Source: Azoarcus sp. L1K30
GTDB taxonomy: Bacteria; Pseudomonadota; Gammaproteobacteria; Burkholderiales; Rhodocyclaceae
DNA: 64,000 nucleotides
Assembly: GCF_018122735.1 (NCBI RefSeq)
Contig: NZ_JAGRRD010000001.1
Location: 3,713,475-3,777,474 of the forward strand
Direction of reading: 5' to 3'
Under the pieces are notes generated by a model. The model saw only the letters and a program-made list of their open reading frames with translations, did no database searches and was not told the origin of the DNA. The position numbers and the translations under genes are program-made. Below, one piece after another: positions 1 through 64,000 of the stretch. How positions within the stretch are numbered: the first letter of the stretch is position 1; every line of letters begins with the position of its first letter.

Positions 1-25
1 CTAATTGCCCGTGAGGCTTGATCCT
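1..25 (+). rRNA. rrl: 23S rRNA, 3' end only (partial)
   Basis: The first bases, beginning CTAATTGCCCGTGAGGC, match the conserved 3' terminus of bacterial 23S rRNA (E. coli: CTAATGAACCGTGAGGC). The gene runs off the left edge. The 5S gene about 130 bp downstream supports reading this as the tail of an rRNA operon. The exact 3' end is estimated from the E. coli end. Confidence 0.75.
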
Positions 26-157
26 ATAACCTTACACACACAGTCGATACTCGTTCTGATTCAACGGCCTCAACAGCCGTGAATCACCAACGCAATCACA
101 ACACCCAATCATTACTTCTTCTCGCTTTGCCCTGCCACACGCAGGTGACAAGTCATA

Positions 158-272
158 GTCTGACGACCATAGCGTCTGGGTCCCACCCCTTCCCATCCCG
201 AACAGGACCGTGAAACCAGACCGCGCCGATGATAGTGAGATTCGCTCTCGTGAAAGTAGGTCATCGTCAGAC
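158..272 (+). rRNA. rrf: 5S ribosomal RNA
   Basis: About 115 nt with the classic 5S layout. The 5' and 3' ends (GTCTGACGACC and GGTCATCGTCAGAC) pair as helix I. The internal CCACCCCTTCCCATCCCGAA block and the GAAAGTAGG segment are typical of bacterial 5S rRNA. It lies downstream of the 23S tail and directly before a terminator, as expected for the last gene of an rrn operon. Confidence 0.95.
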
Positions 273-285
273 TAACCCCACGCTT

Positions 286-317
286 AACCCCTTCAGCTGA
301 TCGCTGAAGGGGTTTCT
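286..317 (+). terminator. rrn operon terminator
   Basis: A perfect 12-bp stem (AACCCCTTCAGC / GCTGAAGGGGTT) with a 5-nt loop is followed by TCTT. It begins 13 nt after the 5S 3' end. Confidence 0.9.
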
Positions 318-387
318 TGCTTTATGGGAGCAGAACTCAGTCGTGACCTCGTATCCGTCATCGTGCAGAATCATGGGCTCGGAGTGT

Positions 388-1563
388 ATGGCGAACGGCA
401 TGAAATTCGATCTGATCATAGTTGGCGGCGGACTCGCGGGTGCGGCGCTTGCCGTTGCACTGCGAAAGAGCCGCCTTTCCATTGCGTTGGTGGAGGCGGC
501 CGCGCCCCGTCATGCGCAGGGCTGGGACCAGCGTGTCTATGCCTATAGTCCTGCAAATGCGGCCTTTCTGCGTGAGCTCGGCATCTGGGAGCGCCTCGAT
601 CACGACCGCTTGTGTGCGGTTGAGCGCATGGACGTAAGGGGCGACCGGAATGGGGCATTGCAGTTTTCTGCCTACCAGAGCGGGCTTGCCGAATTGGCCT
701 GGATTGGTGAGTCCAGCTTGATCCACTGCGAGTTGTGGGAGAGCCTCAGGCGTCAGCACAACGTTATGGTCTTCGCCCCGGCGCAACTCAAGGACATGGT
801 GCTCACGGAGGAAGGGGCCGCTCTGGTGCTTGAAGACGGGCGTAGCCTGTGCGCGGATCTGGTGGTCGGTGCGGACGGGCGCGACTCCAGGGTGCGTGAG
901 CTGGCCGGCATCGGGTCGAGTGTGACGCCCTATGGTGAAAGAGGTGTCGTGGCCAACCTGCGCTGTGAGCAGGCGCACCGGGGCACCGCGTTTCAGTGGT
1001 TTCGTGAGGATGGCGTGCTTGCCTGGCTGCCTTTGCCCGACAAGCTGGTTTCGATCGTGTGGTCGGCGCCTGACGATGTGGCCGCTGACCTCTTGTCCTC
1101 CGACGATTCGACCTTTTGCGAACGGGTGGCGGCTGCGGGCGGCCAGGCGCTGGGGGCCATGACGCTCGAGACGCCCCGTGCCGCATTCCCGCTACGGCTG
1201 ATGCGCGTGGATAGCATGATCGGTATGCGCGTTGCTCTGATCGGAGATGCCGCGCATGCGATACACCCCTTGTCCGGACATGGCATCAATCTGGGATTTC
1301 AGGATGCGAAGGAACTGGCGGCGTTGCTGTGCGGATTGAAGCCTTGGCAGGGGGCGGGCGATCATGCGCTACTCAGGCGCTACGCGCGCGCCCGCGCGGA
1401 GGAGCCCTTCGTACTGCAATATGCGACGCACGGGCTGAATCGTCTCTTCTCGAGCCGGCACCCCGCTGCAGCCCTGCTTCGTAACGTCGGGATGAACCTC
1501 ACCGATCGGTTGCCGGTCATAACCAACGCGCTCACCCGCTATGCGGTGAGCGGAAAGCTTTAA
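388..1563 (+). CDS. UbiH/UbiF/VisC-family FAD monooxygenase (ubiquinone ring hydroxylase)
   Basis: This is a flavoprotein of the UbiH/UbiF/Coq6 group, which hydroxylates the aromatic ring of ubiquinone precursors. The N-terminal FAD Rossmann motif VGGGLAG is at about residues 12-18. A central VVGADGRDS motif is near residue 160. The second FAD motif, IGDAAHAIHPLSGHGINLG, is near residue 285. The length (about 391 aa) is normal for the family. I chose ATG 388 because GGAG at 381-384 precedes it; ATG 400, which gives MKFDLIIVGGG, is equally plausible. It sits 15 bp before dsbC and is probably cotranscribed. Which ring position it hydroxylates cannot be told from sequence alone. Confidence 0.85.
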   Translation: MANGMKFDLIIVGGGLAGAALAVALRKSRLSIALVEAAAPRHAQGWDQRVYAYSPANAAFLRELGIWERLDHDRLCAVERMDVRGDRNGALQFSAYQSGLAELAWIGESSLIHCELWESLRRQHNVMVFAPAQLKDMVLTEEGAALVLEDGRSLCADLVVGADGRDSRVRELAGIGSSVTPYGERGVVANLRCEQAHRGTAFQWFREDGVLAWLPLPDKLVSIVWSAPDDVAADLLSSDDSTFCERVAAAGGQALGAMTLETPRAAFPLRLMRVDSMIGMRVALIGDAAHAIHPLSGHGINLGFQDAKELAALLCGLKPWQGAGDHALLRRYARARAEEPFVLQYATHGLNRLFSSRHPAAALLRNVGMNLTDRLPVITNALTRYAVSGKL

Positions 1564-1578
1564 TTCCTGGAGATCCTG

Positions 1579-2301
1579 ATGTCCTTTGTTTCCGGCTACG
1601 GCCGAGTGTTGGCGCTGAGCCTGTCATTGTTTTCCATTGGCGCGCATGCCGACGAGAGTTCGGTGCGCAAGAGCATGGAGGCGTTTATTGGCGGACCTGC
1701 GGTGGAGACCGTGACGCGGACGCCGTATGGCGGGCTTTACGAAGTGGTACTCAAGAGCGGCGAGCTGGTGTACACCGATGACAAGGTGAGTTTTGTCATC
1801 GACGGCCGGGTGATAGACGCCCAGACTCGACGCGACATGACCCAGTTGAGACTGAATCAGCTGTCTGCGATCGATTTCACGTCGTTGCCGCTTGACCAGG
1901 CCATCAAGCACGTCAAGGGCAATGGCAAGCGTGTGATCGCAACCTTCGAGGATCCCAATTGTGGCTATTGCAAGCGTCTGGGGAAGGAGCTTGCGCAGAT
2001 GAAGGACGTGACGATCTATACCTTCCTGTATCCGATCCTGAGTCCGGATTCAACGACGAAGTCCCGTGATATCTGGTGTGCCAAGGACAGGGCCAAGTCA
2101 TGGAATGACTGGATCGTGGATGCCAAGGTGCCGGCAACGGCCGAATGCGAGGCGGGGGCAATCGATCGCAACGTCGCGCTTGGCCAGAAGCTCCGGATCA
2201 ATGGCACGCCGACTATTTTCCTGTCGGACGGCAGTCGTATCGGTGGTTACGTTCCTGCAGCCGAGCTAGAGAAGGCCATCGCGTCGATCGCGGTCAAGTA
2301 A
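1579..2301 (+). CDS. dsbC: Thiol:disulfide interchange protein DsbC
   Basis: Periplasmic disulfide isomerase, 240 aa. A signal peptide of about 24 residues ends at AHA-DESS. An N-terminal dimerisation domain is followed by a thioredoxin-fold domain whose active site reads NCGYCKR (CGYC) at about residues 128-131, the DsbC/DsbG type of CXXC. The cis-proline loop appears as NGTPTIF. GGAG lies about 8 nt before the ATG. Shuffling of wrongly paired periplasmic disulfides is the known family role. The next gene is convergent and ends 35 bp away. Confidence 0.93.
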   Translation: MSFVSGYGRVLALSLSLFSIGAHADESSVRKSMEAFIGGPAVETVTRTPYGGLYEVVLKSGELVYTDDKVSFVIDGRVIDAQTRRDMTQLRLNQLSAIDFTSLPLDQAIKHVKGNGKRVIATFEDPNCGYCKRLGKELAQMKDVTIYTFLYPILSPDSTTKSRDIWCAKDRAKSWNDWIVDAKVPATAECEAGAIDRNVALGQKLRINGTPTIFLSDGSRIGGYVPAAELEKAIASIAVK

Positions 2302-2335
2302 GTCATGGGGGGCGGCCGGCGCTGTCCCCCTGTGC

Positions 2336-3634
2336 TCAGTTCCGGGCCAGGGCGTTGCCCGGGCTCACGCCCTTGGGCAGCAGGATCCACATGCGGCCCT
2401 GCTGACGCATCTTTCCGGCCTGGGCCCCTGCATCTGCCCCGAAGCCCCAGAAATAGTCAGCCCGAACCGGGCCCTTGATTGCACTACCGGTGTCCTGAGC
2501 GAGGACCAGTCGGTTCAGCGGGCGGGTGCTATTGGGCCAGGTGGTGGCGAGAAAAACCGGTGCGCCCAGCGGAACGACGGTGGGATCGATGGCGATGCTG
2601 CGTTCATCGGTGAGCGCGACGCCGAGCGCACCAGTGGGGCCGCCGCTCGCAGGCAGCTCGCGAAAGAAGACGTAGCTCGGATTGGTGTTGAGCAACTCCG
2701 ACAGGCGCGCAGGATTGTCTCGTGCCCACTGCCGGATGCCTTCCATCGACGCGCGTTCCAGCGGTAACTGCCCCTGACTGACGAGCCAGCGCCCGATCGA
2801 TTGGTAGGGATGACCGTTCTGGTCGGCATAGCCGATCCTGACCAGGCTGCCGTCCGGGAGCTTGACGCGCCCGGATCCCTGCACCTGCAGGAAGAAGAGA
2901 TCGATCGGATCGTCCGCCCACAACAGCACCTTGCCGGCAAGGCGATCCGGCTGCTGTTCGATTTCGGCTCGTGTCCAGTAGGGGACAACGCTGTTCCCGA
3001 CCAGCCGGCCGCGCAAGCGGAGCGACTTGAGCTCGGGGTAGAGGCTGCTCAGCTCGACAGTAATCATGTCATCGGGTGGCATATATACCGGCCACCGGCT
3101 TTGCGCGGAGCGTGTGCGGCTGCCCTTGATCAGCGGTTCGTAGTAACCGGTCACCAATCCGGTGTCGGTTCCGTCGGCGTTGAGTGATTGCCACGGGGTG
3201 AAGTGCTTTTCGAAGAAGGAATGGATATCGCGTGAGGTCATGGTGGCGTGCATGCCGGCAGCCGATTCGCATGCGGTTTTCCACGCGGTCTTGCGCACGA
3301 GCGCCTTGCATGATTCAACGAAGGCCGGCCATGCGGCCCCGAGATCGTCGTCAGGCCAGCCTGGCAGCGTCGCCCAGTCCGTGGCAACGAGCATGCCGGG
3401 TTGGCTTGCGCCGGACGCGGCAGGCGCGGGCGTCGGCACCGCGGGTGCGGCGGCTGGAGGGGGGCAGGCGGGGCAGGCCGGACAGCTCATTGGTGTCGGC
3501 GCCGCGCATGCGGCAGTGTGCGCGCCAACGGCGGGTGTCGGCGGCGTTGGCGGATGCGATGCGCACGCCACCAGCAGGCCGGCCGTCAGGACCGCAACGA
3601 CAGCGGAAGGAAGAATGCGATGCGTCGGACTCAT
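2336..3634 (-). CDS. mltA: Membrane-bound lytic murein transglycosylase A (MltA), lipoprotein
   Basis: Peptidoglycan-cleaving lytic transglycosylase anchored to the outer membrane, 432 aa from ATG 3634. The reading frame stays open upstream, but the chosen start gives a lipoprotein signal ending in the lipobox LVAC. A proline/alanine-rich linker with several CPAC/CPPP turns (about residues 40-75) precedes the MltA barrel domain (VTGYYEPL). The 3D domain at the C-terminus contains AQDTGSAIKG and VRADYFWG, the aspartate-bearing catalytic region of the family. The cysteine- and proline-rich linker is unusual. It is convergent with dsbC. Confidence 0.92.
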   Translation of the reverse strand: MSPTHRILPSAVVAVLTAGLLVACASHPPTPPTPAVGAHTAACAAPTPMSCPACPACPPPAAAPAVPTPAPAASGASQPGMLVATDWATLPGWPDDDLGAAWPAFVESCKALVRKTAWKTACESAAGMHATMTSRDIHSFFEKHFTPWQSLNADGTDTGLVTGYYEPLIKGSRTRSAQSRWPVYMPPDDMITVELSSLYPELKSLRLRGRLVGNSVVPYWTRAEIEQQPDRLAGKVLLWADDPIDLFFLQVQGSGRVKLPDGSLVRIGYADQNGHPYQSIGRWLVSQGQLPLERASMEGIRQWARDNPARLSELLNTNPSYVFFRELPASGGPTGALGVALTDERSIAIDPTVVPLGAPVFLATTWPNSTRPLNRLVLAQDTGSAIKGPVRADYFWGFGADAGAQAGKMRQQGRMWILLPKGVSPGNALARN

Positions 3635-3730
3635 GATGGGATCGGTTAAACTCGGGACATCAGGTCCGGCAGTATACCGGCGGCCGGCACTGGTGGCCGC
3701 TAAACAGGATCGACCGCCTGGAGGGATGCG

Positions 3731-3844
3731 ATGTGGGTGATTTTCCTTGAGGCACTGCTTGCGTTGGTGCTGCTGCTGATCATCGTATGGGCAACCTGGC
3801 CGCGGCGCAGGAATGAATTGGACGACGACGATGGAAATGACTGA
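3731..3844 (+). CDS. Small membrane peptide of 37 aa, upstream of DUF815 ATPase
   Basis: This short gene has a strong ribosome-binding site (GGAGGG about 7 nt before the ATG). It encodes one hydrophobic helix (LEALLALVLLLIIVWATW), a basic PRRR stop-transfer and an acidic DDDD tail. It overlaps the start of the ATPase gene by 14 nt, which suggests translational coupling. No function is assigned. The N-out/C-in prediction follows the positive-inside rule, so the charged tail probably faces the cytoplasm next to the ATPase. Confidence 0.65.
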   Translation: MWVIFLEALLALVLLLIIVWATWPRRRNELDDDDGND

Positions 3845-4700
3845 ACTGAGTGCCCTGATCGGCAGGGCGGAGCGCGTGCTCGAGCGGCTCGAGCGGGTAC
3901 TGCCGGGGCCGGCGGAGGCGCCCGACTGGTCCGCGGCCCATGCCTTCCTGTGGCGGCGCAAGCATGGAAGGGGAAGCCTGCAGCCGGTCACCGTTCCGCA
4001 TGGCATCCGGCTCAAGGACTTGCAGGATATTGATGATCAGAAGGCTCGCATCGATCGCAACACCCGGCAGTTCCTGGCCGGCAGGCGGGCCAACAATGTC
4101 TTGCTGACCGGGGCGCGCGGGACCGGGAAATCCTCGCTGATTAAGGCCTTGCTGAACGAATATGGCGACAGGGGCTTGCGCGTGATCGAAGTCGACAAGA
4201 GTGATCTCGTCGATCTGCCGGAGATCATGGACATGCTGGTCGGCCGGCCCGAGCGCTTCATCCTGTTCTGCGATGATCTCTCGTTCGAGGAGGGTGAGGG
4301 CGCATACAAGGCGCTCAAGAGCGTACTCGATGGGTCGGTGTCGGCGGTAGCAGACAATGTGTTGCTCTATGCCACCTCGAACCGCCGTCACCTGATGCCC
4401 GAGTACCACGACGAGAACCTGCAGGTGCGCCATGTCGATGGCGAGATACACCCCGGCGAGGCAGTCGAGGAGAAAGTGTCGCTGTCGGAGCGGTTCGGGT
4501 TGTGGATATCTTTCTATCCGTTTGGCCAGGAAGCGTATCTGGAGATTGTGGATCACTGGCTGCGTGCCTTTGGCGTTCCGAAGCGCAAGGCGGCATCTGC
4601 ACGCCAGGAGGCGCTGCAGTGGGCAATGATGCGCGGATCGCGTTCGGGACGAGTCGCCTGGCAGTTTGCCCGGGATTTCGCCGGCCAGCTCGAGGATTGA
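3831..4700 (+). CDS. DUF815-family AAA+ ATPase
   Basis: ATP-binding protein of about 289 aa from ATG 3831. ATG 3813 and 3837 are in frame; 3831 gives the N-terminus MEMTELSALIGRAERVLERL. Walker A GARGTGKSS is near residues 93-101. Walker B is FILFCDDLSFE, near 142. A sensor-1-like ATSNRRHL follows. These are hallmarks of the DUF815 branch of AAA+ proteins, whose cellular role is unknown. It is 3 bp from the downstream Nudix gene and overlaps the small membrane peptide upstream, so the three probably form one transcript. Confidence 0.88.
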   Translation: MEMTELSALIGRAERVLERLERVLPGPAEAPDWSAAHAFLWRRKHGRGSLQPVTVPHGIRLKDLQDIDDQKARIDRNTRQFLAGRRANNVLLTGARGTGKSSLIKALLNEYGDRGLRVIEVDKSDLVDLPEIMDMLVGRPERFILFCDDLSFEEGEGAYKALKSVLDGSVSAVADNVLLYATSNRRHLMPEYHDENLQVRHVDGEIHPGEAVEEKVSLSERFGLWISFYPFGQEAYLEIVDHWLRAFGVPKRKAASARQEALQWAMMRGSRSGRVAWQFARDFAGQLED

Positions 4701-4703
4701 AGG

Positions 4704-5642
4704 ATGGCGAGAAAGATCGTTGATGTCGCGGCGGGCGTCATCACGCGTGCGGACGGCTGCTTTCTCATCGGGCAGCGTGCGCCTGGCACCTTCTATCCGG
4801 GTTACTGGGAATTTCCGGGGGGCAAGGTGGAGGCGGGCGAGACGGCCGCGGACGCGCTGACGCGAGAGCTCGATGAAGAACTGGGCATTCAGGTCGAGCG
4901 CCTCAATCCGTGGCTCGTGCGCGAACATGACTACGAGCATGCCAAGGTCAGGCTGCATTTTTTCGAGGTGCCGCAATGGCGCGGAACGGTGAGCGATCAC
5001 GTGCATAGTGCGCTGGCATGGGTGCGGCCGGGCGGCGTCGACCGCGGGCCGATGCTGCCGGCCAATGGTCCGATCCTGAAGGCGCTGAGTCTGCCGCGCA
5101 GGATGGGTATCACCTGCGCGGCGACGATGGGTGTCGACGCGCAACTGTCCGCGCTCGACCGTGCGCTGGATCAGGGGCTGCGGCTGGTGCAAGTGCGCGA
5201 GGCGGGGCTGGCGCAAGACGCACGTCAGGCCTTCGCCGCGGCGGTCGTGGCGCGCGCGCGTGCTGCGGGCGCGCTGGTGCTGATCAACGACGACGAAGTG
5301 CTGGCCGATGCAGTGGGTGCCGACGGCGTGCATCTATCGTCACGGCGGCTGATGATGACCGAACAGCGGCCAGACCGGCCTTGGGTGGGCGCCTCATGCC
5401 ACACGCGAAGCGAACTGGAGCATGCCGCCGCACTGGGGCTGGACTATGCGCTGTTGGGGCCGGTCAAGGCCACGGCAAGCCACCCGGAGCAAGCCCCGCT
5501 GGGTTGGGAGGCATTCTCGGCGCTAAGCGCCGGGCTACCCTTGCCCGTACTGGCGCTGGGCGGCATGGGGGATGCCGACATGCGCGAGGCCCGCAGCGCA
5601 GGTGCACACGGGTTCGCCGCCATCCGCACATGCTGGGCATGA
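4704..5642 (+). CDS. Nudix hydrolase fused to a thiamine-phosphate-synthase-like domain
   Basis: Two-domain protein of 312 aa. Residues about 1-130 are a MutT-type Nudix domain with a complete Nudix box (GGKVEAGE, then REL and DEELG) at about 39-61. MutT proteins hydrolyse oxidised nucleotides such as 8-oxo-dGTP. Residues about 135-310 resemble ThiE/TenI: a QVREAG strand, LINDD, ADGVHLSS, LLGPVKATASHP and ALGGMG. Nudix-ThiE fusions are a known architecture in beta- and gammaproteobacteria. The second domain's reaction is unproven. The protein follows the DUF815 gene by 3 bp. Confidence 0.9.
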   Translation: MARKIVDVAAGVITRADGCFLIGQRAPGTFYPGYWEFPGGKVEAGETAADALTRELDEELGIQVERLNPWLVREHDYEHAKVRLHFFEVPQWRGTVSDHVHSALAWVRPGGVDRGPMLPANGPILKALSLPRRMGITCAATMGVDAQLSALDRALDQGLRLVQVREAGLAQDARQAFAAAVVARARAAGALVLINDDEVLADAVGADGVHLSSRRLMMTEQRPDRPWVGASCHTRSELEHAAALGLDYALLGPVKATASHPEQAPLGWEAFSALSAGLPLPVLALGGMGDADMREARSAGAHGFAAIRTCWA

Positions 5643-5667
5643 TGTGATCCTGATGAAGCAATCCTGA

Positions 5668-5856
5668 TCAGGGCGTGATATCTTCGTCGTTGTCAGGCGG
5701 AGATGCCGGAACGCGATAGCTTTCCGATGCCCACGCGCCGAGATCAAGCTGTTTGCAGCGTTCGGAACAGAACGGGCGGTAGCGGTTCTCGGTGCGCCAT
5801 TCGGTCATCTTGCCGCACTGCGGGCAGCGAACAAGTCGGGGCGGAGCGTCGGTCAC
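5668..5856 (-). CDS. yacG: DNA gyrase inhibitor YacG (zinc-binding)
   Basis: Small protein of 62 aa. A Cys4 zinc site is formed by CPQCG near the N-terminus and CSERC near residue 31, with the family signature [16 protein letters not shown]. YacG is known to bind GyrB and inhibit gyrase in E. coli. The start is GTG at 5856, in the sequence GTGA that overlaps the zapD stop by 4 nt. The frame stays open further upstream, but that portion is antiparallel to zapD and not coding. The tail is acidic. Confidence 0.88.
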
Positions 5857-6608
5857 AGGCTGCAGAAGGTCAGTTCGAAAGGAGTGTCGCGCTCGGCTAC
5901 GCGCGGGCGGAGTACGGTTTCGGGCATCATGAAGCGGATGTTGAGGGCGTACTTGTTGGCGCTGATCTCCGGAATGACAGGCTCGGAGTTCGGAATCCGT
6001 ATCCTGAGCATCTGCGCGGTGCGCCCTGCCATGGTCATCTGGAAGGTGCCTGCCTTGGCCCGCAGTTCCTCCGGACGGCCGCTGCTGCGCAGCAGGCGCA
6101 GCACGATCTCCAGGCCACCGCGGATTGGCGCCATCGGCCGTCCCCAGGTTTCGAGGTCTCGTCTGCGCACCTCTGCGTCTCCACTGAGCCAAAAGTGGTA
6201 GGAGGGAAGGTCGAACTGGCACACCCCACCGGGAATCGCGGCCCGACTGCGAATGCTCATCAACCACTCATTTTCGCGCAGGTACTGCCCGATTTTGCCT
6301 GCCATGGCCAGAAGGCCGGAAGAGGCCTGCTCGATCTCGTAAAGGGCGCCAGAGAGTGCTTCTTCGGAGATTTCCGGATTGTTGCGAAACGAGATCAGTA
6401 TCTGGCGCTGGCGTTCGAGTTCCTGCACGAGGTCGACCTTGAGATCAGCGCGTCCGGCGACTTCGAGGATTTCGAACAACCCGAGCAGGCCGGCGTGGTG
6501 GTCGAGCGGAGCATCTCCGCTGCAGAAATGAGCATGCTTGCGAAACAGGTCCTCGAGGCGCAGCAGGGTGCGGATACGCTCATTGAGAGGATATTCGTAA
6601 CTGATCAC
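5853..6608 (-). CDS. zapD: Cell division protein ZapD
   Basis: ZapD (DUF1342/YacF) cross-links FtsZ filaments at the division ring. The protein is about 251 aa, normal for the family. It opens with the family N-terminus [21 protein letters not shown] and keeps the [10 protein letters not shown] segment. GTG 6608 is preferred because CGGA sits about 9 nt upstream; GTG 6614 is also in frame. It is followed by yacG with a 4-nt overlap. The coaE-zapD-yacG order is common in beta- and gammaproteobacteria. Confidence 0.9.
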
Positions 6609-6711
6609 GCACACGTTCCGAAGGCTGGTGTAAGTACCGGGTTAGCGGACGATGATAGCACAGGGGTCGAACATGCTCGGCGCAAAGCACCGGTTTGCCG
6701 GAAGTGCGGCA

Positions 6712-7323
6712 TCAGCCGGCAAGCGACAGGTAGCGCTGATGCAAGGCATCGACCTGTTGCCACAATGCCTCCAGAGATGAACTGTTATCGATCACGTCAT
6801 CCGCGGCCGCAAGCCTTGCTTCGCGGCTGCTTTGAGCGGCAATGATGGCTTCCACCTCCTCGACGGACAGGCCGTTGCGTGCGCGAACCCGCTCGATCTG
6901 AAGCGACGGCGGACAGTCCACCACGCAGATCCGGCTACAGCGTTCGCGATAGGCGCCCGATTCAATCAGCAACGGAACGGCGAGGATGACGTAAGGGCTG
7001 CTGGCTGTCGCGCATTGACGTTCGCTCTCGAGCCGAATCATCGGGTGCAGGATATGTTCGAGCTGCTGGCGTGCCTCGGGGTTGGCAAACACCAGCGTGC
7101 GCATGCGGGCGCGGTCGAGCCGTCCGTCGGCAGCGATCATGTCTTTGCCAAAGGCTTCGCGTATCAGCGGGATTGCCGCGCCGTCAGGGCCGGTGAGCGT
7201 GTGCGCAATCTGATCGGTATCCACGATGGCGATACCATGAGCGGCAAAGCGCGATGCGACTGCGCTCTTGCCGCTGCCGATTCCACCCGTCAGGCCGATG
7301 GTCACGGGATCTTCCCGACTCAT
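6712..7323 (-). CDS. coaE: Dephospho-CoA kinase
   Basis: Catalyses the last step of coenzyme A synthesis, phosphorylating the 3'-hydroxyl of dephospho-CoA. The P-loop GLTGGIGSGKSAV is at about residues 10-22. DTDQIAH follows near 35 and the AVPLLIESG motif near 120. Length is 203 aa from ATG 7323, whose ATGA overlaps the stop of the SPOR-protein gene. About 100 bp separate it from zapD. With coaX two genes upstream, this transcript carries the first and last steps of CoA synthesis. Confidence 0.95.
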   Translation of the reverse strand: MSREDPVTIGLTGGIGSGKSAVASRFAAHGIAIVDTDQIAHTLTGPDGAAIPLIREAFGKDMIAADGRLDRARMRTLVFANPEARQQLEHILHPMIRLESERQCATASSPYVILAVPLLIESGAYRERCSRICVVDCPPSLQIERVRARNGLSVEEVEAIIAAQSSREARLAAADDVIDNSSSLEALWQQVDALHQRYLSLAG

Positions 7324-8030
7324 GGCGAACATGGATTCCGATGCTGGGCGAGCGCATCATTGGCGATGATGGCGGTCAGGGCAGCGCGTTCGTCCGTGAC
7401 TTCGATCCGGTAATCAACAGTTGACCGAATCGCAATGCTGGCGCCGCGAACGCCTTTCGCCCGCATCTGCGCAAGGTGTTGGTTGGAGGACGCTTCGGTC
7501 TTGAACAGGCCGAGCGAGATGGCAAACTGGTTGGGCCCCGCGTCCTGCACGATGAAAAGATCGGACACGCCCTGCGCGCGCAATTCCTTGACCCTGCGTT
7601 CCGCAGCGTCGCGACTTCCCAGCGGGGGAATGCGCACCCACCACGAGCTCGGTGTCTCGCTGCTGGTTTGCGACGGCGTGATGCCGGCAGCGGTCAATCG
7701 GGCGCTCAGGCGGTCCGCGTCCGATTCATTGAGCCCGGACCAGACCAGGCAAAGCCGGTCCGGTGCCGCAGCGGCATCGGCTTCCGTTGTGCTCGATGTT
7801 GCGGGGGCGACGGTTGGAAGGGGTTCGGCGGGGGACTGGCGCGGTGTCGGCAGTGGCGCACCGTTTGCAGTGCCTGCATCGAGCAGCTTGATGCGCTCGG
7901 GATGCAACTGGTTCGAGATGCGCTCCGGTTCGCCATCCGGGGGCGCAAAGCCGAACCAGCCCTTGATCGCACCAAAGGCGAGTGCGTTGAGAACGAGCAG
8001 CAGGATCAGCAGAAAACGCAGCATTGTCAT
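7320..8030 (-). CDS. SPOR-domain membrane protein
   Basis: Protein of about 236 aa from ATG 8030 (ATG 8024 also possible). An N-terminal transmembrane helix (LRFLLILLLVLNALAFGAI) is followed by a proline/alanine/threonine-rich linker and a C-terminal SPOR-like domain (WWVRIPPLGSRDAAERRVKELRAQG, and a second half with FAISLGLF). SPOR domains bind peptidoglycan stripped of stem peptides at division sites. The layout fits an inner-membrane division-associated protein, in line with zapD downstream. The ATGA overlap with coaE indicates coupling. Confidence 0.75.
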   Translation of the reverse strand: MTMLRFLLILLLVLNALAFGAIKGWFGFAPPDGEPERISNQLHPERIKLLDAGTANGAPLPTPRQSPAEPLPTVAPATSSTTEADAAAAPDRLCLVWSGLNESDADRLSARLTAAGITPSQTSSETPSSWWVRIPPLGSRDAAERRVKELRAQGVSDLFIVQDAGPNQFAISLGLFKTEASSNQHLAQMRAKGVRGASIAIRSTVDYRIEVTDERAALTAIIANDALAQHRNPCSP

Positions 8031-8106
8031 GGATGAAGCATACCTGATCGGCACTTTACCGCAGAAGCTCGCCCGCGCATCGTGTTCCGGGTGGCGGTAC
8101 CGAATC

Positions 8107-8823
8107 CTAAGCGTCGTCGGCGATACGGGCCAGGCCGTCCAGCACGAGATTGTCCACCCTTTGCACTGGCACGCTCAACAGGTCGGCAAATGCGTCAGCC
8201 GCGCCACCGCCGAGCAGGCAGCATGCGTGCGGCGAGGTTTCGATGTGACTGAACATGCGTTCTACCGCGCCGGCCTGCGCCTGCAGGCAACCGGAGAGTA
8301 TCGCGTCGGCGGTATTGCGCGGGGTGTCGCTGAAGTGACCGGCCAGTAGCGGCAACTGGGCCGTGTTCGACGCCAGCGCGCGCTGCATCAATTCCACGCC
8401 GGGCAGGATCAGGCCGCCGAGAAAGTCACCCGTCGCATCGAGGAGGTCGATAGTCGTGGCAGTGCCTGCCATGACGACGACACAGGCACCGGGGTGACGT
8501 GCACGGGCGCCGATCAGTGCAGCCCACCGGTCCGCGCCGAGCTGGGTGGGCTGATGGTAGAGATTGCGCACGCCGCAGCGCGAAGCATCCGGCCGCAGCC
8601 ATTCGAGTTCGAGCCCGCGCTGTGCCGCCATTTCCGCGATGCGTGCGGCGACGCCCGGACCCGCGACGTTTGCGCCGAACAGGCGCTCGATGTCGGGGCA
8701 GCGCTCGAGCAAGGCGTCCAGGCGCGCGAGCTGATCGTGTTCGCTCGCGCCTTCGGTCGTGTTGCCGGGTCCTGCCAGTCGCCATTTGATCCGTGTGTTT
8801 CCCGCATCGATGAGCAGGATCAT
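8107..8823 (-). CDS. coaX: Type III pantothenate kinase
   Basis: First step of CoA synthesis: phosphorylation of pantothenate by the CoaX-type enzyme. The N-terminal DAGNTRIKW phosphate motif, the central GADRWAALIGAR motif and the VMAGTATTIDLLD motif are all present. Length is 238 aa. The ATG at 8823 overlaps the birA stop (ATGA). BirA-CoaX adjacency is common in this class, and the two are sometimes fused. Confidence 0.94.
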   Translation of the reverse strand: MILLIDAGNTRIKWRLAGPGNTTEGASEHDQLARLDALLERCPDIERLFGANVAGPGVAARIAEMAAQRGLELEWLRPDASRCGVRNLYHQPTQLGADRWAALIGARARHPGACVVVMAGTATTIDLLDATGDFLGGLILPGVELMQRALASNTAQLPLLAGHFSDTPRNTADAILSGCLQAQAGAVERMFSHIETSPHACCLLGGGAADAFADLLSVPVQRVDNLVLDGLARIADDA

Positions 8824-9629
8824 GTGACGGGCCTCAACGATACTTCACCCGACAGGATGCGGCTCACTTCGTGGTCTGTGCGGATCAGCAAGGCGCCGTC
8901 TTCATCCGCGCCGAGGCAAATGCCGGTGATGTCCTTGCCCTCGCCGCTGATCCGGACCGGTAGTCCGGCAAAGGCATTGCGCTGTTGCCAAGCGCCGCGC
9001 AACGCGTCAAAACCGGCTGCCGCATAGGTGTCGAGCAGCTTGTGCAATTCGCCCAGGACTGCAGCGAGCATCGTTTCCTGCCTGGGCGGTGTGCCCAGTT
9101 CGGCTGCGAGGTCGGTGACGCCGGCCTGCTCGGGAATCGACACGTCCGGCGGCAGCTGCAGGTTGATGCCAATGCCAATGACGGCGGCCGGGGTAGGGCC
9201 TCTGCCCGGCAAAAGCTCGATCAGAATGCCCGCAAGCTTGCGCCCGTGTACCAGCACATCGTTCGGCCATTTCAACTGTACGCCGTGAACCCCGAGCTTT
9301 TCCAGCGTGATGGCCAGGGCGAGCCCGACCACCAATGACAGGCCGGCAGGGGCAGGCACACCAGGGTCGAATCGCCACAGGGCGGAAAAGGTCAGGCTGT
9401 GGCCGGGCCACGATTGCCATTGACGACCGCGTCGGCCGCGCCCCGCGGTCTGGGCGCCGGCGATCAGCACGTGAACCTGGCCGTCGTCAGCCGGCGTGTG
9501 CGTCATCAATTCGGCGTTCGTCGACGCGCAGGTCTCCAACCAGCGCAGTGAGAACGCGGATGCGAGCGGACCCAGCGCAGTGCTGACGGCGGTCAGGTCG
9601 AAGGGAGGAGGGGCAGGGAACGAGCTCAA
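8820..9629 (-). CDS. birA: Biotin--[acetyl-CoA-carboxylase] ligase, without DNA-binding domain
   Basis: Attaches biotin to carboxylase carrier proteins, for example the PccA-type subunit in this window. Motifs GRGRRGRQW (ATP/biotin loop) and KWPNDVLV...KLAGIL are present. At 269 aa it lacks the N-terminal winged helix of E. coli BirA, so it is a group I ligase and not a repressor. The start is TTG at 9629; no ATG or GTG suits the N-terminus. A GGGAT ribosome-binding site about 8 nt upstream lies in the right arm of a perfect inverted repeat, described separately. Confidence 0.93.
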   Translation of the reverse strand: MSSFPAPPPFDLTAVSTALGPLASAFSLRWLETCASTNAELMTHTPADDGQVHVLIAGAQTAGRGRRGRQWQSWPGHSLTFSALWRFDPGVPAPAGLSLVVGLALAITLEKLGVHGVQLKWPNDVLVHGRKLAGILIELLPGRGPTPAAVIGIGINLQLPPDVSIPEQAGVTDLAAELGTPPRQETMLAAVLGELHKLLDTYAAAGFDALRGAWQQRNAFAGLPVRISGEGKDITGICLGADEDGALLIRTDHEVSRILSGEVSLRPVT

Positions 9630-9631
9630 GC

Positions 9632-9667
9632 GGATAATCCCGGGTGGCGTTTTTCCGGGGATTATCC
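9632..9667 (-). promoter_or_regulatory. Inverted repeat over the birA ribosome-binding site
   Basis: The 10-bp arms GGATAATCCC and GGGATTATCC are perfectly complementary and enclose a GC-rich loop with a short A run on the minus strand. The element lies between the ntrC stop and the birA TTG start, and its 3' arm contains the GGGAT that would serve as the birA ribosome-binding site. It could end ntrC transcription or hide the birA start. Neither is proven. Confidence 0.55.
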
Positions 9668-9711
9668 TTCATCCGGCGTTTATCGACGAGAACTTCGCCT
9701 CGCCAGCGTGC

Positions 9712-11139
9712 TCAGGTGTCGTGATTACCGTCGTGTGTCGTGGCGCGATCGTCGTCCATGCCCAGCTCCTGGATCTTTCGCGTGATGGTGTTGCGACCGA
9801 TGCCGAGCAGTTGAGCCGCCTCGATGCGGCGTCCGCCCGTGGCCGTCAGTGCGCGCCGGATGAGCGTGCGCTCGAACTCCTTGGTCAGGCGGTCGAAGAC
9901 TTCGCCGGGCGTGGTGGCGATCAGGCGATCCGCTTCTACTCCGAGACCGTCTGTCCAATTGACTGGAGATTCACGCATGGGCTGATCGCGCATCTCGGGC
10001 GGCAGGTCAGCCACCTCGACGATCTGGCCAGGCGCCATGACGGTCAGCCAGTGGCACAGGTTCTCGAGCTGGCGAACGTTGCCCGGGAACGGCAGCGCCT
10101 GAAGGTACTTGAGCGCGGCCTCGGAAATGCGTTTGGTTTCGACGCTCAGTTCCTGCGCGCTTCGCTGCAGGAAGTGGCGCACCAGAATGGGGACATCTTC
10201 ACGTCGCTCGCGCAGCGGCGGCAGGCGAAGACGGATCACGTTGAGACGGTGAAAGAGATCTTCGCGGAACAGGCCTTGTCGCACGCGCTCCTCGAGATCC
10301 TGATGGGTGGCGGCGATGACGCGTACGTTGGCGCGAATCGGTTGATGACCACCAACCCGGTAGAAATTGCCATCCGACAGGACGCGCAGCAGGCGCGTCT
10401 GCAGCTCGGAGGGCATGTCGCCGATTTCATCGAGGAACAGCGTGCCGTCGGCGGCCTGTTCGAAGCGGCCGCGGCGCTGCGTGGCTGCACCGGTAAAGGC
10501 GCCCCGCTCATGACCGAACAGTTCTGATTCGAGCAGGTCGCGCGGAATGGCGGCCGTGTTGATCGCGATGAAGGGCGCATCGCGGCGCGGGCTGTGGCGG
10601 TGGAGAGCCCGAGCCACGAGTTCCTTGCCGGTGCCCGACTCGCCATTGATCATCACCGTGGCATGCGACTGCGCCAATCGGCCGATGGCGCGAAAGACTT
10701 CCTGCATGGATGGGGCCTGACCGAGAATCTCGGGTGCGACCGTGGTCTCCTCGATCGCACCTTCTTGGTGCGGACTTTGCTCGAGCGCACGGCGAACGAG
10801 CGCGACCGCCTGATCGACGTCAAATGGCTTCGGTAGGTATTCAAAGGCACCGCCCTGAAACGCCGACACCGCACTCTCGAGATCGGAGTAGGCCGTCATG
10901 ATGATGACCGGCAACTGCGGGAAGCGCGTCTTTACCCGTTGCAGCAACGTCAAGCCGCTTTCGCCAGGCATGCGGATGTCCGACAGCATGACGTTGGGTG
11001 GCTGGCTGGATGATTCGAGCTCCTCGAGGGCCTCGTTGGCCGAGGAGAAGCTGCGATGGTTGATCTCCTCGCGACTGAGCGCTTTCTCCAGCACCCAGCG
11101 GATGGAACGGTCGTCATCGATGATCCAGACGGTATTCAT
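9712..11139 (-). CDS. ntrC: Nitrogen regulation response regulator NtrC
   Basis: Sigma-54 activator of 475 aa. The receiver domain (about 1-120) has the acidic pocket DDD and the phosphoacceptor Asp54 in MLSDIRMPG. The AAA+ domain (about 140-380) has Walker A GESGTGKE and the sigma-54 contact loop GAFTGA. The C-terminal Fis-type helix-turn-helix reads RRIEAAQLLGIGRNTITRKIQELG. It is phosphorylated by NtrB under nitrogen limitation. It lies 40 bp after ntrB. Its own binding sites lie before glnA, upstream in the same block. Confidence 0.97.
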   Translation of the reverse strand: MNTVWIIDDDRSIRWVLEKALSREEINHRSFSSANEALEELESSSQPPNVMLSDIRMPGESGLTLLQRVKTRFPQLPVIIMTAYSDLESAVSAFQGGAFEYLPKPFDVDQAVALVRRALEQSPHQEGAIEETTVAPEILGQAPSMQEVFRAIGRLAQSHATVMINGESGTGKELVARALHRHSPRRDAPFIAINTAAIPRDLLESELFGHERGAFTGAATQRRGRFEQAADGTLFLDEIGDMPSELQTRLLRVLSDGNFYRVGGHQPIRANVRVIAATHQDLEERVRQGLFREDLFHRLNVIRLRLPPLRERREDVPILVRHFLQRSAQELSVETKRISEAALKYLQALPFPGNVRQLENLCHWLTVMAPGQIVEVADLPPEMRDQPMRESPVNWTDGLGVEADRLIATTPGEVFDRLTKEFERTLIRRALTATGGRRIEAAQLLGIGRNTITRKIQELGMDDDRATTHDGNHDT

Positions 11140-11179
11140 AATGTATGCACTTTTTTGGTGCGGACGGCTGGGCTTATGC

Positions 11180-12247
11180 TCAACTCCGCTCGGTAATCGG
11201 AATCAGAATGGTGAAACAGGTGCGTCCGGGCTGGCTTTCCACATCGATCATGCCTTGGTGCTGTTCGATGAAACTCTGCGCCAGCGACAGACCCAGACCG
11301 CTGCCGCCTTCCCGCCCCGAGACCAGCGGATAGAAGATCTTGTCGCTGATCTCTTCTGGAATGCCAGGGCCGTTGTCGATGACTTGCAATTCCAGTGCCA
11401 GCTTGAAGCGGCGCTTCGCCAGCGTGACCTGGCGCGCCACCCGGGTACGCAGGCTGATTTCGCCGCGACCATCGAGCGCCTGCGCCGCGTTGCGCGTGAT
11501 GTTGAGAATGGCCTGGATCAGCTGCTCCCGATCAGCGGTGAGTTCGGGCAGACTGGTGTCGTAGTCACGGCGGATGACCAGCTCGGGGAACTCGGCCAGG
11601 ATCAGGCGTCGCACCCGCTCGAGCACGTCATGGATGTTGAGTTGAGCAGGCCGCATCATGCTGTGCGAGGTCAGCAGCCGGTTCATCAGATCCTGCAGTC
11701 GATCGGCTTCGGCGATGATTACTTCGGTGTATTCGCGCAGCACGGGGTCGGCCAGCTCACGCTCCAGCAACTGCGCGGAGCCGCGAATGCCGCCGAGCGG
11801 ATTCTTGATTTCATGCGCGAGGTTGCGGATCAGCTCCCGGTTCGCCTGCTGTTGCTGCAGCAGCTGTTCCTCCCGCGCGACCCGCAACTGCGCGTCGATG
11901 GGGCGGAATTCGAGCAGAAGCCTGACACCGTCGGCCTCGATCGGGCTGACGGTGCAGTCCAGATGAATGGCCTCGGTACCGGAACGTTGTATCTTCAGGT
12001 CCTGCCCGGTATAGCTCCAGCTGGTGCGCAAGGCATTGTGCAGGGCGTTTCCGAGACCGGGAGGTTCGCCGAGCAGGCGCATCAACGGCAGACCGACGAG
12101 CTTGCGCCGACTGATGGCGAAAAGATTTTCGGCGCCGGGGTTGATGTAGCGCACGATCAGCCGCTCGTCGATCAGCACGACGGCCGACGACAGAAGCTCA
12201 AGTCCCGCAAAGGGCCCCGTGACGGGTAGATGCGAAGGATGTGCCAT
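11180..12247 (-). CDS. ntrB: Nitrogen regulation sensor histidine kinase NtrB
   Basis: Cytosolic kinase/phosphatase partner of NtrC, controlled by PII protein in known systems. A PAS domain occupies about residues 15-120 (VLIDERLIVRYINPGAENLF). The H-box is NLAHEIKNPLGGIRGSAQLL, the N-box is in NITRNAAQAL, and the G-boxes are DNGPGIPEE and GSGLGLSLAQ. There are no membrane segments. Length is 355 aa from ATG 12247; the frame is open further upstream, but MAHPSHLPVTGPF is the family-like start. Confidence 0.95.
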   Translation of the reverse strand: MAHPSHLPVTGPFAGLELLSSAVVLIDERLIVRYINPGAENLFAISRRKLVGLPLMRLLGEPPGLGNALHNALRTSWSYTGQDLKIQRSGTEAIHLDCTVSPIEADGVRLLLEFRPIDAQLRVAREEQLLQQQQANRELIRNLAHEIKNPLGGIRGSAQLLERELADPVLREYTEVIIAEADRLQDLMNRLLTSHSMMRPAQLNIHDVLERVRRLILAEFPELVIRRDYDTSLPELTADREQLIQAILNITRNAAQALDGRGEISLRTRVARQVTLAKRRFKLALELQVIDNGPGIPEEISDKIFYPLVSGREGGSGLGLSLAQSFIEQHQGMIDVESQPGRTCFTILIPITERS

Positions 12248-12299
12248 GGGTGGTTTCAGTTGTTTGCGTAATGCTACGCAAGAACCACGCCAGGCTGAA

Positions 12300-12767
12300 T
12301 CAGCGCAGGCCGGAGATTTCCTTGCGTAGCGCGTCAACATTGCGCTGGTGGAGTTCGACCTTGTCCTTGAAGGGCTGTAACCGGTCCAGCACTTTCTGGT
12401 AATTGCGCTCGTCTCCGAGGCGGATCGCCTCCTGCTCGGTCAGGGCTTTCCGGGCATCGGCAAGCGCACTCTCCTCGGTTTCGAGTTCCTTCTCGAGCAC
12501 TTGTCGCCGTGCGTCGTCGCGCTCGCGCTGTGCGTTAGGCGTGACACGGGGAAAACTCGATGGCGTGGCCTGACTGGTGGATGGCCGTGGTGCGGGTATC
12601 GAGGAGACAGTCTGGTCGGAATCGAGCGCCTTGCATCCGCGGGCGAGATTCCTGTCGTTGGTATAGGTCGTCCGCCCGCTGTCGTCCACGCATTTGAAGA
12701 CCTGTGCGTGCGCCAGGGGAGCGGTCAAAAGAACAAGGTACAGCGGCAGTTTTCGCATGGCACTCAT
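12300..12767 (-). CDS. DUF4124-domain exported protein
   Basis: Protein of about 155 aa with a signal peptide ending at AHA-QVF. A DUF4124 motif (VFKCVDDSGRTTYTND), common in proteobacterial envelope proteins, is followed by a charged coiled-coil tail (about residues 85-155; RDDARRQVLEKELETEESALADARKALTEQE). No activity is known. The gene lies between glnA and ntrB on the same strand, an arrangement I recall from related Rhodocyclales. Start ATG 12767 was chosen; ATG 12758 (MRKLPLY) also fits. Confidence 0.8.
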   Translation of the reverse strand: MSAMRKLPLYLVLLTAPLAHAQVFKCVDDSGRTTYTNDRNLARGCKALDSDQTVSSIPAPRPSTSQATPSSFPRVTPNAQRERDDARRQVLEKELETEESALADARKALTEQEAIRLGDERNYQKVLDRLQPFKDKVELHQRNVDALRKEISGLR

Positions 12768-12850
12768 GACATTGTCGGATTCCTGGCCTTGCAGGGCAGT
12801 CATGCGGCATGACCACCGTGGATCCAGCCTGAGCGGGGATTAAACCCCAT

Positions 12851-12879
12851 AAAAAAGGGACGGGCAATGCCCGTCCCTT
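12851..12879 (-). terminator. glnA terminator
   Basis: A perfect 11-bp stem (AAGGGACGGGC / GCCCGTCCCTT) with a 3-nt loop is followed on the minus strand by a T run. It lies 22 bp after the glnA stop. It should separate high glnA expression from the DUF4124-ntrBC genes, though read-through is possible. Confidence 0.88.
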
Positions 12880-12901
12880 CAATGCCGATGTGATCCGGAG
12901 A

Positions 12902-14311
12902 TTACAGGCTGTAGTACATGTCGAATTCAACCGGGTGCGTGGTGACGCGCAGACGATCGACTTCTTCCTGCTTCAACGCGATGTAGGCGTCGATGAAGTC
13001 GTTCGAGAACACGCCGCCACGGGTCAGGAAGTCGCGATCCTTGTCGAGGTACTCGAGGGCCTGATCGAGGCTGGTACACACGGTCGGGATCAGCGCATCT
13101 TCTTCCGGCGGCAGATCGTAGAGGTTCTTGTCAGCCGGATCGCCCGGGTGGATCTTGTTCTGGATGCCGTCCAGACCTGCCATCAGCAGTGCGGCAAAGC
13201 ACAGGTAGGGGTTGGCCAGAGGATCCGGGAAACGTGCTTCGATACGGCGGCCCTTCGGGTTGGCGACGTAGGGGATGCGGATCGAGGCAGAACGGTTGCG
13301 GGCGGAGTAGGCCAGCTTGGTCGGCGCTTCGTAGTGGGGAACCAGGCGCTTGTACGAGTTGGTGCCCGGGTTGGTGATTGCATTGAGTGCGCGAGCGTGC
13401 TTGATGATGCCGCCGATATAGTACAGCGCGGTCTCGGACAGGCCTGCGTAGCCATTGCCGGCGAACAGGTTCTGGCCATCCTTCCAGATCGACTGGTGCA
13501 CGTGCATGCCGGAGCCGTTGTCGCCGACGATGGGCTTGGGCATGAAGGTGGCGGTCTTGCCGTACTGGTGCGAGACGTTGTGCACGATGTACTTCAGGAC
13601 CTGGGTCCAGTCGGCACGCTGGGTCAGGGTGCTGAACTTGGTGCCGATTTCGCACTGGCCGGCGTTGGCCACTTCGTGGTGGTGAACTTCGACCGGCACG
13701 CCGGCAGCTTCGAGTGCCAGACACATTGCGGCGCGAATGTCATTCAGGCTGTCGACCGGGGGAACCGGGAAGTAGCCACCCTTGACGCGCGGGCGATGGC
13801 CGGTGTTGCCGCCTTCGAACTTGTCTGCGGTGGACCAGGCCGCTTCTTCCGAGATGACCTTGCTGTAGACGCCGGACATATCGACCGACCATTCGACGGC
13901 GTCGAAGATGAAGAACTCGGGCTCCGGGCCAAAGAAGGCGGTGTCGCCGATGCCAGTGCTCTTCAGGTAAGCCTCGGCGCGCTTGGCGATCGAGCGTGGG
14001 TCGCGGTCGTAGCCCTTGCCGTCGGACGGTTCGATGACGTCGCAGGTCAGGATCAGCGTGGTTTCGTCAAAGAACGGGTCGATGTAGGCCGAGCTCGGTT
14101 CCGGCATGAGGATCATGTCCGACGCCTGGATGCCCTTCCAGCCGGCGATCGACGAGCCGTCGAACGGGTGGCCGTGTTCGAAGTGATCTTCTTCGAATGC
14201 CGAAACCGGCAGGCCGACGTGCTGTTCCTTGCCGCGGGTATCGGTAAAACGCAGGTCAATGAAGCGCACTTCATTTTCCTGGATCATCTTCATGACGTCT
14301 TGAGCGTTCAT
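12902..14311 (-). CDS. glnA: Glutamine synthetase type I
   Basis: Makes glutamine from glutamate, ammonia and ATP; 469 aa, the standard GSI-beta length. Start ATG 14311 follows AGGAGTGAAT. The active-site stretch PEPEFFIFD and the [10 protein letters not shown] loop are intact. The adenylylation tyrosine lies in NLYDLPPEE (about Tyr398), so GlnE-type control is expected. Upstream are a sigma-54 promoter and two NtrC sites. This is the core ammonia-assimilation gene of the window. Confidence 0.98.
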
Positions 14312-14389
14312 ATTCACTCCTGTGAGATGAGGCAAAAATTGCGAAAAGATCAGTCGGATAACGGCCAGACTTCCGGTGACGCGGACAAA

Positions 14390-14405
14390 AGCAGTATCCG
14401 TGCCA
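14390..14405 (-). promoter_or_regulatory. Sigma-54 promoter of glnA
   Basis: On the minus strand the sequence is TGGCACGGATACTGCT. Compared with the consensus TGGCACG-N4-TTGCW, only one base of the -12 block differs. The GG and GC dinucleotides have the required spacing. It lies about 80 bp before the glnA start. Confidence 0.85.
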
Positions 14406-14478
14406 CGAAAACTTTCACGTCAGATCATTGTGCCACAAGGGGGCTTCCCGGTTGCATGGACGCTGATGGATTGCTGAA

Positions 14479-14495
14479 TGCACGAAAATGGTGCG
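14479..14495 (-). promoter_or_regulatory. NtrC enhancer site, proximal
   Basis: TGCACGAAAATGGTGCG matches the palindromic NtrC consensus TGCACCAAAATGGTGCA at 15 of 17 positions. Its centre is about 108 bp upstream of the transcription start inferred from the -12 element. Confidence 0.82.
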
Positions 14496-14510
14496 ATCAT
14501 TTCAGCAATG

Positions 14511-14527
14511 CGCATCATCATGGTGCA
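14511..14527 (-). promoter_or_regulatory. NtrC enhancer site, distal
   Basis: CGCATCATCATGGTGCA matches the NtrC consensus at 13 of 17 positions, with one perfect half-site (TGGTGCA). Its centre is 32 bp from the proximal site and about 140 bp upstream of the inferred glnA start. It overlaps the last codons of the cation transporter gene. Confidence 0.7.
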
Positions 14528-15705
14528 ATCTGGATGAAGAACGAGATGCGCCGATACTGAGGATGCGCTGCCATCCAGGCGGTCGTGCGCTGTTTGAGGG
14601 CGTCGACTGATGCGGGCGCTTCATCCTGGGTAAAGAAAACGTCGACCTCAAGGCGCTGCCCGAGATAGTGAACAAGGGTGCGTCGAGGGTGGGGGCCGTC
14701 CGGGCCGATGAGGGCGCCGATTTCTGCTTCGATCGTGGCACGCTCCGGCAGCGGGCCGGCTGGTACCGACTGCATCACGTCGTCGTCTTCGGGATCGATA
14801 TGGACCAGCACGTCCTTCACTTCGGGGTGCCGAGCGCGAACGGCGAAGTACACGTTGTCGGATATGCGGTGCCCTTCCGAGACGGTAATGCGCGGGTTCA
14901 CCTGGACATGCGCATCGCACAGCACACGATCGGCCATGCGACGGGTTCTCAACTCGTGCAGGCCGATGACGCCGGGGGTGGACTCGATGGTCAGGCGCAG
15001 TCTTGCCACATCCTCTTCGGGCAGGCCGGTATCGATCAGTTCGCGTATCGCCTTCCACCCAAGCTTGAGTCCCATGTGCAGAATCAGGAACCCCACCACC
15101 GCGGCGGCCAGTGGTTCCAGGAAGGGATAGCCCGCGATGCTGCCGCCGATGCCGACCGCTACTACCAGCGAAGAGGCGGCGTCAGAGCGCGCATGCCAGG
15201 CATTGGCCTCGAGCATCGGTGCCCGTAACCGGCGGCTCGCTGCAAGGGTGTAGCGGAACAATCCTTCCTTGGCGAACAGCGTCAGGATGGCCATGGCCAG
15301 CGCAGCGGGATGCACCGGCGGCAGATTGCTCATGTTCTGCAGGCGCACGCCGGAGCTGAGTAGAAAACCGATGCCGACCGCGGCCAGTACTGCACCGAGC
15401 AGCAGCGAGGTGATTGTCTCGATGCGGCCGTGTCCATAGGGGTGGTCGTTGTCGGCGGGGTCCGCGCCGTGGCGGCCGGCGAGCAGTACGAGAAGGTCCG
15501 TGACCAGGTCCGACAGGGTGTGGGCCGCGTCTGCGACCAGACTGAACGCATTGGCAAACAGGCCGATGATGACCTGGCCGATGGTCAACGTAGCGTTGGT
15601 GCCGATCGCGATCAGCGTTGCGCGTTGAATACCCCTGCTGCGAGCAAGGGGCAGGTCTTCGCTCGCGTCGCCGCGAGCGTTGTGAGGGTATTCCGAAGGG
15701 TGCAT
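14518..15705 (-). CDS. Cation diffusion facilitator (CDF) family transporter
   Basis: Inner-membrane divalent-metal/proton antiporter of about 395 aa from ATG 15705. About six transmembrane helices span residues 35-220. Two transport-site motifs are visible: DAAHTLSD in helix 2 and NAWHARSDAASS in helix 5. Both have the HxxxD form typical of Zn-type CDF proteins. A cytoplasmic CDF dimerisation domain follows (MADRVLCDAHVQVNP, VHIDPEDD). The C-terminus carries an extra domain of about 80 residues (from TIEAEIGALI). The metal cannot be fixed from sequence. Confidence 0.88.
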   Translation of the reverse strand: MHPSEYPHNARGDASEDLPLARSRGIQRATLIAIGTNATLTIGQVIIGLFANAFSLVADAAHTLSDLVTDLLVLLAGRHGADPADNDHPYGHGRIETITSLLLGAVLAAVGIGFLLSSGVRLQNMSNLPPVHPAALAMAILTLFAKEGLFRYTLAASRRLRAPMLEANAWHARSDAASSLVVAVGIGGSIAGYPFLEPLAAAVVGFLILHMGLKLGWKAIRELIDTGLPEEDVARLRLTIESTPGVIGLHELRTRRMADRVLCDAHVQVNPRITVSEGHRISDNVYFAVRARHPEVKDVLVHIDPEDDDVMQSVPAGPLPERATIEAEIGALIGPDGPHPRRTLVHYLGQRLEVDVFFTQDEAPASVDALKQRTTAWMAAHPQYRRISFFIQIAP

Positions 15706-15784
15706 GTCGTTGTCGGAGGAGGATGTATACCGAACGGGGATGTATACTCGGTGTCTACAGACCAAATTCTAGCCGGATGCTGCC

Positions 15785-16237
15785 ATGGGAACCCTCTCTG
15801 CCTTGCTCGAGCTTGCTCATCAGCGGGCTGCTGACATGAATCTGCCGTATCAGGGGGCGCTGACACCGGCCGAAGCCTACCAGATCTGGCAGTCCGCACC
15901 GGGGGCCAGGTTGGTCGATGTCCGCACCCGCGCCGAATGGGACTGGGTCGGGCGCGTGCCTGACGCGGTGGAGATCGAATGGCTTTCCTATCCGGGCATG
16001 CAGCCGAATCCGAATTTCGTCGCCCAGTTGCGTCATCAGGTCGACCCCGAGGCGGTGGTGCTGTTCATGTGCCGTTCGGGGGCACGTTCGGATGCGGCTG
16101 CGCGTACCGCGATCGCTGCGGGCTACAGCAATTGCTACAACGTGCTGGAAGGCTTCGAGGGCGACAAGGATGCCAGCGGCCACCGCAATCGGGTTGGTGG
16201 GTGGCGGCATGCCGGATTGCCCTGGCGCCAGGGCTGA
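15785..16237 (+). CDS. Rhodanese-like domain protein
   Basis: Single-domain sulfurtransferase-like protein of 150 aa. The active-site cysteine lies in the loop FMCRSGARSD (about residue 97). The N-terminal LVDVRTRAEWDWVGRVPDA is the standard rhodanese CH2A-type motif. No signal peptide is seen, so it is probably cytosolic. Its partner is unknown. It stands alone, divergent from the CDF gene and 86 bp before nadA. Confidence 0.85.
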   Translation: MGTLSALLELAHQRAADMNLPYQGALTPAEAYQIWQSAPGARLVDVRTRAEWDWVGRVPDAVEIEWLSYPGMQPNPNFVAQLRHQVDPEAVVLFMCRSGARSDAAARTAIAAGYSNCYNVLEGFEGDKDASGHRNRVGGWRHAGLPWRQG

Positions 16238-16323
16238 GATCTTTGCCCGTGCGCCGTTCGAGGCCGGGTATCCGTTTTTGCATGTCCGGCGAAGGCCGGC
16301 ATTTCTAGAGCGAGTTCTGTCTC

Positions 16324-17424
16324 ATGCAAGTAGCTACCATCAGTTTCGACCGCTTCAACACCCTGGCGGATGCCGATGCACATGAACGCATTCGTGCCGC
16401 GCGCGCGCGTCTCGGTGACAAGGCGGTACTGCTGTGCCACCACTATCAGCGCGCAGATGTGTACCAGTATGCCGACCTCACCGGCGACTCCCTCAAGCTG
16501 GCACGCCTGGCGTCGCAGACCGAAGCCGATTACATCGTTTTCTGTGGTGTGCACTTCATGGCCGAGGTGGCTGACATCCTGTCCAAGCCCAGTCAGATGG
16601 CTATCCTCCCCGACCTTGCTGCAGGGTGTTCGATGGCGGACATGGCGAATCTGGCCAAGGTCGAACGTTGCTGGCGTGAGCTCACCGAGGTGCTGGACAC
16701 CCCTGATCAGTTCATCACGCCGGTGACCTACATCAATTCGGCGGCGGATCTGAAGGCCTTCTGTGGCGAGCACGGTGGCATCGTGTGCACGTCGACGAAC
16801 GCACCCACGATTCTCGACTGGGCGTTTTCGCGCAGGGAGAAGGTCCTCTTTTTCCCGGATCAGCATCTTGGCCGCTGGACCGGCTTCAAGAAGGGCATTG
16901 CGCTCGAGCAGATGGTGGTCTGGGACCCCGACCTCGAATACGGCGGTCTTACCCATGAGCAGATCCGCAACGCCAAGATCCTGCTGTGGAAGGGGCACTG
17001 TTCGGTCCATCAGATGTTCCAGGAGAGCCACATCAAGCGCTGGCGGGCCGCCAATCCGGATGGGCTGGTGATTTCGCACCCCGAAAGCAGTCTCGAGGTG
17101 TGCCAGCAGTCCGACTACGTCGGTTCGACCGAGTACATCATCAATACCATCGCGGCGGCACCGGCCAATACGCGCTGGCTCGTGGGCACCGAACTCAACC
17201 TGGTCAATCGCCTGGCCGACGAGATGAAGCCACAGGGCAAGACGGTCCAGTTCATGGCGCCGACGGTGTGCATGTGTTCGACCATGCAACGCATCGATCC
17301 GCAGCATCTGGCATGGACGCTGGAGAACCTGGCCGACGGTAACGTGGTGAATCGTATCCAGGTGCCGGCACATGAAGCGGAACTGGCGCGGATCGCCCTG
17401 GATCGCATGCTGGCGGTGTCCTGA
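16324..17424 (+). CDS. nadA: Quinolinate synthase NadA
   Basis: [4Fe-4S] enzyme that condenses iminoaspartate with dihydroxyacetone phosphate to quinolinate in de novo NAD synthesis. Length is 366 aa. Early HHYQRADVYQYADLTGDSL and the cysteines in CGVHFMAE, GCSMADMAN, GIVCTSTNAP and TVCMCSTM are present; three of these ligate the cluster in characterised enzymes. It ends with a normal C-terminus. nadB and nadC are not in the window. Confidence 0.96.
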   Translation: MQVATISFDRFNTLADADAHERIRAARARLGDKAVLLCHHYQRADVYQYADLTGDSLKLARLASQTEADYIVFCGVHFMAEVADILSKPSQMAILPDLAAGCSMADMANLAKVERCWRELTEVLDTPDQFITPVTYINSAADLKAFCGEHGGIVCTSTNAPTILDWAFSRREKVLFFPDQHLGRWTGFKKGIALEQMVVWDPDLEYGGLTHEQIRNAKILLWKGHCSVHQMFQESHIKRWRAANPDGLVISHPESSLEVCQQSDYVGSTEYIINTIAAAPANTRWLVGTELNLVNRLADEMKPQGKTVQFMAPTVCMCSTMQRIDPQHLAWTLENLADGNVVNRIQVPAHEAELARIALDRMLAVS

Positions 17425-17456
17425 CCGCGGGACCGGGCGGCCGGAGCGCTGCAACC

Positions 17457-18206
17457 ATGACGCTGCGCATCTGCACCTACAACATTCACAAGGGATTTTC
17501 GCAGTTCAACCGGCGCATGGTCGTGCACGAACTGCGGGAGCGCCTGCGCAGTCTCGACGTCGACCTGGTGTTCCTGCAGGAGGTGCAGGGCCTCCATCTT
17601 CATCATTCGGTTCGGCATGCAGACTGGCCGCAGCGGCCGCAGCACGAATTTCTGGCGGAGGACATGTGGCAGCAGACGGCCTATGGCGGCAATGCGGTCT
17701 ATGACCATGGCCACCACGGCAATGCCATCCTCAGTCGGCACGCAATTCTAAGCACCGATAATCAGGATGTTTCCGACCACCGTTTCGAACGTCGCGGGCT
17801 TCTCCATTGTGAAGTGTCGCTGCCCGGCGTCGATGTGCCGGTGCATTGCGTCTGCGTGCATCTCGGTCTGATGGCGGGTAGCAGGCGGCGGCAGATGGAG
17901 GCTCTCGCCGAACGCATGGAACGGTTGGCGCCCGATGGGGCGCCATTGATCATTGCCGGCGACTTCAACGACTGGCGCAACCGTGCCGACGAATTGCTGG
18001 GCAGGCGGCTTGGCCTCGTCGAAGCGTTCGGGCGCGACGGTGGTCGTCCGCCTCGCAGTTTCCCTAGCAATTTGCCCTTTTTTCGTCTCGACCGGATTTA
18101 TGTGCGTGGTTTCCGGGTGACGCAGGCACTGGTGCACTTCGGTGAACCGTGGTCGAAAATCTCCGACCACGCCGCGCTGACGGCCGACCTGGAGTTGCTG
18201 CGTTGA
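17457..18206 (+). CDS. Endonuclease/exonuclease/phosphatase family protein (YbhP-like)
   Basis: Mg-dependent phosphoesterase fold of 249 aa. Motifs in order: TYNIHKG (metal Asn), FLQEVQG (metal Glu), GNAILSRH, IIAGDFNDW (catalytic Asp/Asn) and SDHAALTADLEL at the C-terminus. It overlaps the following cardiolipin synthase gene by 4 nt. The same pairing (ybhP-clsB) exists in E. coli, so a role near phospholipid metabolism is likely, but the substrate is unknown. Confidence 0.87.
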   Translation: MTLRICTYNIHKGFSQFNRRMVVHELRERLRSLDVDLVFLQEVQGLHLHHSVRHADWPQRPQHEFLAEDMWQQTAYGGNAVYDHGHHGNAILSRHAILSTDNQDVSDHRFERRGLLHCEVSLPGVDVPVHCVCVHLGLMAGSRRRQMEALAERMERLAPDGAPLIIAGDFNDWRNRADELLGRRLGLVEAFGRDGGRPPRSFPSNLPFFRLDRIYVRGFRVTQALVHFGEPWSKISDHAALTADLELLR

Positions 18207-19360
18207 CCGTGTTGGCAGGCGGCAATGCGATCGTCTTGCTGGAGAACGGCCTGCAGTATTTCCCCGCGCTCGAGGGTGAAATCGAGGGCGCCCGCCGCGA
18301 GATCTATTTCCAGACTTATATCTTCGATCCGGACGATACCGGGCGCCGAGTGGCCGCTGCGCTGGTGCGCGCGGCCTCGCGCGGCGTTGCGGTCCACCTG
18401 CTGGTGGATGGCTTCGGTGGCCGGGCATTCGTGCGTGAATTGATGCCCGATCTGGTGTCCTGCGGGGTGCAGGTGCTGATCTATCGAATGGAGCTGCGCG
18501 CGATGTCGCTGCGCAGGCACCGGCTGCGCCGCATGCATCGTAAGGTGGCGGTCATCGATGGCCGGGTCGCTTTCGTTGGCGGCATCAATGTGGTTGATGA
18601 CTACGCGCGTGGCGCGACGCTGCAGCCACGCTATGACTATGCTGTTCGTATCGAAGGGCCCTTGCTCGAGCCGATACTGGAGTCGGCGCAGCGCCTGTGG
18701 CGGATGGTGGCTTGGGCCAGTCTCCGGCGCCGGGTGGCGGTGCCGGTTCTCGCGCCTGCACGGGTGACGGAGGCGGGGCAGATCCGGGCCGCCTTCCTGA
18801 TTCGCGACAACCTGCGTCACCGGTATGACATCGAGAACGCCTACCTCGATGCAATCGGGCGTGCGCGGCACGAGATCGTGATCGCAAATGCCTATTTCTT
18901 TCCCGGGCGGCGGTTTCGCCGTGCGCTCGTGGACGCGGCGGAGCGGGGGGTGAAGATCATCCTGTTGCTCCAGGGGCTCGCCGATCATCCGGTGCAGCAG
19001 TACGCGACGAGGGCCCTGTACCCCTTCTTTCTCGAGCGCGGCATTCGCCTCTTCGAGTACCACCGTAGCGTGCTGCACGCGAAAGTCGCCGTGGTCGATG
19101 GCTGCTGGGTGACGGTGGGGTCGAGCAATATCGATGTTTTCAGCCTGTTGCTGGCGCGCGAGGCGAATGTGGTTATCGAGGATACCGACTTTGCCACCCA
19201 GTTGCGGGCAAGCCTGGACGCGGCAATGTGCGAAGGGGCCCGGGAGTTGCACCAGGCGGACTGGCGGCACCTGCCGCGCCTGCGCCGTGCCTTGAGTTGG
19301 CTGGCATATCAGGGGGTGCGGCTGGCCATCGGTATCGCGGGCTACGGCGGAAAGCACTGA
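18203..19360 (+). CDS. clsB: Cardiolipin synthase ClsB
   Basis: Phospholipase-D superfamily enzyme of about 385 aa. It has two HKD motifs: HRKVAVIDGRVAFVGGIN near residue 113 and HAKVAVVDGCWVTVGSSNID near 293. ClsB-type enzymes make cardiolipin from phosphatidylglycerol without N-terminal membrane helices, and none is seen here. TTG 18203, within TTGA overlapping the upstream stop and preceded by GGAG 8 nt before, is the preferred start; GTG 18209 is an alternative. The frame is open further upstream inside the preceding gene. Confidence 0.9.
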   Translation: MTVLAGGNAIVLLENGLQYFPALEGEIEGARREIYFQTYIFDPDDTGRRVAAALVRAASRGVAVHLLVDGFGGRAFVRELMPDLVSCGVQVLIYRMELRAMSLRRHRLRRMHRKVAVIDGRVAFVGGINVVDDYARGATLQPRYDYAVRIEGPLLEPILESAQRLWRMVAWASLRRRVAVPVLAPARVTEAGQIRAAFLIRDNLRHRYDIENAYLDAIGRARHEIVIANAYFFPGRRFRRALVDAAERGVKIILLLQGLADHPVQQYATRALYPFFLERGIRLFEYHRSVLHAKVAVVDGCWVTVGSSNIDVFSLLLAREANVVIEDTDFATQLRASLDAAMCEGARELHQADWRHLPRLRRALSWLAYQGVRLAIGIAGYGGKH

Positions 19361-19387
19361 GGCCCTCCCCAGGAACAGGCGGGCTGT

Positions 19388-19801
19388 TCAGGCCTGTGCG
19401 AGCAGGCGCCGGTGTTCGATCTTGGTGCAGCGATTCATGACCGTCGTCAGGCCGGCAGCTTCGGCGCGGCGGATGGCTTCGGGCGCGATGACGTCCAGTT
19501 GCAGCCACACCGCACGGGCGCCTGCTGCGATCGCATCGTCGACGACATGAGCGACTTCCTCCGGGCGCCGGAACACATCGACCACGTCCACCTTCACCGG
19601 GACATCGAGCAGGCTCGGGTAGCACTTCAGGCCGAGCACTTCGTCGCAGGCCGGGTTGACCGGAATGATGGTGTAGCCATGGTCCAGCAGATACCGGGCC
19701 ACTTCATTGCTGGGGCGCTCGGGGCGTGCGGAGATGCCGACGATGGCGATGGTCCGCGTCGACATCAGGAGCTGTTTCAGTTCGGAATCGGTACTCAGCA
19801 T
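19388..19801 (-). CDS. CoA-binding protein (YccU family)
   Basis: Single CoA-binding Rossmann domain of 137 aa, with TIAIVGISARPERPSNEVARYL at the nucleotide loop, then IIPVNP, VDVVDVFRRPEEV and AVWLQL, and the terminal TVMNRCTKIEHRRL. These features define the YccU/CoA_binding_2 family, which has no proven reaction. It lies 12 bp downstream of gluQ and is probably cotranscribed with it. Confidence 0.88.
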   Translation of the reverse strand: MLSTDSELKQLLMSTRTIAIVGISARPERPSNEVARYLLDHGYTIIPVNPACDEVLGLKCYPSLLDVPVKVDVVDVFRRPEEVAHVVDDAIAAGARAVWLQLDVIAPEAIRRAEAAGLTTVMNRCTKIEHRRLLAQA

Positions 19802-19813
19802 GGGTGTGTCCTA

Positions 19814-20722
19814 TCAACAGTGGGGGGCGACCGCATGTCGCAGATGTGGCACCTTGTCCAGCCGCCAGTGCGCGCGCGACCACGACCACACCTCCTGCAA
19901 TGATGCCTGTCCAAGGTCGGGCGGCGGATTCTGGCCCAGAAAGCGAAGGGCTGCGACCAGTGCGATGGCAGGTCGCTGGTCATCAATGGCGCGAGCAAGT
20001 GTCTGCTTTGACAGCTTTTCACCTGCGTCGTTGGTGGCCACCGGGAGGTGGGCATAGGCTGGTTGAGGCACGCCCAGCAGGTGCTGCAGGTGAATCTGGC
20101 GTGCGCTCGAGTCGAGCAGGTCGGCGCCACGCACGATGTGCGTGATACCTGCATCTGCGTCGTCGACGACCACCGCGAGCTGATAGGCGAACAATCCATC
20201 GGCGCGCAGGACGACATAGTCGCCGACGTCGCGCGCGAGGTCTTCTTCCTGTGGTCCCTGCACCGTATCGTCAAAGCGGATCACACCTTCGGCGCGCACG
20301 CGCCAGGCACGGGGGCTGCGCCCGGGCGGCAGACCGTCGCGGCAGGTGCCGGGATAACGCCGGGAGCCGTCCCGGGCGAGTGCCGAATCGGCCATTTCGC
20401 GACGGCTGCAGGCGCACGGAAAGACGGCGCCGCTGCGCTTGAGCTGCTCGAGGGCAGCGGCATAGGCCTGGATGCGACGGCTTTGCCAGACGGGGTCGTC
20501 GTCCCACTCAAAGCCGAAACGCGTGAGCGTGGTCAGAATGGACTCGGAGGCGCCGGGAACGGTGCGTGGCGTATCCACGTCTTCAATGCGCAGCAGCCAC
20601 CGGCCACGTTGGCGGCGTGCTTCCAGAAAGCTGCCGAGCGCGGCCACGAGCGAGCCGAAATGCAGTGGCCCCGTGGGCGAGGGCGCGAAACGGCCGACAT
20701 AGGGCGGTGCAAGGTCGTTCAT
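19814..20722 (-). CDS. gluQ: Glutamyl-Q tRNA(Asp) synthetase
   Basis: GluRS paralogue that attaches glutamate to queuosine of tRNA(Asp). It has only the catalytic core (302 aa) and no anticodon-binding domain. The class I signature is FAPSPTGPLHFGSLVAALGS. The zinc site has CACSRRE and the YPGTCRDG partner. The KMSKS-like motif is KLSKQ. ATG 20722 overlaps the stop of the upstream transporter gene (ATGA). Confidence 0.94.
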   Translation of the reverse strand: MNDLAPPYVGRFAPSPTGPLHFGSLVAALGSFLEARRQRGRWLLRIEDVDTPRTVPGASESILTTLTRFGFEWDDDPVWQSRRIQAYAAALEQLKRSGAVFPCACSRREMADSALARDGSRRYPGTCRDGLPPGRSPRAWRVRAEGVIRFDDTVQGPQEEDLARDVGDYVVLRADGLFAYQLAVVVDDADAGITHIVRGADLLDSSARQIHLQHLLGVPQPAYAHLPVATNDAGEKLSKQTLARAIDDQRPAIALVAALRFLGQNPPPDLGQASLQEVWSWSRAHWRLDKVPHLRHAVAPHC

Positions 20723-22395
20723 TGGTGATCCGTGCTTCCGGCTGGCGAGACTTCGAGGGCGGAAGGCGGCAGACCCTCTTCGAGCGAGGCCAGTGTGCGT
20801 GCAGACTTTGCGAGTTGTTCGGTCGCCCGCCGCAACAGGCTGCCCAGGCGTAGCCAGTCCTGCATGCTGCGGATATCGATGCCTGCATGGGCGCCCGCGC
20901 TCAGCAGGGTTTCCTTCAGCGCGGCGTAGCGCGCTTCTGCGCGTGCGAGCAGGGATTCGACCTCGGCGCTGCTGAATGTCTGGTGACCGGGCACCGAGGC
21001 AGCCACCAGTGCACCGACTGCCTCGCGGAACTGCTGGAGCGCCGAATCGACGCCGTGGGCGGGCGGGGTGCCGAGGGACTCGCCCAGGGTGGCGGCCGAA
21101 CGTGCGGTTTCAACCGCACTCTCCTGATACTGCAGGGCCCTGAGGTTGCGCGCAAGCGCCTCGACCAGGGCGGGTGGCAGGCTGATGGCGGTCACGCTGC
21201 GGGTATAGGTGCCTATTGCGGTCGCAAGGGCGGCAAAGGCGTCTCCGTTGCGTTCTACCAGGGTCGTATCCGGCGGGATGTGCACTGCCGCGCCCAGACA
21301 GTTGCCGGCGAGTACGTGCGTGCGCGCCAACTCCATGCGCAGGGCGCGCAGCGCCAGATCGGGTACGCTCACCGAGTTGGCGTCCAGATGTTGCGGGCGG
21401 GCGGCCGCCTCGTCGCCGCTGCGGAAGCGCGCCGATAGGAAACTCAGCAAGTGCCGGGCCGAGGGCACCATCAGCGCGACCCCAAGCAGGTTGAAAGTGG
21501 TGTGAAACATCGCGATCATCACCGCCGGCGTGGCGGGGTGCTCAAGCCAGTTGCTGAGCCATTCCAGCAGTTCGATCAGCAGCGGCAGCAGGACCAGTGC
21601 TACCGCACCGGTGACCAGATTGAAGAAGACGTGGGCCGCGGCCAGCCGGCGCGCGTTGGCGGTCGCACCGACGGCCGACAGGATTGCTGTCGACGTGGTG
21701 CCGATATTGGTGCCGATTACCATGGCGCAGGCTGCTTCGGTGCTCAACAGGCCGGTTTGGGCGGCGGTAATGATGATGGCGATGGCCGCACCCGACGCCT
21801 GCATCAGGATCGTGATTACGGTGCCGATGGCGACCAGCATGACCCATCCCCCGAGCCCGGGCATGATGAACTGCTGCAGGTCGATCCCGCTGCCGAACGA
21901 AGAAAAAGTGTCCTTCAGTACGTCAATGCCCAGAAACAGCACGCCGAAACCGGCAAGCGCCTGACCCAGTGCGCGCGGGCGCATGCGGCTCGTTGCAAGC
22001 AGCATGACGGCGCCGATGCCGACGAATGGCAGGGCGAAGGCGTCGATCTTGAAGCTGAATCCCAGTGCGGCGACCAGCCACGCATTCATGGTGGTGCCGA
22101 CGTTCGAGCCGAAAATCACCCATAGCGCGTTCTTCAATGACAACAGACCGGCATTTACGAAACCGATGCCGGCGACGGTCACCGCGCTCGATGACTGCAC
22201 CAGGGTCGTGATCAGCATCCCCGCACCCAGGCCGCGCAATGGCGTGGAGGTCCATTGCTCAAGCAGGTCTTCGAGGGCGCGACCGGCTGCCAGCTTGAGG
22301 CCGTCGGTAAGCAGGTGCATCCCGAGCAGGAACAGGCCGAGCCCGCCAATCAGGCCGCCGATGATCTCGAATGAAGAGGGGGGCAGGGTAGTCAG
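20719..22395 (-). CDS. Na/Pi cotransporter family protein with PhoU-like domain, probable CTG start
   Basis: Membrane protein of the NptA/PhoU-associated family. It has two inverted repeats (QSSSAVTVAGIG with GSNVGTT, then QASGAAIAIIITAA with GTNIGTT), the usual core of sodium-phosphate carriers. A PhoU-like helical domain occupies the last ~200 residues. The first ATG (22320) would cut off the GGLGLFLLG half of helix 1. In frame upstream there is no ATG, GTG or TTG before a stop. CTG 22395 has GGAG 7 nt before it and gives MTTLPPSSFEIIGGL, so a CTG start is proposed (558 aa). A deletion of one C in the C6 run near 22376-22384 would instead join an upstream ATG. Confidence 0.85.
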   Translation of the reverse strand: MTTLPPSSFEIIGGLIGGLGLFLLGMHLLTDGLKLAAGRALEDLLEQWTSTPLRGLGAGMLITTLVQSSSAVTVAGIGFVNAGLLSLKNALWVIFGSNVGTTMNAWLVAALGFSFKIDAFALPFVGIGAVMLLATSRMRPRALGQALAGFGVLFLGIDVLKDTFSSFGSGIDLQQFIMPGLGGWVMLVAIGTVITILMQASGAAIAIIITAAQTGLLSTEAACAMVIGTNIGTTSTAILSAVGATANARRLAAAHVFFNLVTGAVALVLLPLLIELLEWLSNWLEHPATPAVMIAMFHTTFNLLGVALMVPSARHLLSFLSARFRSGDEAAARPQHLDANSVSVPDLALRALRMELARTHVLAGNCLGAAVHIPPDTTLVERNGDAFAALATAIGTYTRSVTAISLPPALVEALARNLRALQYQESAVETARSAATLGESLGTPPAHGVDSALQQFREAVGALVAASVPGHQTFSSAEVESLLARAEARYAALKETLLSAGAHAGIDIRSMQDWLRLGSLLRRATEQLAKSARTLASLEEGLPPSALEVSPAGSTDHQ

Positions 22396-22551
22396 GTGAG
22401 GGCTCCGTCGGCATTAACGTGCGGGAGCGCATGATTGTCGGCGAGCACGGACTGCCGGGGCAAGTCGGCGTGAGTGCGGCTGCGGGTCGGCTGAGCGACT
22501 GCCTGTGCAGCCCGGTGGCGCATCCGCCGGTAAGTAATGCCCCGCCAGGGA

Positions 22552-23463
22552 TCAAGTCGAATGCACGCTTCGCCACTCGCGCAGCGCCGTCAGGGTGTCG
22601 GCGAGATCCGTGACAACACGAATTCCGGGCAGCCGGCGCTGCTTGTCTTTCAGCGCCGCGCCGCCCGCCCAGATTCCAATATGTGTCGGCAGGGCGTCCC
22701 GCAGTTCGACGAGGCCTTCAATCGCATGGCGCGCCGGGTAGGCCACGCTGAACGACAGGCCGACGATATCGAACTTGCCCCCGACCGCCGCGGACTGGAT
22801 GTCGGCCAGCGGCGTACGCGTGCCGAGCGACAGACAGGAGGCGCCTTCGGGCACCAGCGTGGCCTCGGCCATCAGCAGGCCGAGGATATGGTACTCGTCG
22901 GGAAACGTAGTCAACAGTATGCGGGGGCGACCGTTCGAAGTGGTGCTTGCGCCAATCGCGCCGCGCAGGATGTTCTGCACCTGTTCCGTATAAAGATGTT
23001 CTTCCGGGATGTCGATTTCGCCCCGAACCCACGCTTCGCCGATCGCCTCGTTGAGCGGCGCGATCGTTTCCGCAACGAAGCGTTGCAATCCCTGTTTCAT
23101 CAGTCCCTGATGCAGCGCCGCCAGCAGTTCGCCGCTGCGATGCAGTTTCACGTACTGCATCAGTTCCTGCTCGACGACGGCCGGTGTGCCGGGGGCGGAC
23201 GTAGCGCGATACGACTCGAGCAACGTGGTGAGCTCCGCGGACGTGCTCGGGATGACTTTTGACGGACGCTGGCCGAGGTCCAGCAGTCGTCGGATCAGGC
23301 GCAGCTTGTCGACCTGCTCCTGCGGATAGACGCGCTCACCGTTCGCATCCCGACCCGGCTTCGGAAAGTCGTAGCGGCGCTCCCAGACGCGCAGCGTGTC
23401 TTTCGAGAGTCCGGTGTCACGTTCGACGGCAGCGATGTTGAAGACGGTTTCAAGATTGGACAT
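22552..23463 (-). CDS. litR: MerR-family regulator with cobalamin-binding domain (LitR/CarH type)
   Basis: Transcriptional regulator of 303 aa. A MerR winged helix-turn-helix (residues 8-75: VFNIAAVERDTGLSKDTLRVWERRY) is followed by a four-helix cap and a B12-binding Rossmann domain. The cap carries the CarH signature W-x9-EH (Trp145, Glu155-His156). The E-x-H-x-x-G motif (EYHILG, His192) would supply the lower axial ligand to cobalt. Family members repress in the dark with adenosylcobalamin bound and release DNA when light cleaves it. The residue after Trp145 is Val, where Thermus CarH has His132. It is divergent from the lipid operon, with a palindrome 10 nt before its own ATG, so autorepression is likely. 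Confidence 0.9.
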   Translation of the reverse strand: MSNLETVFNIAAVERDTGLSKDTLRVWERRYDFPKPGRDANGERVYPQEQVDKLRLIRRLLDLGQRPSKVIPSTSAELTTLLESYRATSAPGTPAVVEQELMQYVKLHRSGELLAALHQGLMKQGLQRFVAETIAPLNEAIGEAWVRGEIDIPEEHLYTEQVQNILRGAIGASTTSNGRPRILLTTFPDEYHILGLLMAEATLVPEGASCLSLGTRTPLADIQSAAVGGKFDIVGLSFSVAYPARHAIEGLVELRDALPTHIGIWAGGAALKDKQRRLPGIRVVTDLADTLTALREWRSVHST

Positions 23464-23472
23464 GTCTTTGTT

Positions 23473-23487
23473 TTTGTCTTGGACAAA
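23473..23487. promoter_or_regulatory. Palindrome A, candidate LitR operator
   Basis: Perfect inverted repeat TTTGTC-TTG-GACAAA. It lies between the litR ATG (10 nt away) and the -35 box of the divergent promoter. Confidence 0.75.
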
Positions 23488-23490
23488 CGG

Positions 23491-23519
23491 TTGACAAGCG
23501 GTTTCGATGAATCTATCTT
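23491..23519 (+). promoter_or_regulatory. Sigma-70-type promoter of the lipid operon
   Basis: Perfect -35 TTGACA, a 17-bp spacer, then -10 TATCTT (4 of 6 to consensus). Transcription would start near 23526. The promoter is bracketed by palindromes A and B, whose centres are 63 bp apart, about six helical turns. Confidence 0.75.
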
Positions 23520-23535
23520 AGGTTTATCGAACACG

Positions 23536-23550
23536 TTTGTCTAGGACAAA
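23536..23550. promoter_or_regulatory. Palindrome B, candidate LitR operator
   Basis: Perfect inverted repeat TTTGTC-TAG-GACAAA, just downstream of the predicted transcription start. It contains the AGGA that serves as ribosome-binding site for the first operon gene. A bound repressor here would block transcription, and the repeat could also affect translation. Confidence 0.75.
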
Positions 23551-23551
23551 A

Positions 23552-23897
23552 ATGATGAAACGCCAAACAGTTGGAACGCTCGGCAAGTCCCTTGCAATCG
23601 TGCTCACTGCGACTGCTCTGATCATTGCACTAATGGTCCCCGCGAGCGCCTGGATGCGTGCGCACGACACGGCTTCCGAACCCGGTCTCACTAATTTTGT
23701 CGTGGACAAAGAGAGTGACGAACGACTTGGCCTGATGCTGGTGATCCATCGCCCCGGCATCGACACGCCGGTCGGGGGGGGATCCAGATGATGGTTTTGC
23801 GCATGGGATCGGCTTCATCGAGTTCGTGTTTCCGGGTGGCGCGATCCGTCACCGGTCATTCCCTATCCGCTACAGGAACTTGCGTGAACGCGCCTGA
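23552..23897 (+). CDS. Small exported or membrane-anchored protein, +1 frameshift in a G8 run
   Basis: First gene of the lipid operon; ATG 23552 follows AGGA by 5 nt (ATG 23555 also possible). An N-terminal hydrophobic segment (LAIVLTATALIIALMVPASA) looks like a signal peptide. As sequenced, the frame ends at 23791 after 79 aa. The +1 frame after the eight G at 23774-23781 reads on smoothly (DDGFAHGIGFIEFVFPGG) to a stop at 23897. With seven G the product would be 114 aa. Sequencing error, real mutation and slippage are all possible. No family is recognised. Palindrome C lies inside it. Confidence 0.6.
23696..23710. promoter_or_regulatory. Palindrome C, candidate LitR operator inside the first gene
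   Basis: Third perfect copy, TTTGTC-GTG-GACAAA, 160 bp from palindrome B and within coding sequence (it encodes FVVDK). An internal site could allow looping or act as a roadblock. Confidence 0.6.
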
Positions 23898-23977
23898 CCA
23901 TCTCTTCCTTTTCGATTTTCGGGCTGCATCCGATCGCAGCGTGCGTGCCGGGATCAAGGGTCCGCAGGAGCGTGATC

Positions 23978-25315
23978 ATGCGCATGGGTGAATTCGACCC
24001 GGTAGGCACCGGCGGCCAGCGCCGGATCGCAGTCGTGGGCGGCGGCATTGCCGGGCTCGGGACCGCCTGGCTGCTGTCGCCGCGCCATCAGGTGACCCTG
24101 TTCGAGGCCGCCGAACAGGTCGGTGGTCACACCAATACCATCGACGTCACGGTGGACGGCATCCAGCATCCGGTCGACACCGGTTTTCTGGTCTTCAACA
24201 GTCGCACCTATCCGCATCTCTGCGCCTTGTTCGACCATCTCGGCGTGTCGTCGGTCGCCAGCGAGATGAGTTTCGGTGTCAGCCTCGAATCGCCAGCGAT
24301 CGAATGGGCGGGATCCGATCTGGGCACGATTTTCGCCCAGCGTGCCAATCTTGTGCGCCCGGCCTTTCTCGGCATGCTGCGCGACATCATGCGCTTCAAT
24401 CGCGTCACGACGCGGATGGCGGCCGAGGGCAGGGTGCCTGAGCTTTGCCTCGGCGAGTATCTCGAGCGCGAACGGTATGGTGCGGCATTCCGCGACTGGT
24501 ATCTGCTGCCGATGGCCGCGGCGATCTGGTCCTGTCCGACGCGTACCATGCTGGCCTACCCGCTCGCGACCTTTGTACGCTTCTGTCACAACCATGGGCT
24601 GTTGCAGGTGTTCGACCGCCCGCAATGGAGGACGGTACGCGGCGGCGGGCGCACCTATGTGGCACGGATGGCAGCGTCGCTGGCTGATGTGCGCACGTCC
24701 TCGCCCGTGCGGCGGGTGGATCGCGACGAGTTCGGGGTGTGGATTCATTCGGCAGCGGGCGCGGAGCACTTCGACGAAGTCGTGTTCGCCTGTCACAGTG
24801 ACCAGACACTGGCCCTGCTCGGCAGCAAGGCCAGCGCTGACGAGCGGCGCGTGCTGGGTGCGGTGAACTACCAGGCGAATGTCGCGGTGGTGCACACCGA
24901 TGTCGCCCTGCTGCCGAAGCGGCGCAAGGTGTGGTCGGCGTGGAACTATCTCGCGGGTGCGGGCAGTGGTGACGAGCGCCCGGTGTCGGTGAGCTACCTG
25001 ATCAATCGCCTGCAACCCTTGCCTTTCGAAACCCAGGTCGTCGTCTCGCTCAATCCTTTCCGTCCGCCGCGCGCAGACCGCATTCTTCGCACTATTCACT
25101 ATGCACATCCGGTGTTCGATCAGGCCGCGATCGACGCCCAGCGTGCGTTGCCGTGCATTCAGGGCCGGCATCACAGCTGGTTTGCCGGTGCCTGGACCGG
25201 TTACGGATTTCATGAGGACGGCCTGAGGTCAGCGGTCGCCGTCGCCGAAAGTCTGGGCGCTCAGATTCCGTGGGATGCAGACCGCGTCGGGGTGCGCGCC
25301 GGAGCGGGTGCGTGA
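23978..25315 (+). CDS. FAD-dependent oxidoreductase (flavin amine oxidase-like), lipid operon
   Basis: Flavoprotein of 445 aa. ATG 23978 follows AGGAG by 7 nt. The N-terminal FAD motif is VVGGGIAGLGTAWLL (about residues 18-32), followed by LFEAAEQVGGHTNTIDV and VDTGFLVFNSRTYP. The C-terminus has SWFAGAWTGYGFHEDGLRSAV, the flavin-binding end of amine oxidase/desaturase-like proteins. This group is regularly encoded next to DUF1365 and cyclopropane fatty acid synthase genes, as here. Oxidation or desaturation of membrane acyl chains is an inference. The stop overlaps the next start (TGATG). Confidence 0.88.
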   Translation: MRMGEFDPVGTGGQRRIAVVGGGIAGLGTAWLLSPRHQVTLFEAAEQVGGHTNTIDVTVDGIQHPVDTGFLVFNSRTYPHLCALFDHLGVSSVASEMSFGVSLESPAIEWAGSDLGTIFAQRANLVRPAFLGMLRDIMRFNRVTTRMAAEGRVPELCLGEYLERERYGAAFRDWYLLPMAAAIWSCPTRTMLAYPLATFVRFCHNHGLLQVFDRPQWRTVRGGGRTYVARMAASLADVRTSSPVRRVDRDEFGVWIHSAAGAEHFDEVVFACHSDQTLALLGSKASADERRVLGAVNYQANVAVVHTDVALLPKRRKVWSAWNYLAGAGSGDERPVSVSYLINRLQPLPFETQVVVSLNPFRPPRADRILRTIHYAHPVFDQAAIDAQRALPCIQGRHHSWFAGAWTGYGFHEDGLRSAVAVAESLGAQIPWDADRVGVRAGAGA

Positions 25316-26109
25316 TGAGCACGGACACGATGCCCGCAACGCCGGGGGCGCTCGATTCCGCCGTGTGTTTCGGCGCGGTGGTGCATGAGCGTCACGCCGG
25401 CGCCCACAACCGTTTCGTCTACCCCACCGCATTCCTGCGTGTGCCGCTCGGCAGCGTCGAGACGCTGAACGTACCGCTGCTCGGTATCGATCGTTTCAAC
25501 GTGTTTTCCCTGCTGTGGCGCGATCACGGCCGGCGTGACGGCTCGCCCCTGCTGCCGTGGCTGCGGGAGATTCTCGAGCGTCACGACGTGGCCGAGGTGT
25601 GCGACGGCGAGGTGGTGCTGCAGACCATGCCGCGCATCGCCGGCTATGTGTTCAATCCGGTCAGTTTCTGGTTCTGTCACGACGCGTCGGGGCGCATCCG
25701 TGCCGTGCTCGCCGAAGTCAGCAACACTTTCGGCGAGCACCACAACTATCTGGTCCGCCACCCGGACGGCCGCCCCATCGTCACCGGCGACGAACTGCGT
25801 GCAAGCAAGGTGTTCCACGTTTCGCCGTTCCTGCCGCTTCGGGGGGAGTACCGATTCCGCTTCGAAGGCCGCGGAGCGGTGCATGCGGTTGCGATCGACT
25901 ACTGGGATGGTGGCGAACACCAGCTCACCACGCGTGTCGGCGGTCGCGCACAGGCATTGACCGGCACCGCAATGGGCAAATGGCTGCTGCGCTACCCCTT
26001 CATGACGCTGGGCGTTGTTGCCCGCATTCACTGGCAGGCCCTGCGGCTCGCACTCAAGCGTGTGAGCTTTCACCGCAAGCCCCAGCCCCCGATCGAGGAG
26101 ACGACCTGA
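25315..26109 (+). CDS. DUF1365 family protein, lipid operon
   Basis: Protein of 264 aa from ATG 25315, overlapping the upstream stop by 1 nt. The family signature is clear: FGAVVHERHAGAHNRFVYPTAFLRVPL near the start, then RIAGYVFNPVSFWFCHD and EVSNTFGEHHNYLV. DUF1365 has no assigned reaction, but is nearly always found between an FAD oxidoreductase and a fatty acid methyltransferase gene. It is therefore thought to act on the same lipid substrate. No signal peptide is seen. The stop overlaps the next start by 1 nt. Confidence 0.9.
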   Translation: MSTDTMPATPGALDSAVCFGAVVHERHAGAHNRFVYPTAFLRVPLGSVETLNVPLLGIDRFNVFSLLWRDHGRRDGSPLLPWLREILERHDVAEVCDGEVVLQTMPRIAGYVFNPVSFWFCHDASGRIRAVLAEVSNTFGEHHNYLVRHPDGRPIVTGDELRASKVFHVSPFLPLRGEYRFRFEGRGAVHAVAIDYWDGGEHQLTTRVGGRAQALTGTAMGKWLLRYPFMTLGVVARIHWQALRLALKRVSFHRKPQPPIEETT

Positions 26110-27338
26110 TGACTGTTGCCGACACTGCACTGCGCCCGTTGGCGCTCGAAACCCTCGGCAAGCTGCCGCGCCCCACCCGGCTGGCGCTCGAGATGCTCAA
26201 TCGCCTCGAAGGCGGCGCACTGGCCGTCGAGCTGCCAGACAACCGGCACCTGCGCCTGGGGCATGGTCCGCTGGTGGCGCATTTGCGCGTACGCGATCAT
26301 GCCGTATTCGACGAGGCCCTTGCACGTGGCGACATCGGCTTTGCCGAGAGCTATATGGACGGTGACTGGGACACCGAGGATCTGACGGGTTTGCTCACGC
26401 TTCTGTCGTCGAACCGGGCGCGGCTTCAGGACGCAATCTATGGCAGGGTCCTGCGTCTGATCAGGCATCGGCTGACCCACCTGCTGCGTGCCAATACCCG
26501 AACGGGTTCCCGGCGCAATATCGAGGCCCACTACGATCTCGGCAATGATTTCTACAGTCTTTGGCTGGACCCGGGCATGACATACTCCGCGGCCCTGTTC
26601 GCGTATCCCGACGAGAGCCTCGCAGCCGCTCAGCTGCGCAAGTACCGCCGCATCCTGCAGCAGCTTGCGCCACGACCGGGCCAGATCATTCTCGAAGTGG
26701 GTTGTGGCTGGGGCGGGTTCGCCGAAGTGGCGGCAACCGAGTTCGATTGCCGGGTACTGGGTATTACCCTGTCGCCATCACAACTGGCCTTTGCCCTCGA
26801 GCGTGCGATACGCGGCGGTTTTTCGGACCGGGTGCAGTTCGAACTGTGCGATTACCGCGACGTCAAGGGGCGCTACGATCATGTGGTGTCGATCGAAATG
26901 ATCGAGGCGGTGGGCGAGCGCTTCTGGCCGACCTATTTCGGCCAGCTGTCGGCCCTGCTCAAGCCGGGTGGGCGCTGCGTGGTGCAGTCGATCACCATTG
27001 CCGATCATCTTTTCGCACGCTACCGCCGGGGTACCGACTTCATTCAGCGCCATATCTTCCCCGGTGGCATGCTGCCTTGCCCGCAGTCGGTGCGCAGGCA
27101 GGCCGCGCGGGCCGGGCTCGAGATTGTGGACGACTTCGGTTTCGGGCCGGACTACGGACTGACGCTGGCGCGCTGGCGCGAAGCCTTCGATGCACGCGCG
27201 GCGGAGATTGCGGATCTGGGCTTTCCGCAGCGCTTCCTGCGCATGTGGCGCTTCTATCTCGCATACTGCGAGGCGGGATTCAGGGCCGGCGACATCGACG
27301 TTCGCCACTATACCTTCGCTCGTGCAGCAGGCCGTTGA
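26109..27338 (+). CDS. Cyclopropane-fatty-acyl-phospholipid synthase family methyltransferase
   Basis: SAM-dependent enzyme of 409 aa that adds a methylene or methyl group to unsaturated acyl chains of phospholipids. SAM motif I is ILEVGCGWGGFAE near residue 200. Upstream are HYDLGNDFYSLWLDPGMTYSAALF and downstream YDHVVSIEMIEAVGERFWPTYF and FIQRHIFPGG, all standard CFA synthase blocks. It could be a true cyclopropane synthase or one of the paralogues that C-methylate acyl chains, such as in furan fatty acid formation. Sequence alone does not decide. ATG 26109 overlaps the DUF1365 stop. Confidence 0.93.
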   Translation: MTVADTALRPLALETLGKLPRPTRLALEMLNRLEGGALAVELPDNRHLRLGHGPLVAHLRVRDHAVFDEALARGDIGFAESYMDGDWDTEDLTGLLTLLSSNRARLQDAIYGRVLRLIRHRLTHLLRANTRTGSRRNIEAHYDLGNDFYSLWLDPGMTYSAALFAYPDESLAAAQLRKYRRILQQLAPRPGQIILEVGCGWGGFAEVAATEFDCRVLGITLSPSQLAFALERAIRGGFSDRVQFELCDYRDVKGRYDHVVSIEMIEAVGERFWPTYFGQLSALLKPGGRCVVQSITIADHLFARYRRGTDFIQRHIFPGGMLPCPQSVRRQAARAGLEIVDDFGFGPDYGLTLARWREAFDARAAEIADLGFPQRFLRMWRFYLAYCEAGFRAGDIDVRHYTFARAAGR

Positions 27339-27341
27339 GCC

Positions 27342-27902
27342 ATGCGCATCACGGCCGCAATCCTGCTGAGTCTTGTGCTTTACGCCGGACAGGCAGGCGC
27401 GTCGCTGCCGGTTCCGTTGCCGGCAGCCGTGCTTGCCGACGCCAGGCAGGTGGCCGGCGAGCTGCGACCGCTGGGCAGCGGAGAAATGCGCTGGTTCGGC
27501 TTCAAGATCTACGATGCCGCACTGTGGGTGCCGGCTGGCGTCGGCTGGTCCACCGAGACGGTCTTCGCGCTCGCCATCCGTTATGCACGCGATATCGAGG
27601 GCGAGCGTCTGGTTGAAGCCACGCTGGACGAGATGCGGCGCATGGGCCTGGCTGAAGAGGCGCGCATCGCCCGATGGCGCGAGCCTCTGACACGAGCGCT
27701 GCCCTCCGTGGCCGTGGGCGATACGCTGGTCGGACTGTCCGTGCCGGACGGCGGCGCGCGTTTCTGGCACGACGGCAAGTCGACCGCGATACTGGAGGAC
27801 TCGGACCTCGCGCGCGCCTTCTTCGCGATCTGGCTCGACAGCCAGACCCGCGAACCGGCGCTGAGATTGAAGCTGCTGGGGCTCGAGCAGGTGTCGAGAT
27901 GA
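27342..27902 (+). CDS. Chalcone isomerase-like exported protein, lipid operon
   Basis: Protein of 186 aa with a signal peptide (ITAAILLSLVLYAGQAGA) and a chalcone-isomerase-like fold signature: GSGEMRWFGFKIYDAALWVP and a late SDLARAFFAIWLDSQT. Bacterial members are periplasmic and are related to fatty-acid-binding relatives of plant chalcone isomerase, so lipid binding is a reasonable guess. It starts 3 bp after the methyltransferase gene and its stop overlaps the next start (ATGA). Confidence 0.85.
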   Translation: MRITAAILLSLVLYAGQAGASLPVPLPAAVLADARQVAGELRPLGSGEMRWFGFKIYDAALWVPAGVGWSTETVFALAIRYARDIEGERLVEATLDEMRRMGLAEEARIARWREPLTRALPSVAVGDTLVGLSVPDGGARFWHDGKSTAILEDSDLARAFFAIWLDSQTREPALRLKLLGLEQVSR

Positions 27903-29188
27903 CGAACCTCGCGCCGGCATTTGGGCGCTCCGCAGTCGTTGCCTATGGTGCGCTCGGCCTGCCGCTGGCCTTTGCGGCGCTGCCACTCTATGTCTATGTG
28001 CCGCGGCTCTACGCAGACGGGCTGGGCCTGTCACTGGCCACGGTGGGACTGGTGTTGCTGGGCGTGCGCATTTTCGATGCAGTGTCGGATCCGCTGATCG
28101 GCTGGTTCAGCGACCGCCTGGCCGGACGCCGCATGCTGGTGCTGTCGGCCTTGCCGGTGCTTGCGCTGGGCATGGTCGGGCTGCTGAGGCCACCGCCTGA
28201 CGCAGGTGCCCTATGGCTGGGCGCGCTTGTGACGCTGGTGTCGGTCGCGTATTCAGTCGCGACGATTGCCTACAATGCCTGGGGCGCCGAAGTCGCGCCC
28301 ACCTCAGCCTTGCGCACGCGGGTGGTCGCCAGCAGAGAGGCCTTCGCGCTGTTTGGCGTGGTGCTTGCCGCGGCGCTTCCCGGGCTGCTGGCCGGGGGCG
28401 ATGAGTCGCGTGGGCTGGCGCGCTTGGCCTGGCTCTTCATCCCCATCCTGATCCTGTGCGGCGGGTGCACGCTGCTGCTCGCGCCGGCGGCCCCGCCCCG
28501 CGTGTGCAGGCGGCAAGCTGTGTTCGGAAGTCTGCGCGCTGCGCTGCGCTGTCGTCCGTTCTCCCGGTTGCTGATGGTATTCGCCGCCAATGGCATCGCT
28601 GCAGCCATTCCGTCCGCGACCGTGCTGTTCTTCGTCGCGGACGTGCTTCAGGCGCCGCAACTCGCCGGCCTGTTTCTGGTGCTCTACTTCTTCAGCGCGG
28701 CACTGAGCCTTCCGGGATGGGCGGCCGTGTCCTTACGCGTTGGGAAACTGCGTGCATGGCTGGCCGGGATGGTGCTCGCGATTGCGGTCTTTGTCTGGGC
28801 CAGCCTGCTCGGGGCCGGAGAAACCACCGCCTACGCGCTGATCTGCATCCTGTCCGGGGTGGCGCTCGGCGCAGACCTCGCGCTGCCGCCGTCTCTGCTT
28901 GCCGACCTGCTGGCACGTGACGAGGAGGATGGGCAGGCCCGCGCCGGCGCATGGTTCGGGTGGTGGAACTTCGTCACCAAGGCAAATCTCGCGCTCGCGG
29001 CCGGGCTTGCGTTGCCTCTGCTGGGCGGCCTGGGCTATGAACCCGGCACCCGCAGTGCCGATGCACTGGCGGCGCTGACACTCGTGTATGCGCTGGTTCC
29101 GGTTGGGCTGAAATGCCTCGCCATCATGCTGCTTTGGCACTGGCGCGACACCGTAGATCCGTATTTCCGCACTGGAGAAACCGTGTGA
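27899..29188 (+). CDS. MFS/GPH-type transporter, lipid operon
   Basis: Polytopic membrane protein of 429 aa, about 12 hydrophobic segments. The motif DAVSDPLIGWFSDR after helix 2 is typical of the glycoside-pentoside-hexuronide (MelB-like) branch of the major facilitator superfamily. The later LADLLARDEEDGQARAGAWFGWWNFVTKANLALAAGLALP region also fits. Transport of a lipid precursor or product is plausible from context only. ATG 27899 overlaps the upstream stop by 4 nt, and the stop overlaps the next start. Confidence 0.87.
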   Translation: MTNLAPAFGRSAVVAYGALGLPLAFAALPLYVYVPRLYADGLGLSLATVGLVLLGVRIFDAVSDPLIGWFSDRLAGRRMLVLSALPVLALGMVGLLRPPPDAGALWLGALVTLVSVAYSVATIAYNAWGAEVAPTSALRTRVVASREAFALFGVVLAAALPGLLAGGDESRGLARLAWLFIPILILCGGCTLLLAPAAPPRVCRRQAVFGSLRAALRCRPFSRLLMVFAANGIAAAIPSATVLFFVADVLQAPQLAGLFLVLYFFSAALSLPGWAAVSLRVGKLRAWLAGMVLAIAVFVWASLLGAGETTAYALICILSGVALGADLALPPSLLADLLARDEEDGQARAGAWFGWWNFVTKANLALAAGLALPLLGGLGYEPGTRSADALAALTLVYALVPVGLKCLAIMLLWHWRDTVDPYFRTGETV

Positions 29189-29721
29189 TGAAAAAACGCC
29201 TGTTGCTTCTTACCGGGCTGTTGGCGCTGGCCGGCTGCACATCCGTCGATATCGAGGCGTATCGCAACACCACGCCCGAGCTCGATCTGCGAAGTTATTT
29301 CAACGGCACACTCGATGCGCACGGGATGTTCCAGAATCGCTCCGGCGAGGTGGTGAAGCGTTTTCACGTATTGATCGAGGCGAGCTGGAAGGGCGATGTG
29401 GGTACGCTGGACGAACGCTTCACCTATGCCGACGGCAGCACACAGCGACGCGTGTGGACCATTACCCGTCACAGCGCCCAAGCCTATGTCGGCACCGCGG
29501 ATGACGTCGTCGGTGAAGCGCGTGGCGAGGCTCGCGGCAACGCCCTGCGCTGGCGCTACGTGATGGCGCTGCCGGTCGATGGCAAGGTGTACAACGTCGA
29601 CTTCGACGACTGGATGTTCCTGATGGACGACAGGGTCATGCTCAATCGTTCGGTCATGAGCAAGTGGGGCGTGAGGCTGGGCGAGGTGACGCTGTCCTTC
29701 TACAAACGGACAGCGCGATGA
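29188..29721 (+). CDS. DUF3833 family lipoprotein, lipid operon
   Basis: Protein of 177 aa with a lipoprotein signal, LLALAGC, the cysteine at about residue 17. The mature part has the DUF3833 signature: ELDLRSYFNGTLDAHGMFQNRSG near the start and DFDDWMFLMDDRVMLNRSVMSKWG near the end. The beta-rich domain suggests ligand binding at the outer membrane; no reaction is known. The ATG overlaps the transporter stop by 1 nt, and the stop overlaps the SDR start by 4 nt. Confidence 0.87.
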   Translation: MKKRLLLLTGLLALAGCTSVDIEAYRNTTPELDLRSYFNGTLDAHGMFQNRSGEVVKRFHVLIEASWKGDVGTLDERFTYADGSTQRRVWTITRHSAQAYVGTADDVVGEARGEARGNALRWRYVMALPVDGKVYNVDFDDWMFLMDDRVMLNRSVMSKWGVRLGEVTLSFYKRTAR

Positions 29722-30512
29722 ACCCGTTCGTCCCCCTGAATCCGCCGATTCGTGACTGGCGCGGCCTGCGTGTATGGCTGGTCGGTGCATCCACCGGTAT
29801 CGGCGCGGCACTCGCGCGCAGGCTGTCCGCTCACGGGGCACGGGTGGCCCTGTCGGCGCGTGGCCGCGACCGTCTGGAGACGCTCGCGGCCGAATGTGCC
29901 GACGGTGCGGAGGTGATCGTGGTGCCGATGGATGTCACCTGTGCCGACGATTTCGTGCGCACGCGCGATCATCTGCTCGCGCAATGGGGGGCGATCGACC
30001 TGGTCGTACTCAACGCCGGCACCTATCAGCCGCTGCGGGCATGGGAGCTGACGCCGCAGCGTATCCGCGACACGCTCGACGTCAATCTGCTCGGGGTCAT
30101 GGATGGTGTCGCGGCGGTCGTGCCGACGATGCTCGAGCACGGCCACGGCGCCATTGCAATCGTGGCGTCGGTGGCGGGGTATGGCGGACTGCCCAACGCG
30201 GTGACCTACGGGCCGTCGAAAGCGGCCTTGATCAATTTTGCTGAAACGCTTTATCTCGACCTTGCTCCGCGCGGGCTCGGCGTGCACCTGATCTGCCCCG
30301 GCTTCGTGGCCACGCCACTGACGGCGCAGAACGAGTTCCACATGCCGGCGCTGATCTCGGCCGAAAAGGCGGCCGAATACATGGTTTCGGGTCTGGCGCG
30401 TGGCGCGTTCGAGATCCACTTCCCCAGGCGTTTCACCCGCATTCTCAAGCTGCTGCAGTGCATGCCACGGCGCCTGTATTTTCCGCTGATCGGACGCGCG
30501 ACGGGGCTGTGA
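29718..30512 (+). CDS. Short-chain dehydrogenase/reductase, lipid operon
   Basis: NAD(P)-dependent SDR of 264 aa. The cofactor motif is VGASTGIGAALA. The NAG motif is VVLNAGTY. The catalytic triad is Ser in IVASVAGYGG and the Y-x3-K in VTYGPSKAALINF. The C-terminal part (RFTRILKLLQCMPRRLYFPLIG) is basic and hydrophobic, so peripheral membrane contact is likely. The substrate is unknown. ATG 29718 overlaps the upstream stop. Confidence 0.9.
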   Translation: MNPFVPLNPPIRDWRGLRVWLVGASTGIGAALARRLSAHGARVALSARGRDRLETLAAECADGAEVIVVPMDVTCADDFVRTRDHLLAQWGAIDLVVLNAGTYQPLRAWELTPQRIRDTLDVNLLGVMDGVAAVVPTMLEHGHGAIAIVASVAGYGGLPNAVTYGPSKAALINFAETLYLDLAPRGLGVHLICPGFVATPLTAQNEFHMPALISAEKAAEYMVSGLARGAFEIHFPRRFTRILKLLQCMPRRLYFPLIGRATGL

Positions 30513-30952
30513 TGAAGCCTTTCGACGTTGCCGCCGCTGCCCGCAATGTGGCGACATTCTATGAACATCTTTCACCCGCAGCCTTGCCCCGGATCGGCAC
30601 ATTCTATGCTGACGATGCGCGCTTCAAGGATCCGTTCAACGATGTTCGGGGACTGTCCGTCATTACCCGGATTTTCGAGCACATGTTCGAAACCGTGGAG
30701 GCGCCGCGCTTTGTCGTGAATACATTGATCGCCGAAGGACAGCAGGCCATGCTCGGTTGGACGTTTCATCTGAGGCTGCGTGGCCGCGCCCTTGTGATTC
30801 AGGGTGTCAGCCACCTCTGTTTCAATGCGCAGGGACAGATCGTGACGCACCGCGACTATTGGGACGCGGCCGAAGAGTTGTATGCGCAATTGCCCATTGT
30901 GGGCCGCCTGATGCGTCTTCTGCAGCGCAGATTGTCTGCCGGCGGGGGCTGA
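30512..30952 (+). CDS. NTF2-like (SnoaL) family protein, end of the lipid operon
   Basis: Protein of 146 aa with the cone-shaped NTF2/SnoaL fold signature: an early helix (ARNVATFYEHL), ARFKDPFNDVRG in the pocket region, and GQIVTHRDYWDAAEELY. Members are isomerases, cyclases or ligand binders. The ATG overlaps the SDR stop by 1 nt. This is the last gene of the coupled chain; about 200 bp without genes follow before coxB. Confidence 0.85.
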   Translation: MKPFDVAAAARNVATFYEHLSPAALPRIGTFYADDARFKDPFNDVRGLSVITRIFEHMFETVEAPRFVVNTLIAEGQQAMLGWTFHLRLRGRALVIQGVSHLCFNAQGQIVTHRDYWDAAEELYAQLPIVGRLMRLLQRRLSAGGG

Positions 30953-31058
30953 AGGCGTCGTTGTTGGCATGCACCAAAGACGGATGAGGGAAAACCCCCA
31001 GTCTGCGTCGAAATGCCTTTTCCGATGCGGCATCTATCATTTATTGCGATGCAATATA

Positions 31059-31072
31059 TTGATATTTGTCAA
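31059..31072. promoter_or_regulatory. FNR/Anr-type box before the cox cluster
   Basis: TTGAT-ATTT-GTCAA matches the FNR/Anr consensus TTGAT-N4-ATCAA at 9 of 10 defined positions. It sits in an AT-rich stretch 79 bp before coxB. Oxygen-dependent repression of an aa3/caa3 oxidase is known in other proteobacteria, which fits. Confidence 0.65.
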
Positions 31073-31150
31073 ATAAGTATGTTGCGGCCCTGAATTTCGC
31101 TGTGGCACCATCGATCCACCTGCTCATCGCGTTCATTGCTGGGGGTCGAC

Positions 31151-32281
31151 ATGGGTTTTGCCAGTCGTATTGCAGGCGTCCTGCCTCTCTTCGGGTACGT
31201 TTCCGGCGTATTCGCACAGGATGTGCCCAGCCGTTACAACCTGCAGCAGCCCGTTACCCGCATCGCAACCGAGATCTACAGCATGCATACGCTGATGCTG
31301 ATCATCTGCCTGGTGATCTTCATCGCGGTATTCGGCGTGATGTTCTGGTCCGTCATCCACCACCGCAAGTCGCGCGGCGCCGTGGCAGCCAATTTTCACG
31401 AGAATACCGCCGTGGAAATCGCGTGGACGGTGGTGCCGGTATTGATCCTGCTCGGCATGGCTTGGCCGGCCACCAAGACCGTGATTGCGATGAAGGATAC
31501 GTCCAATCCGGACATCACGATCAAGGCCACCGGTTACCAGTGGAAATGGGGCTACGACTACCTGCAGGGCGAGGGCGAGGGCATCCGCTTCCTGTCGGGG
31601 CTGTCGACGCCGCGGGCGCAGATCAAGGGGGCCGAGCAAAAGGGCGATGCCTACCTGCTCGAGGTCGACAACCCGCTTGTGGTGCCGGTGGGAAAGAAGA
31701 TCCGGGTGCTGGTGACGGCGGCCGATGTCATCCACTCGTGGTGGATGCCCGCGTTTGGGGTCAAGCAGGACGGAATTCCCGGCTTCATCCGCGACACCTG
31801 GTTCGCCGCCGACAAGGAAGGTGTCTATCGCGGTAACTGTGCCGAGCTGTGCGGCAAGGATCATGGCTTCATGCCGATCGAAGTTCATGTGGTGTCGGCG
31901 GAGAAGTACGCCGAATGGGTCAAGTCGAAACAAGCGCAGACGTCGTCGGCTGCAGCAGATGACGGCCGTGAGTGGGCACTGGCGGAGCTGGTCGATCGCG
32001 GCGAAAAAGTCTTCGCTGCGAATTGCGCCGCATGCCACCAGGCCGATGGCAAGGGACTGCCCCCGGCCTTTCCGCCGCTCGACGGCTCTCCGGTGGTCAA
32101 TGGCGACAAGGCGGCCCAGATCCAGGTGGTGTTGAAGGGGCGCTCGGGTACCGCCATGGCGGCCTTCGGCGAGCAACTGCCGGATGCGGATATCGCTGCG
32201 GTGATTACCTATACCCGGAATGCCTGGGGTAACAAGACGGGCGAGGCGGTGCAGCCGGCGGAGATTGTGGCCGGGCGATGA
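31151..32281 (+). CDS. coxB: Cytochrome c oxidase subunit II with fused cytochrome c domain (caa3 type)
   Basis: Subunit II of 376 aa with a signal segment and two transmembrane helices (about 45-110). The CuA domain has VIHSWWMPAFGVK and the copper ligands in CAELCGKDHGFMPIE. After residue ~285 comes a class I cytochrome c domain with the heme site NCAACHQADG and a distal Met in the GTAMAAFG region. It accepts electrons from cytochrome c and passes them to subunit I. ATG 31151 is preferred over the upstream TTG. It is the first gene of the cox cluster. Confidence 0.96.
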   Translation: MGFASRIAGVLPLFGYVSGVFAQDVPSRYNLQQPVTRIATEIYSMHTLMLIICLVIFIAVFGVMFWSVIHHRKSRGAVAANFHENTAVEIAWTVVPVLILLGMAWPATKTVIAMKDTSNPDITIKATGYQWKWGYDYLQGEGEGIRFLSGLSTPRAQIKGAEQKGDAYLLEVDNPLVVPVGKKIRVLVTAADVIHSWWMPAFGVKQDGIPGFIRDTWFAADKEGVYRGNCAELCGKDHGFMPIEVHVVSAEKYAEWVKSKQAQTSSAAADDGREWALAELVDRGEKVFAANCAACHQADGKGLPPAFPPLDGSPVVNGDKAAQIQVVLKGRSGTAMAAFGEQLPDADIAAVITYTRNAWGNKTGEAVQPAEIVAGR

Positions 32282-32404
32282 TGCCGATCGCCCGATGACG
32301 GGATCGAGCGGGGGGCCTGCCCCCTTTCTGAAGTGTGCCGGGTGCGTGATCAGGCCCGGCGGCAAGCTTGTGTCGTCGGATGGACGACAACTGGAGGCGT
32401 GCGC

Positions 32405-34003
32405 ATGACTGCCCTGACTCACGATCGGATCGGAGCCCACCCCCCGCATGAGCACGCGCACGGTCCGACTGGCCTGATGCGCTGGGTCACGACGACCAAT
32501 CACAAGGACATCGGAACGATGTACCTGATCTTCAGCTTCATCATGTTCCTCTCCGGAGGGGTGATGGCGCTGACGATTCGGGCCGAGCTGTTCAAGCCCG
32601 GACTGCAGGTAGTCGAGCCCGAATTCTTCAATCAGCTCACCACCATGCATGGGCTGGTGATGGTCTTCGGCGCGATCATGCCGGCCTTCGTCGGCTTCGC
32701 CAACTGGATGATCCCGCTCATGATCGGGGCCAGCGACATGGCTTTCGCGCGCATGAACAACTGGAGCTTCTGGCTCCTGCCGCCGGCGGCCATCCTGCTG
32801 CTGGGCTCGTTCTTCGTGCCCGGCGGCGCGACCGCTGCCGGATGGACGCTGTACGCGCCGCTGTCGGTGCAGATGGGCATGGGGATGGATCTGGCGATCT
32901 TCGCCATCCACATCATGGGGGTGAGCTCGATCATGGGGGCGATCAACATCGTCGTCACCATCCTCAACATGCGTGCGCCCGGCATGAACATGATGCGGAT
33001 GCCGCTGTTCTGCTGGACATGGCTGATTACAGCCTATCTGCTGATTGCGGTGATGCCGGTGCTGGCCGGTGCGGTGACCATGATCCTGACCGATCGCCAC
33101 TTCGGTACCAGTTTCTTCAACGCTGCGGGAGGCGGCGATCCGGTGATGTACCAGCATATTTTCTGGTTCTTCGGGCATCCCGAGGTCTACATCATGATCC
33201 TGCCGGCGTTCGGCATCGTCAGCCAGATCATCCCCACCTTCTCGCGCAAGCCCCTGTTCGGCTATGCGTCGATGGTCTACGCGACGGCCTCGATCGCGAT
33301 CCTGTCCTTCACCGTGTGGGCGCATCACATGTTCACCACCGGTATGCCGGCGGTCGGACAGCTGTTCTTCATGTACGCCACCATGCTGATTGCGGTGCCG
33401 ACCGGGGTGAAGGTGTTCAACTGGGTGGCGACCATGTGGCGCGGCTCGCTCAGTTTCGAGACGCCGATGCTGTGGGCCACTGGATTCATCTTCGTGTTCA
33501 CGATGGGTGGATTCACCGGGCTGATCTGCGCCATTGCACCCATCGACATCCAGCTTCAGGACACCTACTACGTTGTTGCCCACTTCCACTATGTGCTGGT
33601 GGCGGGCTCCCTGTTCGCGTTGTTTGCCGGTGCCTATTACTGGCTGCCGAAATGGACCGGCCACATGCCCAATGAATTCATCGGGAAGCTGCACTTCTGG
33701 TGCTCGATGGTGTTCTTCAACATCACCTTTTTCCCCATGCACTTTCTCGGCCTGGCGGGGATGCCGCGGCGGATTCCGGATTACGCGCTACAGTTTGCCG
33801 ATTTCAATGCGATGGCCTCGATCGGTGCATTCGGATTCGGCCTGTCGCAACTGATCTTCCTGGTCGCCGTGGTGAAGTGCATCCGCGGCGGCAAGCAGGC
33901 GGCGGCGCAGTCGTGGGAAGGTGCGGAAGGGCTGGAGTGGACGGTGCCGTCTCCGGCGCCGCATCACACCTTCGAGGATGCACCGGTGCTGGCCAGAACA
34001 TGA
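32405..34003 (+). CDS. ctaD: Cytochrome c oxidase subunit I
   Basis: Catalytic heme-copper subunit of 532 aa with about 12 helices. The CuB/cross-link motif GHPEVYI, the CuB histidines in VWAHHMFTTG and the heme ligands in VAHFHYVLV are intact. GHPEVY contains the Tyr that marks A-type oxidases with the D and K channels. ATG 32405 follows GGAGG. It reduces oxygen to water while pumping protons. It follows coxB by about 120 bp. Confidence 0.97.
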   Translation: MTALTHDRIGAHPPHEHAHGPTGLMRWVTTTNHKDIGTMYLIFSFIMFLSGGVMALTIRAELFKPGLQVVEPEFFNQLTTMHGLVMVFGAIMPAFVGFANWMIPLMIGASDMAFARMNNWSFWLLPPAAILLLGSFFVPGGATAAGWTLYAPLSVQMGMGMDLAIFAIHIMGVSSIMGAINIVVTILNMRAPGMNMMRMPLFCWTWLITAYLLIAVMPVLAGAVTMILTDRHFGTSFFNAAGGGDPVMYQHIFWFFGHPEVYIMILPAFGIVSQIIPTFSRKPLFGYASMVYATASIAILSFTVWAHHMFTTGMPAVGQLFFMYATMLIAVPTGVKVFNWVATMWRGSLSFETPMLWATGFIFVFTMGGFTGLICAIAPIDIQLQDTYYVVAHFHYVLVAGSLFALFAGAYYWLPKWTGHMPNEFIGKLHFWCSMVFFNITFFPMHFLGLAGMPRRIPDYALQFADFNAMASIGAFGFGLSQLIFLVAVVKCIRGGKQAAAQSWEGAEGLEWTVPSPAPHHTFEDAPVLART

Positions 34004-34093
34004 ATGGCGTTGTAGCGAGAGCGGGGCGGAGCGGAGAGCCGGGAGAGGGCAGGCTTCGCCCCATCCTCTCATGGTGGCGGACAAGGTGAGATG

Positions 34094-34207
34094 ATGACCC
34101 GTGGCGATCGACGTGGCGCGAACCTGCGCACCGGGCTCATCCTGGCCGGTGTCGCGCTGCTCTTTTTCGCGCTCGTGATCATCAAGTACAAGGTGTTTGG
34201 GCAATGA
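34094..34207 (+). CDS. Cytochrome oxidase small assembly protein (37 aa)
   Basis: Tiny gene with a ribosome-binding site (AAGGTG) 5 nt before ATG 34094; ATG 34091 is also possible. The product has a basic start (TRGDRRGANLRTG), one transmembrane helix (LILAGVALLFFALVIIKY) and a short tail. Its stop overlaps the ctaG start (ATGA). Betaproteobacterial cox clusters usually carry such a peptide between ctaD and ctaG. Its exact role is unknown. Confidence 0.82.
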   Translation: MTRGDRRGANLRTGLILAGVALLFFALVIIKYKVFGQ

Positions 34208-34794
34208 CGGACACGACCTCGAGCCAACGCCGCCGGACCCGCATCGCGGGAGAGAACCGCCGCCTGTTCCTTCGTCTCGGCGTGGCCGCTATCGTCATGT
34301 TCGGTTTTGGCTTTCTGCTCGTTCCCTTCTACGAGCAGATCTGCGCGGCGACCGGCATCAACAACCTGCTGCAGCCGGATACGGTCAGCGCCGACAACAC
34401 CCAGGTCGACCGGTCGCGCACGGTGCTGGTCCAGTTCGATGCCAACCTGCATGACCTGCCGTGGCGCTTTCAACCGCAGCAACGTTCGGTCCGCGTGCAT
34501 CCGGGGGAGTTGGTGCATGTCGCCTATGACGTCGCCAACACGCGCGCAGTGGCCATCACTGGCCAGGCGGTACCGAGCTACGGGCCGCAGGTGGCAGGGC
34601 AGTATTTTCGCAAGCTCGATTGCTTCTGCTTCACCCAGCAGACGCTGGCGCCGGGTGAGCAGCGGATGATGCCCCTGGTGTTCGTGCTCGATCCGAAGCT
34701 GCCCGCGGAGGTCACGACGATCACCCTGTCGTACACCTTCTTCGAAGTGCAGGGGCGCAGTGCGGCGCGGCGCGAGGATGGCGGCAAGTCATGA
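34204..34794 (+). CDS. ctaG: Cytochrome c oxidase assembly protein CtaG (Cox11)
   Basis: Copper chaperone that delivers CuB to subunit I; 196 aa. One N-terminal membrane helix (LGVAAIVMFGFGFLLVPFYEQIC) precedes a periplasmic beta domain. The copper-binding CFCF motif (LDCFCFTQQTL) is intact and followed by MMPLVFVLDP. The ATG overlaps the small peptide upstream and the stop overlaps the DUF2970 gene downstream, so the three are translationally coupled. Confidence 0.95.
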   Translation: MTDTTSSQRRRTRIAGENRRLFLRLGVAAIVMFGFGFLLVPFYEQICAATGINNLLQPDTVSADNTQVDRSRTVLVQFDANLHDLPWRFQPQQRSVRVHPGELVHVAYDVANTRAVAITGQAVPSYGPQVAGQYFRKLDCFCFTQQTLAPGEQRMMPLVFVLDPKLPAEVTTITLSYTFFEVQGRSAARREDGGKS

Positions 34795-34991
34795 GCGGGA
34801 ATACTCGCCGCGCCGGGTTCGTCAGCACGGTGAAGGCGGTGTTGTGGTCGTTCATCGGCATTCGCAAGCGCAAGGACTATCAGGACGACGCCACCTCGCT
34901 CGATCCGAAAGCGGTCGTGGTGGCCGGTGTGCTGGCTGGACTGGTATTCGTGCTCACCATCGTGGCGGTGGTGAATTGGGTGGTGAGCTAG
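34791..34991 (+). CDS. DUF2970 membrane protein
   Basis: Protein of 66 aa. An amphipathic N-terminus with the family motif TVKAVLWSFIGIRK and a DYQDDATSLDPK linker precede one C-terminal helix (AVVVAGVLAGLVFVLTIVAVVNWVV). DUF2970 genes are regular members of betaproteobacterial cytochrome oxidase clusters. An assembly role is inferred. It has an ATGA overlap with ctaG. Confidence 0.85.
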   Translation: MSGNTRRAGFVSTVKAVLWSFIGIRKRKDYQDDATSLDPKAVVVAGVLAGLVFVLTIVAVVNWVVS

Positions 34992-35007
34992 TGAGGAGGA
35001 TGCTGAA

Positions 35008-35859
35008 ATGAGCGAAACATTCGAGCGCTACTTCGTGCCGCAACCGTCGAAGTTTCCGATTCTCGGCGCGGCGGCACTGCTGCTGTTCGGCAGTGGTGCG
35101 GCAATGTGGGTGAACAAGGTCGGCGCCGGGCCGTGGATCTTCTTCTGCGGCATCGCCATTCTCATCTACATGCTGTTCGGTTGGTTCGGTCAGGTGGTGC
35201 GTGAGTCCGAGGGGGGGCTGTACGGCCGGCAGGTCGGCAAGTCCTTCCGCTGGTCGATGGGGTGGTTCATCTTTTCGGAGGTGATGTTCTTTGCCGCCTT
35301 CTTCGGCGCTTTGTTCTATGTGCGCGTCCTTGCGCTGCCGGCGCTGTCGACCGGGGAGAACGAGGCCCTGCTGTGGCAGGGATTCAGCGGTGCGTGGCCG
35401 AGTAGCGGGCCGCGTGTGGCGGATGCTTTCACGCCGATGGGGGCGTGGGGCATCCCGGCCATCAACACCCTGATACTGCTCAGCTCGGGCGCGACGCTGA
35501 CTTGGGCACACTACGGCCTGCTCAAGGGCAAGCGTTCGCAACTCAAGCTCGGCCTGCTGGTGACGATTCTGCTGGGGGCGATCTTCCTCTCGCTGCAAGC
35601 CTACGAATACACGCATGCCTACGCCGAGCTCAACCTGCGTCTCGACAGCGGGATTTACGGGTCGACCTTCTACCTGTTGACCGGCTTCCACGGCCTCCAT
35701 GTGACCGTCGGTGCGATCATGCTGACAGTGATGCTGTTTCGCTCGATCGCGGGTCACTTCACCCCTGAACACCACTTCGGCTTCGAGGCGGCAGCCTGGT
35801 ACTGGCATTTCGTGGACGTCGTGTGGCTGTTTCTCTTCGTCGTGGTGTACTGGCTTTGA
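35008..35859 (+). CDS. ctaE: Cytochrome c oxidase subunit III
   Basis: Seven-helix subunit of 283 aa. Typical blocks: WFGQVVRESEGGLYGRQVGKSFRWSMGWFIFSEVMFFAAFFGALFYVR, EYTHAYAEL and the C-terminal YWHFVDVVWLFLFVVVYWL. The Glu in FSEVMFF and the FVDVVW motif are family hallmarks. GAGGA precedes the ATG. It completes the three core subunits of the oxidase. Confidence 0.96.
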   Translation: MSETFERYFVPQPSKFPILGAAALLLFGSGAAMWVNKVGAGPWIFFCGIAILIYMLFGWFGQVVRESEGGLYGRQVGKSFRWSMGWFIFSEVMFFAAFFGALFYVRVLALPALSTGENEALLWQGFSGAWPSSGPRVADAFTPMGAWGIPAINTLILLSSGATLTWAHYGLLKGKRSQLKLGLLVTILLGAIFLSLQAYEYTHAYAELNLRLDSGIYGSTFYLLTGFHGLHVTVGAIMLTVMLFRSIAGHFTPEHHFGFEAAAWYWHFVDVVWLFLFVVVYWL

Positions 35860-35910
35860 GGCGGAGTTGGGGGGCGACGGGCAGATGCGATGGAGCGTGA
35901 GGATGGGTGA

Positions 35911-36111
35911 TCAGAGCTTGCCATCGATGAAGCCGGTGGCAAAACCGGCCATCAGCATCAGGAACAGGGTGATCGACAGCGCAACCCGGATGGCGAGCGC
36001 ACGCGCGGTTCGAGCGCTGCCGGTGCCGTCCTTGTTGCGCAGGATCGACATCAGTGCGCTGCCAAGACTGGCCACGATCAGCACGAGAAACAGGATCACC
36101 ACGATTCGCAT
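35911..36111 (-). CDS. Twin transmembrane protein (DUF2909)
   Basis: Protein of 66 aa with two hydrophobic helices (IVVILFLVLIVASLGSALMSIL and LSITLFLMLMAGFATGF) joined by a charged loop (RNKDGTGSARTAR). DUF2909 twin-helix proteins are common in betaproteobacterial cox clusters. This one is transcribed against the cluster, between ctaE and the SURF1 gene. The frame is open far upstream, but only this stretch resembles a protein family. Confidence 0.8.
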   Translation of the reverse strand: MRIVVILFLVLIVASLGSALMSILRNKDGTGSARTARALAIRVALSITLFLMLMAGFATGFIDGKL

Positions 36112-36201
36112 GTCGGTATGCTCCGGAGACAGACTGTTCGAACCCGCATTCTTGCGCGAAATGGTCTCGATGTCCGCAGTTTTGCGTGGAGCCGCGACGT
36201 G

Positions 36202-36936
36202 ATGAGACGCGCATTGCTCATCCTGCCACTCGTCGTCGGGGTGCTGATCGCCGTGTTGACCGTGCAGCTCGGCAACTGGCAGCAGCGCAGGGCGGCAGAG
36301 AAGGAGGCATTGCAGGCCCGTATCGAGCACATGATGCAGGCGCCCGCTCAGGCCCTGCGGGCCGATGCGGTGGCGCCGGCGTGGCAGCGGGTGAGACTGT
36401 CGGGCGTCTGGATGGATGCCGCCACGCGGCTGATCGACAATCGTACCCACGGCGGACAGGCCGGTTACCAAGTGGTGACGCCCTTGGTGCTGGCCGATGG
36501 CTCGGGCGCTGTGCTGGTCAATCGGGGCTGGGTGGCAGCCGGCGACCGTCGGCAGTTGCCCAGGGTGCCGGCGCCCGTGGGCGAACAACAACTCGAAGGC
36601 GTCTTGAGCGAACCGGAGACGTCGCCATTCATGCTGGCGCCGGCGTCCGAAAGCAATACGCTCCGCGTCTGGCAACACATCGATACGGTCCGTCATGCCG
36701 AGCTGCTGGCGCCGGTGCCGCTGGCGCCCTGGGTGCTGCAGCAGACTTCGGCCGCGGCAGACGGCCTGTTGCGCGACTGGCCGCCGCCCGCGGCGGGTGT
36801 CGATCGGCATCGCGCCTATGCTTTTCAATGGTACGCCCTCGCCTGCCTGGCCGCCGGCCTGAGTGCCTGGCATGGCTGGCGCCTGCTTACACGGAGATCC
36901 CATGACGACCGCCAGGCTCGACTCGCCCGTGGCTGA
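36202..36936 (+). CDS. SURF1 family cytochrome oxidase assembly protein
   Basis: Protein of 244 aa with the SURF1 layout: an N-terminal helix (LLILPLVVGVLIAVLTVQLGNWQQRRAAEK), the LSGVWMD and DNRTHGGQAGYQVVTPL blocks, VNRGWVAAG, and a C-terminal helix after HRAYAFQWYALA. SURF1 helps insert heme a into subunit I. ATG 36202 was chosen because the family starts just before the first helix. Confidence 0.92.
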   Translation: MRRALLILPLVVGVLIAVLTVQLGNWQQRRAAEKEALQARIEHMMQAPAQALRADAVAPAWQRVRLSGVWMDAATRLIDNRTHGGQAGYQVVTPLVLADGSGAVLVNRGWVAAGDRRQLPRVPAPVGEQQLEGVLSEPETSPFMLAPASESNTLRVWQHIDTVRHAELLAPVPLAPWVLQQTSAAADGLLRDWPPPAAGVDRHRAYAFQWYALACLAAGLSAWHGWRLLTRRSHDDRQARLARG

Positions 36937-37540
36937 TGCCGTCGCGAAGAAGGACGCGCGTGGCAATGGCCGCCGTACGCTGCTGCTGCTCGCCTTTATC
37001 TGCATCTTGCCGGTGCTCGCATCCTATTTCATGTTCTATGTGTGGCCGCCGCAGGGACGGGTCAATCACGGAGACCTGGTGACGCCAACTCCCTTGCCCG
37101 CGACCGTGCTGCCGGGCGCGGGTGGGCAGGGCGATCTGCGAAGTGAAGAACTCGAGGGGCGGTGGACCCTGCTCTTCGTTGGTCCGGCTGCCTGCACGGA
37201 GGCGTGCGCGCGCGCGGCCTATGTGTCGCGTCAGGTCCGGATCGCACAGGCCAAGGAGATGGCGCGTGTCGGGCGGGTGTGGTTGCTAGAGGACGCCGCC
37301 GACCCGCAGGTGTCGGTGCTCGAGCGGCAGGCGGATCTGCGCCTTGCCCGCGCCGACGCCGCCTGGCTGGCGGCGCTGCCCTCGGCCGCGCCGGGCTCGG
37401 TGTGGCTGATCGATCCGCTGGGCAACGTGATGATGCATTTTGCCGATGATGTCGATACGACCGCCGCGGCGCGTGCGATGAGCAAGGACTTGCAGCGTCT
37501 GCTCAAGTATTCCGCGCTGGGGCGTGGAGGCCGCGAATGA
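36902..37540 (+). CDS. Membrane-anchored protein with degenerate thioredoxin/SCO-like fold
   Basis: Protein of 212 aa. ATG 36902 follows GGAG and overlaps the SURF1 C-terminus. One helix (LLLLAFICILPVLASYFMFYVW) is followed by a periplasmic part with GRWTLLFVGPAACTEACARAAYVSRQVRIA and a late VWLIDPLGNVMMHF. This resembles SCO/peroxiredoxin topology; the CxxxC of SCO proteins (Cys-Thr-Glu-Ala-Cys) is present, so copper or disulfide chemistry is possible. It has a fixed place between SURF1 and ctaA in related clusters. Not recognised as a named family. Confidence 0.75.
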   Translation: MTTARLDSPVADAVAKKDARGNGRRTLLLLAFICILPVLASYFMFYVWPPQGRVNHGDLVTPTPLPATVLPGAGGQGDLRSEELEGRWTLLFVGPAACTEACARAAYVSRQVRIAQAKEMARVGRVWLLEDAADPQVSVLERQADLRLARADAAWLAALPSAAPGSVWLIDPLGNVMMHFADDVDTTAAARAMSKDLQRLLKYSALGRGGRE

Positions 37541-38583
37541 GACTTTACGGCCGACTCGTGCTGATCGCGCTGGCACTGACCGCGGTGGTCGTGGTGTTCG
37601 GCGCCTACGTGCGCCTGTCCGATGCCGGACTGGGCTGTCCCGACTGGCCCGGTTGTTATGGGCAGCTCTCGCCCCATCATGCAGCCGACGATATCCTCGG
37701 CGCGCATGCCGCCGATCCGAATGGTCCCGTCAGTCTGCCCAAGGCATGGAAGGAAATGCTGCATCGCTACCTTGCCGCCAGTCTCGGCTTGCTGATCCTT
37801 GCCATCGCCGTGCTGGCCTGGCGTCATCGGACAAGGGGCGAGACCTCGCCGTGGGTGGCGACGGCGCTCGTGGGCGTCGTGATCTTCCAGGGGCTGCTGG
37901 GCAAATGGACGGTGACCCTGCTGCTCAAGCCTGCCATCGTCACCGGACACCTGCTGGGTGGATTGACCACGCTGGCCTTGCTGACCTGGCTCGCGATGCG
38001 CGCGACCGGCGTGAGACGGAATCCGGTTTCCGCGCGTTGGATGTGGGCGGCCCGTGCCGCGCTGTTGCTGCTGTTCGTCCAGATTGCCCTCGGCGGCTGG
38101 ACGAGCACCAACTATGCCGCGCTTGCATGCACCGATTTTCCGACCTGCCATGGCAGCCTGTGGCCCGAGGCCGACTACGGTCATGCCTTTCATGTTGTAC
38201 GCGAACTGGGCATGACCGCCGAGGGCGAATTGCTGCCCTTAACCGCGTTGACGGCGATCCACTGGGCACACCGGATGGGCGCGGTGCTTGTCGGCACGGC
38301 ATTGCTGGCGCTGGGTTGGGCGTTGGCGCGGCGGGTACCGACGGCCGGTAGCGGCGTGGCGCTGATTGCCGCAGTGCTGGTCCAAGTCTGCATCGGTATC
38401 GCCAATGTTGTGCTCTCTCTGCCATTGCCGCTGGCGGCAATGCATAACGCCGGGGCAGCGCTGCTGGTGGTTCTGGTGGTGTCGATCAACTATCGCCTGC
38501 GGCCACTTGCGCAGCCGGCGGCGGGCAGCGTGCCGCTTGCGCAGATGCTGCAGCTGTCTTCTCGGTCGCGCCATGGCGCCTGA
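37537..38583 (+). CDS. ctaA: Heme A synthase CtaA (Cox15)
   Basis: Oxidises the methyl group of heme O to the formyl of heme A. Length is 348 aa with about eight helices. Key blocks: VFGAYVRLSDAGLGCPDWPGCYG, HRYLAASLG, GLLGKWTVTLLLKPAIVTGHLLGG, STNYAALACTDFPTCHG and AIHWAHRMGA. The histidines are heme ligands and the cysteine pairs follow the family pattern. ATG 37537 overlaps the upstream stop by 4 nt. Confidence 0.95.
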   Translation: MRLYGRLVLIALALTAVVVVFGAYVRLSDAGLGCPDWPGCYGQLSPHHAADDILGAHAADPNGPVSLPKAWKEMLHRYLAASLGLLILAIAVLAWRHRTRGETSPWVATALVGVVIFQGLLGKWTVTLLLKPAIVTGHLLGGLTTLALLTWLAMRATGVRRNPVSARWMWAARAALLLLFVQIALGGWTSTNYAALACTDFPTCHGSLWPEADYGHAFHVVRELGMTAEGELLPLTALTAIHWAHRMGAVLVGTALLALGWALARRVPTAGSGVALIAAVLVQVCIGIANVVLSLPLPLAAMHNAGAALLVVLVVSINYRLRPLAQPAAGSVPLAQMLQLSSRSRHGA

Positions 38584-38613
38584 CCCCTCGAATCCGTCGG
38601 AAGGAGTGCTCAC

Positions 38614-39513
38614 ATGAAAACCCTCGCGCTGGGTCATGCGTCCGCCAGCAACCGTCTGCATGCCTTCTATGTGCTGACCAAGCCACGGGTCAATGCGCTG
38701 ATCGTCTTTTGTGCGGTGATCGGGATGTTCCTTGCCGTGCCAGATGGTCTGCCCGGCGCCGTCACCGTCTTTTGCGCCACGCTCGGCATTGCCTGTGTGG
38801 CCGGCGCGGCGGCCGCGATGAACTGCCTGATCGAACAGGGAATCGATGCCCGCATGGCCCGCACGCGGGCCCGGCCCTTGCCCCGGGGCGAGTTGGCGTC
38901 GCGAGAAGTGGCAGCCTTTTCTGCCGTGCTGGGGGGCTCGGGTCTGCTGCTGCTGCATCAGACGGTGAATCCCCTGACGATGTGGCTCACGCTGGCCACT
39001 TTTGTCGGCTACGCGGTGGTGTATACCATTTTCCTGAAGCCCCGCACGCCGCAGAACATCGTCATCGGCGGCGCCTCGGGGGCCATGCCGCCGGTGCTGG
39101 GCTGGGCCGCCGTCACCGGAGAGGTGAGTGCCGACGCCTTGCTCCTCTTTCTCATCATTTTTGCATGGACGCCGCCGCATTTCTGGGCGCTGGCGCTGTA
39201 CCGGACCGCTGACTATGCGCGTGCAGGGCTGCCCATGCTGCCGGTGACCCATGGCCCGGAATACACGCGGCTATCCGTGCTGCTCTACACCCTGATCCTG
39301 TTCGGCGTGACCCTGCTGCCGTTTGCCACGCGGATGAGTGGGGCGATCTACCTCGCGGCCGCGGTGGCGCTGGGCATGCGCTTCATCCATTTTGCCTGGT
39401 GCCTGTATCGGGATTACAGTGATGCACTGGCGCGCCGGACTTTCCGCTTTTCCATCCTCTATCTATCATTGCTGTTCGCCGCGTTGCTTGCGGATCATTA
39501 CCTGCGTTTCTGA
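38614..39513 (+). CDS. ctaB: Protoheme IX farnesyltransferase (heme O synthase)
   Basis: UbiA-family prenyltransferase of 299 aa that converts heme B to heme O. The Asp-rich active site is in [21 protein letters not shown] (N-x3-D-x2-D-x4-R form). A second site is near [16 protein letters not shown]. About nine helices are present. AAGGAG lies 9 nt before the ATG. With ctaA it supplies heme A to the oxidase encoded upstream. Confidence 0.95.
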
Positions 39514-39522
39514 CCCTCTCCG

Positions 39523-40101
39523 ATGCTTCGTTCCCTGATCGTGGCGGCCGCCGCCGTACTGGCCGCCGCCTGTTCCGCTCCGCCTTCCTTTCATGCCACG
39601 GACATCACCGGCGCCGACTATGGCAAGACGCTCGCACTGCGCGATCACAATGGCACGCCGCGTACGCTCGCCGATTTTCACGGCAAGGTGGTGACGATCT
39701 TTTTCGGCTATACCCAGTGCCCCGACGTATGTCCGACCAATCTGTCGACGATGAGCGAGGTGATGCGCAAGCTGGGCAAGGATGCGGACCGTGTTCAGGT
39801 GCTGTTCGTCACCGTCGACCCCGAACGCGACACTGCTGAGTTGCTGGCACAGTACGTGCCAGCGTTCGACAAGCGCTTTCTGGGCCTGCTAGGCGACGCC
39901 GAGGCCACCGCTGCGGCAGCCAAGGATTTTCGTGTGGTCTATCGCAAGAGCGGGGATACGGCGAGCGGGCACTACACCGTCGATCATTCGGCCGGTACCT
40001 ACGTCTTCGATCCGTCGGGCAGGCTGCGTCTGTACGTCCGGCATGGTGAGACTGCGGACAACATCAGCGCAGATATCCGTCGATTGCTCGACGGGGGCTG
40101 A
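39523..40101 (+). CDS. SCO family copper chaperone (SenC), lipoprotein
   Basis: Protein of 192 aa with a lipoprotein signal (LAAAC, Cys about residue 17). The thioredoxin-fold domain has the copper site CPDVC in FFGYTQCPDVCPTNLS, with the third ligand His in VDHSAGTYVF. It delivers copper to CuA of subunit II in known systems. It is the last gene of the cox cluster, followed by a terminator. Confidence 0.93.
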   Translation: MLRSLIVAAAAVLAAACSAPPSFHATDITGADYGKTLALRDHNGTPRTLADFHGKVVTIFFGYTQCPDVCPTNLSTMSEVMRKLGKDADRVQVLFVTVDPERDTAELLAQYVPAFDKRFLGLLGDAEATAAAAKDFRVVYRKSGDTASGHYTVDHSAGTYVFDPSGRLRLYVRHGETADNISADIRRLLDGG

Positions 40102-40106
40102 AATGC

Positions 40107-40134
40107 AAACGGCAGCGTTGCCGCTGCCGTTTTT
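40107..40134 (+). terminator. Terminator of the cox cluster
   Basis: A perfect 11-bp stem (AAACGGCAGCG / CGCTGCCGTTT) with a 4-nt loop is followed by a T run. It also reads as a hairpin with a T-rich flank on the minus strand, so it could end rpoH transcription too. Confidence 0.88.
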
Positions 40135-40157
40135 CGGGATGGCGCCGTGAGAAGCGT

Positions 40158-41012
40158 TCAGGCGGCTTCGGTAAGCAGTCCGCGCATTTTCTGCATGGCC
40201 TTGGCTTCGATCTGGCGGATGCGCTCGGCGGACACACCGTACTCGGCCGCCAGTTCGTGCAGCGTGGCGCTGTCACCTTCAGTCAGCCAGCGGCGCTGCA
40301 CGATCGCGCGGCTGCGGTCATCGAGTGAGCCCAGTGCATCGCGCAGGCCTTCGTCCTGCAGGCGGGCCATTTCGGCCTGCTCGAGCACTTCGGAAGGTTC
40401 CGCGTGGGGGTCGGGCAGGTACGCGATCGGTGCGAAACGGTCGTCCTCGTCATCGCCGCTGCCATCGAGCGTCATCTCGCGGCCGCCGAGGCGGGTCTCC
40501 ATTTCCACCACTTCTTCGGGCTTGACGCCGAGTTGGGTGGCGATCGCCTGCACGTCGGCCGGATTCAGGGTATTGCTGTCCTTCTTCATGCTGCGCAGGT
40601 TGAAGAACAGCTTGCGCTGGGCCTTGGTGGTGGCAATCTTGACCAAGCGCCAGTTCTTCACGATGTATTCGTGAATCTCGGCCTTGATCCAGTGAATGGC
40701 GAACGACACCAGGCGTACGCCGCGCGCGGGGTCGAAGCGCTTGACGGCCTTCATCAGGCCGATGTTGCCTTCCTGGATGAGATCGGCGTGTGGCAGGCCA
40801 TAACCGAGGTAACCGCGGGCGATGGAGACCACCACGCGCAGGTGTGACATGACCAGCTGACGGGCCGCCTCGACATCACCATCGTCGCGCAGCCGGGTCG
40901 CCAGGCTCACCTCCTCCTGCTCGGTGAGCATCGGAAGGCGGTTCACCGACTGGATGTACTGGTCGATGCTGCCGGTGGCTGACAGAACGGGAAACGACAA
41001 AGCTTGTGACAT
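40158..41012 (-). CDS. rpoH: RNA polymerase heat-shock sigma factor RpoH (sigma-32)
   Basis: Sigma-70-family factor of 284 aa. Region 2 contains HLRVVVSIARGYLGYGLPHADLIQEGNIGLMKAV and LVSFAIHWIKAEIHEYI. The RpoH box QRKLFFNLR is present just after. Region 4.2 is HELAAEYGVSAERIRQIEAKAM. AGGAGG lies before the ATG. It directs transcription of chaperone and protease genes on heat shock. A perfect CIRCE element lies 28 bp before the start codon. Confidence 0.97.
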   Translation of the reverse strand: MSQALSFPVLSATGSIDQYIQSVNRLPMLTEQEEVSLATRLRDDGDVEAARQLVMSHLRVVVSIARGYLGYGLPHADLIQEGNIGLMKAVKRFDPARGVRLVSFAIHWIKAEIHEYIVKNWRLVKIATTKAQRKLFFNLRSMKKDSNTLNPADVQAIATQLGVKPEEVVEMETRLGGREMTLDGSGDDEDDRFAPIAYLPDPHAEPSEVLEQAEMARLQDEGLRDALGSLDDRSRAIVQRRWLTEGDSATLHELAAEYGVSAERIRQIEAKAMQKMRGLLTEAA

Positions 41013-41039
41013 TGATTCAGGTCCTCCTCGAACCGAATA

Positions 41040-41066
41040 TTAGCACTCGCTGCGTCTGAGTGCTAA
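41040..41066. promoter_or_regulatory. CIRCE element (HrcA operator) before rpoH
   Basis: TTAGCACTC-N9-GAGTGCTAA is a perfect match to the CIRCE consensus, including the 9-bp spacer. On the minus strand it overlaps a candidate promoter (weak -35 TAGCAC, 17 bp, -10 TAATAT). HrcA would repress rpoH in unstressed cells. Confidence 0.92.
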
Positions 41067-41213
41067 CGCTTGCAAGAGTTCCCTGTGCGATGTGGAAGCC
41101 GGTCCTGCAAACGCCGTGTGGCCCGAGGCTGGCATGCGCGGTGCGAAGTGTGCTCGGGGCCGCACCGGGATGAGCGATAATCGCGGCCCGACTTCACTCA
41201 TGGACGCGAACAC

Positions 41214-42686
41214 ATGCCCCAGGCCTTGGCGCTGATGGTGCAGGGCACCACCTCCGATGCGGGAAAGAGCACGCTGGTTGCCGGGCTGGCGCGCGCGCTG
41301 GTGAGGCGCGGACTGCGGGTGGCGCCGTTCAAGCCGCAGAACATGGCGCTCAATTCGGCGGTTACCGCGGACGGCGGCGAGATCGGTCGGGCCCAGGCGC
41401 TGCAGGCGGTGGCAGCGCGCATTGCGCCGCATACCGACTTCAACCCGGTGCTGCTCAAGCCGTCGTCCGATATCGGGGCGCAGGTCATCATCCATGGACG
41501 CGCGGCCGCGAATCTCTCGGCTCGGGATTATCACAACTACAAGCCGACTGCGATGGCTGCGGTCATGCAGTCGTGGCAGAGGCTGACGGCCGCCTACGAC
41601 TGGGTGCTGGTCGAGGGCGCGGGCAGTCCGGCTGAAATCAACCTGCGCGATCGCGACATCGCCAACATGGGCTTTGCCGAGGCCGCTGACGTGCCGGTCA
41701 TTCTGGTGGCCGATATCGATCGCGGCGGCGTGTTCGCGCATCTGGTCGGGACGCTCGATCTGCTGTCACCGTCGGAGCGGGCGCGGGTAAAGGGCTTCGT
41801 GATCAATCGTTTTCGTGGCGACATCGGTCTGCTGCAGTCCGGCCTCGACTGGCTGGAGTCGCGCACGGGGCGGCCGGTTTTCGGGGTGTTGCCTTACCTG
41901 CACGGGCTGTTTCTCGATGCCGAGGACGCACTCGCCGACGCGGCGCTCGATGGCGGTGGCGAGGCAGCCGTGTTGCGGGTGGTGGCGCCGGTCTACCCCC
42001 GGATCTCGAATCACACCGATCTTGATGCCTTGCGCTTGCACCCGCAGGTGGACTTTCGCTGGGTGGGGCCGGGGCAGGCGATGCCCGCAGCCGACCTCAT
42101 CGTATTGCCGGGTTCGAAGAGCGTGCAGGCTGATCTGGCATGGCTGCGCGAACAGGGCTGGGACGCCGCGATGCTGAGACACTTGCGCTATGGCGGCAAG
42201 GTGGTGGGGATCTGCGGCGGCTTTCAGATGCTGGGGCGTACGCTGGGTGATCCGCATGGTGTCGAGGGCGGCGTGGGGAGCGTGCCCGGTCTCAGTGTGC
42301 TCGATATGGATACGGTACTCGAGCGCGAAAAGCAACTTGAGAATGTTACCGGCACGCTCTGCCTGAATGCTGCGGCAGCGGTCCGCGGCTACGAGATCCA
42401 CATGGGTGTCTCTTCCGGCCCGGCCTTGCAGCGACCGGCGCTGCTGCTGGCCGACGGACGGCCGGATGGGGCGCTGTCGGCCGACGGCCAGGTGATGGGA
42501 ACCTACGTGCACGGGCTGTTCGACACCCCGGATGCGCTGGATGCGCTGTTGCGCTGGGCCGGGGCGGAAGGCGACGTGACCCGCGTCGATCTGACGGTCC
42601 GTCGCGAAGCCGATCTCGACCGTCTTGCCGATGCAATCGAGGCGGCTGTCGATATCGACGGTCTGCTTGCGGCCGCTGCCGCCTGA
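41214..42686 (+). CDS. cobQ: Cobyric acid synthase CobQ/CbiP
   Basis: Glutamine-dependent amidotransferase of 490 aa that amidates four side chains of adenosyl-cobyrinic a,c-diamide. The N-terminal ATPase domain has [19 protein letters not shown] and [10 protein letters not shown]. The C-terminal class I glutamine amidotransferase domain has the nucleophile in [12 protein letters not shown] and the His in GTYVHGLFD. No other cobalamin synthesis gene is adjacent and I see no cobalamin riboswitch upstream. It is divergent from rpoH. Confidence 0.96.
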
Positions 42687-42704
42687 ACCATCACACCACG
42701 CCGT

Positions 42705-42838
42705 CTAGTGTAGTGGTGCGTGCTGTTTGGCACTTAAGGTGGCACAACGAAGCACCCTCCCCTTCAAGGGGAGGAGCCCATCAACGACCGCAATCGCCAC
42801 CTACGATAAGTGCCATCAAGAGCGCATCACTACACTAG
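42705..42838. repeat. 134-bp foldback element (MITE-like)
   Basis: Terminal inverted repeats of 16 bp (CTAGTGTAGTGGTGCG and CGCATCACTACACTAG, one mismatch) enclose further paired arms: TGGCACTTA with TAAGTGCCA, AGGTGGC with GCCACCT. The centre is a perfect 9-bp hairpin, CCTCCCCTT / AAGGGGAGG. The whole unit can fold on itself. It has no ORF. The right terminus supplies the TAG stop of the enoyl-CoA hydratase gene. It could be a MITE, a foldback repeat or a bidirectional terminator. Confidence 0.75.
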
Positions 42839-43617
42839 CGGCCCTTGAACACGGGCTTGCGCTTGTTGAGGAAGGCGTCGATCCCTTCGCGGTAGTCGTC
42901 TGTGGCGAGAAAGTCGAAGGCGCTGCGCCTTTCCTGCTCGCTCAGCGCAGGCCCGGTCGTCAGACGTCGCACCCACTGCTTGTGCCATTTCGCCACCAGT
43001 GGCGCGCCGGCGGCAATGCGGGCGGCGGTGGCGAGCGCTTCCGCAAACACGGCTTCGTCGTCGATGACCCGCGTCAACAGTCCTTTGGCGAGGGCTTCGC
43101 GGGCGTCGAGAATGCGCCCTTCGAGCAGGATTTCCAGCACCACCGCGGGCCCGACCAGCGCCAGCAATCCGGCCATTTCACCCGGATACATCGAAAAGCC
43201 GAGCTTGTTGATCGGCGCGCCGAAGCGTGCGGATGCACCGGCGATGCGGATGTCGCAGCAGCCGGCAATCTCCAGTCCGCCGCCAATGCACGCGCCCTGT
43301 ATCGCCGCGATCGTTGGGACGGGGCAATCGCGGATGGCTTGCAGGGCCGCGGCCACCAGTTCTTCGTGGTAGTGCAATGCATCGTCCACCGTGGCACGGA
43401 CGGTCAGGAACTCCTCGATGTCGCCTCCTGCGGCGAAGGCCTTGTCGCCTGCACCGCGCAGAATGATGCAACGCACGCGCTCGTCCTTGGCGCAGCTTTC
43501 CACTGCTGAACGCAGGTCGCGCCACATCGAGGCGTTGACCGCGTTGAGCCGGTCCGGATTGGAGAGGGCAACGGTGGCGATGCCGTCGCCGCAGTTAACA
43601 ACGATCTGACTATCCAT
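42835..43617 (-). CDS. Enoyl-CoA hydratase/isomerase family protein
   Basis: Crotonase-fold protein of 260 aa from ATG 43617. Oxyanion-hole blocks are AFAAGGDIEEF and GACIGGGLEIAGCCDIRIA. The second catalytic region has GFSMYPGEMAGLLALVG in place of the Glu pair of classic hydratases, so the reaction (hydratase, isomerase, hydrolase or decarboxylase) is not certain. It is monocistronic as far as can be seen, and divergent from the DUF485/acetate symporter pair. The stop codon lies in the foldback repeat. Confidence 0.88.
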   Translation of the reverse strand: MDSQIVVNCGDGIATVALSNPDRLNAVNASMWRDLRSAVESCAKDERVRCIILRGAGDKAFAAGGDIEEFLTVRATVDDALHYHEELVAAALQAIRDCPVPTIAAIQGACIGGGLEIAGCCDIRIAGASARFGAPINKLGFSMYPGEMAGLLALVGPAVVLEILLEGRILDAREALAKGLLTRVIDDEAVFAEALATAARIAAGAPLVAKWHKQWVRRLTTGPALSEQERRSAFDFLATDDYREGIDAFLNKRKPVFKGR

Positions 43618-43729
43618 GAAGTATTTGACCCTTGTCAAAGGCACGCATGCGAAACACGGCGAGATTGCGACCTGCCGCGCAGCGTGAGAAATGCCCGCTG
43701 GCTGCGAGGCAGAAAAAAATTTTATTTTT

Positions 43730-43747
43730 CCATACGCAATAGTATGG
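43730..43747. promoter_or_regulatory. Palindrome in the divergent enoyl-CoA hydratase / acetate symporter promoter region
   Basis: Perfect inverted repeat CCATAC-GCAATA-GTATGG, preceded by an AT-rich block. It has the form of a regulator binding site; no regulator gene is adjacent. Confidence 0.45.
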
Positions 43748-43868
43748 AGTCTTGTGAATGATATATCATCCGCCCGATTGGCATGGGTCGCAGAAGACGG
43801 CCCAGCCTTCAGGAGGAGGGTGGAGGAGGCGACGATTTTTTCGTTGCATTCTTGAGGAGGGGTTCCAA

Positions 43869-44189
43869 ATGTCTTCATCTGTCTATGCGCACATCAGGCG
43901 CAATCCGCGCTTTGCGGAACTCGTGGCCAGGCGCACGCGCTTTGCCACGATGCTATCCATTGTGGTGCTGGTGATTTTCTATGGTTTCGTGTTGACGGTG
44001 GCTTTCGCCCCCGAGGTGATTGCAATGCGCCTGTTCGAAGGCAGCAATCTCACCCTCGGTATCGCACTGGGGCTGTTCCAGTTCGCCCTGTTCTGGATCC
44101 TGACGCTGGTCTATGTCCGTCGTGCCAATGGCGAATTCGACGACATCAACAACGAGATCGTCCGTGCGGCGTGGAAGGAAGAAAAATAA
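43869..44189 (+). CDS. DUF485 membrane protein (YjcH-like)
   Basis: Protein of 106 aa with two transmembrane helices ([25 protein letters not shown] and [25 protein letters not shown]) flanked by charged ends. The DUF485 signature [15 protein letters not shown] is near the N-terminus. Its TAATG overlap with the symporter gene mirrors yjcH-actP of E. coli. A helper role for the symporter is likely but unproven. GAGGAGG lies upstream of the ATG. Confidence 0.9.
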
Positions 44190-45865
44190 TGCGCCCATCC
44201 CTGATCTCCCGCCTGGCAGTTTCGTTTGCCATGTTTGCCGCGTCGGCCGTCGCCGTGGCCGGTCCCGCAGTCGAAGCCACCACCAAGCAGCCGCTCAATC
44301 TGCATGCGATCGCGATGTTCTTCGTCTTCGTGTTGATGACCCTGGGCATTACCTACTGGGCTGCAAGCCGCACCAAGACGACGTCGGACTTCTACACGGC
44401 CGGCGGCGGCATCACCGGCTTCCAGAACGGTCTGGCGATTGCAGGTGACTACATGTCCGCGGCGACGCTGCTCGGCCTGACCGCGATGATGTACATGCAA
44501 GGCGTCGATGCCTACATCTACATGATCGCCTTCTTCGTGGGCTGGCCGATCATCCTGTTCCTGATGGCGGAACGCCTGCGCAACCTGGGCAAGTTCACCT
44601 TCGCCGATATCACCTCCTACCGCCTCAATCAGGGCAAGGTGCGGACCATGGCGGCGATCAGTTCGCTGACCGTGGTGTGCTTCTATCTGGTGGCGCAGAT
44701 GGTGGGTGCGGGTCAGCTGATCAAGCTGCTGTTCGGCCTTGACTACAATGTTGCGCTGTTCGTGGTCGGCGCGCTGATGATGGTGTATGTCACCTTCGGC
44801 GGCATGGTTGCGACCACCTGGGTGCAGATCATCAAGGCCTGTCTGCTGCTGATCGGGGGCACGACGGTGATGCTGCTGGCCTTCAGCCAGTTTGGCTTCA
44901 GCTTCGACGAACTGACCACTCGCGCCATGGAGGTGCATCGTCTGGGAGCCAAACTGCTGGCGCCGGGCAGCCTGCTGGCCGACCCGGTGACCGCCATCTC
45001 GCTCGGTATCGGCCTGATGTTCGGTACGGCGGGACTGCCGCACATCCTGATGCGCTTCTTCACCGTGACCGACGCCAAGGAAGCGCGCAAGTCGGTGCTG
45101 TTCGCCTCCGGCATCGTGGCCTACTTCTTCAACGTCATCGCGCTGATGGGCCTTGCCGCGATCCTGATCGTCGGCCAGAACCCCGAGTACTTCGAAGGCG
45201 GCGTGCTCGGTGGCAAGATCATCGGCGGCAACAACATGGTCGCGATGCATCTGGCGCAGGCGGTGGGCGGCAACCTGCTGCTGGGCTTCCTCTCGGCAGT
45301 GGCATTCGCCACCATCCTGGCGGTGGTGTCTGGTCTGGCGCTGGCCGGTGCATCGGCGATTTCGCATGACATTTACTCGCGTGTGATCATGAAGGGCAAG
45401 GCCTCCGAGACGACGGAGCTGCGCGTGTCGAAGTTCGCCACCATCGGTCTGGGCGTGGTTGCCGTGCTGCTCGGCATGGTGTTCGAGAAGATGAACGTGG
45501 CCTTCATGGTGGCGCTCGCCTTCGGTGTCGCTGCCTCGGCCAACTTCCCGGTGCTGATCATGTCCATGTACTGGAAGGGGCTGACCACGCGGGGTGCACT
45601 GGCGGGCGGCTATCTCGGCCTGTTCAGCGCGGTGGCTTTCGTCGTGCTGTCGAAGTCGGTGTGGGTGGATGTACTGGGTTATGCCTCGCCGATCTTCCCC
45701 TATACCCAGCCGGCACTGTTCTCGATGCCCCTGGCTTTCCTCGCGACGATCATCGTGTCCTTGCTCGACAACAGCGCTGAAGCGCAGAACGAGCGTGAAG
45801 CCTTTGGTGATCAGTACGTCCGTGCACAGACGGGCGTCGGCGCAGCAACGGCCGCTGCACACTGA
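44189..45865 (+). CDS. actP: Cation/acetate symporter ActP
   Basis: Sodium:solute symporter family protein of 558 aa. A cleavable N-terminal segment ([15 protein letters not shown]) precedes about 13 helices. Family blocks include [30 protein letters not shown], and [28 protein letters not shown] in the sodium-site region. It takes up acetate and related short acids, including propionate in some characterised members. A terminator follows at 45913. Confidence 0.93.
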
Positions 45866-45912
45866 TCCGTCTGCTGCCTGAGCGCGTCCAATCGAAGACG
45901 CAACCCGGTACA

Positions 45913-45949
45913 AACCCCGTTCGGCGCTCGGTCGCCGGACGGGTTTTTT
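45913..45949 (+). terminator. Terminator after actP
   Basis: An 11-bp stem (CCCGTTCGGCG / CGCCGGACGGG, one G-T pair) with a 6-nt loop is extended by AA/TT and followed by a run of six T. It begins about 50 bp after the actP stop. Confidence 0.85.
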
Positions 45950-46016
45950 GCATTTCCAGGGATCGAATGGGGCGATTGGTGATCCAACCCCAACACTGAA
46001 TGACCCGGAGAGCGAG

Positions 46017-47438
46017 ATGAGCGCAATGCGTGTCGAGACGGATTCCATGGGGCCGGTCGAAGTGGCCGGAGACCGTTACTGGGGGGCCCAGACGCAGCGC
46101 TCGCTGCAGTACTTCGAGATCGGCACCGATCGTTTCTGCTGGCAACGGCCGATGATCCGCGCACTGGGCCTGCTGAAGAAGGCGGCCGCCGAGGCCAATG
46201 TCGCGCTCGGCGAGTTGGCGCCCGACCTTGGTGCGCTGATCGTGCGCGCCGCCGACGAAGTGATCGAGGGCCGGCTCGACGATCACTTTCCGCTGGTCGT
46301 GTTCCAGACGGGCTCGGGCACGCAGTCGAACATGAATGCGAACGAAGTCATCGCCAATCGCGCGATCGAGATGGCGGGGGGCATGCTCGGCAGCAAGATG
46401 CCGGTACATCCCAACGACCATGTGAATCGGGGGCAGTCTTCGAATGACACCTTTCCGACGGCCATGCATGTTGCGATCGTCGGCGAGCTCCACGCCCGGC
46501 TGCTTCCCGCGCTGGATCGACTGTGCGATACGCTGGCGGCGCGGGCGGCATTGTTCGGCGATGTCATCAAGACCGGGCGCACGCATCTGCAGGACGCCAC
46601 GCCGATCACGCTGGGCCAGGAGATCGGCGCCTGGGTCAGCCAGATCGATTTCGGCGTGGAAGCGGTTCGCTCCGCCTTGCCCGGTCTGCACGCACTTGCC
46701 ATTGGTGGAACGGCCGTGGGAACGGGGCTCAATGCCCATCCGCGCTTTGGCGCCATGGCGGCCGAGCGCCTGGCGCGGCTCACCGCCCACCCTTTCGTCA
46801 GTGCGCCCGACCGCTTCTTCGCATTGGCCGCGCATGACGCGCTGGTGCAGACCTCGGCCGCATTGCGCACGCTCGCCGGCGGTCTGATGAAAATGGCCAA
46901 TGACGTGCGCTGGCTGGCGAGCGGGCCGCGTGGCGGGATTGGCGAGTTGCATATTCCCGAGAACGAGCCGGGGTCGTCGATTATGCCCGGGAAGGTGAAT
47001 CCGACCCAGTGCGAGGCGCTCACCATGGTGTGTGCACAGGTGTTCGGCAATGACGCGACGGTGGCCTTTGCCGGCACCCAGGGCAATTTCCAGCTTAATG
47101 TGTACAAGCCGGTGATGGCGCACAACGTGCTGGAGAGCATCGCGCTCCTGGCCGATGCTTCCGACTCGTTCGAGCGCCACTGCGCACGCGGAATCGAGCC
47201 CGACCGCAAACGTATCCGCGAACACCTCGATGCCAACCTGATGCTGGTGACGGCGCTCAATCGCCATATCGGCTACGACCGTGCGGCGGAGATTGCCAAA
47301 CGTGCTCAGCGGGACGGGCTGGGGCTGCGCGACGCAGCGATTGCCAGTGGCCACGTGAGTGCGGATGAGTACGATCGCTGGGTGGTGCCGGCAGCGATGA
47401 CGCGGTCGTCGGTGGAGGACGACGACGCTTCGCGGTGA
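46017..47438 (+). CDS. fumC: Fumarate hydratase class II
   Basis: Iron-independent fumarase of 473 aa, citric acid cycle. Family signature loops are present: [21 protein letters not shown] (fumarase, not aspartase, wording), [38 protein letters not shown] and [13 protein letters not shown] with the catalytic Ser. ATG 46017 follows GGAG. In cells degrading propionate through succinyl-CoA it would act downstream of the mutase. Confidence 0.96.
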
Positions 47439-47499
47439 TAGACTCGGACGCACTGCCCAGCCGATGCGCATGGCCTCGGCGGTCGGGTCTGGAGTGATC

Positions 47500-48789
47500 G
47501 TGAGCCTGCTCAACAATATCCTCGTCATCTGCGTGCTGATTGCCGTCAGCGCCTTCTTTTCCATCTCCGAGATTTCGCTGGCGGCGGCGAACAAGAACAA
47601 GCTGCGGCAGATGGCCGACGGCGGCGATCCCGATGCGCCGCGGGTGCTGCAGTTGCAGAGCAGCCCGGGGAATTACTTCACCGTGGTCCAGATCGGCCTC
47701 AATGCGGTGGCCATTCTGGGCGGGATCGTCGGTGAGCAGGCCCTGTCGCCTCATGTCGAAGCGGCCTTGCGCTCGATCCATGATGGCGCAATGGTGGGAA
47801 GCATCAGTTTCATCATCGCCTTCGTTGCCGTAACGTCGTCCTTCGTGCTGTTCGCCGATCTGATGCCGAAGCGGCTGGCCATGGTCGAGCCCGAGCGCAT
47901 TGCCGTCGCCATCGTCGGGCCGATGTTGCTGTGCATGCGGGTGTTTGCGCCGCTGGTGTGGGTGTTCAACGGATTGGCCAATCGTCTCTTTCGCGCCTTG
48001 GGCATCTCCGGTGAGCGGATCGAGCGCATCACGGCCGCCGACATCGTGGCGATGGCAGATGCGGGCGCACAGGCGGGCGGCGTGTTGCGCCAGGAGCAGC
48101 ACCTGATCCGTAATGTGTTCGAGCTCGATTCGCGCTTCGTGCCGTCGGCCATGACCTCGCGTGAGAGCATCGTTTTTCTCAGCCTGGGTGAAACCGAGGA
48201 CAGTATCCGGCGCAAGATCGCCGAGCATCCGCACGGCAAGTTTCCGGTGTGCGAGCACTCCATTGACAGCGTCATCGGCTATGTCGATGCCAAGGACATC
48301 CTGCCCCGCATCCTGCAGGGTCTGGAACTGTCACTGCGAACGCAGCCCATCGTGCGCAAGGTACTGGTGTTGCCCGATACCCTGACCCTGTTCGAAGCAC
48401 TCGAGCAGTTTCGCGACGCCAAGGAAGACTTCGCCCTCATCGTCAACGAGTATGCGCTGGTCGTCGGGCTATTGTCGTTGCAGGACGTGATGAACACGGT
48501 GATGGGCGATCTTGGCAGTCCCTTCCAGGAAGAGCTCATCGTGCGTCGCGACGACAATTCGTGGCTGATCGATGGCGTGACGCCGATCGAAGACGTCATG
48601 CAGGCGCTGGACATCGCGGTATTCGAAGGTTTCGAAAACTATGAAACCATTGCCGGCTTCCTGATGTACCGCCTGCGCAAGGTCCCGAAACGCACTGACA
48701 GTGTGGTGTATGGCGGCTACAAGTTCGAAGTCGTCGATATCGACAATTACCGTATCGACCAGGTGCTGGTGACACGGGACGCGGGCTGA
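47500..48789 (+). CDS. CNNM/CBS-domain membrane protein (hemolysin family, YtfL-like)
   Basis: Protein of about 429 aa from GTG 47500, which has GGAG 6 nt upstream and gives VSLLNNILVICVLIAVSAFF; ATG 47464 is in frame. The N-terminal DUF21/CNNM domain (about 4 helices, with SEISLAAANKNKLRQMA) is followed by a pair of CBS domains (about 200-330) and a CorC-type C-terminal domain (DDNSWLIDGVTPIEDVM). The family is linked to divalent-cation or polyamine export. The old haemolysin name is misleading. Confidence 0.87.
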   Translation: MSLLNNILVICVLIAVSAFFSISEISLAAANKNKLRQMADGGDPDAPRVLQLQSSPGNYFTVVQIGLNAVAILGGIVGEQALSPHVEAALRSIHDGAMVGSISFIIAFVAVTSSFVLFADLMPKRLAMVEPERIAVAIVGPMLLCMRVFAPLVWVFNGLANRLFRALGISGERIERITAADIVAMADAGAQAGGVLRQEQHLIRNVFELDSRFVPSAMTSRESIVFLSLGETEDSIRRKIAEHPHGKFPVCEHSIDSVIGYVDAKDILPRILQGLELSLRTQPIVRKVLVLPDTLTLFEALEQFRDAKEDFALIVNEYALVVGLLSLQDVMNTVMGDLGSPFQEELIVRRDDNSWLIDGVTPIEDVMQALDIAVFEGFENYETIAGFLMYRLRKVPKRTDSVVYGGYKFEVVDIDNYRIDQVLVTRDAG

Positions 48790-48798
48790 ACGTCGGCG

Positions 48799-49470
48799 TC
48801 AGGCTGCGCGGTTGCGCGCCTCGGCAATGCGGGCAAGCGCCTCGCGCCCGCTGCGGATGTGTGCGCGCATGTGCAATTCGGCCGCATCGGCATCGCGGGC
48901 AGAGAGCGCATCGAGGATCGCGCGGTGTTCGGCGAGGGACTGCTCAAGGCGCCCGTCGGAGAACAGCGAATGATGGCGTGACAGCTTGATGACCTTGCGC
49001 AGGTCTTCGATGACGTGCTGCAGCCAGCGATTGTCGGCGATGCCTTGCAATGTGTGGTGGAAGGCCTGGTTGGCCTCGAAGAAGCGGTCGATGTCGCGTG
49101 CGTCCGCGGCACGCTCCAGATCGGCATGAATGTGCTTCAGCGTCGCGAGTTCGGATTCTGTGGCGCGGGTGGCAGAAATGCGCGCGCATTCGCCCTCGAG
49201 CATCGCCATGACCTTGAACACTTCGTCCAGATCGCGTTCGGAAATCTCGGTCACATAGCAGCCCCGGCGCGGCTTGAGCGTGACCAGGCCTTCGGATGCC
49301 AGTACTTTGAGCGCTTCGCGCAGCGGCGTCCGGGAGATGCCGTAATCCTCGGCCAGCGCCTGCTCGTCCACCCATGTGCCCGGCTTCAGTTCATGCGCGA
49401 AGATGCGTTGCCGCAATCGTTCTGCAACTTCCTGGTACAGCGCAAGCGGGGCGATACGGGATGCGGTCAT
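48799..49470 (-). CDS. GntR-family transcriptional regulator, FCD subgroup
   Basis: Protein of 223 aa from ATG 49470. The N-terminal winged helix-turn-helix (LYQEVAERLRQRIFAHELKPGTWVDEQALAEDYGISRTPLREALKVLASEGLVTL) is followed by an all-helical FCD ligand domain with metal-site residues (D and H in RFFEANQAFHHTL, and AEHRAILDAL). FCD regulators bind small acids. It is divergent from the methylmalonyl-CoA mutase operon, so propionate or methylcitrate-type ligands are plausible by position. Confidence 0.9.
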   Translation of the reverse strand: MTASRIAPLALYQEVAERLRQRIFAHELKPGTWVDEQALAEDYGISRTPLREALKVLASEGLVTLKPRRGCYVTEISERDLDEVFKVMAMLEGECARISATRATESELATLKHIHADLERAADARDIDRFFEANQAFHHTLQGIADNRWLQHVIEDLRKVIKLSRHHSLFSDGRLEQSLAEHRAILDALSARDADAAELHMRAHIRSGREALARIAEARNRAA

Positions 49471-49538
49471 GGTGCTGAAGGATCTCCTTGGGTGAGGAGC
49501 ATAGCTGCTTTTTGCTATTGTCCCTACCCATTGCATTC

Positions 49539-49550
49539 ATAATTATGGAT
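49539..49550 (+). promoter_or_regulatory. Candidate GntR operator before mcm
   Basis: ATAATTATGGAT, inside the palindrome CATAATTATG, lies 69 bp before the GntR start codon. The same 12 bases recur before the epimerase-like gene at 62.46 kb. Confidence 0.5.
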
Positions 49551-49589
49551 AAAGTATTATTCTGCGTGTAGAACAAGTCAACTTCCTTA

Positions 49590-49652
49590 GCGCGGCGTAG
49601 CATGGGAGGCTTCGGGTGAGAACCTGAAGAACATGAGAGGGATACGCCGCGC
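49590..49652 (+). ncRNA. Structured leader upstream of methylmalonyl-CoA mutase, unknown class
   Basis: A perfect 10-bp closing stem (GCGCGGCGTA / TACGCCGCGC) encloses a 7-bp hairpin (CTTCGGG / CCTGAAG, one G-T pair) and purine-rich strands with GGGAGG and GAGAGGG. This two-helix junction looks like a regulatory RNA. It does not match the cobalamin, TPP, glycine or SAM riboswitch cores I know. Confidence 0.4.
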
Positions 49653-49666
49653 AGTGGAGCGCCGGC

Positions 49667-49693
49667 GACCGCCCGCAATGATTGCGGGCGGTC
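49667..49693 (+). terminator. Strong hairpin in the mcm leader (terminator or attenuator candidate)
   Basis: A perfect 12-bp stem (GACCGCCCGCAA / TTGCGGGCGGTC) with a 3-nt loop lies 81 bp before the mutase ATG. No T run follows, so intrinsic termination is uncertain. Confidence 0.45.
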
Positions 49694-49774
49694 TCGTCGT
49701 CGCGTCAAAGCTGCTGCAACTTCGCCAAGCAACGCAATGCCGCTTTCACGGCCAATGTGTCAGAGAGGTTTTTC

Positions 49775-51940
49775 ATGTCGAACGCCAACGAGCCCACCTA
49801 TTCCCAGCCCAGCCTGGACGCCTGGACCAAGGCCGCATCCAAGCATGCCCCCGAAGGCGATGTGACCAAGCTGAACTGGACGACGCCGGAAGGGCTTACG
49901 GTCAAGCCGCTCTACACCGCGGCCGATATCGAGGGCCTGAAGCACGCCGACACGCTGCCGGGTTTCGAGCCCTTTTTACGCGGGCCGCAGCCGACGATGT
50001 ATGCGGTGAAGCCGTGGACCATTCGTCAGTACGCTGGCTTCTCCACCGCAGAGGCGTCGAATGCGTTTTACCGCAAGGCGCTGGCTGCAGGTGGCCAAGG
50101 CGTGTCGGTGGCTTTCGATCTGGCCACCCATCGCGGCTACGACTCGGACAATCCGCGCGTGCTCGGCGACGTCGGCAAGGCCGGCGTGGCGATCGACTCG
50201 GTCGAAGACATGAAGATCCTGTTCGACAGCATTCCGCTGGACAAGGTCTCCGTGTCGATGACGATGAATGGCGCGGTGTTGCCGATTCTGGCCGGTTACA
50301 TCGTGGCGGCCGAGGAGCAGGGCGTGCCGCAGGAGAAACTGTCGGGGACCATCCAGAACGACATCCTCAAGGAGTTCATGGTCCGCAACACCTATATCTA
50401 TCCGCCGACGCCGTCGATGAAGATCATCGCCGACATCTTCGGCTACACCGCGCAGCACATGCCCAAGTTCAACTCGATCTCGATCTCGGGCTACCACATC
50501 CAGGAGGCGGGGGCGAACCAGGCCATCGAACTCGCCTTCACCCTGGCAGACGGCATGGAATACGTGCGCACGGGCATCAACAGCGGCATGGACGTCGACA
50601 CCTTTGCGGGCCGCCTGTCCTTCTTCTGGGCGGTGGGCATGAACTTCTACCTTGAGATCGCCAAGATGCGCGCCGCGCGTCTGCTGTGGTGGCGGATCAT
50701 GAAGCAGTTCAACCCCAAGAGCCCGAAGTCGATGATGCTGCGCACGCACAGTCAGACCTCCGGCTGGTCGCTCACCGAGCAAGACCCGTACAACAACGTC
50801 GTGCGCACCACCATCGAGGCGATGGCGGCGGTGTTCGGCGGTACCCAGTCGCTGCACACCAACGCGCTCGATGAGGCGATCGCACTGCCGACCGAGTTCT
50901 CGGCGCGTATCGCCCGCAATACCCAGATCATCATCCAGGAAGAGACCCACATCTGTAACGTGGTCGACCCCTGGGCGGGCTCCTACATGATGGAAAAGCT
51001 TACCCAGGACATGGCCGACAAGGCCTGGGCACTGATCGAGGAGATCGAGTCCATGGGGGGCATGACCAAGGCGGTCGAGTCGGGCTGGGCGAAGATGAAG
51101 GTCGAGGAGTGCGCGGCCGACAAGCAGGCCCGCATCGATTCGGGCAAGGACGTGATTGTCGGCGTCAACAAGTACAAGCTCGACAAGGAAGACCCGATCG
51201 ACATCCTCGACATCGACAACCATGCGGTGCGCGAGTCGCAGGTGGCGCGTCTGGCCAAGATCCGCGCCAGCCGCGACGGTGCGGCGGTGCAGGCGGCGCT
51301 CGATGCGCTGACGCGTTGTGCAGAGACCGGCGAGGGCAATCTGCTTGATCTCGCAGTCAAGGCGGTGCGTCTGCGCGCCACGGTGGGCGAGGTCTCTGAC
51401 GCGCTGGAGAAGGTCTTCGGCCGTTACCGTGCCAACCCCCAAGCCGTGTCCGGTGTCTATGGTGCCGTGGTGGAAAACGACAGCGACTGGAAAGAGCTCA
51501 AGGCCGACATCGAAGCCTTCGTGGCGGAAGAGGGCCGTCGGCCGCGCATCATGATCGCCAAGCTCGGCCAGGACGGTCACGACCGTGGCGCCAAGGTGGT
51601 GGCATCGGCCTTCGCCGATCTCGGGTTCGATATCGACGTCGGGCCGCTGTTCCAGACCCCGGAGGAGGTCGCGCGCCATGCGGTCGAGAACGACGTGCAT
51701 GCGGTGGGCTGCTCCAGCCTCGCCGCCGGGCACAAGACGCTGGTGCCTGCGGTCATCAACGGATTGCGTGAACAGGGCGCCGACGACATCATCGTCTTCG
51801 TCGGCGGGGTGATTCCGGCGCAGGACTACGACACGCTGTATGCTGCCGGTGCCAAGGGCATCTTCGGACCGGGTACGCCGATCCAGAAGTCTGCGCGCGA
51901 AGTGCTCAAGCAGATCCGCGCAGCACGGGCCAAGGCCTGA
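49775..51940 (+). CDS. scpA: Methylmalonyl-CoA mutase (adenosylcobalamin-dependent)
   Basis: Interconverts methylmalonyl-CoA and succinyl-CoA; 721 aa, the single large-subunit form. The TIM-barrel domain holds the substrate-contact stretch [27 protein letters not shown]. The C-terminal B12-binding domain has [11 protein letters not shown], in which DGHDRG (DxHxxG) supplies the cobalt ligand. ATG 49775 follows GAGAGG. It starts the operon mcm-meaB-pccB-pccA for propionyl-CoA breakdown. The closest relatives by motif are homodimeric enzymes; I see no separate small subunit. Confidence 0.97.
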
Positions 51941-51951
51941 TTGCCGCAGGC

Positions 51952-51981
51952 AGGGGCGGCGGCTTGAGGGTCGCCGCCCCT
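51952..51981 (+). repeat. Intercistronic hairpin between mcm and meaB
   Basis: A perfect 10-bp GC stem (AGGGGCGGCG / CGCCGCCCCT) with a 10-nt loop starts 11 nt after the mutase stop. It lacks a T run. It may stabilise the upstream mRNA end or lower downstream expression. Confidence 0.6.
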
Positions 51982-52021
51982 GTCTGTGTCCGTCACTTCG
52001 ACTGAATTCCATTCGCGTTCG

Positions 52022-53032
52022 ATGACCGTCTCCGAAAACCCGTTCTCGCAGGCCGCCCTGAATGAAGCCATCGATCATGAACTGGTCGATGGCGTGCTTG
52101 CGCGCAAGCTGCGGCCGCTGGCGAAGACCATCACCCTGATCGAGTCCCAGCGCGAGGATCACAAGCTGCGCGCGCGCGCCGTGCTCGAGGCCTTGCTGCC
52201 CCATACGGGCAAGGCCATCCGGGTCGGGATTTCAGGGGTGCCGGGGGTGGGCAAATCCACCTTCATCGAATGCCTCGGCATGTATCTCATCGAGCAGGGC
52301 ATGCGTGTCGCCGTGCTTGCGGTGGACCCTTCGTCGTCCGTGTCGGGGGGCTCCATTCTCGGCGACAAGACGCGCATGGAGCACCTGAGCCAGAACCCGG
52401 CCGCCTACATTCGCCCCAGCCCTTCGGCCTGCAGTCTTGGCGGCGTGGCTGAAAAGACCCGCGAAACCATGCTGGTGTGCGAGGCGGCGGGCTACGACGT
52501 CATCATCGTCGAAACCGTTGGGGTCGGTCAGTCCGAGACCGCGGTGGCCGGCATGACCGATATCTTCTGCCTGCTGCAACTGCCCAACGCCGGTGACGAC
52601 CTGCAGGCGATCAAGAAGGGCATCATGGAGATTGCCGACCTGATCGTCATCAACAAGGCAGACATCGATCCCGCTGCCGCAATGCGGGCGAAATCGCAGA
52701 TCAAGACCGCGCTGCACATGTTGCGCCCGATGAGCCAGAACTGGACCGTGCCTGTCATTACGCTGTCGGCGCTCAAGCGTGAAGGCGTGGCCGAATTCTG
52801 GGAGCAGGTCGTGCGTTACCGCGATACCTTGAGCAGGTCCGGCGAGTTTGAGGCCAAGCGCAGGCATCAGGCTCTGGCCTGGATGTGGGACATGATCGAC
52901 GCCGGGCTGCGCAGCCGTTTTCGCAGCCACCCGCGCGTCAAGGGCGAATTGCCTCAACTGGCAAGCGCAGTCGAGCAGGGGGCGACCACGCCGTCGGCCG
53001 CCGCACTACGCCTGCTGGGGTATCTGAACTGA
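52022..53032 (+). CDS. meaB: Methylmalonyl-CoA mutase-associated GTPase MeaB
   Basis: G3E-family GTPase of about 336 aa (ATG 52022; GTG 51986 also in frame). Walker [10 protein letters not shown] is at about residues 70-80. Then come [18 protein letters not shown], the Mg/base-stacking ETVGVGQSE, and the G4 motif VINKADID. MeaB loads adenosylcobalamin into the mutase and protects it from inactivation. Its place directly after mcm supports this role. Confidence 0.94.
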
Positions 53033-53117
53033 AGCACCGGAATTACGCAGCACCGAATTGCCCGCTCACCACGTTGTCGTGGTGGGGGACACAGAAAACC
53101 CGTTAAGGAGGTCATCA

Positions 53118-54650
53118 ATGCAAGAGATCATTCGTCAGCTGGACGAGAAGCGCGCCAAGGCCCGTCTGGGCGGTGGCCAGAAGCGCATCGACGCCCAGCA
53201 CGCCAAGGGCAAGCTCACCGCGCGCGAGCGTATCGAACTGTTCCTTGATGACGGCAGCTTCGAAGAATGGGACATGTTCAAGGAGCACCGCTGCAACGAT
53301 TTCGGCATGAATGCCGATCACGTTCCTGGCGATGGCGTGGTGACGGGCTACGGCACGGTGAATGGTCGCCTGGTGTTCGTGTTCTCGCAGGACTTCACCG
53401 TCTTTGGCGGTTCGCTGTCGGAAACCCATGCGGAGAAGATCTGCAAGGTCATGGACCATGCGATGAAGGTCGGCGCGCCTGTGATCGGTCTCAATGACTC
53501 GGGCGGCGCGCGCATCCAGGAGGGGGTGGACTCCCTCGGCGGCTACGCCGACGTGTTCCAGCGTAACGTGATGGCCTCCGGCGTGGTGCCGCAGATCTCG
53601 CTGATCATGGGGCCGTGTGCAGGCGGCGCGGTATATAGCCCGGCAATGACCGACTTCATCTTCATGGTGAAGGACTCGTCCTACATGTTCGTTACCGGCC
53701 CCGAAGTGGTCAAGACTGTCACCCATGAGGAAGTCACCGCCGAAGAACTCGGTGGCGCGATCACCCACAACACCAAGTCCGGCGTGGCCGACCTCGCTTT
53801 CGAGAACGATGTCGAAGCGCTGATGATGACCCGCCGCCTGGTGGGCTTCCTGCCTTCGAGCAATCGTGAGAAGCCGCCCACGATTCCGATGGTCGATCCG
53901 GCTGATCGGCTGGATTTCTCTCTCGACACGCTGGTACCGGCAAACCCGAATCAGCCCTATGACATGAAGGAGCTGATCGTCAAGATGGTCGATGACGGCG
54001 ACTTCTTCGAACTGCAGCCCGACTACGCCAAGAACATCATCATCGGCTTCGCCCGCATGGAGGGCTCGCCGGTCGGCATCGTCGCCAACCAGCCGCTGGT
54101 ACTGGCCGGTTGCCTCGACATCAAGAGCTCGATCAAGGCTGCGCGCTTCGTGCGCTTCTGCGATGCCTTCAACATCCCCGTGGTGACGCTGGTGGATGTC
54201 CCTGGTTTCATGCCCGGCACCAGCCAGGAATACGGCGGCATCATCAAGCATGGTGCCAAGCTGCTCTATGCCTACGCCGAGTGCACCGTGCCCAAGGTCA
54301 CCCTGATCACGCGCAAGGCTTACGGCGGCGCCTACGACGTGATGAGTTCCAAGCACCTTCGCGGCGACGTTAACTTCGCCTGGCCGTCGGCCGAAATCGC
54401 GGTGATGGGCCCGAAGGGCGCGGTGGAGATCATCTTCCGCGAGGAAAAGAACGATCCCGCCAAGATCGCGGAGCGCGAAGCCGAGTACAAGGCCCGCTTC
54501 GCCAACCCGTTCGTGGCCGGCGCACGTGGCTTCATCGACGACGTGATCATGCCGCACGAGACGCGCAAGCGCGTGTGCCGTTCGCTGGCCATGCTCAAGG
54601 ACAAGGAACTCGAGAACCCGTGGCGCAAGCACGGCAACATTCCGCTCTGA
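53118..54650 (+). CDS. pccB: Propionyl-CoA carboxylase beta subunit
   Basis: Carboxyltransferase subunit of 510 aa that moves CO2 from biotin to propionyl-CoA, giving methylmalonyl-CoA. Oxyanion-hole and CoA-site blocks are [39 protein letters not shown] and [30 protein letters not shown]. Strong AAGGAGG lies before ATG 53118. The operon and sequence favour propionyl-CoA; related carboxylases on acetyl- or methylcrotonyl-CoA cannot be fully excluded. Confidence 0.94.
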
Positions 54651-54672
54651 TTGCCGCACGAGGAAATAAGAC

Positions 54673-56664
54673 ATGTTTAAGAAGATCCTGATTGCAAACC
54701 GCGGTGAAATCGCCTGCCGCGTCATCAAGACCGCCCGCAAGATGGGCATTGCCACGGTGGCGGTGTATTCCGAGGCCGACAAGGACGCCCTGTTCGTGGA
54801 ACTGGCGGATGAAGGCGTGTGCATCGGCCCCGCGGCCTCCAAGGAGTCCTATCTGGCGATGGACAAAATCATCGCCGCCTGCAAGCAGACCGGTGCCGAG
54901 GCCGTGCATCCTGGCTACGGCTTCCTGTCCGAGAACGCGGAGTTTTCGCGCCGGCTGGAAGAGGAGGGCATCAAGTTCATCGGTCCGAAGCACTACTCGG
55001 TCGCCAAGATGGGCGACAAGATCGAGTCGAAGAAGTTGGCGATCGAGGCCGGTGTGAACACCATCCCCGGCTACAACGATGCGATTGCCGGCCCCGACGA
55101 GGCGGTCGAGATCGCGAAGAAGATCGGTTATCCGGTGATGATCAAGGCATCGGCCGGTGGCGGTGGCAAGGGTCTGCGGGTGGCCTTCAACGACAAGGAG
55201 GCGCATGAGGGCTTCGCTTCCTGCGTCAACGAAGCGCGTAACGCTTTCGGCGACGATCGTGTCTTCATCGAGAAGTACGTGCTGGAACCGCGCCACATCG
55301 AGATTCAGGTACTGGGCGATGCGCACGGCAATTATGTGTACTTGAACGAGCGCGATTGCTCCATTCAGCGTCGTCACCAGAAGGTCATTGAGGAGGCGCC
55401 CAGCCCCTTCGTCGACCCCGAGATGCGCCGCGCAATGGGTGAGCAGGCGGTGGCGCTGGCGCGGGCGGTGAACTACGAGTCGGCCGGTACGGTCGAGTTC
55501 GTGGTGAGCGGCGCGACCAAGGAGTTCTACTTCCTGGAGATGAACACCCGTTTGCAGGTCGAGCACCCGGTCACCGAACTCATCACCGGGCTCGACCTCG
55601 TCGAGCAGATGATCCGCGTGGCTTACGGCGAGAAGCTGCCGCTGAGCCAGACCGATGTCGGCATCAACGGCTGGTCCATGGAGTGCCGCATCAACGCCGA
55701 AGACCCCTTCCGTGGCTTCCTGCCCTCGACAGGCCGACTGGTGAAGTTCCAGCCGCCGGCCGAGGTCGATGGTCAGGTGCGTGTCGACACCGGCGTGTAT
55801 GAAGGTGGCGAGATCTCGATGTTCTACGACTCGATGATTGCCAAGCTCATCGTGCACGGCAAGGACCGCAATGAGGCCATCGAGCGCATGCGCGACGCGC
55901 TCAACGCCTTCGTGATCCGTGGCATCAGCTCCAACATTCCGTTCCAGGCGGCCTTGCTGCAGCATCCGCGTTTCTGCTCGGGCAATTTCAATACCGGCTT
56001 CATCGCCGAGGAATATCCGCAGGGTTTCGACGCGTCGATGGTGCCGCACGACGATCCCGCGCTGCTGGCAGCGGTTGCCACCTTCGCGCGCAAGCGTTAC
56101 ATCGACCGTGCCGTCCAGATCGACGGCCAGCTTGCCGGCCACGGCCGCAAGGTGGCTACCAACTGGGTGGTCGTCATGGCTGGCACGCAGTATCCGTTCT
56201 CCATTCGTCCGATCGAAGGAGGGTTGTCGCTGACCCATGGCGACACGACCTACGACATTGTCTCCGACTGGACCTTTGGCGATCTGCTGTTCAAGGGCAC
56301 GGTCAATGGCCAGCCCATCTGTCTGCAGATCGAGCGCCGTGGGCTGCGCTACTGCATCTCGCATTTTGGCCTGCAGGTCGAACCCATGGTGATGACGGTG
56401 CATGCCGCCCATCTGCTGTCGCTGATGCCCGAGAAGCTGCCGCCTGATCTGTCGAAATTCCTGCTGTCGCCGATGCCCGGTCTGCTGCGCGAGGTGTCGG
56501 TCGTGGAGGGGCAGGAAGTGAAGGCGGGCGAGAAGCTGGCCGTGATCGAAGCGATGAAGATGGAAAACGTGCTCAAGGCGGACTGCGACGTCACGGTGAA
56601 GAAGATCGTCGTTGCGCCGGGCGCCAGCTTGTCGGTGGATGAGGTCATCATCGAGTTCGTTTGA
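54673..56664 (+). CDS. pccA: Propionyl-CoA carboxylase alpha subunit (biotin carboxylase and carrier)
   Basis: Protein of 663 aa. The biotin carboxylase part (about 1-450) has the ATP-grasp loop SAGGGGKGLRV, HIEIQVLGDAHGN, and NTRLQVEHPVTE with the catalytic Glu and Arg. A PCC-type BT domain lies at about 470-590. The C-terminal biotinyl domain carries the lysine in EAMKMEN. It is biotinylated by BirA, also encoded in this window. It follows pccB by 22 bp and is the last gene before a terminator. Confidence 0.95.
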   Translation: MFKKILIANRGEIACRVIKTARKMGIATVAVYSEADKDALFVELADEGVCIGPAASKESYLAMDKIIAACKQTGAEAVHPGYGFLSENAEFSRRLEEEGIKFIGPKHYSVAKMGDKIESKKLAIEAGVNTIPGYNDAIAGPDEAVEIAKKIGYPVMIKASAGGGGKGLRVAFNDKEAHEGFASCVNEARNAFGDDRVFIEKYVLEPRHIEIQVLGDAHGNYVYLNERDCSIQRRHQKVIEEAPSPFVDPEMRRAMGEQAVALARAVNYESAGTVEFVVSGATKEFYFLEMNTRLQVEHPVTELITGLDLVEQMIRVAYGEKLPLSQTDVGINGWSMECRINAEDPFRGFLPSTGRLVKFQPPAEVDGQVRVDTGVYEGGEISMFYDSMIAKLIVHGKDRNEAIERMRDALNAFVIRGISSNIPFQAALLQHPRFCSGNFNTGFIAEEYPQGFDASMVPHDDPALLAAVATFARKRYIDRAVQIDGQLAGHGRKVATNWVVVMAGTQYPFSIRPIEGGLSLTHGDTTYDIVSDWTFGDLLFKGTVNGQPICLQIERRGLRYCISHFGLQVEPMVMTVHAAHLLSLMPEKLPPDLSKFLLSPMPGLLREVSVVEGQEVKAGEKLAVIEAMKMENVLKADCDVTVKKIVVAPGASLSVDEVIIEFV

Positions 56665-56749
56665 TCTGAAGTGTAGTTTCTACGCACTGTTTCGTTCGAT
56701 GGGGAGGGAGACGCTGCCGGCAAGTCCGGCGGGGTGCCCGTCGGAGGGT

Positions 56750-56776
56750 GGGCCCGCGCAAGCGGGCCCTTTTTAT
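56750..56776 (+). terminator. Terminator of the propionate operon
   Basis: A perfect 8-bp GC stem (GGGCCCGC / GCGGGCCC) with a 4-nt GCAA loop is followed by TTTTTATTTT. Confidence 0.92.
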
Positions 56777-56872
56777 TTTCTGGTGTCATTGCCAATGGCG
56801 CGAAACGCGGTGCCATAAACCGGCTATCATTATCCAAAATGACTTAGTGCATATTTGAGGCCAGGACTCGCG

Positions 56873-59317
56873 ATGAAGTCCGCATCTTTCAACGAGATCT
56901 TGACGGCGCTCCCGTTCATCGAACGGGAAGGGCCGTTCGTGCGGATCTTTCTCGATGCCATTCCGGACCTCGTCTTTGTGAAAGACCGGAACGGCTGCTA
57001 CCTCGGTTGCAACAGGGCGTTCGAGTCGAGCATCGGGCGGCTGGAGGCGGAGATCGTCGGCGTCGATGATGGAGCGATTTTTGGTGCGGAAGTCAGGGCG
57101 GCACGGGCTGCGCATGATCGTCTTGCATTCGAGCGCGGGGCGGCGGCACGCCGCGAGGAGCGCATCGTTTTTCCCGACGGTCGTGAACGGGTGCTGGATA
57201 CGCTCACGACGCCGTTTCTCGACGCCGACGGATTCAGTGTGCTGATTGGTATCAGTCGCGACATCTGTGTGCTCAGGCATACCGAAGCGGCCTTGCTCAG
57301 CAGCCAGTCTTTGTTGGAACAGGTGCAGACACTTGCCCGTACCGGCACCTGGACCGTCGATCCTGTCACCAGCGAGCTCACCAACTGGTCCGCGCAAACC
57401 TATCGCAATCTGGGTATCGCCGAAGGGACACCGGCGACTTACGGCACTTTCCTCAATGCGGTGCATCCGGAAGACCGCGCGCGGGTGAACACTGCATGGC
57501 AGGCAGCCCTTGCCGGCGGGCGATACGACATCCAGCACCGGGTTGTCGTCGGTGGCGTGGTCAGGTGGGTCCACGAGCGCGCCGATCTGCGGCGTGACAG
57601 CGCGGGGCACTTGCTGGGCGGTATCGGGATGGTCCAGGACATTACCGAGCAGATGCATGCCGAGCAAAAGCTCAAACAGGCCGCTGCGGTATTCGAGAAT
57701 ACCGCAGAGGCTGTTCTCATCACCGATGTCGATCATCGTATCGTCGCCGTCAACCGCGCGTTTACGGTGATAACGGGCTACACCGCAGACGAGGCGATCG
57801 GGCGCAAGCCCAGCATGCTCAGTTCGGGCCGTCAAGGCGAGTCGTTCTATGCCGGCATGTGGCGCGAGGTCAGCGTGACCGGGCACTGGCAGGGTGAAAT
57901 CTGGAACCGGCGCAAGGGTGGCGAGGTCTTCCCCGAATTGCTCACGGTGTCCACCGTGCGTGACGAGGAAGGATTCATCACGCATTTTGTCGGGGTGTTT
58001 TCAGACATCAGTGCAATGAAGCAGGCCGAGGCGAAATTGCAGCATCAGGCGCACTACGACGCCCTCACCGACTTGCCGAACCGCGTGTTGCTCAATCTGC
58101 GTCTGGAGCACGGCGTGGAGCGTGTTCGCCGCAGCGGGATGATGATGGCCGCGCTGTTCATGGACATCGATCGCTTCAAGAACATCAATGACAGCCTCGG
58201 TCATCCGGTGGGCGACGAATTGTTGATCGAGATCGCGCAGCGCTTGCGTGGGCGGATGCGGGCGGAAGACACCCTGGCCCGCCTCGGTGGCGACGAGTTC
58301 GTGATTCTGCTCGATCGCATCCAGCGCGCCGAGGATGTCGCCAACTTCGCGCAGGAAGTGATCGATCTGATGAACCAGCCCTACCACCTGAGCAGTGGCC
58401 AGGAGGTGTTCGTCGGCGCCAGCATCGGCATCAGCCTCTTTCCGCACGACAACGACGACCACCGCCAGCTTATTCGCAACGCGGACGCTGCGCTCTACGA
58501 GGCCAAGGCGGCCGGTCGCAATGTCTATCGCTTCTATACCGAGGCCCTGACTGCTGCGGCGCAGGAACGGCTCGCGCTCGAGGTTGCGCTGCGGCGGGCG
58601 CTCGAACGCGATGAGTTGGTGCTGCACTACCAGCCCGTGATTGCAGTCGCATCGGGGCACACCATTGGCGTCGAGGCGCTGGTGCGATGGCGGCAGAGCA
58701 GCGGCGAACTGACATCCCCGCAACGGTTCATTCCGGTGGCGGAGGAAACGGGCCTGATCGTTCCGCTCGGGGCCTGGGTCATGGAACAGGCCTGCCGTCA
58801 GGGACGCGCCTGGCTGGACGCGGGAGACGTGCTCTCCGTCGCGGTCAATCTGTCGTCGCGCCAGTTTGCCGATGGCGCGCTGGTGGATATGGTGCGTGGC
58901 GTGCTGGATCGCACCGGGTTTCCCGCCCCGCTGCTGACCCTCGAGCTGACCGAGAGTGCGGTGATGGCACAGCCGGATCGGGCAGTGGACGTCCTGAAGG
59001 CGCTGAAAGCCATCGGTGTCAAATTTTCGATCGATGACTTTGGTACGGGTTACTCCTCGCTGGCGTATCTCAAGCGCTTCCCGGTCGATGCCCTCAAGAT
59101 CGATCGAAGTTTCGTTGCGGACATCGTGCGCGACGAAAGCGATCGCATGATCGTGTCGACCATTGTGGCGATGGCGCACCAGTTGCGGCTCGATGTCATC
59201 GCCGAGGGGGTCGAAACCGCGGAGCAACTGGCGCTTCTCTCCGCGCTTGGATGTGCCGCGTGTCAGGGTTATCTGTTCGGGCACGCAGTCAACGCCAGCG
59301 AGATCTGCGTCAGCTGA
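56873..59317 (+). CDS. PAS-PAS-PAS-GGDEF-EAL cyclic-di-GMP signalling protein
   Basis: Soluble-looking protein of 814 aa; no membrane helices were seen. Three PAS-type sensor modules occupy about residues 25-140, 145-265 and 275-390. The diguanylate cyclase domain (about 400-560) has an intact GGDEF and an upstream I-site RAED five residues before it, so product-inhibited synthesis is possible. The phosphodiesterase domain (about 575-814) has EAL in GVEALVRW and the metal site DDFGTGYSS. Both catalytic motifs are intact, so the net direction is set by the sensors. Monocistronic. Confidence 0.94.
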   Translation: MKSASFNEILTALPFIEREGPFVRIFLDAIPDLVFVKDRNGCYLGCNRAFESSIGRLEAEIVGVDDGAIFGAEVRAARAAHDRLAFERGAAARREERIVFPDGRERVLDTLTTPFLDADGFSVLIGISRDICVLRHTEAALLSSQSLLEQVQTLARTGTWTVDPVTSELTNWSAQTYRNLGIAEGTPATYGTFLNAVHPEDRARVNTAWQAALAGGRYDIQHRVVVGGVVRWVHERADLRRDSAGHLLGGIGMVQDITEQMHAEQKLKQAAAVFENTAEAVLITDVDHRIVAVNRAFTVITGYTADEAIGRKPSMLSSGRQGESFYAGMWREVSVTGHWQGEIWNRRKGGEVFPELLTVSTVRDEEGFITHFVGVFSDISAMKQAEAKLQHQAHYDALTDLPNRVLLNLRLEHGVERVRRSGMMMAALFMDIDRFKNINDSLGHPVGDELLIEIAQRLRGRMRAEDTLARLGGDEFVILLDRIQRAEDVANFAQEVIDLMNQPYHLSSGQEVFVGASIGISLFPHDNDDHRQLIRNADAALYEAKAAGRNVYRFYTEALTAAAQERLALEVALRRALERDELVLHYQPVIAVASGHTIGVEALVRWRQSSGELTSPQRFIPVAEETGLIVPLGAWVMEQACRQGRAWLDAGDVLSVAVNLSSRQFADGALVDMVRGVLDRTGFPAPLLTLELTESAVMAQPDRAVDVLKALKAIGVKFSIDDFGTGYSSLAYLKRFPVDALKIDRSFVADIVRDESDRMIVSTIVAMAHQLRLDVIAEGVETAEQLALLSALGCAACQGYLFGHAVNASEICVS

Positions 59318-59341
59318 GGCATCACAGGCGGGTTGCTATAT

Positions 59342-59370
59342 TTGCGCAATAATAATTTGTTGAATATAAT
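59342..59370 (+). promoter_or_regulatory. Candidate sigma-70 promoter before the KamA-family gene
   Basis: -35 TTGCGC, a 17-bp spacer and a perfect -10 TATAAT lie about 170 bp before the start codon. The remaining 3' stretch to 59541 shows no gene. Confidence 0.55.
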
Positions 59371-59541
59371 TCGCGAACCCAGTGCTGACGGGATCGCCGT
59401 CGGCCGCACCCGGACCGGCATTGAGGCGTTCGCCCATTGACCATACCGCCCCCGGTCCCCACCCATCCCCGGATCTGTCTGCCCATTTGACGATGCTGTT
59501 CAGTCACGGCGGGCGGTGCCCGACGCAAGGAGGAGATCAAG

Positions 59542-60933
59542 ATGACTCAGCAGACGCAGCATCTGGCGCGAACCTGGCCCATTGCCCGTACTGACGACGT
59601 TCAGGATCGACCGTTCCAGATCTATACACAGCGCGATCTCGACCGTATCGAGCCGCTCACACGCCTGTCCGCGGAGGCCCGCTTCGAGATGAAAGTGGTG
59701 TCGACCGTGTTGCCCTTCAGGGTGAACCAGTACGTCGTCGATGAACTGATCGACTGGGATCAGGTTCCCGATGATCCCATCTACCAGCTGACCTTCCCGC
59801 AGCGTGGCATGCTCGCCGACGAACATTTCGAGCGCATCGCAAAACTGTATCGCGAAGGTGCGGACAAGGCCGACATCGAGGCCGCCGCACATGAAGTCCG
59901 GCTCGCACTCAATCCACATCCCGCGGATCAGATGGAAATGAACATGCCGCGGGATGCGGAGGGCAACCGGCTCGAAGGGATTCAGCACAAATATCGTGAA
60001 ACGGTGCTGTTCTTCCCCAGCCAGGGGCAGACCTGCCACAGCTATTGCACCTTCTGTTTCCGCTGGGCGCAATTTGTCGGCGACAAGACCTTGCGTATTG
60101 CCGCATCCGAAGCGCGAATGTTGCACGACTACCTGCGGGATCACCAAGAGGTGACCGACCTGCTGTTTACCGGTGGCGACCCGATGGTGATGAAGACGAA
60201 ACACCTGCAGGGTTACCTTGAGCCCCTGCTGGCGGCAGAATTCGATCACATTCAGACCATCCGCATCGGTACCAAGGCGCTGAGTTTCTGGCCGCACCGC
60301 TTCCTGGGGGCTGCGGATGCGGATGAGCTCATTGCGCTGTTGGAACGGATGGTCAAGGCTGGCAAGCATGTTGCTCTGATGGCGCACTATAACCACTGGC
60401 GCGAGATGGAAACCCCGGCAGCGCGTGCGGCGATCCGCCGCATTCGCGGCACCGGCGCGGTGATTCGTGCCCAGGGGCCGTTGATCCGTCACATCAACGA
60501 CGATCCCGATGTCTGGGCACGAATGTGGAAGACGCAGGTCAGCCTTGGCATCGTGCCGTACTACTTCTTCGTCGAGCGCGATACCGGGGCACGCAACTAC
60601 TTCGAGGTGCCACTGGCGCGGGCCTGGGAGATCTACCGCGGCGCCATTCAGCAGGTGTCCGGACTTGCACGTACGGCGCGCGGTCCGAGCATGAGCGCCA
60701 GTCCGGGCAAGGTCGAGGTGCAGGGCGTGTCGGAGATCAACGGCGAGAAGGTCTTCGTGCTGCGCTTCATTCAGGGGCGGAATCCGGACTGGGTGCAACG
60801 CCCCTTCTTTGCCAAATACGATGATCAGGCCACCTGGCTGCACCACCTCAAGCCGGCATTCGGCGAAGAGAAGTGGTTCTGGGAAGACGAATACCAGGCG
60901 ATCCGCGAGGAAAAGGTGGGCGCAGCCGCCTGA
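59542..60933 (+). CDS. KamA-family radical SAM protein (lysine 2,3-aminomutase-like)
   Basis: Radical SAM/PLP enzyme of 463 aa. The cluster motif CxxxCxxC reads TCHSYCTFCFRW near residue 170. LLFTGGDPMVMKT is the SAM-binding GGE-like motif (here GGD). The late SPGKVEV provides a candidate PLP lysine, as in lysine 2,3-aminomutase. It is longer than the EF-P modifying EpmB enzymes, and no epmA or efp gene is near. The substrate is unknown. Strong AAGGAGG lies before the ATG. A large hairpin follows. Confidence 0.88.
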   Translation: MTQQTQHLARTWPIARTDDVQDRPFQIYTQRDLDRIEPLTRLSAEARFEMKVVSTVLPFRVNQYVVDELIDWDQVPDDPIYQLTFPQRGMLADEHFERIAKLYREGADKADIEAAAHEVRLALNPHPADQMEMNMPRDAEGNRLEGIQHKYRETVLFFPSQGQTCHSYCTFCFRWAQFVGDKTLRIAASEARMLHDYLRDHQEVTDLLFTGGDPMVMKTKHLQGYLEPLLAAEFDHIQTIRIGTKALSFWPHRFLGAADADELIALLERMVKAGKHVALMAHYNHWREMETPAARAAIRRIRGTGAVIRAQGPLIRHINDDPDVWARMWKTQVSLGIVPYYFFVERDTGARNYFEVPLARAWEIYRGAIQQVSGLARTARGPSMSASPGKVEVQGVSEINGEKVFVLRFIQGRNPDWVQRPFFAKYDDQATWLHHLKPAFGEEKWFWEDEYQAIREEKVGAAA

Positions 60934-60958
60934 TCCGGGCAAGGGCGCAGCTGTGTCA

Positions 60959-60990
60959 TGCAACGGGCCCGGGCAGTCGGGCCCGTTGCA
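60959..60990 (+). terminator. Hairpin after the KamA-family gene
   Basis: A perfect 13-bp stem (TGCAACGGGCCCG / CGGGCCCGTTGCA) with a 6-nt loop lies 25 bp after the stop. It has no T run, so it is a terminator candidate only. Confidence 0.6.
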
Positions 60991-61048
60991 GTTGACGCGG
61001 CGGCCAATCGCCGGATGATATCTCTCGTGGCAGGCCGGGGAGTCGTCG

Positions 61049-61912
61049 ATGCGTCTGGATAATGGCAGGGAAAGCAGCAATATCGAGGATCGACGTGGCG
61101 AGGGTGGACCACGTCGCGGATTGGGCGGTGGCGGCCGGATTGGTATCGGCACCATCGTACTGGTGCTGGTGGCGATGTATTTCGGCGTCGATCCAAGTAT
61201 CGTGCTCAACGGCGCAGGGGTGATGAGTCCGCCGACGGCGGAGTCGTCCCGCCCACCTGCGTCCGCGCAGGACGATTCCGCCCGCTTCGTCTCCATGGTA
61301 CTCGCCGATACCGAGGACACCTGGCGAGCGCTGTTCAGTGGGGGTGGTCGCCGCTACGTCGAACCTCGGCTGGTGCTCTATCGCGGCGCGACTCAGAGCG
61401 CGTGTGGACTCGGGCAGGCCGAAATGGGGCCCTTCTACTGCCCTGCCGACAGCAAGGTCTATCTCGACCTGGATTTCTTCGCCGAACTTCGCAGCCGCTT
61501 TCACGCGCCGGGGGATTTCGCGCAGGCCTACGTGATTGCCCACGAGATTGGCCATCACGTGCAGAACCTGTTCGGTATTTCCGCCAAGGTTCAGGATGCG
61601 CGCCAGCGTCTTTCGGCGCGCGAGTCCAACCTGCTGTCGGTCAAGCTGGAACTACAGGCCGATTGCCTGGCCGGGGTGTGGGCACACCACGCCGAGCGCA
61701 GCCGGCAGGTGCTCGAGGCCGGCGACCTCGAGGAGGCACTCGCGGCCGCGGCGGCCACGGGGGACGACACCTTGCAGAAGCAGGCGCGAGGCTACGCCGT
61801 GCCCGACAGCTTTACGCACGGTAGCGCGGCGCAGCGTGCGCAATGGTTTCGCACTGGATTCAATGCAGGCAGCTTGCGCGCCTGTGACACGTTCAGCGTC
61901 GCCGCTCATTGA
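61049..61912 (+). CDS. Neutral zinc metallopeptidase, YpfJ family
   Basis: Protein of 287 aa. A glycine/arginine-rich cytoplasmic N-terminus is followed by one membrane helix (about residues 32-50, IGIGTIVLVLVAMYFGV). The large outer part holds the zinc motif HEIGHH in AYVIAHEIGHHVQNLFG near residue 170, and a downstream ELQADCLAGVWAHH, whose Glu/Asp may be the third ligand. The early CGLGQAEMGPFYCPADSKVYLDLDFF is typical of the family. Substrate unknown. Confidence 0.9.
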   Translation: MRLDNGRESSNIEDRRGEGGPRRGLGGGGRIGIGTIVLVLVAMYFGVDPSIVLNGAGVMSPPTAESSRPPASAQDDSARFVSMVLADTEDTWRALFSGGGRRYVEPRLVLYRGATQSACGLGQAEMGPFYCPADSKVYLDLDFFAELRSRFHAPGDFAQAYVIAHEIGHHVQNLFGISAKVQDARQRLSARESNLLSVKLELQADCLAGVWAHHAERSRQVLEAGDLEEALAAAAATGDDTLQKQARGYAVPDSFTHGSAAQRAQWFRTGFNAGSLRACDTFSVAAH

Positions 61913-61947
61913 CCGTCTGACGGGCATGTGCGCGCAGGTGTCCTCAC

Positions 61948-62427
61948 TCAGCCTGCGGCCAGGCGGGCAAACGCGTCCACGACTTCAGGCGGGGCCTGAA
62001 CCAGTTCGATCAACACCCCTTCGCCCCCGATCGGAAACTCGTCGTTGCCCTTCGGGTGCAGGAAGGTGATGTCGAAGCCGGCCGCGCCGCGGCGGATGCC
62101 GCCGGGTGCAAAGCGTACGCCTTGAGCCGTCAGCCATTCCACCGCCTTGGGAAGATCATCGATCCAGATCCCGACATGGTTCAGCGGGGTGGCGTGAACG
62201 GCGGGCTTTTTCTCGGGGTCGAAAGGCTGCATCAGATCGACCTCGACCTTGAACGGGCCAGCACCCATGGCACAGATATCCTCGTCCACATTCTCGCGTT
62301 CGGAGACGAAGTTGCCGGTGATCTCGAGGCCAAGCATGTCTACCCACAAGGTCTTGAGTTTTTCCTTGCTGGGACCGCCGATGGCAATTTGCTGAATGCC
62401 GAGGACTTTGAACGGACGCTGGGACAT
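61948..62427 (-). CDS. VOC-family protein, methylmalonyl-CoA epimerase-like
   Basis: Vicinal oxygen chelate protein of 159 aa with two beta-alpha-beta-beta-beta modules. The N-terminal metal ligand is replaced by Gln in [10 protein letters not shown]. The second half has [18 protein letters not shown] and [15 protein letters not shown]...[10 protein letters not shown], close in wording to methylmalonyl-CoA epimerases. Such an enzyme is needed between PccAB and the mutase, and none is in that operon. The shared 12-bp motif upstream supports the link. A glyoxalase-like role remains possible. Confidence 0.78.
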
Positions 62428-62443
62428 GAAGGACTCCTGGTTG

Positions 62444-62468
62444 GCGTGGATTAATAATCCATAATTAT
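62444..62468 (-). promoter_or_regulatory. Candidate operator before the epimerase-like gene
   Basis: On the minus strand ATAATTATGGAT (62457-62468) is identical to the motif before mcm. It is extended here into the palindrome TGGATTATTAATCCA. Confidence 0.5.
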
Positions 62469-62541
62469 AGAGGATGGAGGCTCCAACAACGATGGGAAAT
62501 CCAACGCGACGAATGGGGCGATTCAGAATGCGCCCGTGAAG

Positions 62542-63444
62542 CTATCGGCCAAAGAGGTTAAAGATGGTCTGCCTTAGCCAAGCGTGGGCAGGGTCTTTCT
62601 GAAACCGCTGATGCCATATCAAGAGCACGTCAATCACTGGGGATTCCATCGGCGTTTCCACGTAACGGAGGTCGCCATGCAAGACCAGCAACTCGGCGAG
62701 GTCGCGTGGAATGGTGGCGATCAGGTCCGAACGCTCAATGATGGGTAGCAGACTCATGAAGTGCGAGATATGTACCTTTACCCGTCGCTGGATGCCCTTC
62801 GCCTTGAGAAACTGTTCAAAGACATGTTCTCGACCGCCGGGCGTGACCACCGCGTGTTCGAGCATGCAGAACTGCTCGATCGTGAGCGCGTCCCCGATGC
62901 CGGGGTGATCCTTTCTGCAGATGCATACATGTTTGCTCTTGAACAGGCGCTGCTGAAAGAAGCCGCCGCGCCTTAGGTCCGGGAAATACCCGATGGCCAG
63001 GTCCACAGCCCCGGACTCCAGTGCCTCCGCCGCAACTTCGCGGGGGAGGCCGAACGTCTTCACACTGATCAGCGGTGCGGAAGAGGCGAGTGCCGACAGC
63101 AAGTTCGGGAGAAAGTTGACTTCCGCGATGTCGGGCGCCAGCAAGGAGAAGGACCGCTCGCTGAGGGAAGGGTCAAACGTCTTCGGCTTGAGGATGGCGT
63201 TCTCGATCGCCTGAACGATCTGCCTGACCTCAGGGCCCAGGGCTTCGGCCCTGGGTGTCGGCACCATGCTGCTGCCAGAGCGCACGAACAGCGGGTCGTC
63301 CATCAAGCTCCGCAGGCGATTAATCGCTGCGCTCATGGCAGGCTGACTCAGTCCCAGTGATTCACCGGCTTTGGTGACTTGCCGATGGCGAAACATCGCA
63401 TCGAAGACCAGCAGCAGATTGAGGTCGGTTGTTCTTGCATCCAT
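62542..63444 (-). CDS. LysR-family transcriptional regulator
   Basis: Protein of 300 aa from ATG 63444. The helix-turn-helix reads LLVFDAMFRHRQVTKAGESLGLSQPAMSAAINRLR, of the NahR/NodD-like branch (DLNLLLVFDAMF start, DPLFVRSGSSMVPTPRA). The substrate-binding domain follows from about residue 90. It is divergent from the GlcG/HbpS-family gene, with a LysR-type palindrome between. The inducer is unknown; aromatic or organic acids are common for this branch. Confidence 0.92.
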   Translation of the reverse strand: MDARTTDLNLLLVFDAMFRHRQVTKAGESLGLSQPAMSAAINRLRSLMDDPLFVRSGSSMVPTPRAEALGPEVRQIVQAIENAILKPKTFDPSLSERSFSLLAPDIAEVNFLPNLLSALASSAPLISVKTFGLPREVAAEALESGAVDLAIGYFPDLRRGGFFQQRLFKSKHVCICRKDHPGIGDALTIEQFCMLEHAVVTPGGREHVFEQFLKAKGIQRRVKVHISHFMSLLPIIERSDLIATIPRDLAELLVLHGDLRYVETPMESPVIDVLLIWHQRFQKDPAHAWLRQTIFNLFGR

Positions 63445-63448
63445 GTGG

Positions 63449-63465
63449 TGGATTTCCTGTATCCA
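63449..63465. promoter_or_regulatory. LysR-type operator candidate
   Basis: TGGAT-N7-ATCCA is a perfect 17-bp interrupted palindrome just 4 nt from the LysR start. The 9-mer TGGTGGATT occurs at 63446 and again at 63477, 31 bp (about three turns) apart. Confidence 0.55.
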
Positions 63466-63562
63466 TGAAATCGTCTTGGTGGATTCTACATCGCCTTCTA
63501 AACTCGTCTCAAAGAATTGAGCTCCCGCCACTTGGCAGGGAAGGTCATCAAGGAGACAAAGC

Positions 63563-63988
63563 ATGAACGAACTTTCGTTGGACGCTGCGCAGCGCATCAT
63601 TGCAGACGCGCTGGTCGCTTCGCGCGATGCTGGCTACAAGCCTATGGCCGTTGCAGTGGTGGACAAGGCTGGGCACTTGAAGGCCTTTGCGCGTGAAGAC
63701 GGTGCCAGCATGTTTCGTTCCGATATAGCGCTGGCCAAAGCGTGGGGCGTGGTGGGCATGGGGGTTTCCAGCCGCCAGCTGGCCCAGCGCGCGGCCGACA
63801 ACCCCAACTTCTTCGTCTCGCTGGCGGCGACGTCCCAAGGGCGGTTTCTTGCGCAGACGGGCGCCGTGCCCATCCGCACCCCCGAGGGCGAATTGCTCGG
63901 GGCGGTGGGGGCCAGCGGCGGAACGGGTGACGAGGATGAGCAGGTGTGCATCGCCGGCGTTCGCGCCGCTGGACTCCGGTTCGACTGA
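63563..63988 (+). CDS. GlcG/HbpS-family heme-binding-like protein
   Basis: Protein of 141 aa with the whole-family signature: SLDAAQRIIADALVASRDAGYKPMAVAVVDKAGHLKAFAREDGAS, SLAATSQGRFLAQTGAVPIR, and the glycine-rich LLGAVGASGGTGDEDEQVCIAG. No signal peptide is seen, so this is the cytosolic GlcG-like type. Such genes accompany aromatic or glycolate catabolic operons. GGAG lies 8 nt before the ATG. It is probably the first gene of an operon that leaves the window 12 bp after its stop. Confidence 0.87.
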   Translation: MNELSLDAAQRIIADALVASRDAGYKPMAVAVVDKAGHLKAFAREDGASMFRSDIALAKAWGVVGMGVSSRQLAQRAADNPNFFVSLAATSQGRFLAQTGAVPIRTPEGELLGAVGASGGTGDEDEQVCIAGVRAAGLRFD

Positions 63989-64000
63989 GTGCCCGCCATG

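Follow-up and report, generated by a model that had tools for sequence, protein, structure and literature searches.

In the 64,000-nucleotide stretch of the Azoarcus sp. L1K30 genome analysed here (the window), the gene of a LitR-type MerR-family regulator of 303 aa (litR, 22552–23463, minus strand) is divergent from an operon (23552–30952, plus strand), which LitR very probably controls and whose predicted function is the synthesis of furan fatty acids, which would protect the membrane. We regard it as fairly probable that LitR is a dark repressor carrying adenosylcobalamin (AdoCbl) and that its release by light would induce the furan-lipid operon from a sigma-70 promoter. The original prediction had presented the locus as an undescribed system; however, clusters that are associated with LitR, induced by light and equipped with genes for UfaM, an FAD oxidoreductase and an SDR were already described in Pseudomonas (PMC9758184, partly citing Sumi 2020). 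Thus the kind is known, and the difference appears to be that the B12 site is kept here while a residue that probably works the classic switch is absent.

The predicted gene set was confirmed with its reading frames open. The operon begins with a small ORF of 79 aa (23552–23791, plus strand; start codon at 23552 or 23555), which had no Pfam or NCBIfam match and has a hydrophobic stretch at the N-terminus and, at the C-terminus, a motif, LMLVIHR, similar to those in relatives. Its FVxDK stretch was rejected as a sign of protein conservation, since it is an operator read in frame, and therefore the evidence at the protein level reduces to the His-containing motif at the C-terminus. The gene list needed correction: between the small ORF and ufaD lies a 35-codon remnant of folE2 (GTP cyclohydrolase; 23884–23991, plus strand), in which both ends were kept and approximately 700 bp lost, and folE2 is intact at the same place in L004 and L005, the two closest named relatives. 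The further genes, all on the plus strand, encode a UfaD-like FAD-dependent protein, a predicted fatty-acyl desaturase (23978–25315; Pfam Amino_oxidase/NAD_binding_8), a UfaO-like DUF1365 protein, a predicted furan-forming oxygenase (25312–26109; DUF1365, 2.6e-73), a UfaM-like SAM-dependent fatty-acyl methyltransferase of the CFA-synthase family (26109–27338; CMAS, 9.9e-82), a chalcone-isomerase-like protein (27342–27902; Chalcone_3, 4e-10), an MFS_2/GPH-like transporter (27899–29188; MFS_2, 1.6e-56), a DUF3833 protein (29188–29721; DUF3833, 1e-71), a short-chain dehydrogenase/reductase (SDR, 29718–30512; adh_short) and a SnoaL/NTF2-like protein (30512–30952; SnoaL_2). Of the seven junctions between ufaD and the end of the operon, six have the expected overlaps of 1 or 4 nt, depending on the chosen start codon; the ufaM/Chalcone_3 junction is a 3-nt gap. 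Judged by eye from their N-termini, the small ORF product, the signal-like Chalcone_3 protein and the DUF3833 protein with its lipobox LALAGC are predicted to be exported.

The ufaM, ufaD and ufaO homologues stand side by side, in an order identical to that on Paracoccus pPZ02. The UfaD-like protein shares 46% identity with the Paracoccus pPZ02 copy and 60% with the Azoarcus KH32C copy, and the ufa homology was judged against these Paracoccus and Azoarcus copies rather than the R. sphaeroides proteins themselves. UfaM, UfaD and UfaO are reported to make 9M5-furan fatty acid (PMC7380195). The remaining genes may, as originally suggested, serve transport of a modified lipid; single deletions of RSP1087, RSP1088 or RSP1089 are reported to leave the fatty-acid profile of R. 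sphaeroides unchanged (PMC7380195). PDB sequence searches with the DUF1365 and DUF3833 profiles and the Chalcone_3 protein gave no credible relative. The predicted absence of a photolyase holds for the operon but not for the genome, where one match lies approximately 39 kb before the window start. Control of carotenoids was rejected, as no carotenoid gene is among the operon genes.

LitR consists of a MerR HTH, a four-helix B12-binding domain (Wx9EH) and a Rossmann domain (ExHxxG-x41-SxS...GG), and the cobalamin-binding regulator expected at this locus has intact B12 motifs. MerR_1 and B12-binding_2 of Pfam scored above their cut-offs, B12-binding fell short of its cut-off of 32.1 with 26.8 bits, and the NCBIfam CarH equivalog gave 135 against a cut-off of 400. 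The nearest solved structures were 3whp (E 2.2e-28) and Thermus CarH 5c8d (E 2.6e-28), while PADLOC, run on four proteins, returned a single match, between the HTH part of LitR and mad1. The RxWERRY recognition helix is RVWERRY in the window and R[VMI]WERRY in 76 of 79 LitR sequences, the truncated L049 being one of the three misses. Wx9EH was present in all 79, and the lower motif E/DxHxxG-x41-SxS/A...GG in 78 (sole miss, L049), where the third residue of SxS/A is S in 77 and A in one, compared with T/V in the published form E/DxHxxG/P-x41-SxT/V-...GG (PMC9304148). The equivalent of His132, the His after Trp that serves as light-state cobalt ligand in Thermus CarH, was found in none of the 79 LitRs (M 40, L 16, A 11, V 8, I 4), and the Arg176–Asp201 pair of Thermus CarH in none of 78. 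As some B12 photoreceptors lack this His although many have it, it does not strictly define class I LitR/CarH. The genome also contains matches to a CobA/BtuR-type adenosyltransferase and to CobS, both AdoCbl-related.

In a family survey of 199 genomes, LitR was detected in 80, DUF1365 in 84 and both in 77 (Fisher p = 1.1e-42; the genomes are related, hence not independent). The two genes lie within 10 kb in 69 of these 77 genomes, divergently in 67, and in three further genomes they are far apart on one contig with the operon present; seven of the 84 DUF1365 genomes are without LitR. A gene set lacking LitR in nearly all close relatives would speak against the original prediction, and this is not what was found, because most of the close relatives with the gene set have LitR linked to it. 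More broadly, 23 of 40 gammaproteobacterial DUF1365 loci had no LitR-like or ChrR-like protein above 50 bits with the models used here. Among 26 LitR loci without ufaD, six carry folE2 and/or a glutathione peroxidase gene near litR and several others are short contigs; ORFs were listed in eight of the 26, and no common target was named. Azoarcus KH32C pAZKH has the same operon with a MerR gene, and LitR stands, as was proposed, in the place taken by a sigma/anti-sigma pair on Paracoccus pPZ02, where ufaD, ufaO and ufaM homologues are accompanied by MFS and SDR genes. ChrR control was rejected, since the ChrR model gave nothing above cut-off in the genome, the two weak matches being lone cupins by eye.

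Two palindromes (TTGTCNNNGACAA) flanking a sigma-70-type promoter are likely binding sites of LitR. Operator 1 (TTTGTCTTGGACAAA, 23473–23487) lies immediately upstream of the −35 hexamer of the promoter TTGACA-17 nt-TATCTT (23491–23519, plus strand; 10 of 12), whose layout is shared with relatives, and operator 2 (TTTGTCTAGGACAAA, 23536–23550) lies 63 bp from operator 1, between the predicted start site and the first start codon. Operator 3 (TTTGTCGTGGACAAA, 23696–23710) is in frame within the small ORF, where it reads F-V-V-D-K. All three places in the 4.98 Mb genome that match TTTGTCNNGGACAAA with at most one mismatch fall at this locus. In the 1.34 Mb of the 77 loci, 91 sites with perfect arms were found, 86 of them within the 450-bp stretches upstream of litR. 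The spacing of 55 site pairs was 62–64 bp in 45 and 72–75 bp in nine (54 together), which corresponds to about six and seven helical turns, and only three pairs within 130 bp were seen elsewhere in these loci. The distance from −35 to operator 2 was 45–47 bp in all 42 cases measured, and the extra turn of the wider pairs falls between operator 1 and −35. Azoarcus KH32C, outside the 77-locus set, has a spacing of 74 bp with one site bearing one mismatch.

The only special feature of the palindrome counts is their clustering at this locus, as genome-wide totals were no higher than those of the reversed control pattern (3 vs 4 per strand; 6 vs 7). The photolyase locus L083 has only sites with two mismatches, three in number, a count reached by 13 of 200 shuffles. 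Consequently, a wider genome-wide LitR regulon is not claimed. The promoter scan (2 sites vs 1.6 expected) did not exceed shuffles, and the terminator scan gave 4 vs 6.9 in shuffles.

From the genes, their linkage, the promoter, the phased palindromes, the B12 motifs and the AdoCbl-related genes, all read directly from the sequence, we infer binding of LitR to the palindromes, a light response and a furan product, which could be combined as follows. In the dark, an AdoCbl-carrying LitR oligomer would sit on the two palindromes, on the same DNA face around the −35/−10 promoter, and also on the third palindrome inside the first gene, shutting the operon promoter and probably that of litR. Light would split the Co–C bond, LitR would leave the DNA, and ordinary sigma-70 RNA polymerase would transcribe the operon. 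UfaM, UfaD and UfaO would then convert cis-vaccenoyl lipid into a methyl-furan fatty acid able to scavenge photo-oxidants, and the envelope and lipid-handling accessory proteins would be co-produced. Since His132 is missing, release must differ from that of Thermus CarH.

LitR might instead report the cellular AdoCbl (B12) status and not light, so that AdoCbl-bound LitR represses the operon and loss of AdoCbl by any route, such as oxidation, shortage or light, derepresses it. The AdoCbl-contact motifs are kept although His132 and Arg176–Asp201 are absent, and most Thermus CarH H132A is described as remaining tetrameric in light, the mutation mostly blocking light release, with an earlier contrary report also cited there (PMC10442372). 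On the other hand, other B12 photoreceptors are likewise reported without this His (CtMerR Arg, SasPcob Gln, AbDPcob Tyr; PMC11796333), and the gene set elsewhere belongs to photo-oxidation responses (PMC6852236, PMC9758184); we regard this reading as unlikely. That the product is an ordinary cyclopropane or methyl-branched lipid seems distinctly unlikely: the ufaM-like gene is in the CFA-synthase family, and our searches cannot tell UfaM and Cfa apart, but ufaD and ufaO homologues directly adjoin this gene with overlapping ends, and R. sphaeroides ufaD and ufaO are described as needed for furan formation and, with ufaM, sufficient there (PMC7380195).

We consider it very unlikely that LitR is itself no light sensor and is displaced by a partner, whether a short LOV protein of the kind known from Pseudomonas or an antirepressor resembling CarS. 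A genome-wide search for the exact pattern encoding NCRFLQ, which we take to be the LOV motif, gave no match, and LitR itself is thus the likely light sensor, working by an altered switch. Class II PmlR2 is indeed relieved by a LOV protein, PmSB-LOV (PMC9758184), but class II LitRs are without the second B12-binding domain, whereas LitR here keeps this domain and its His. It is highly improbable that the palindromes serve another regulator with LitR a mere neighbour, as they accompany litR even in eight of 25 loci without ufaD seen nearby, or that LitR is an activator. MerR proteins are often activators; however, with 17 nt the promoter spacer is not of the stretched kind found at promoters of MerR activators.

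Regarding light-released repression by LitR, a close parallel is Pseudomonas PplR/PmlR (class II LitR), a LitR-type repressor with a cluster of ufaM, FAD oxidoreductase and SDR. In P. mendocina P6650, where repression was shown in vitro, Site 1 lies on −35 and Site 2 between the start site and ATG of a sigma-70-like promoter, as at this locus (PMC9758184). In P. putida, LitR also controls a gene for GTP cyclohydrolase, given as folE in PMC9758184 and as folE2 in PMC8508746. The Pseudomonas operator is TGTACA-N12-TGTACA, unlike the palindrome here, and a photolyase is described within the Pseudomonas cluster (PMC9758184). The RpoE–ChrR (ECF11) regulon (RSP1087–1091, ufaM) shares ufaD, ufaO and ufaM homologues, MFS and SDR (PMC7380195, PMC6852236), but is under sigma/anti-sigma control. 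Thermus thermophilus CarH/LitR (class I) has the same domain order, Wx9EH and ExHxxG, but controls carotenoids, whereas the operon adjoining LitR here is predicted to serve lipid modification. The Vibrio cholerae VCA0056/ChrR blue-light response likewise involves a MerR-like regulator and a light-induced CFA-type gene, VC1122, although VCA0056 is described in a predicted operon with phr (PMC5241685); class IV LitR, mainly from Vibrio, is described as lacking a B12-binding domain, unlike this LitR (PMC9758184).

We tentatively suggest, as a possibility somewhat short of even, that Rhodocyclales and their neighbours have a distinct B12-photoreceptor subtype with AdoCbl motifs but neither a bis-His ligand nor the CarH salt bridge, whose oligomer would bridge operators six (or seven) turns apart across the promoter, with a third operator in frame in the first gene, and through which light would directly control the synthesis of membrane furan lipids. 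Such light-triggered control would contrast with ChrR, the other known controller of the pathway, which responds to singlet oxygen. If the proposal is true, a compact light-switch module of short palindromes, a sigma-70 promoter and one regulator would operate without the cobalt ligand switch of Thermus CarH, which would allow the mechanism of B12 photoreceptors to be tested on a natural example, and a B12 photoreceptor would govern membrane lipid chemistry, not carotenoids, across a broad betaproteobacterial group.

The window, positions 3713475–3777474 in a 4.98-Mb genome, carries litR (22552–23463, minus strand), which diverges from an operon ending at 30952. From ufaD through the last operon gene, six of the seven junctions are overlaps of 1 or 4 nt, thus the original prediction of a LitR-type gene facing away from mostly overlapping genes was borne out. 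Judged by eye, the downstream neighbour of the operon looks like the gene for subunit II of cytochrome c oxidase. The FAD, DUF1365, and CFA-type proteins correspond to UfaD, UfaO, and UfaM, respectively, with 46%, 41%, and 50% identity to the Paracoccus copies and 60%, 49%, and 56% identity to their Azoarcus KH32C counterparts. In R. sphaeroides, the three proteins are reported to be sufficient for production of the 9M5-furan fatty acid: UfaM methylates cis-vaccenate, UfaD carries out the desaturation, and UfaO is required for inserting the O2-derived oxygen, while single deletions of RSP1087, RSP1088, and RSP1089 are described as leaving the fatty-acid profile unaltered (PMC7380195). We infer that a furan fatty acid is the product of the operon. 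Both MFS and SDR proteins are presumably represented among RSP1087–RSP1089, which fits the annotated cluster of Paracoccus pPZ02. The Chalcone_3 and MFS genes are detached and face the operon in five loci (L027, L032, L034, L095, and L096), suggesting that they form a unit of their own.

In the family, LitR was present in 80 of 199 genomes (E ≤ 1e-15) and DUF1365 in 84. The conservation of LitR beside the gene set, which the original prediction proposed as a check, was found in 69 of the 77 genomes carrying both, where the distance was below 10 kb (divergent in 67 of the 69); LitR accompanied DUF1365 in 77 of the 84 genomes with the latter, so the refuting case named there, the gene set lacking LitR in nearly all close relatives, did not arise. 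In the remaining eight genomes the two genes were on separate contigs (five) or distant on the same contig (G018, G082, and G158). The exceptions inspected comprised seven of these eight (G103 was left out) and all seven DUF1365 genomes without LitR. Locus L098 carries a partial LitR at a contig end adjoining ufaD, thus the linkage is somewhat under-counted. No LitR was seen next to the operon in L093, L094, and L095 (far-apart cases) and in L092, which argues against the pairing as a fixed rule. In L088, a putative ChrR-type anti-sigma factor, identified by eye, adjoins a bare ufaD-ufaO-ufaM set.

The LitR search of genome contigs, from which the best 80 of 181 matches were kept, gave 78 loci; among the matches listed, the closest LitRs in named records were those of Azoarcus sp. 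(76%) and Parazoarcus communis (71%), which makes the source of the window very probably a member of the Rhodocyclales. ufaD lay on the divergent side in 52 of the 78 loci, several others being short contigs. Hand counts including partial L073 matches placed folE2 within the litR-side gap in 34 of these 52 and a glutathione peroxidase gene between litR and ufaD in 29 (a glutathione-peroxidase-like example is L007, 9066–9656); no such gene was found in the litR–ufaD gap of the window. The LitR-ufa operon of Azoarcus KH32C sits on pAZKH, a 738-kb plasmid typed as mobilizable.

Instead of folE2, the window has a remnant of 35 codons (23884–23991), in which the start of the gene is joined to its end. 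folE2 is intact in the two closest named relatives (L004 and L005). The litR and DUF1365 matches are 1903 bp apart in the window, whereas the other four genomes of the genus that were searched have 2660–3127 bp between them. The genome also codes for an additional FolE2 at another location. A small ORF follows operator 2 in many loci; that of the window (23552–23791) belongs to an unannotated family that opens LitR operons and whose N-terminus looks signal-like by eye. Its FVxDK stretch is operator 3 read in frame, thus the protein evidence left is a hydrophobic stretch at the N-terminus and, at the C-terminus, a hydrophobic-His motif (e.g., LMLFMHR or VKIFLHQN). A pattern that had itself been fitted to these sequences found the motif in 30 of 47 small ORFs, a set that contains several clearly wrong ORFs.

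Beyond the family, a sample of 274 genomes from the class yielded DUF1365 in 78, the window's own among them, and 40 of these loci were inspected: the 30 with the highest scores plus 10 chosen by hand. A LitR-like protein scored above 50 bits in 11 of them, a ChrR-like protein in six, and neither in 23; these counts are rough, as the ChrR model was built from a single sequence and may pick up lone cupins too. On a plasmid of Cupriavidus sp. USMAHM13, the FAD and DUF1365 genes adjoin a TetR regulator, possibly a third regulator type for the ufa pathway; this locus also has lipocalin, DUF2878, DUF1295, two CFA-type genes, and a photolyase-family gene. The candidacy of the window operon as an undescribed system is not supported, since a Pseudomonas parallel with a class II LitR is already reported, together with LitR classes I–V (PMC9758184); the PplR targets named for P. 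putida are folE2, ufaM, and phrB (PMC8508746). Among the literature matches listed, none linked furan fatty acids to a LitR of the B12 type.

The putative operators 1–3, TTTGTCNNGGACAAA, are located at 23473, 23536, and 23696, from litR to the middle of the first gene. With up to two mismatches, eight matches were found over both strands of the window versus 0.47 expected, the fourth place being 60073. Genome-wide, only operators 1–3 matched with up to one mismatch, and the exact TTGTCNNNGACAA occurred at six places, three of them at the litR locus (seven for its reversed control). Since reversed TTTGTCNNGGACAAA gave four places, the genome-wide count is not above chance, and the special feature of these sites is their clustering at the litR locus. 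In the survey of 77 loci, which excluded L049 with its LitR truncated at the end of the contig, the 450-bp stretches upstream of litR held 86 of 91 perfect-arm sites. Many loci are related, and neither this count nor those that follow represent independent events. A perfect upstream site was found in 42 of the 53 ufaD-linked cases, window included, and one with up to one mismatch in all 53; without nearby ufaD, 8 of 25 loci had a perfect site.

Pairs of sites at most 130 bp apart (allowing up to one mismatch per site, with the duplicate L034 removed and loci lacking ufaD also counted) were spaced by 63 bp (n = 31), 62 bp (13), 64 bp (1), 72–75 bp (9), or 80 bp (1), while only three operator-like pairs were found more than 600 bp away from litR in the same loci. 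In KH32C, outside the surveyed set, the spacing is 74 bp. The promoter between operators 1 and 2, TTGACA-17-TATCTT, was also found in relatives. In all 42 pairs with a TTGAC-type −35 box, this box lies 45–47 bp from operator 2, whereas its distance from operator 1 is 16–17 bp (n = 33), 27–29 bp (8), or 33 bp (1); thus, the additional helical turn lies between operator 1 and the −35 box. The placement of the turn argues for the two bound proteins touching each other and against operator 1 having a single set position relative to the polymerase.

Residues 6–291 of LitR align with Thermus CarH, Wx9EH is present in 79 of 79 LitRs, and E/DxHxxG-x41-Sx[S/A]...GG in 78. AdoCbl-related genes were found in the genome, and an exact search of the whole genome for an NCRFLQ-encoding LOV motif gave no match. 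At the places we take to be equivalent to Arg176 and Asp201 of Thermus CarH, located by counting from His177, an R-D pair occurred in none of 78 sequences (Y-R in the window). The His132 place, after the Trp, was never His in the 79 LitRs (M 40, L 16, A 11, V 8, and I 4); it is Glu in KH32C, and R, E, A, A, L, Q, and R in seven LitRs of the class sample (>100 bits, both motifs). This His is reported in many CarH homologues (PMC9304148), and the H132A mutant is described as remaining mostly tetrameric in light, contrary to an earlier report cited there (PMC10442372). In other B12 photoreceptors, this position is reported to be occupied by Arg, Gln, or Tyr (PMC11796333), which gives a precedent for the absence of the His. 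Thermus CarH has His132 and Arg176/Asp201, whereas the window LitR has neither, though it has kept Wx9EH; judged by these residues, the switch of window-type LitRs would have to differ from that of Thermus CarH.
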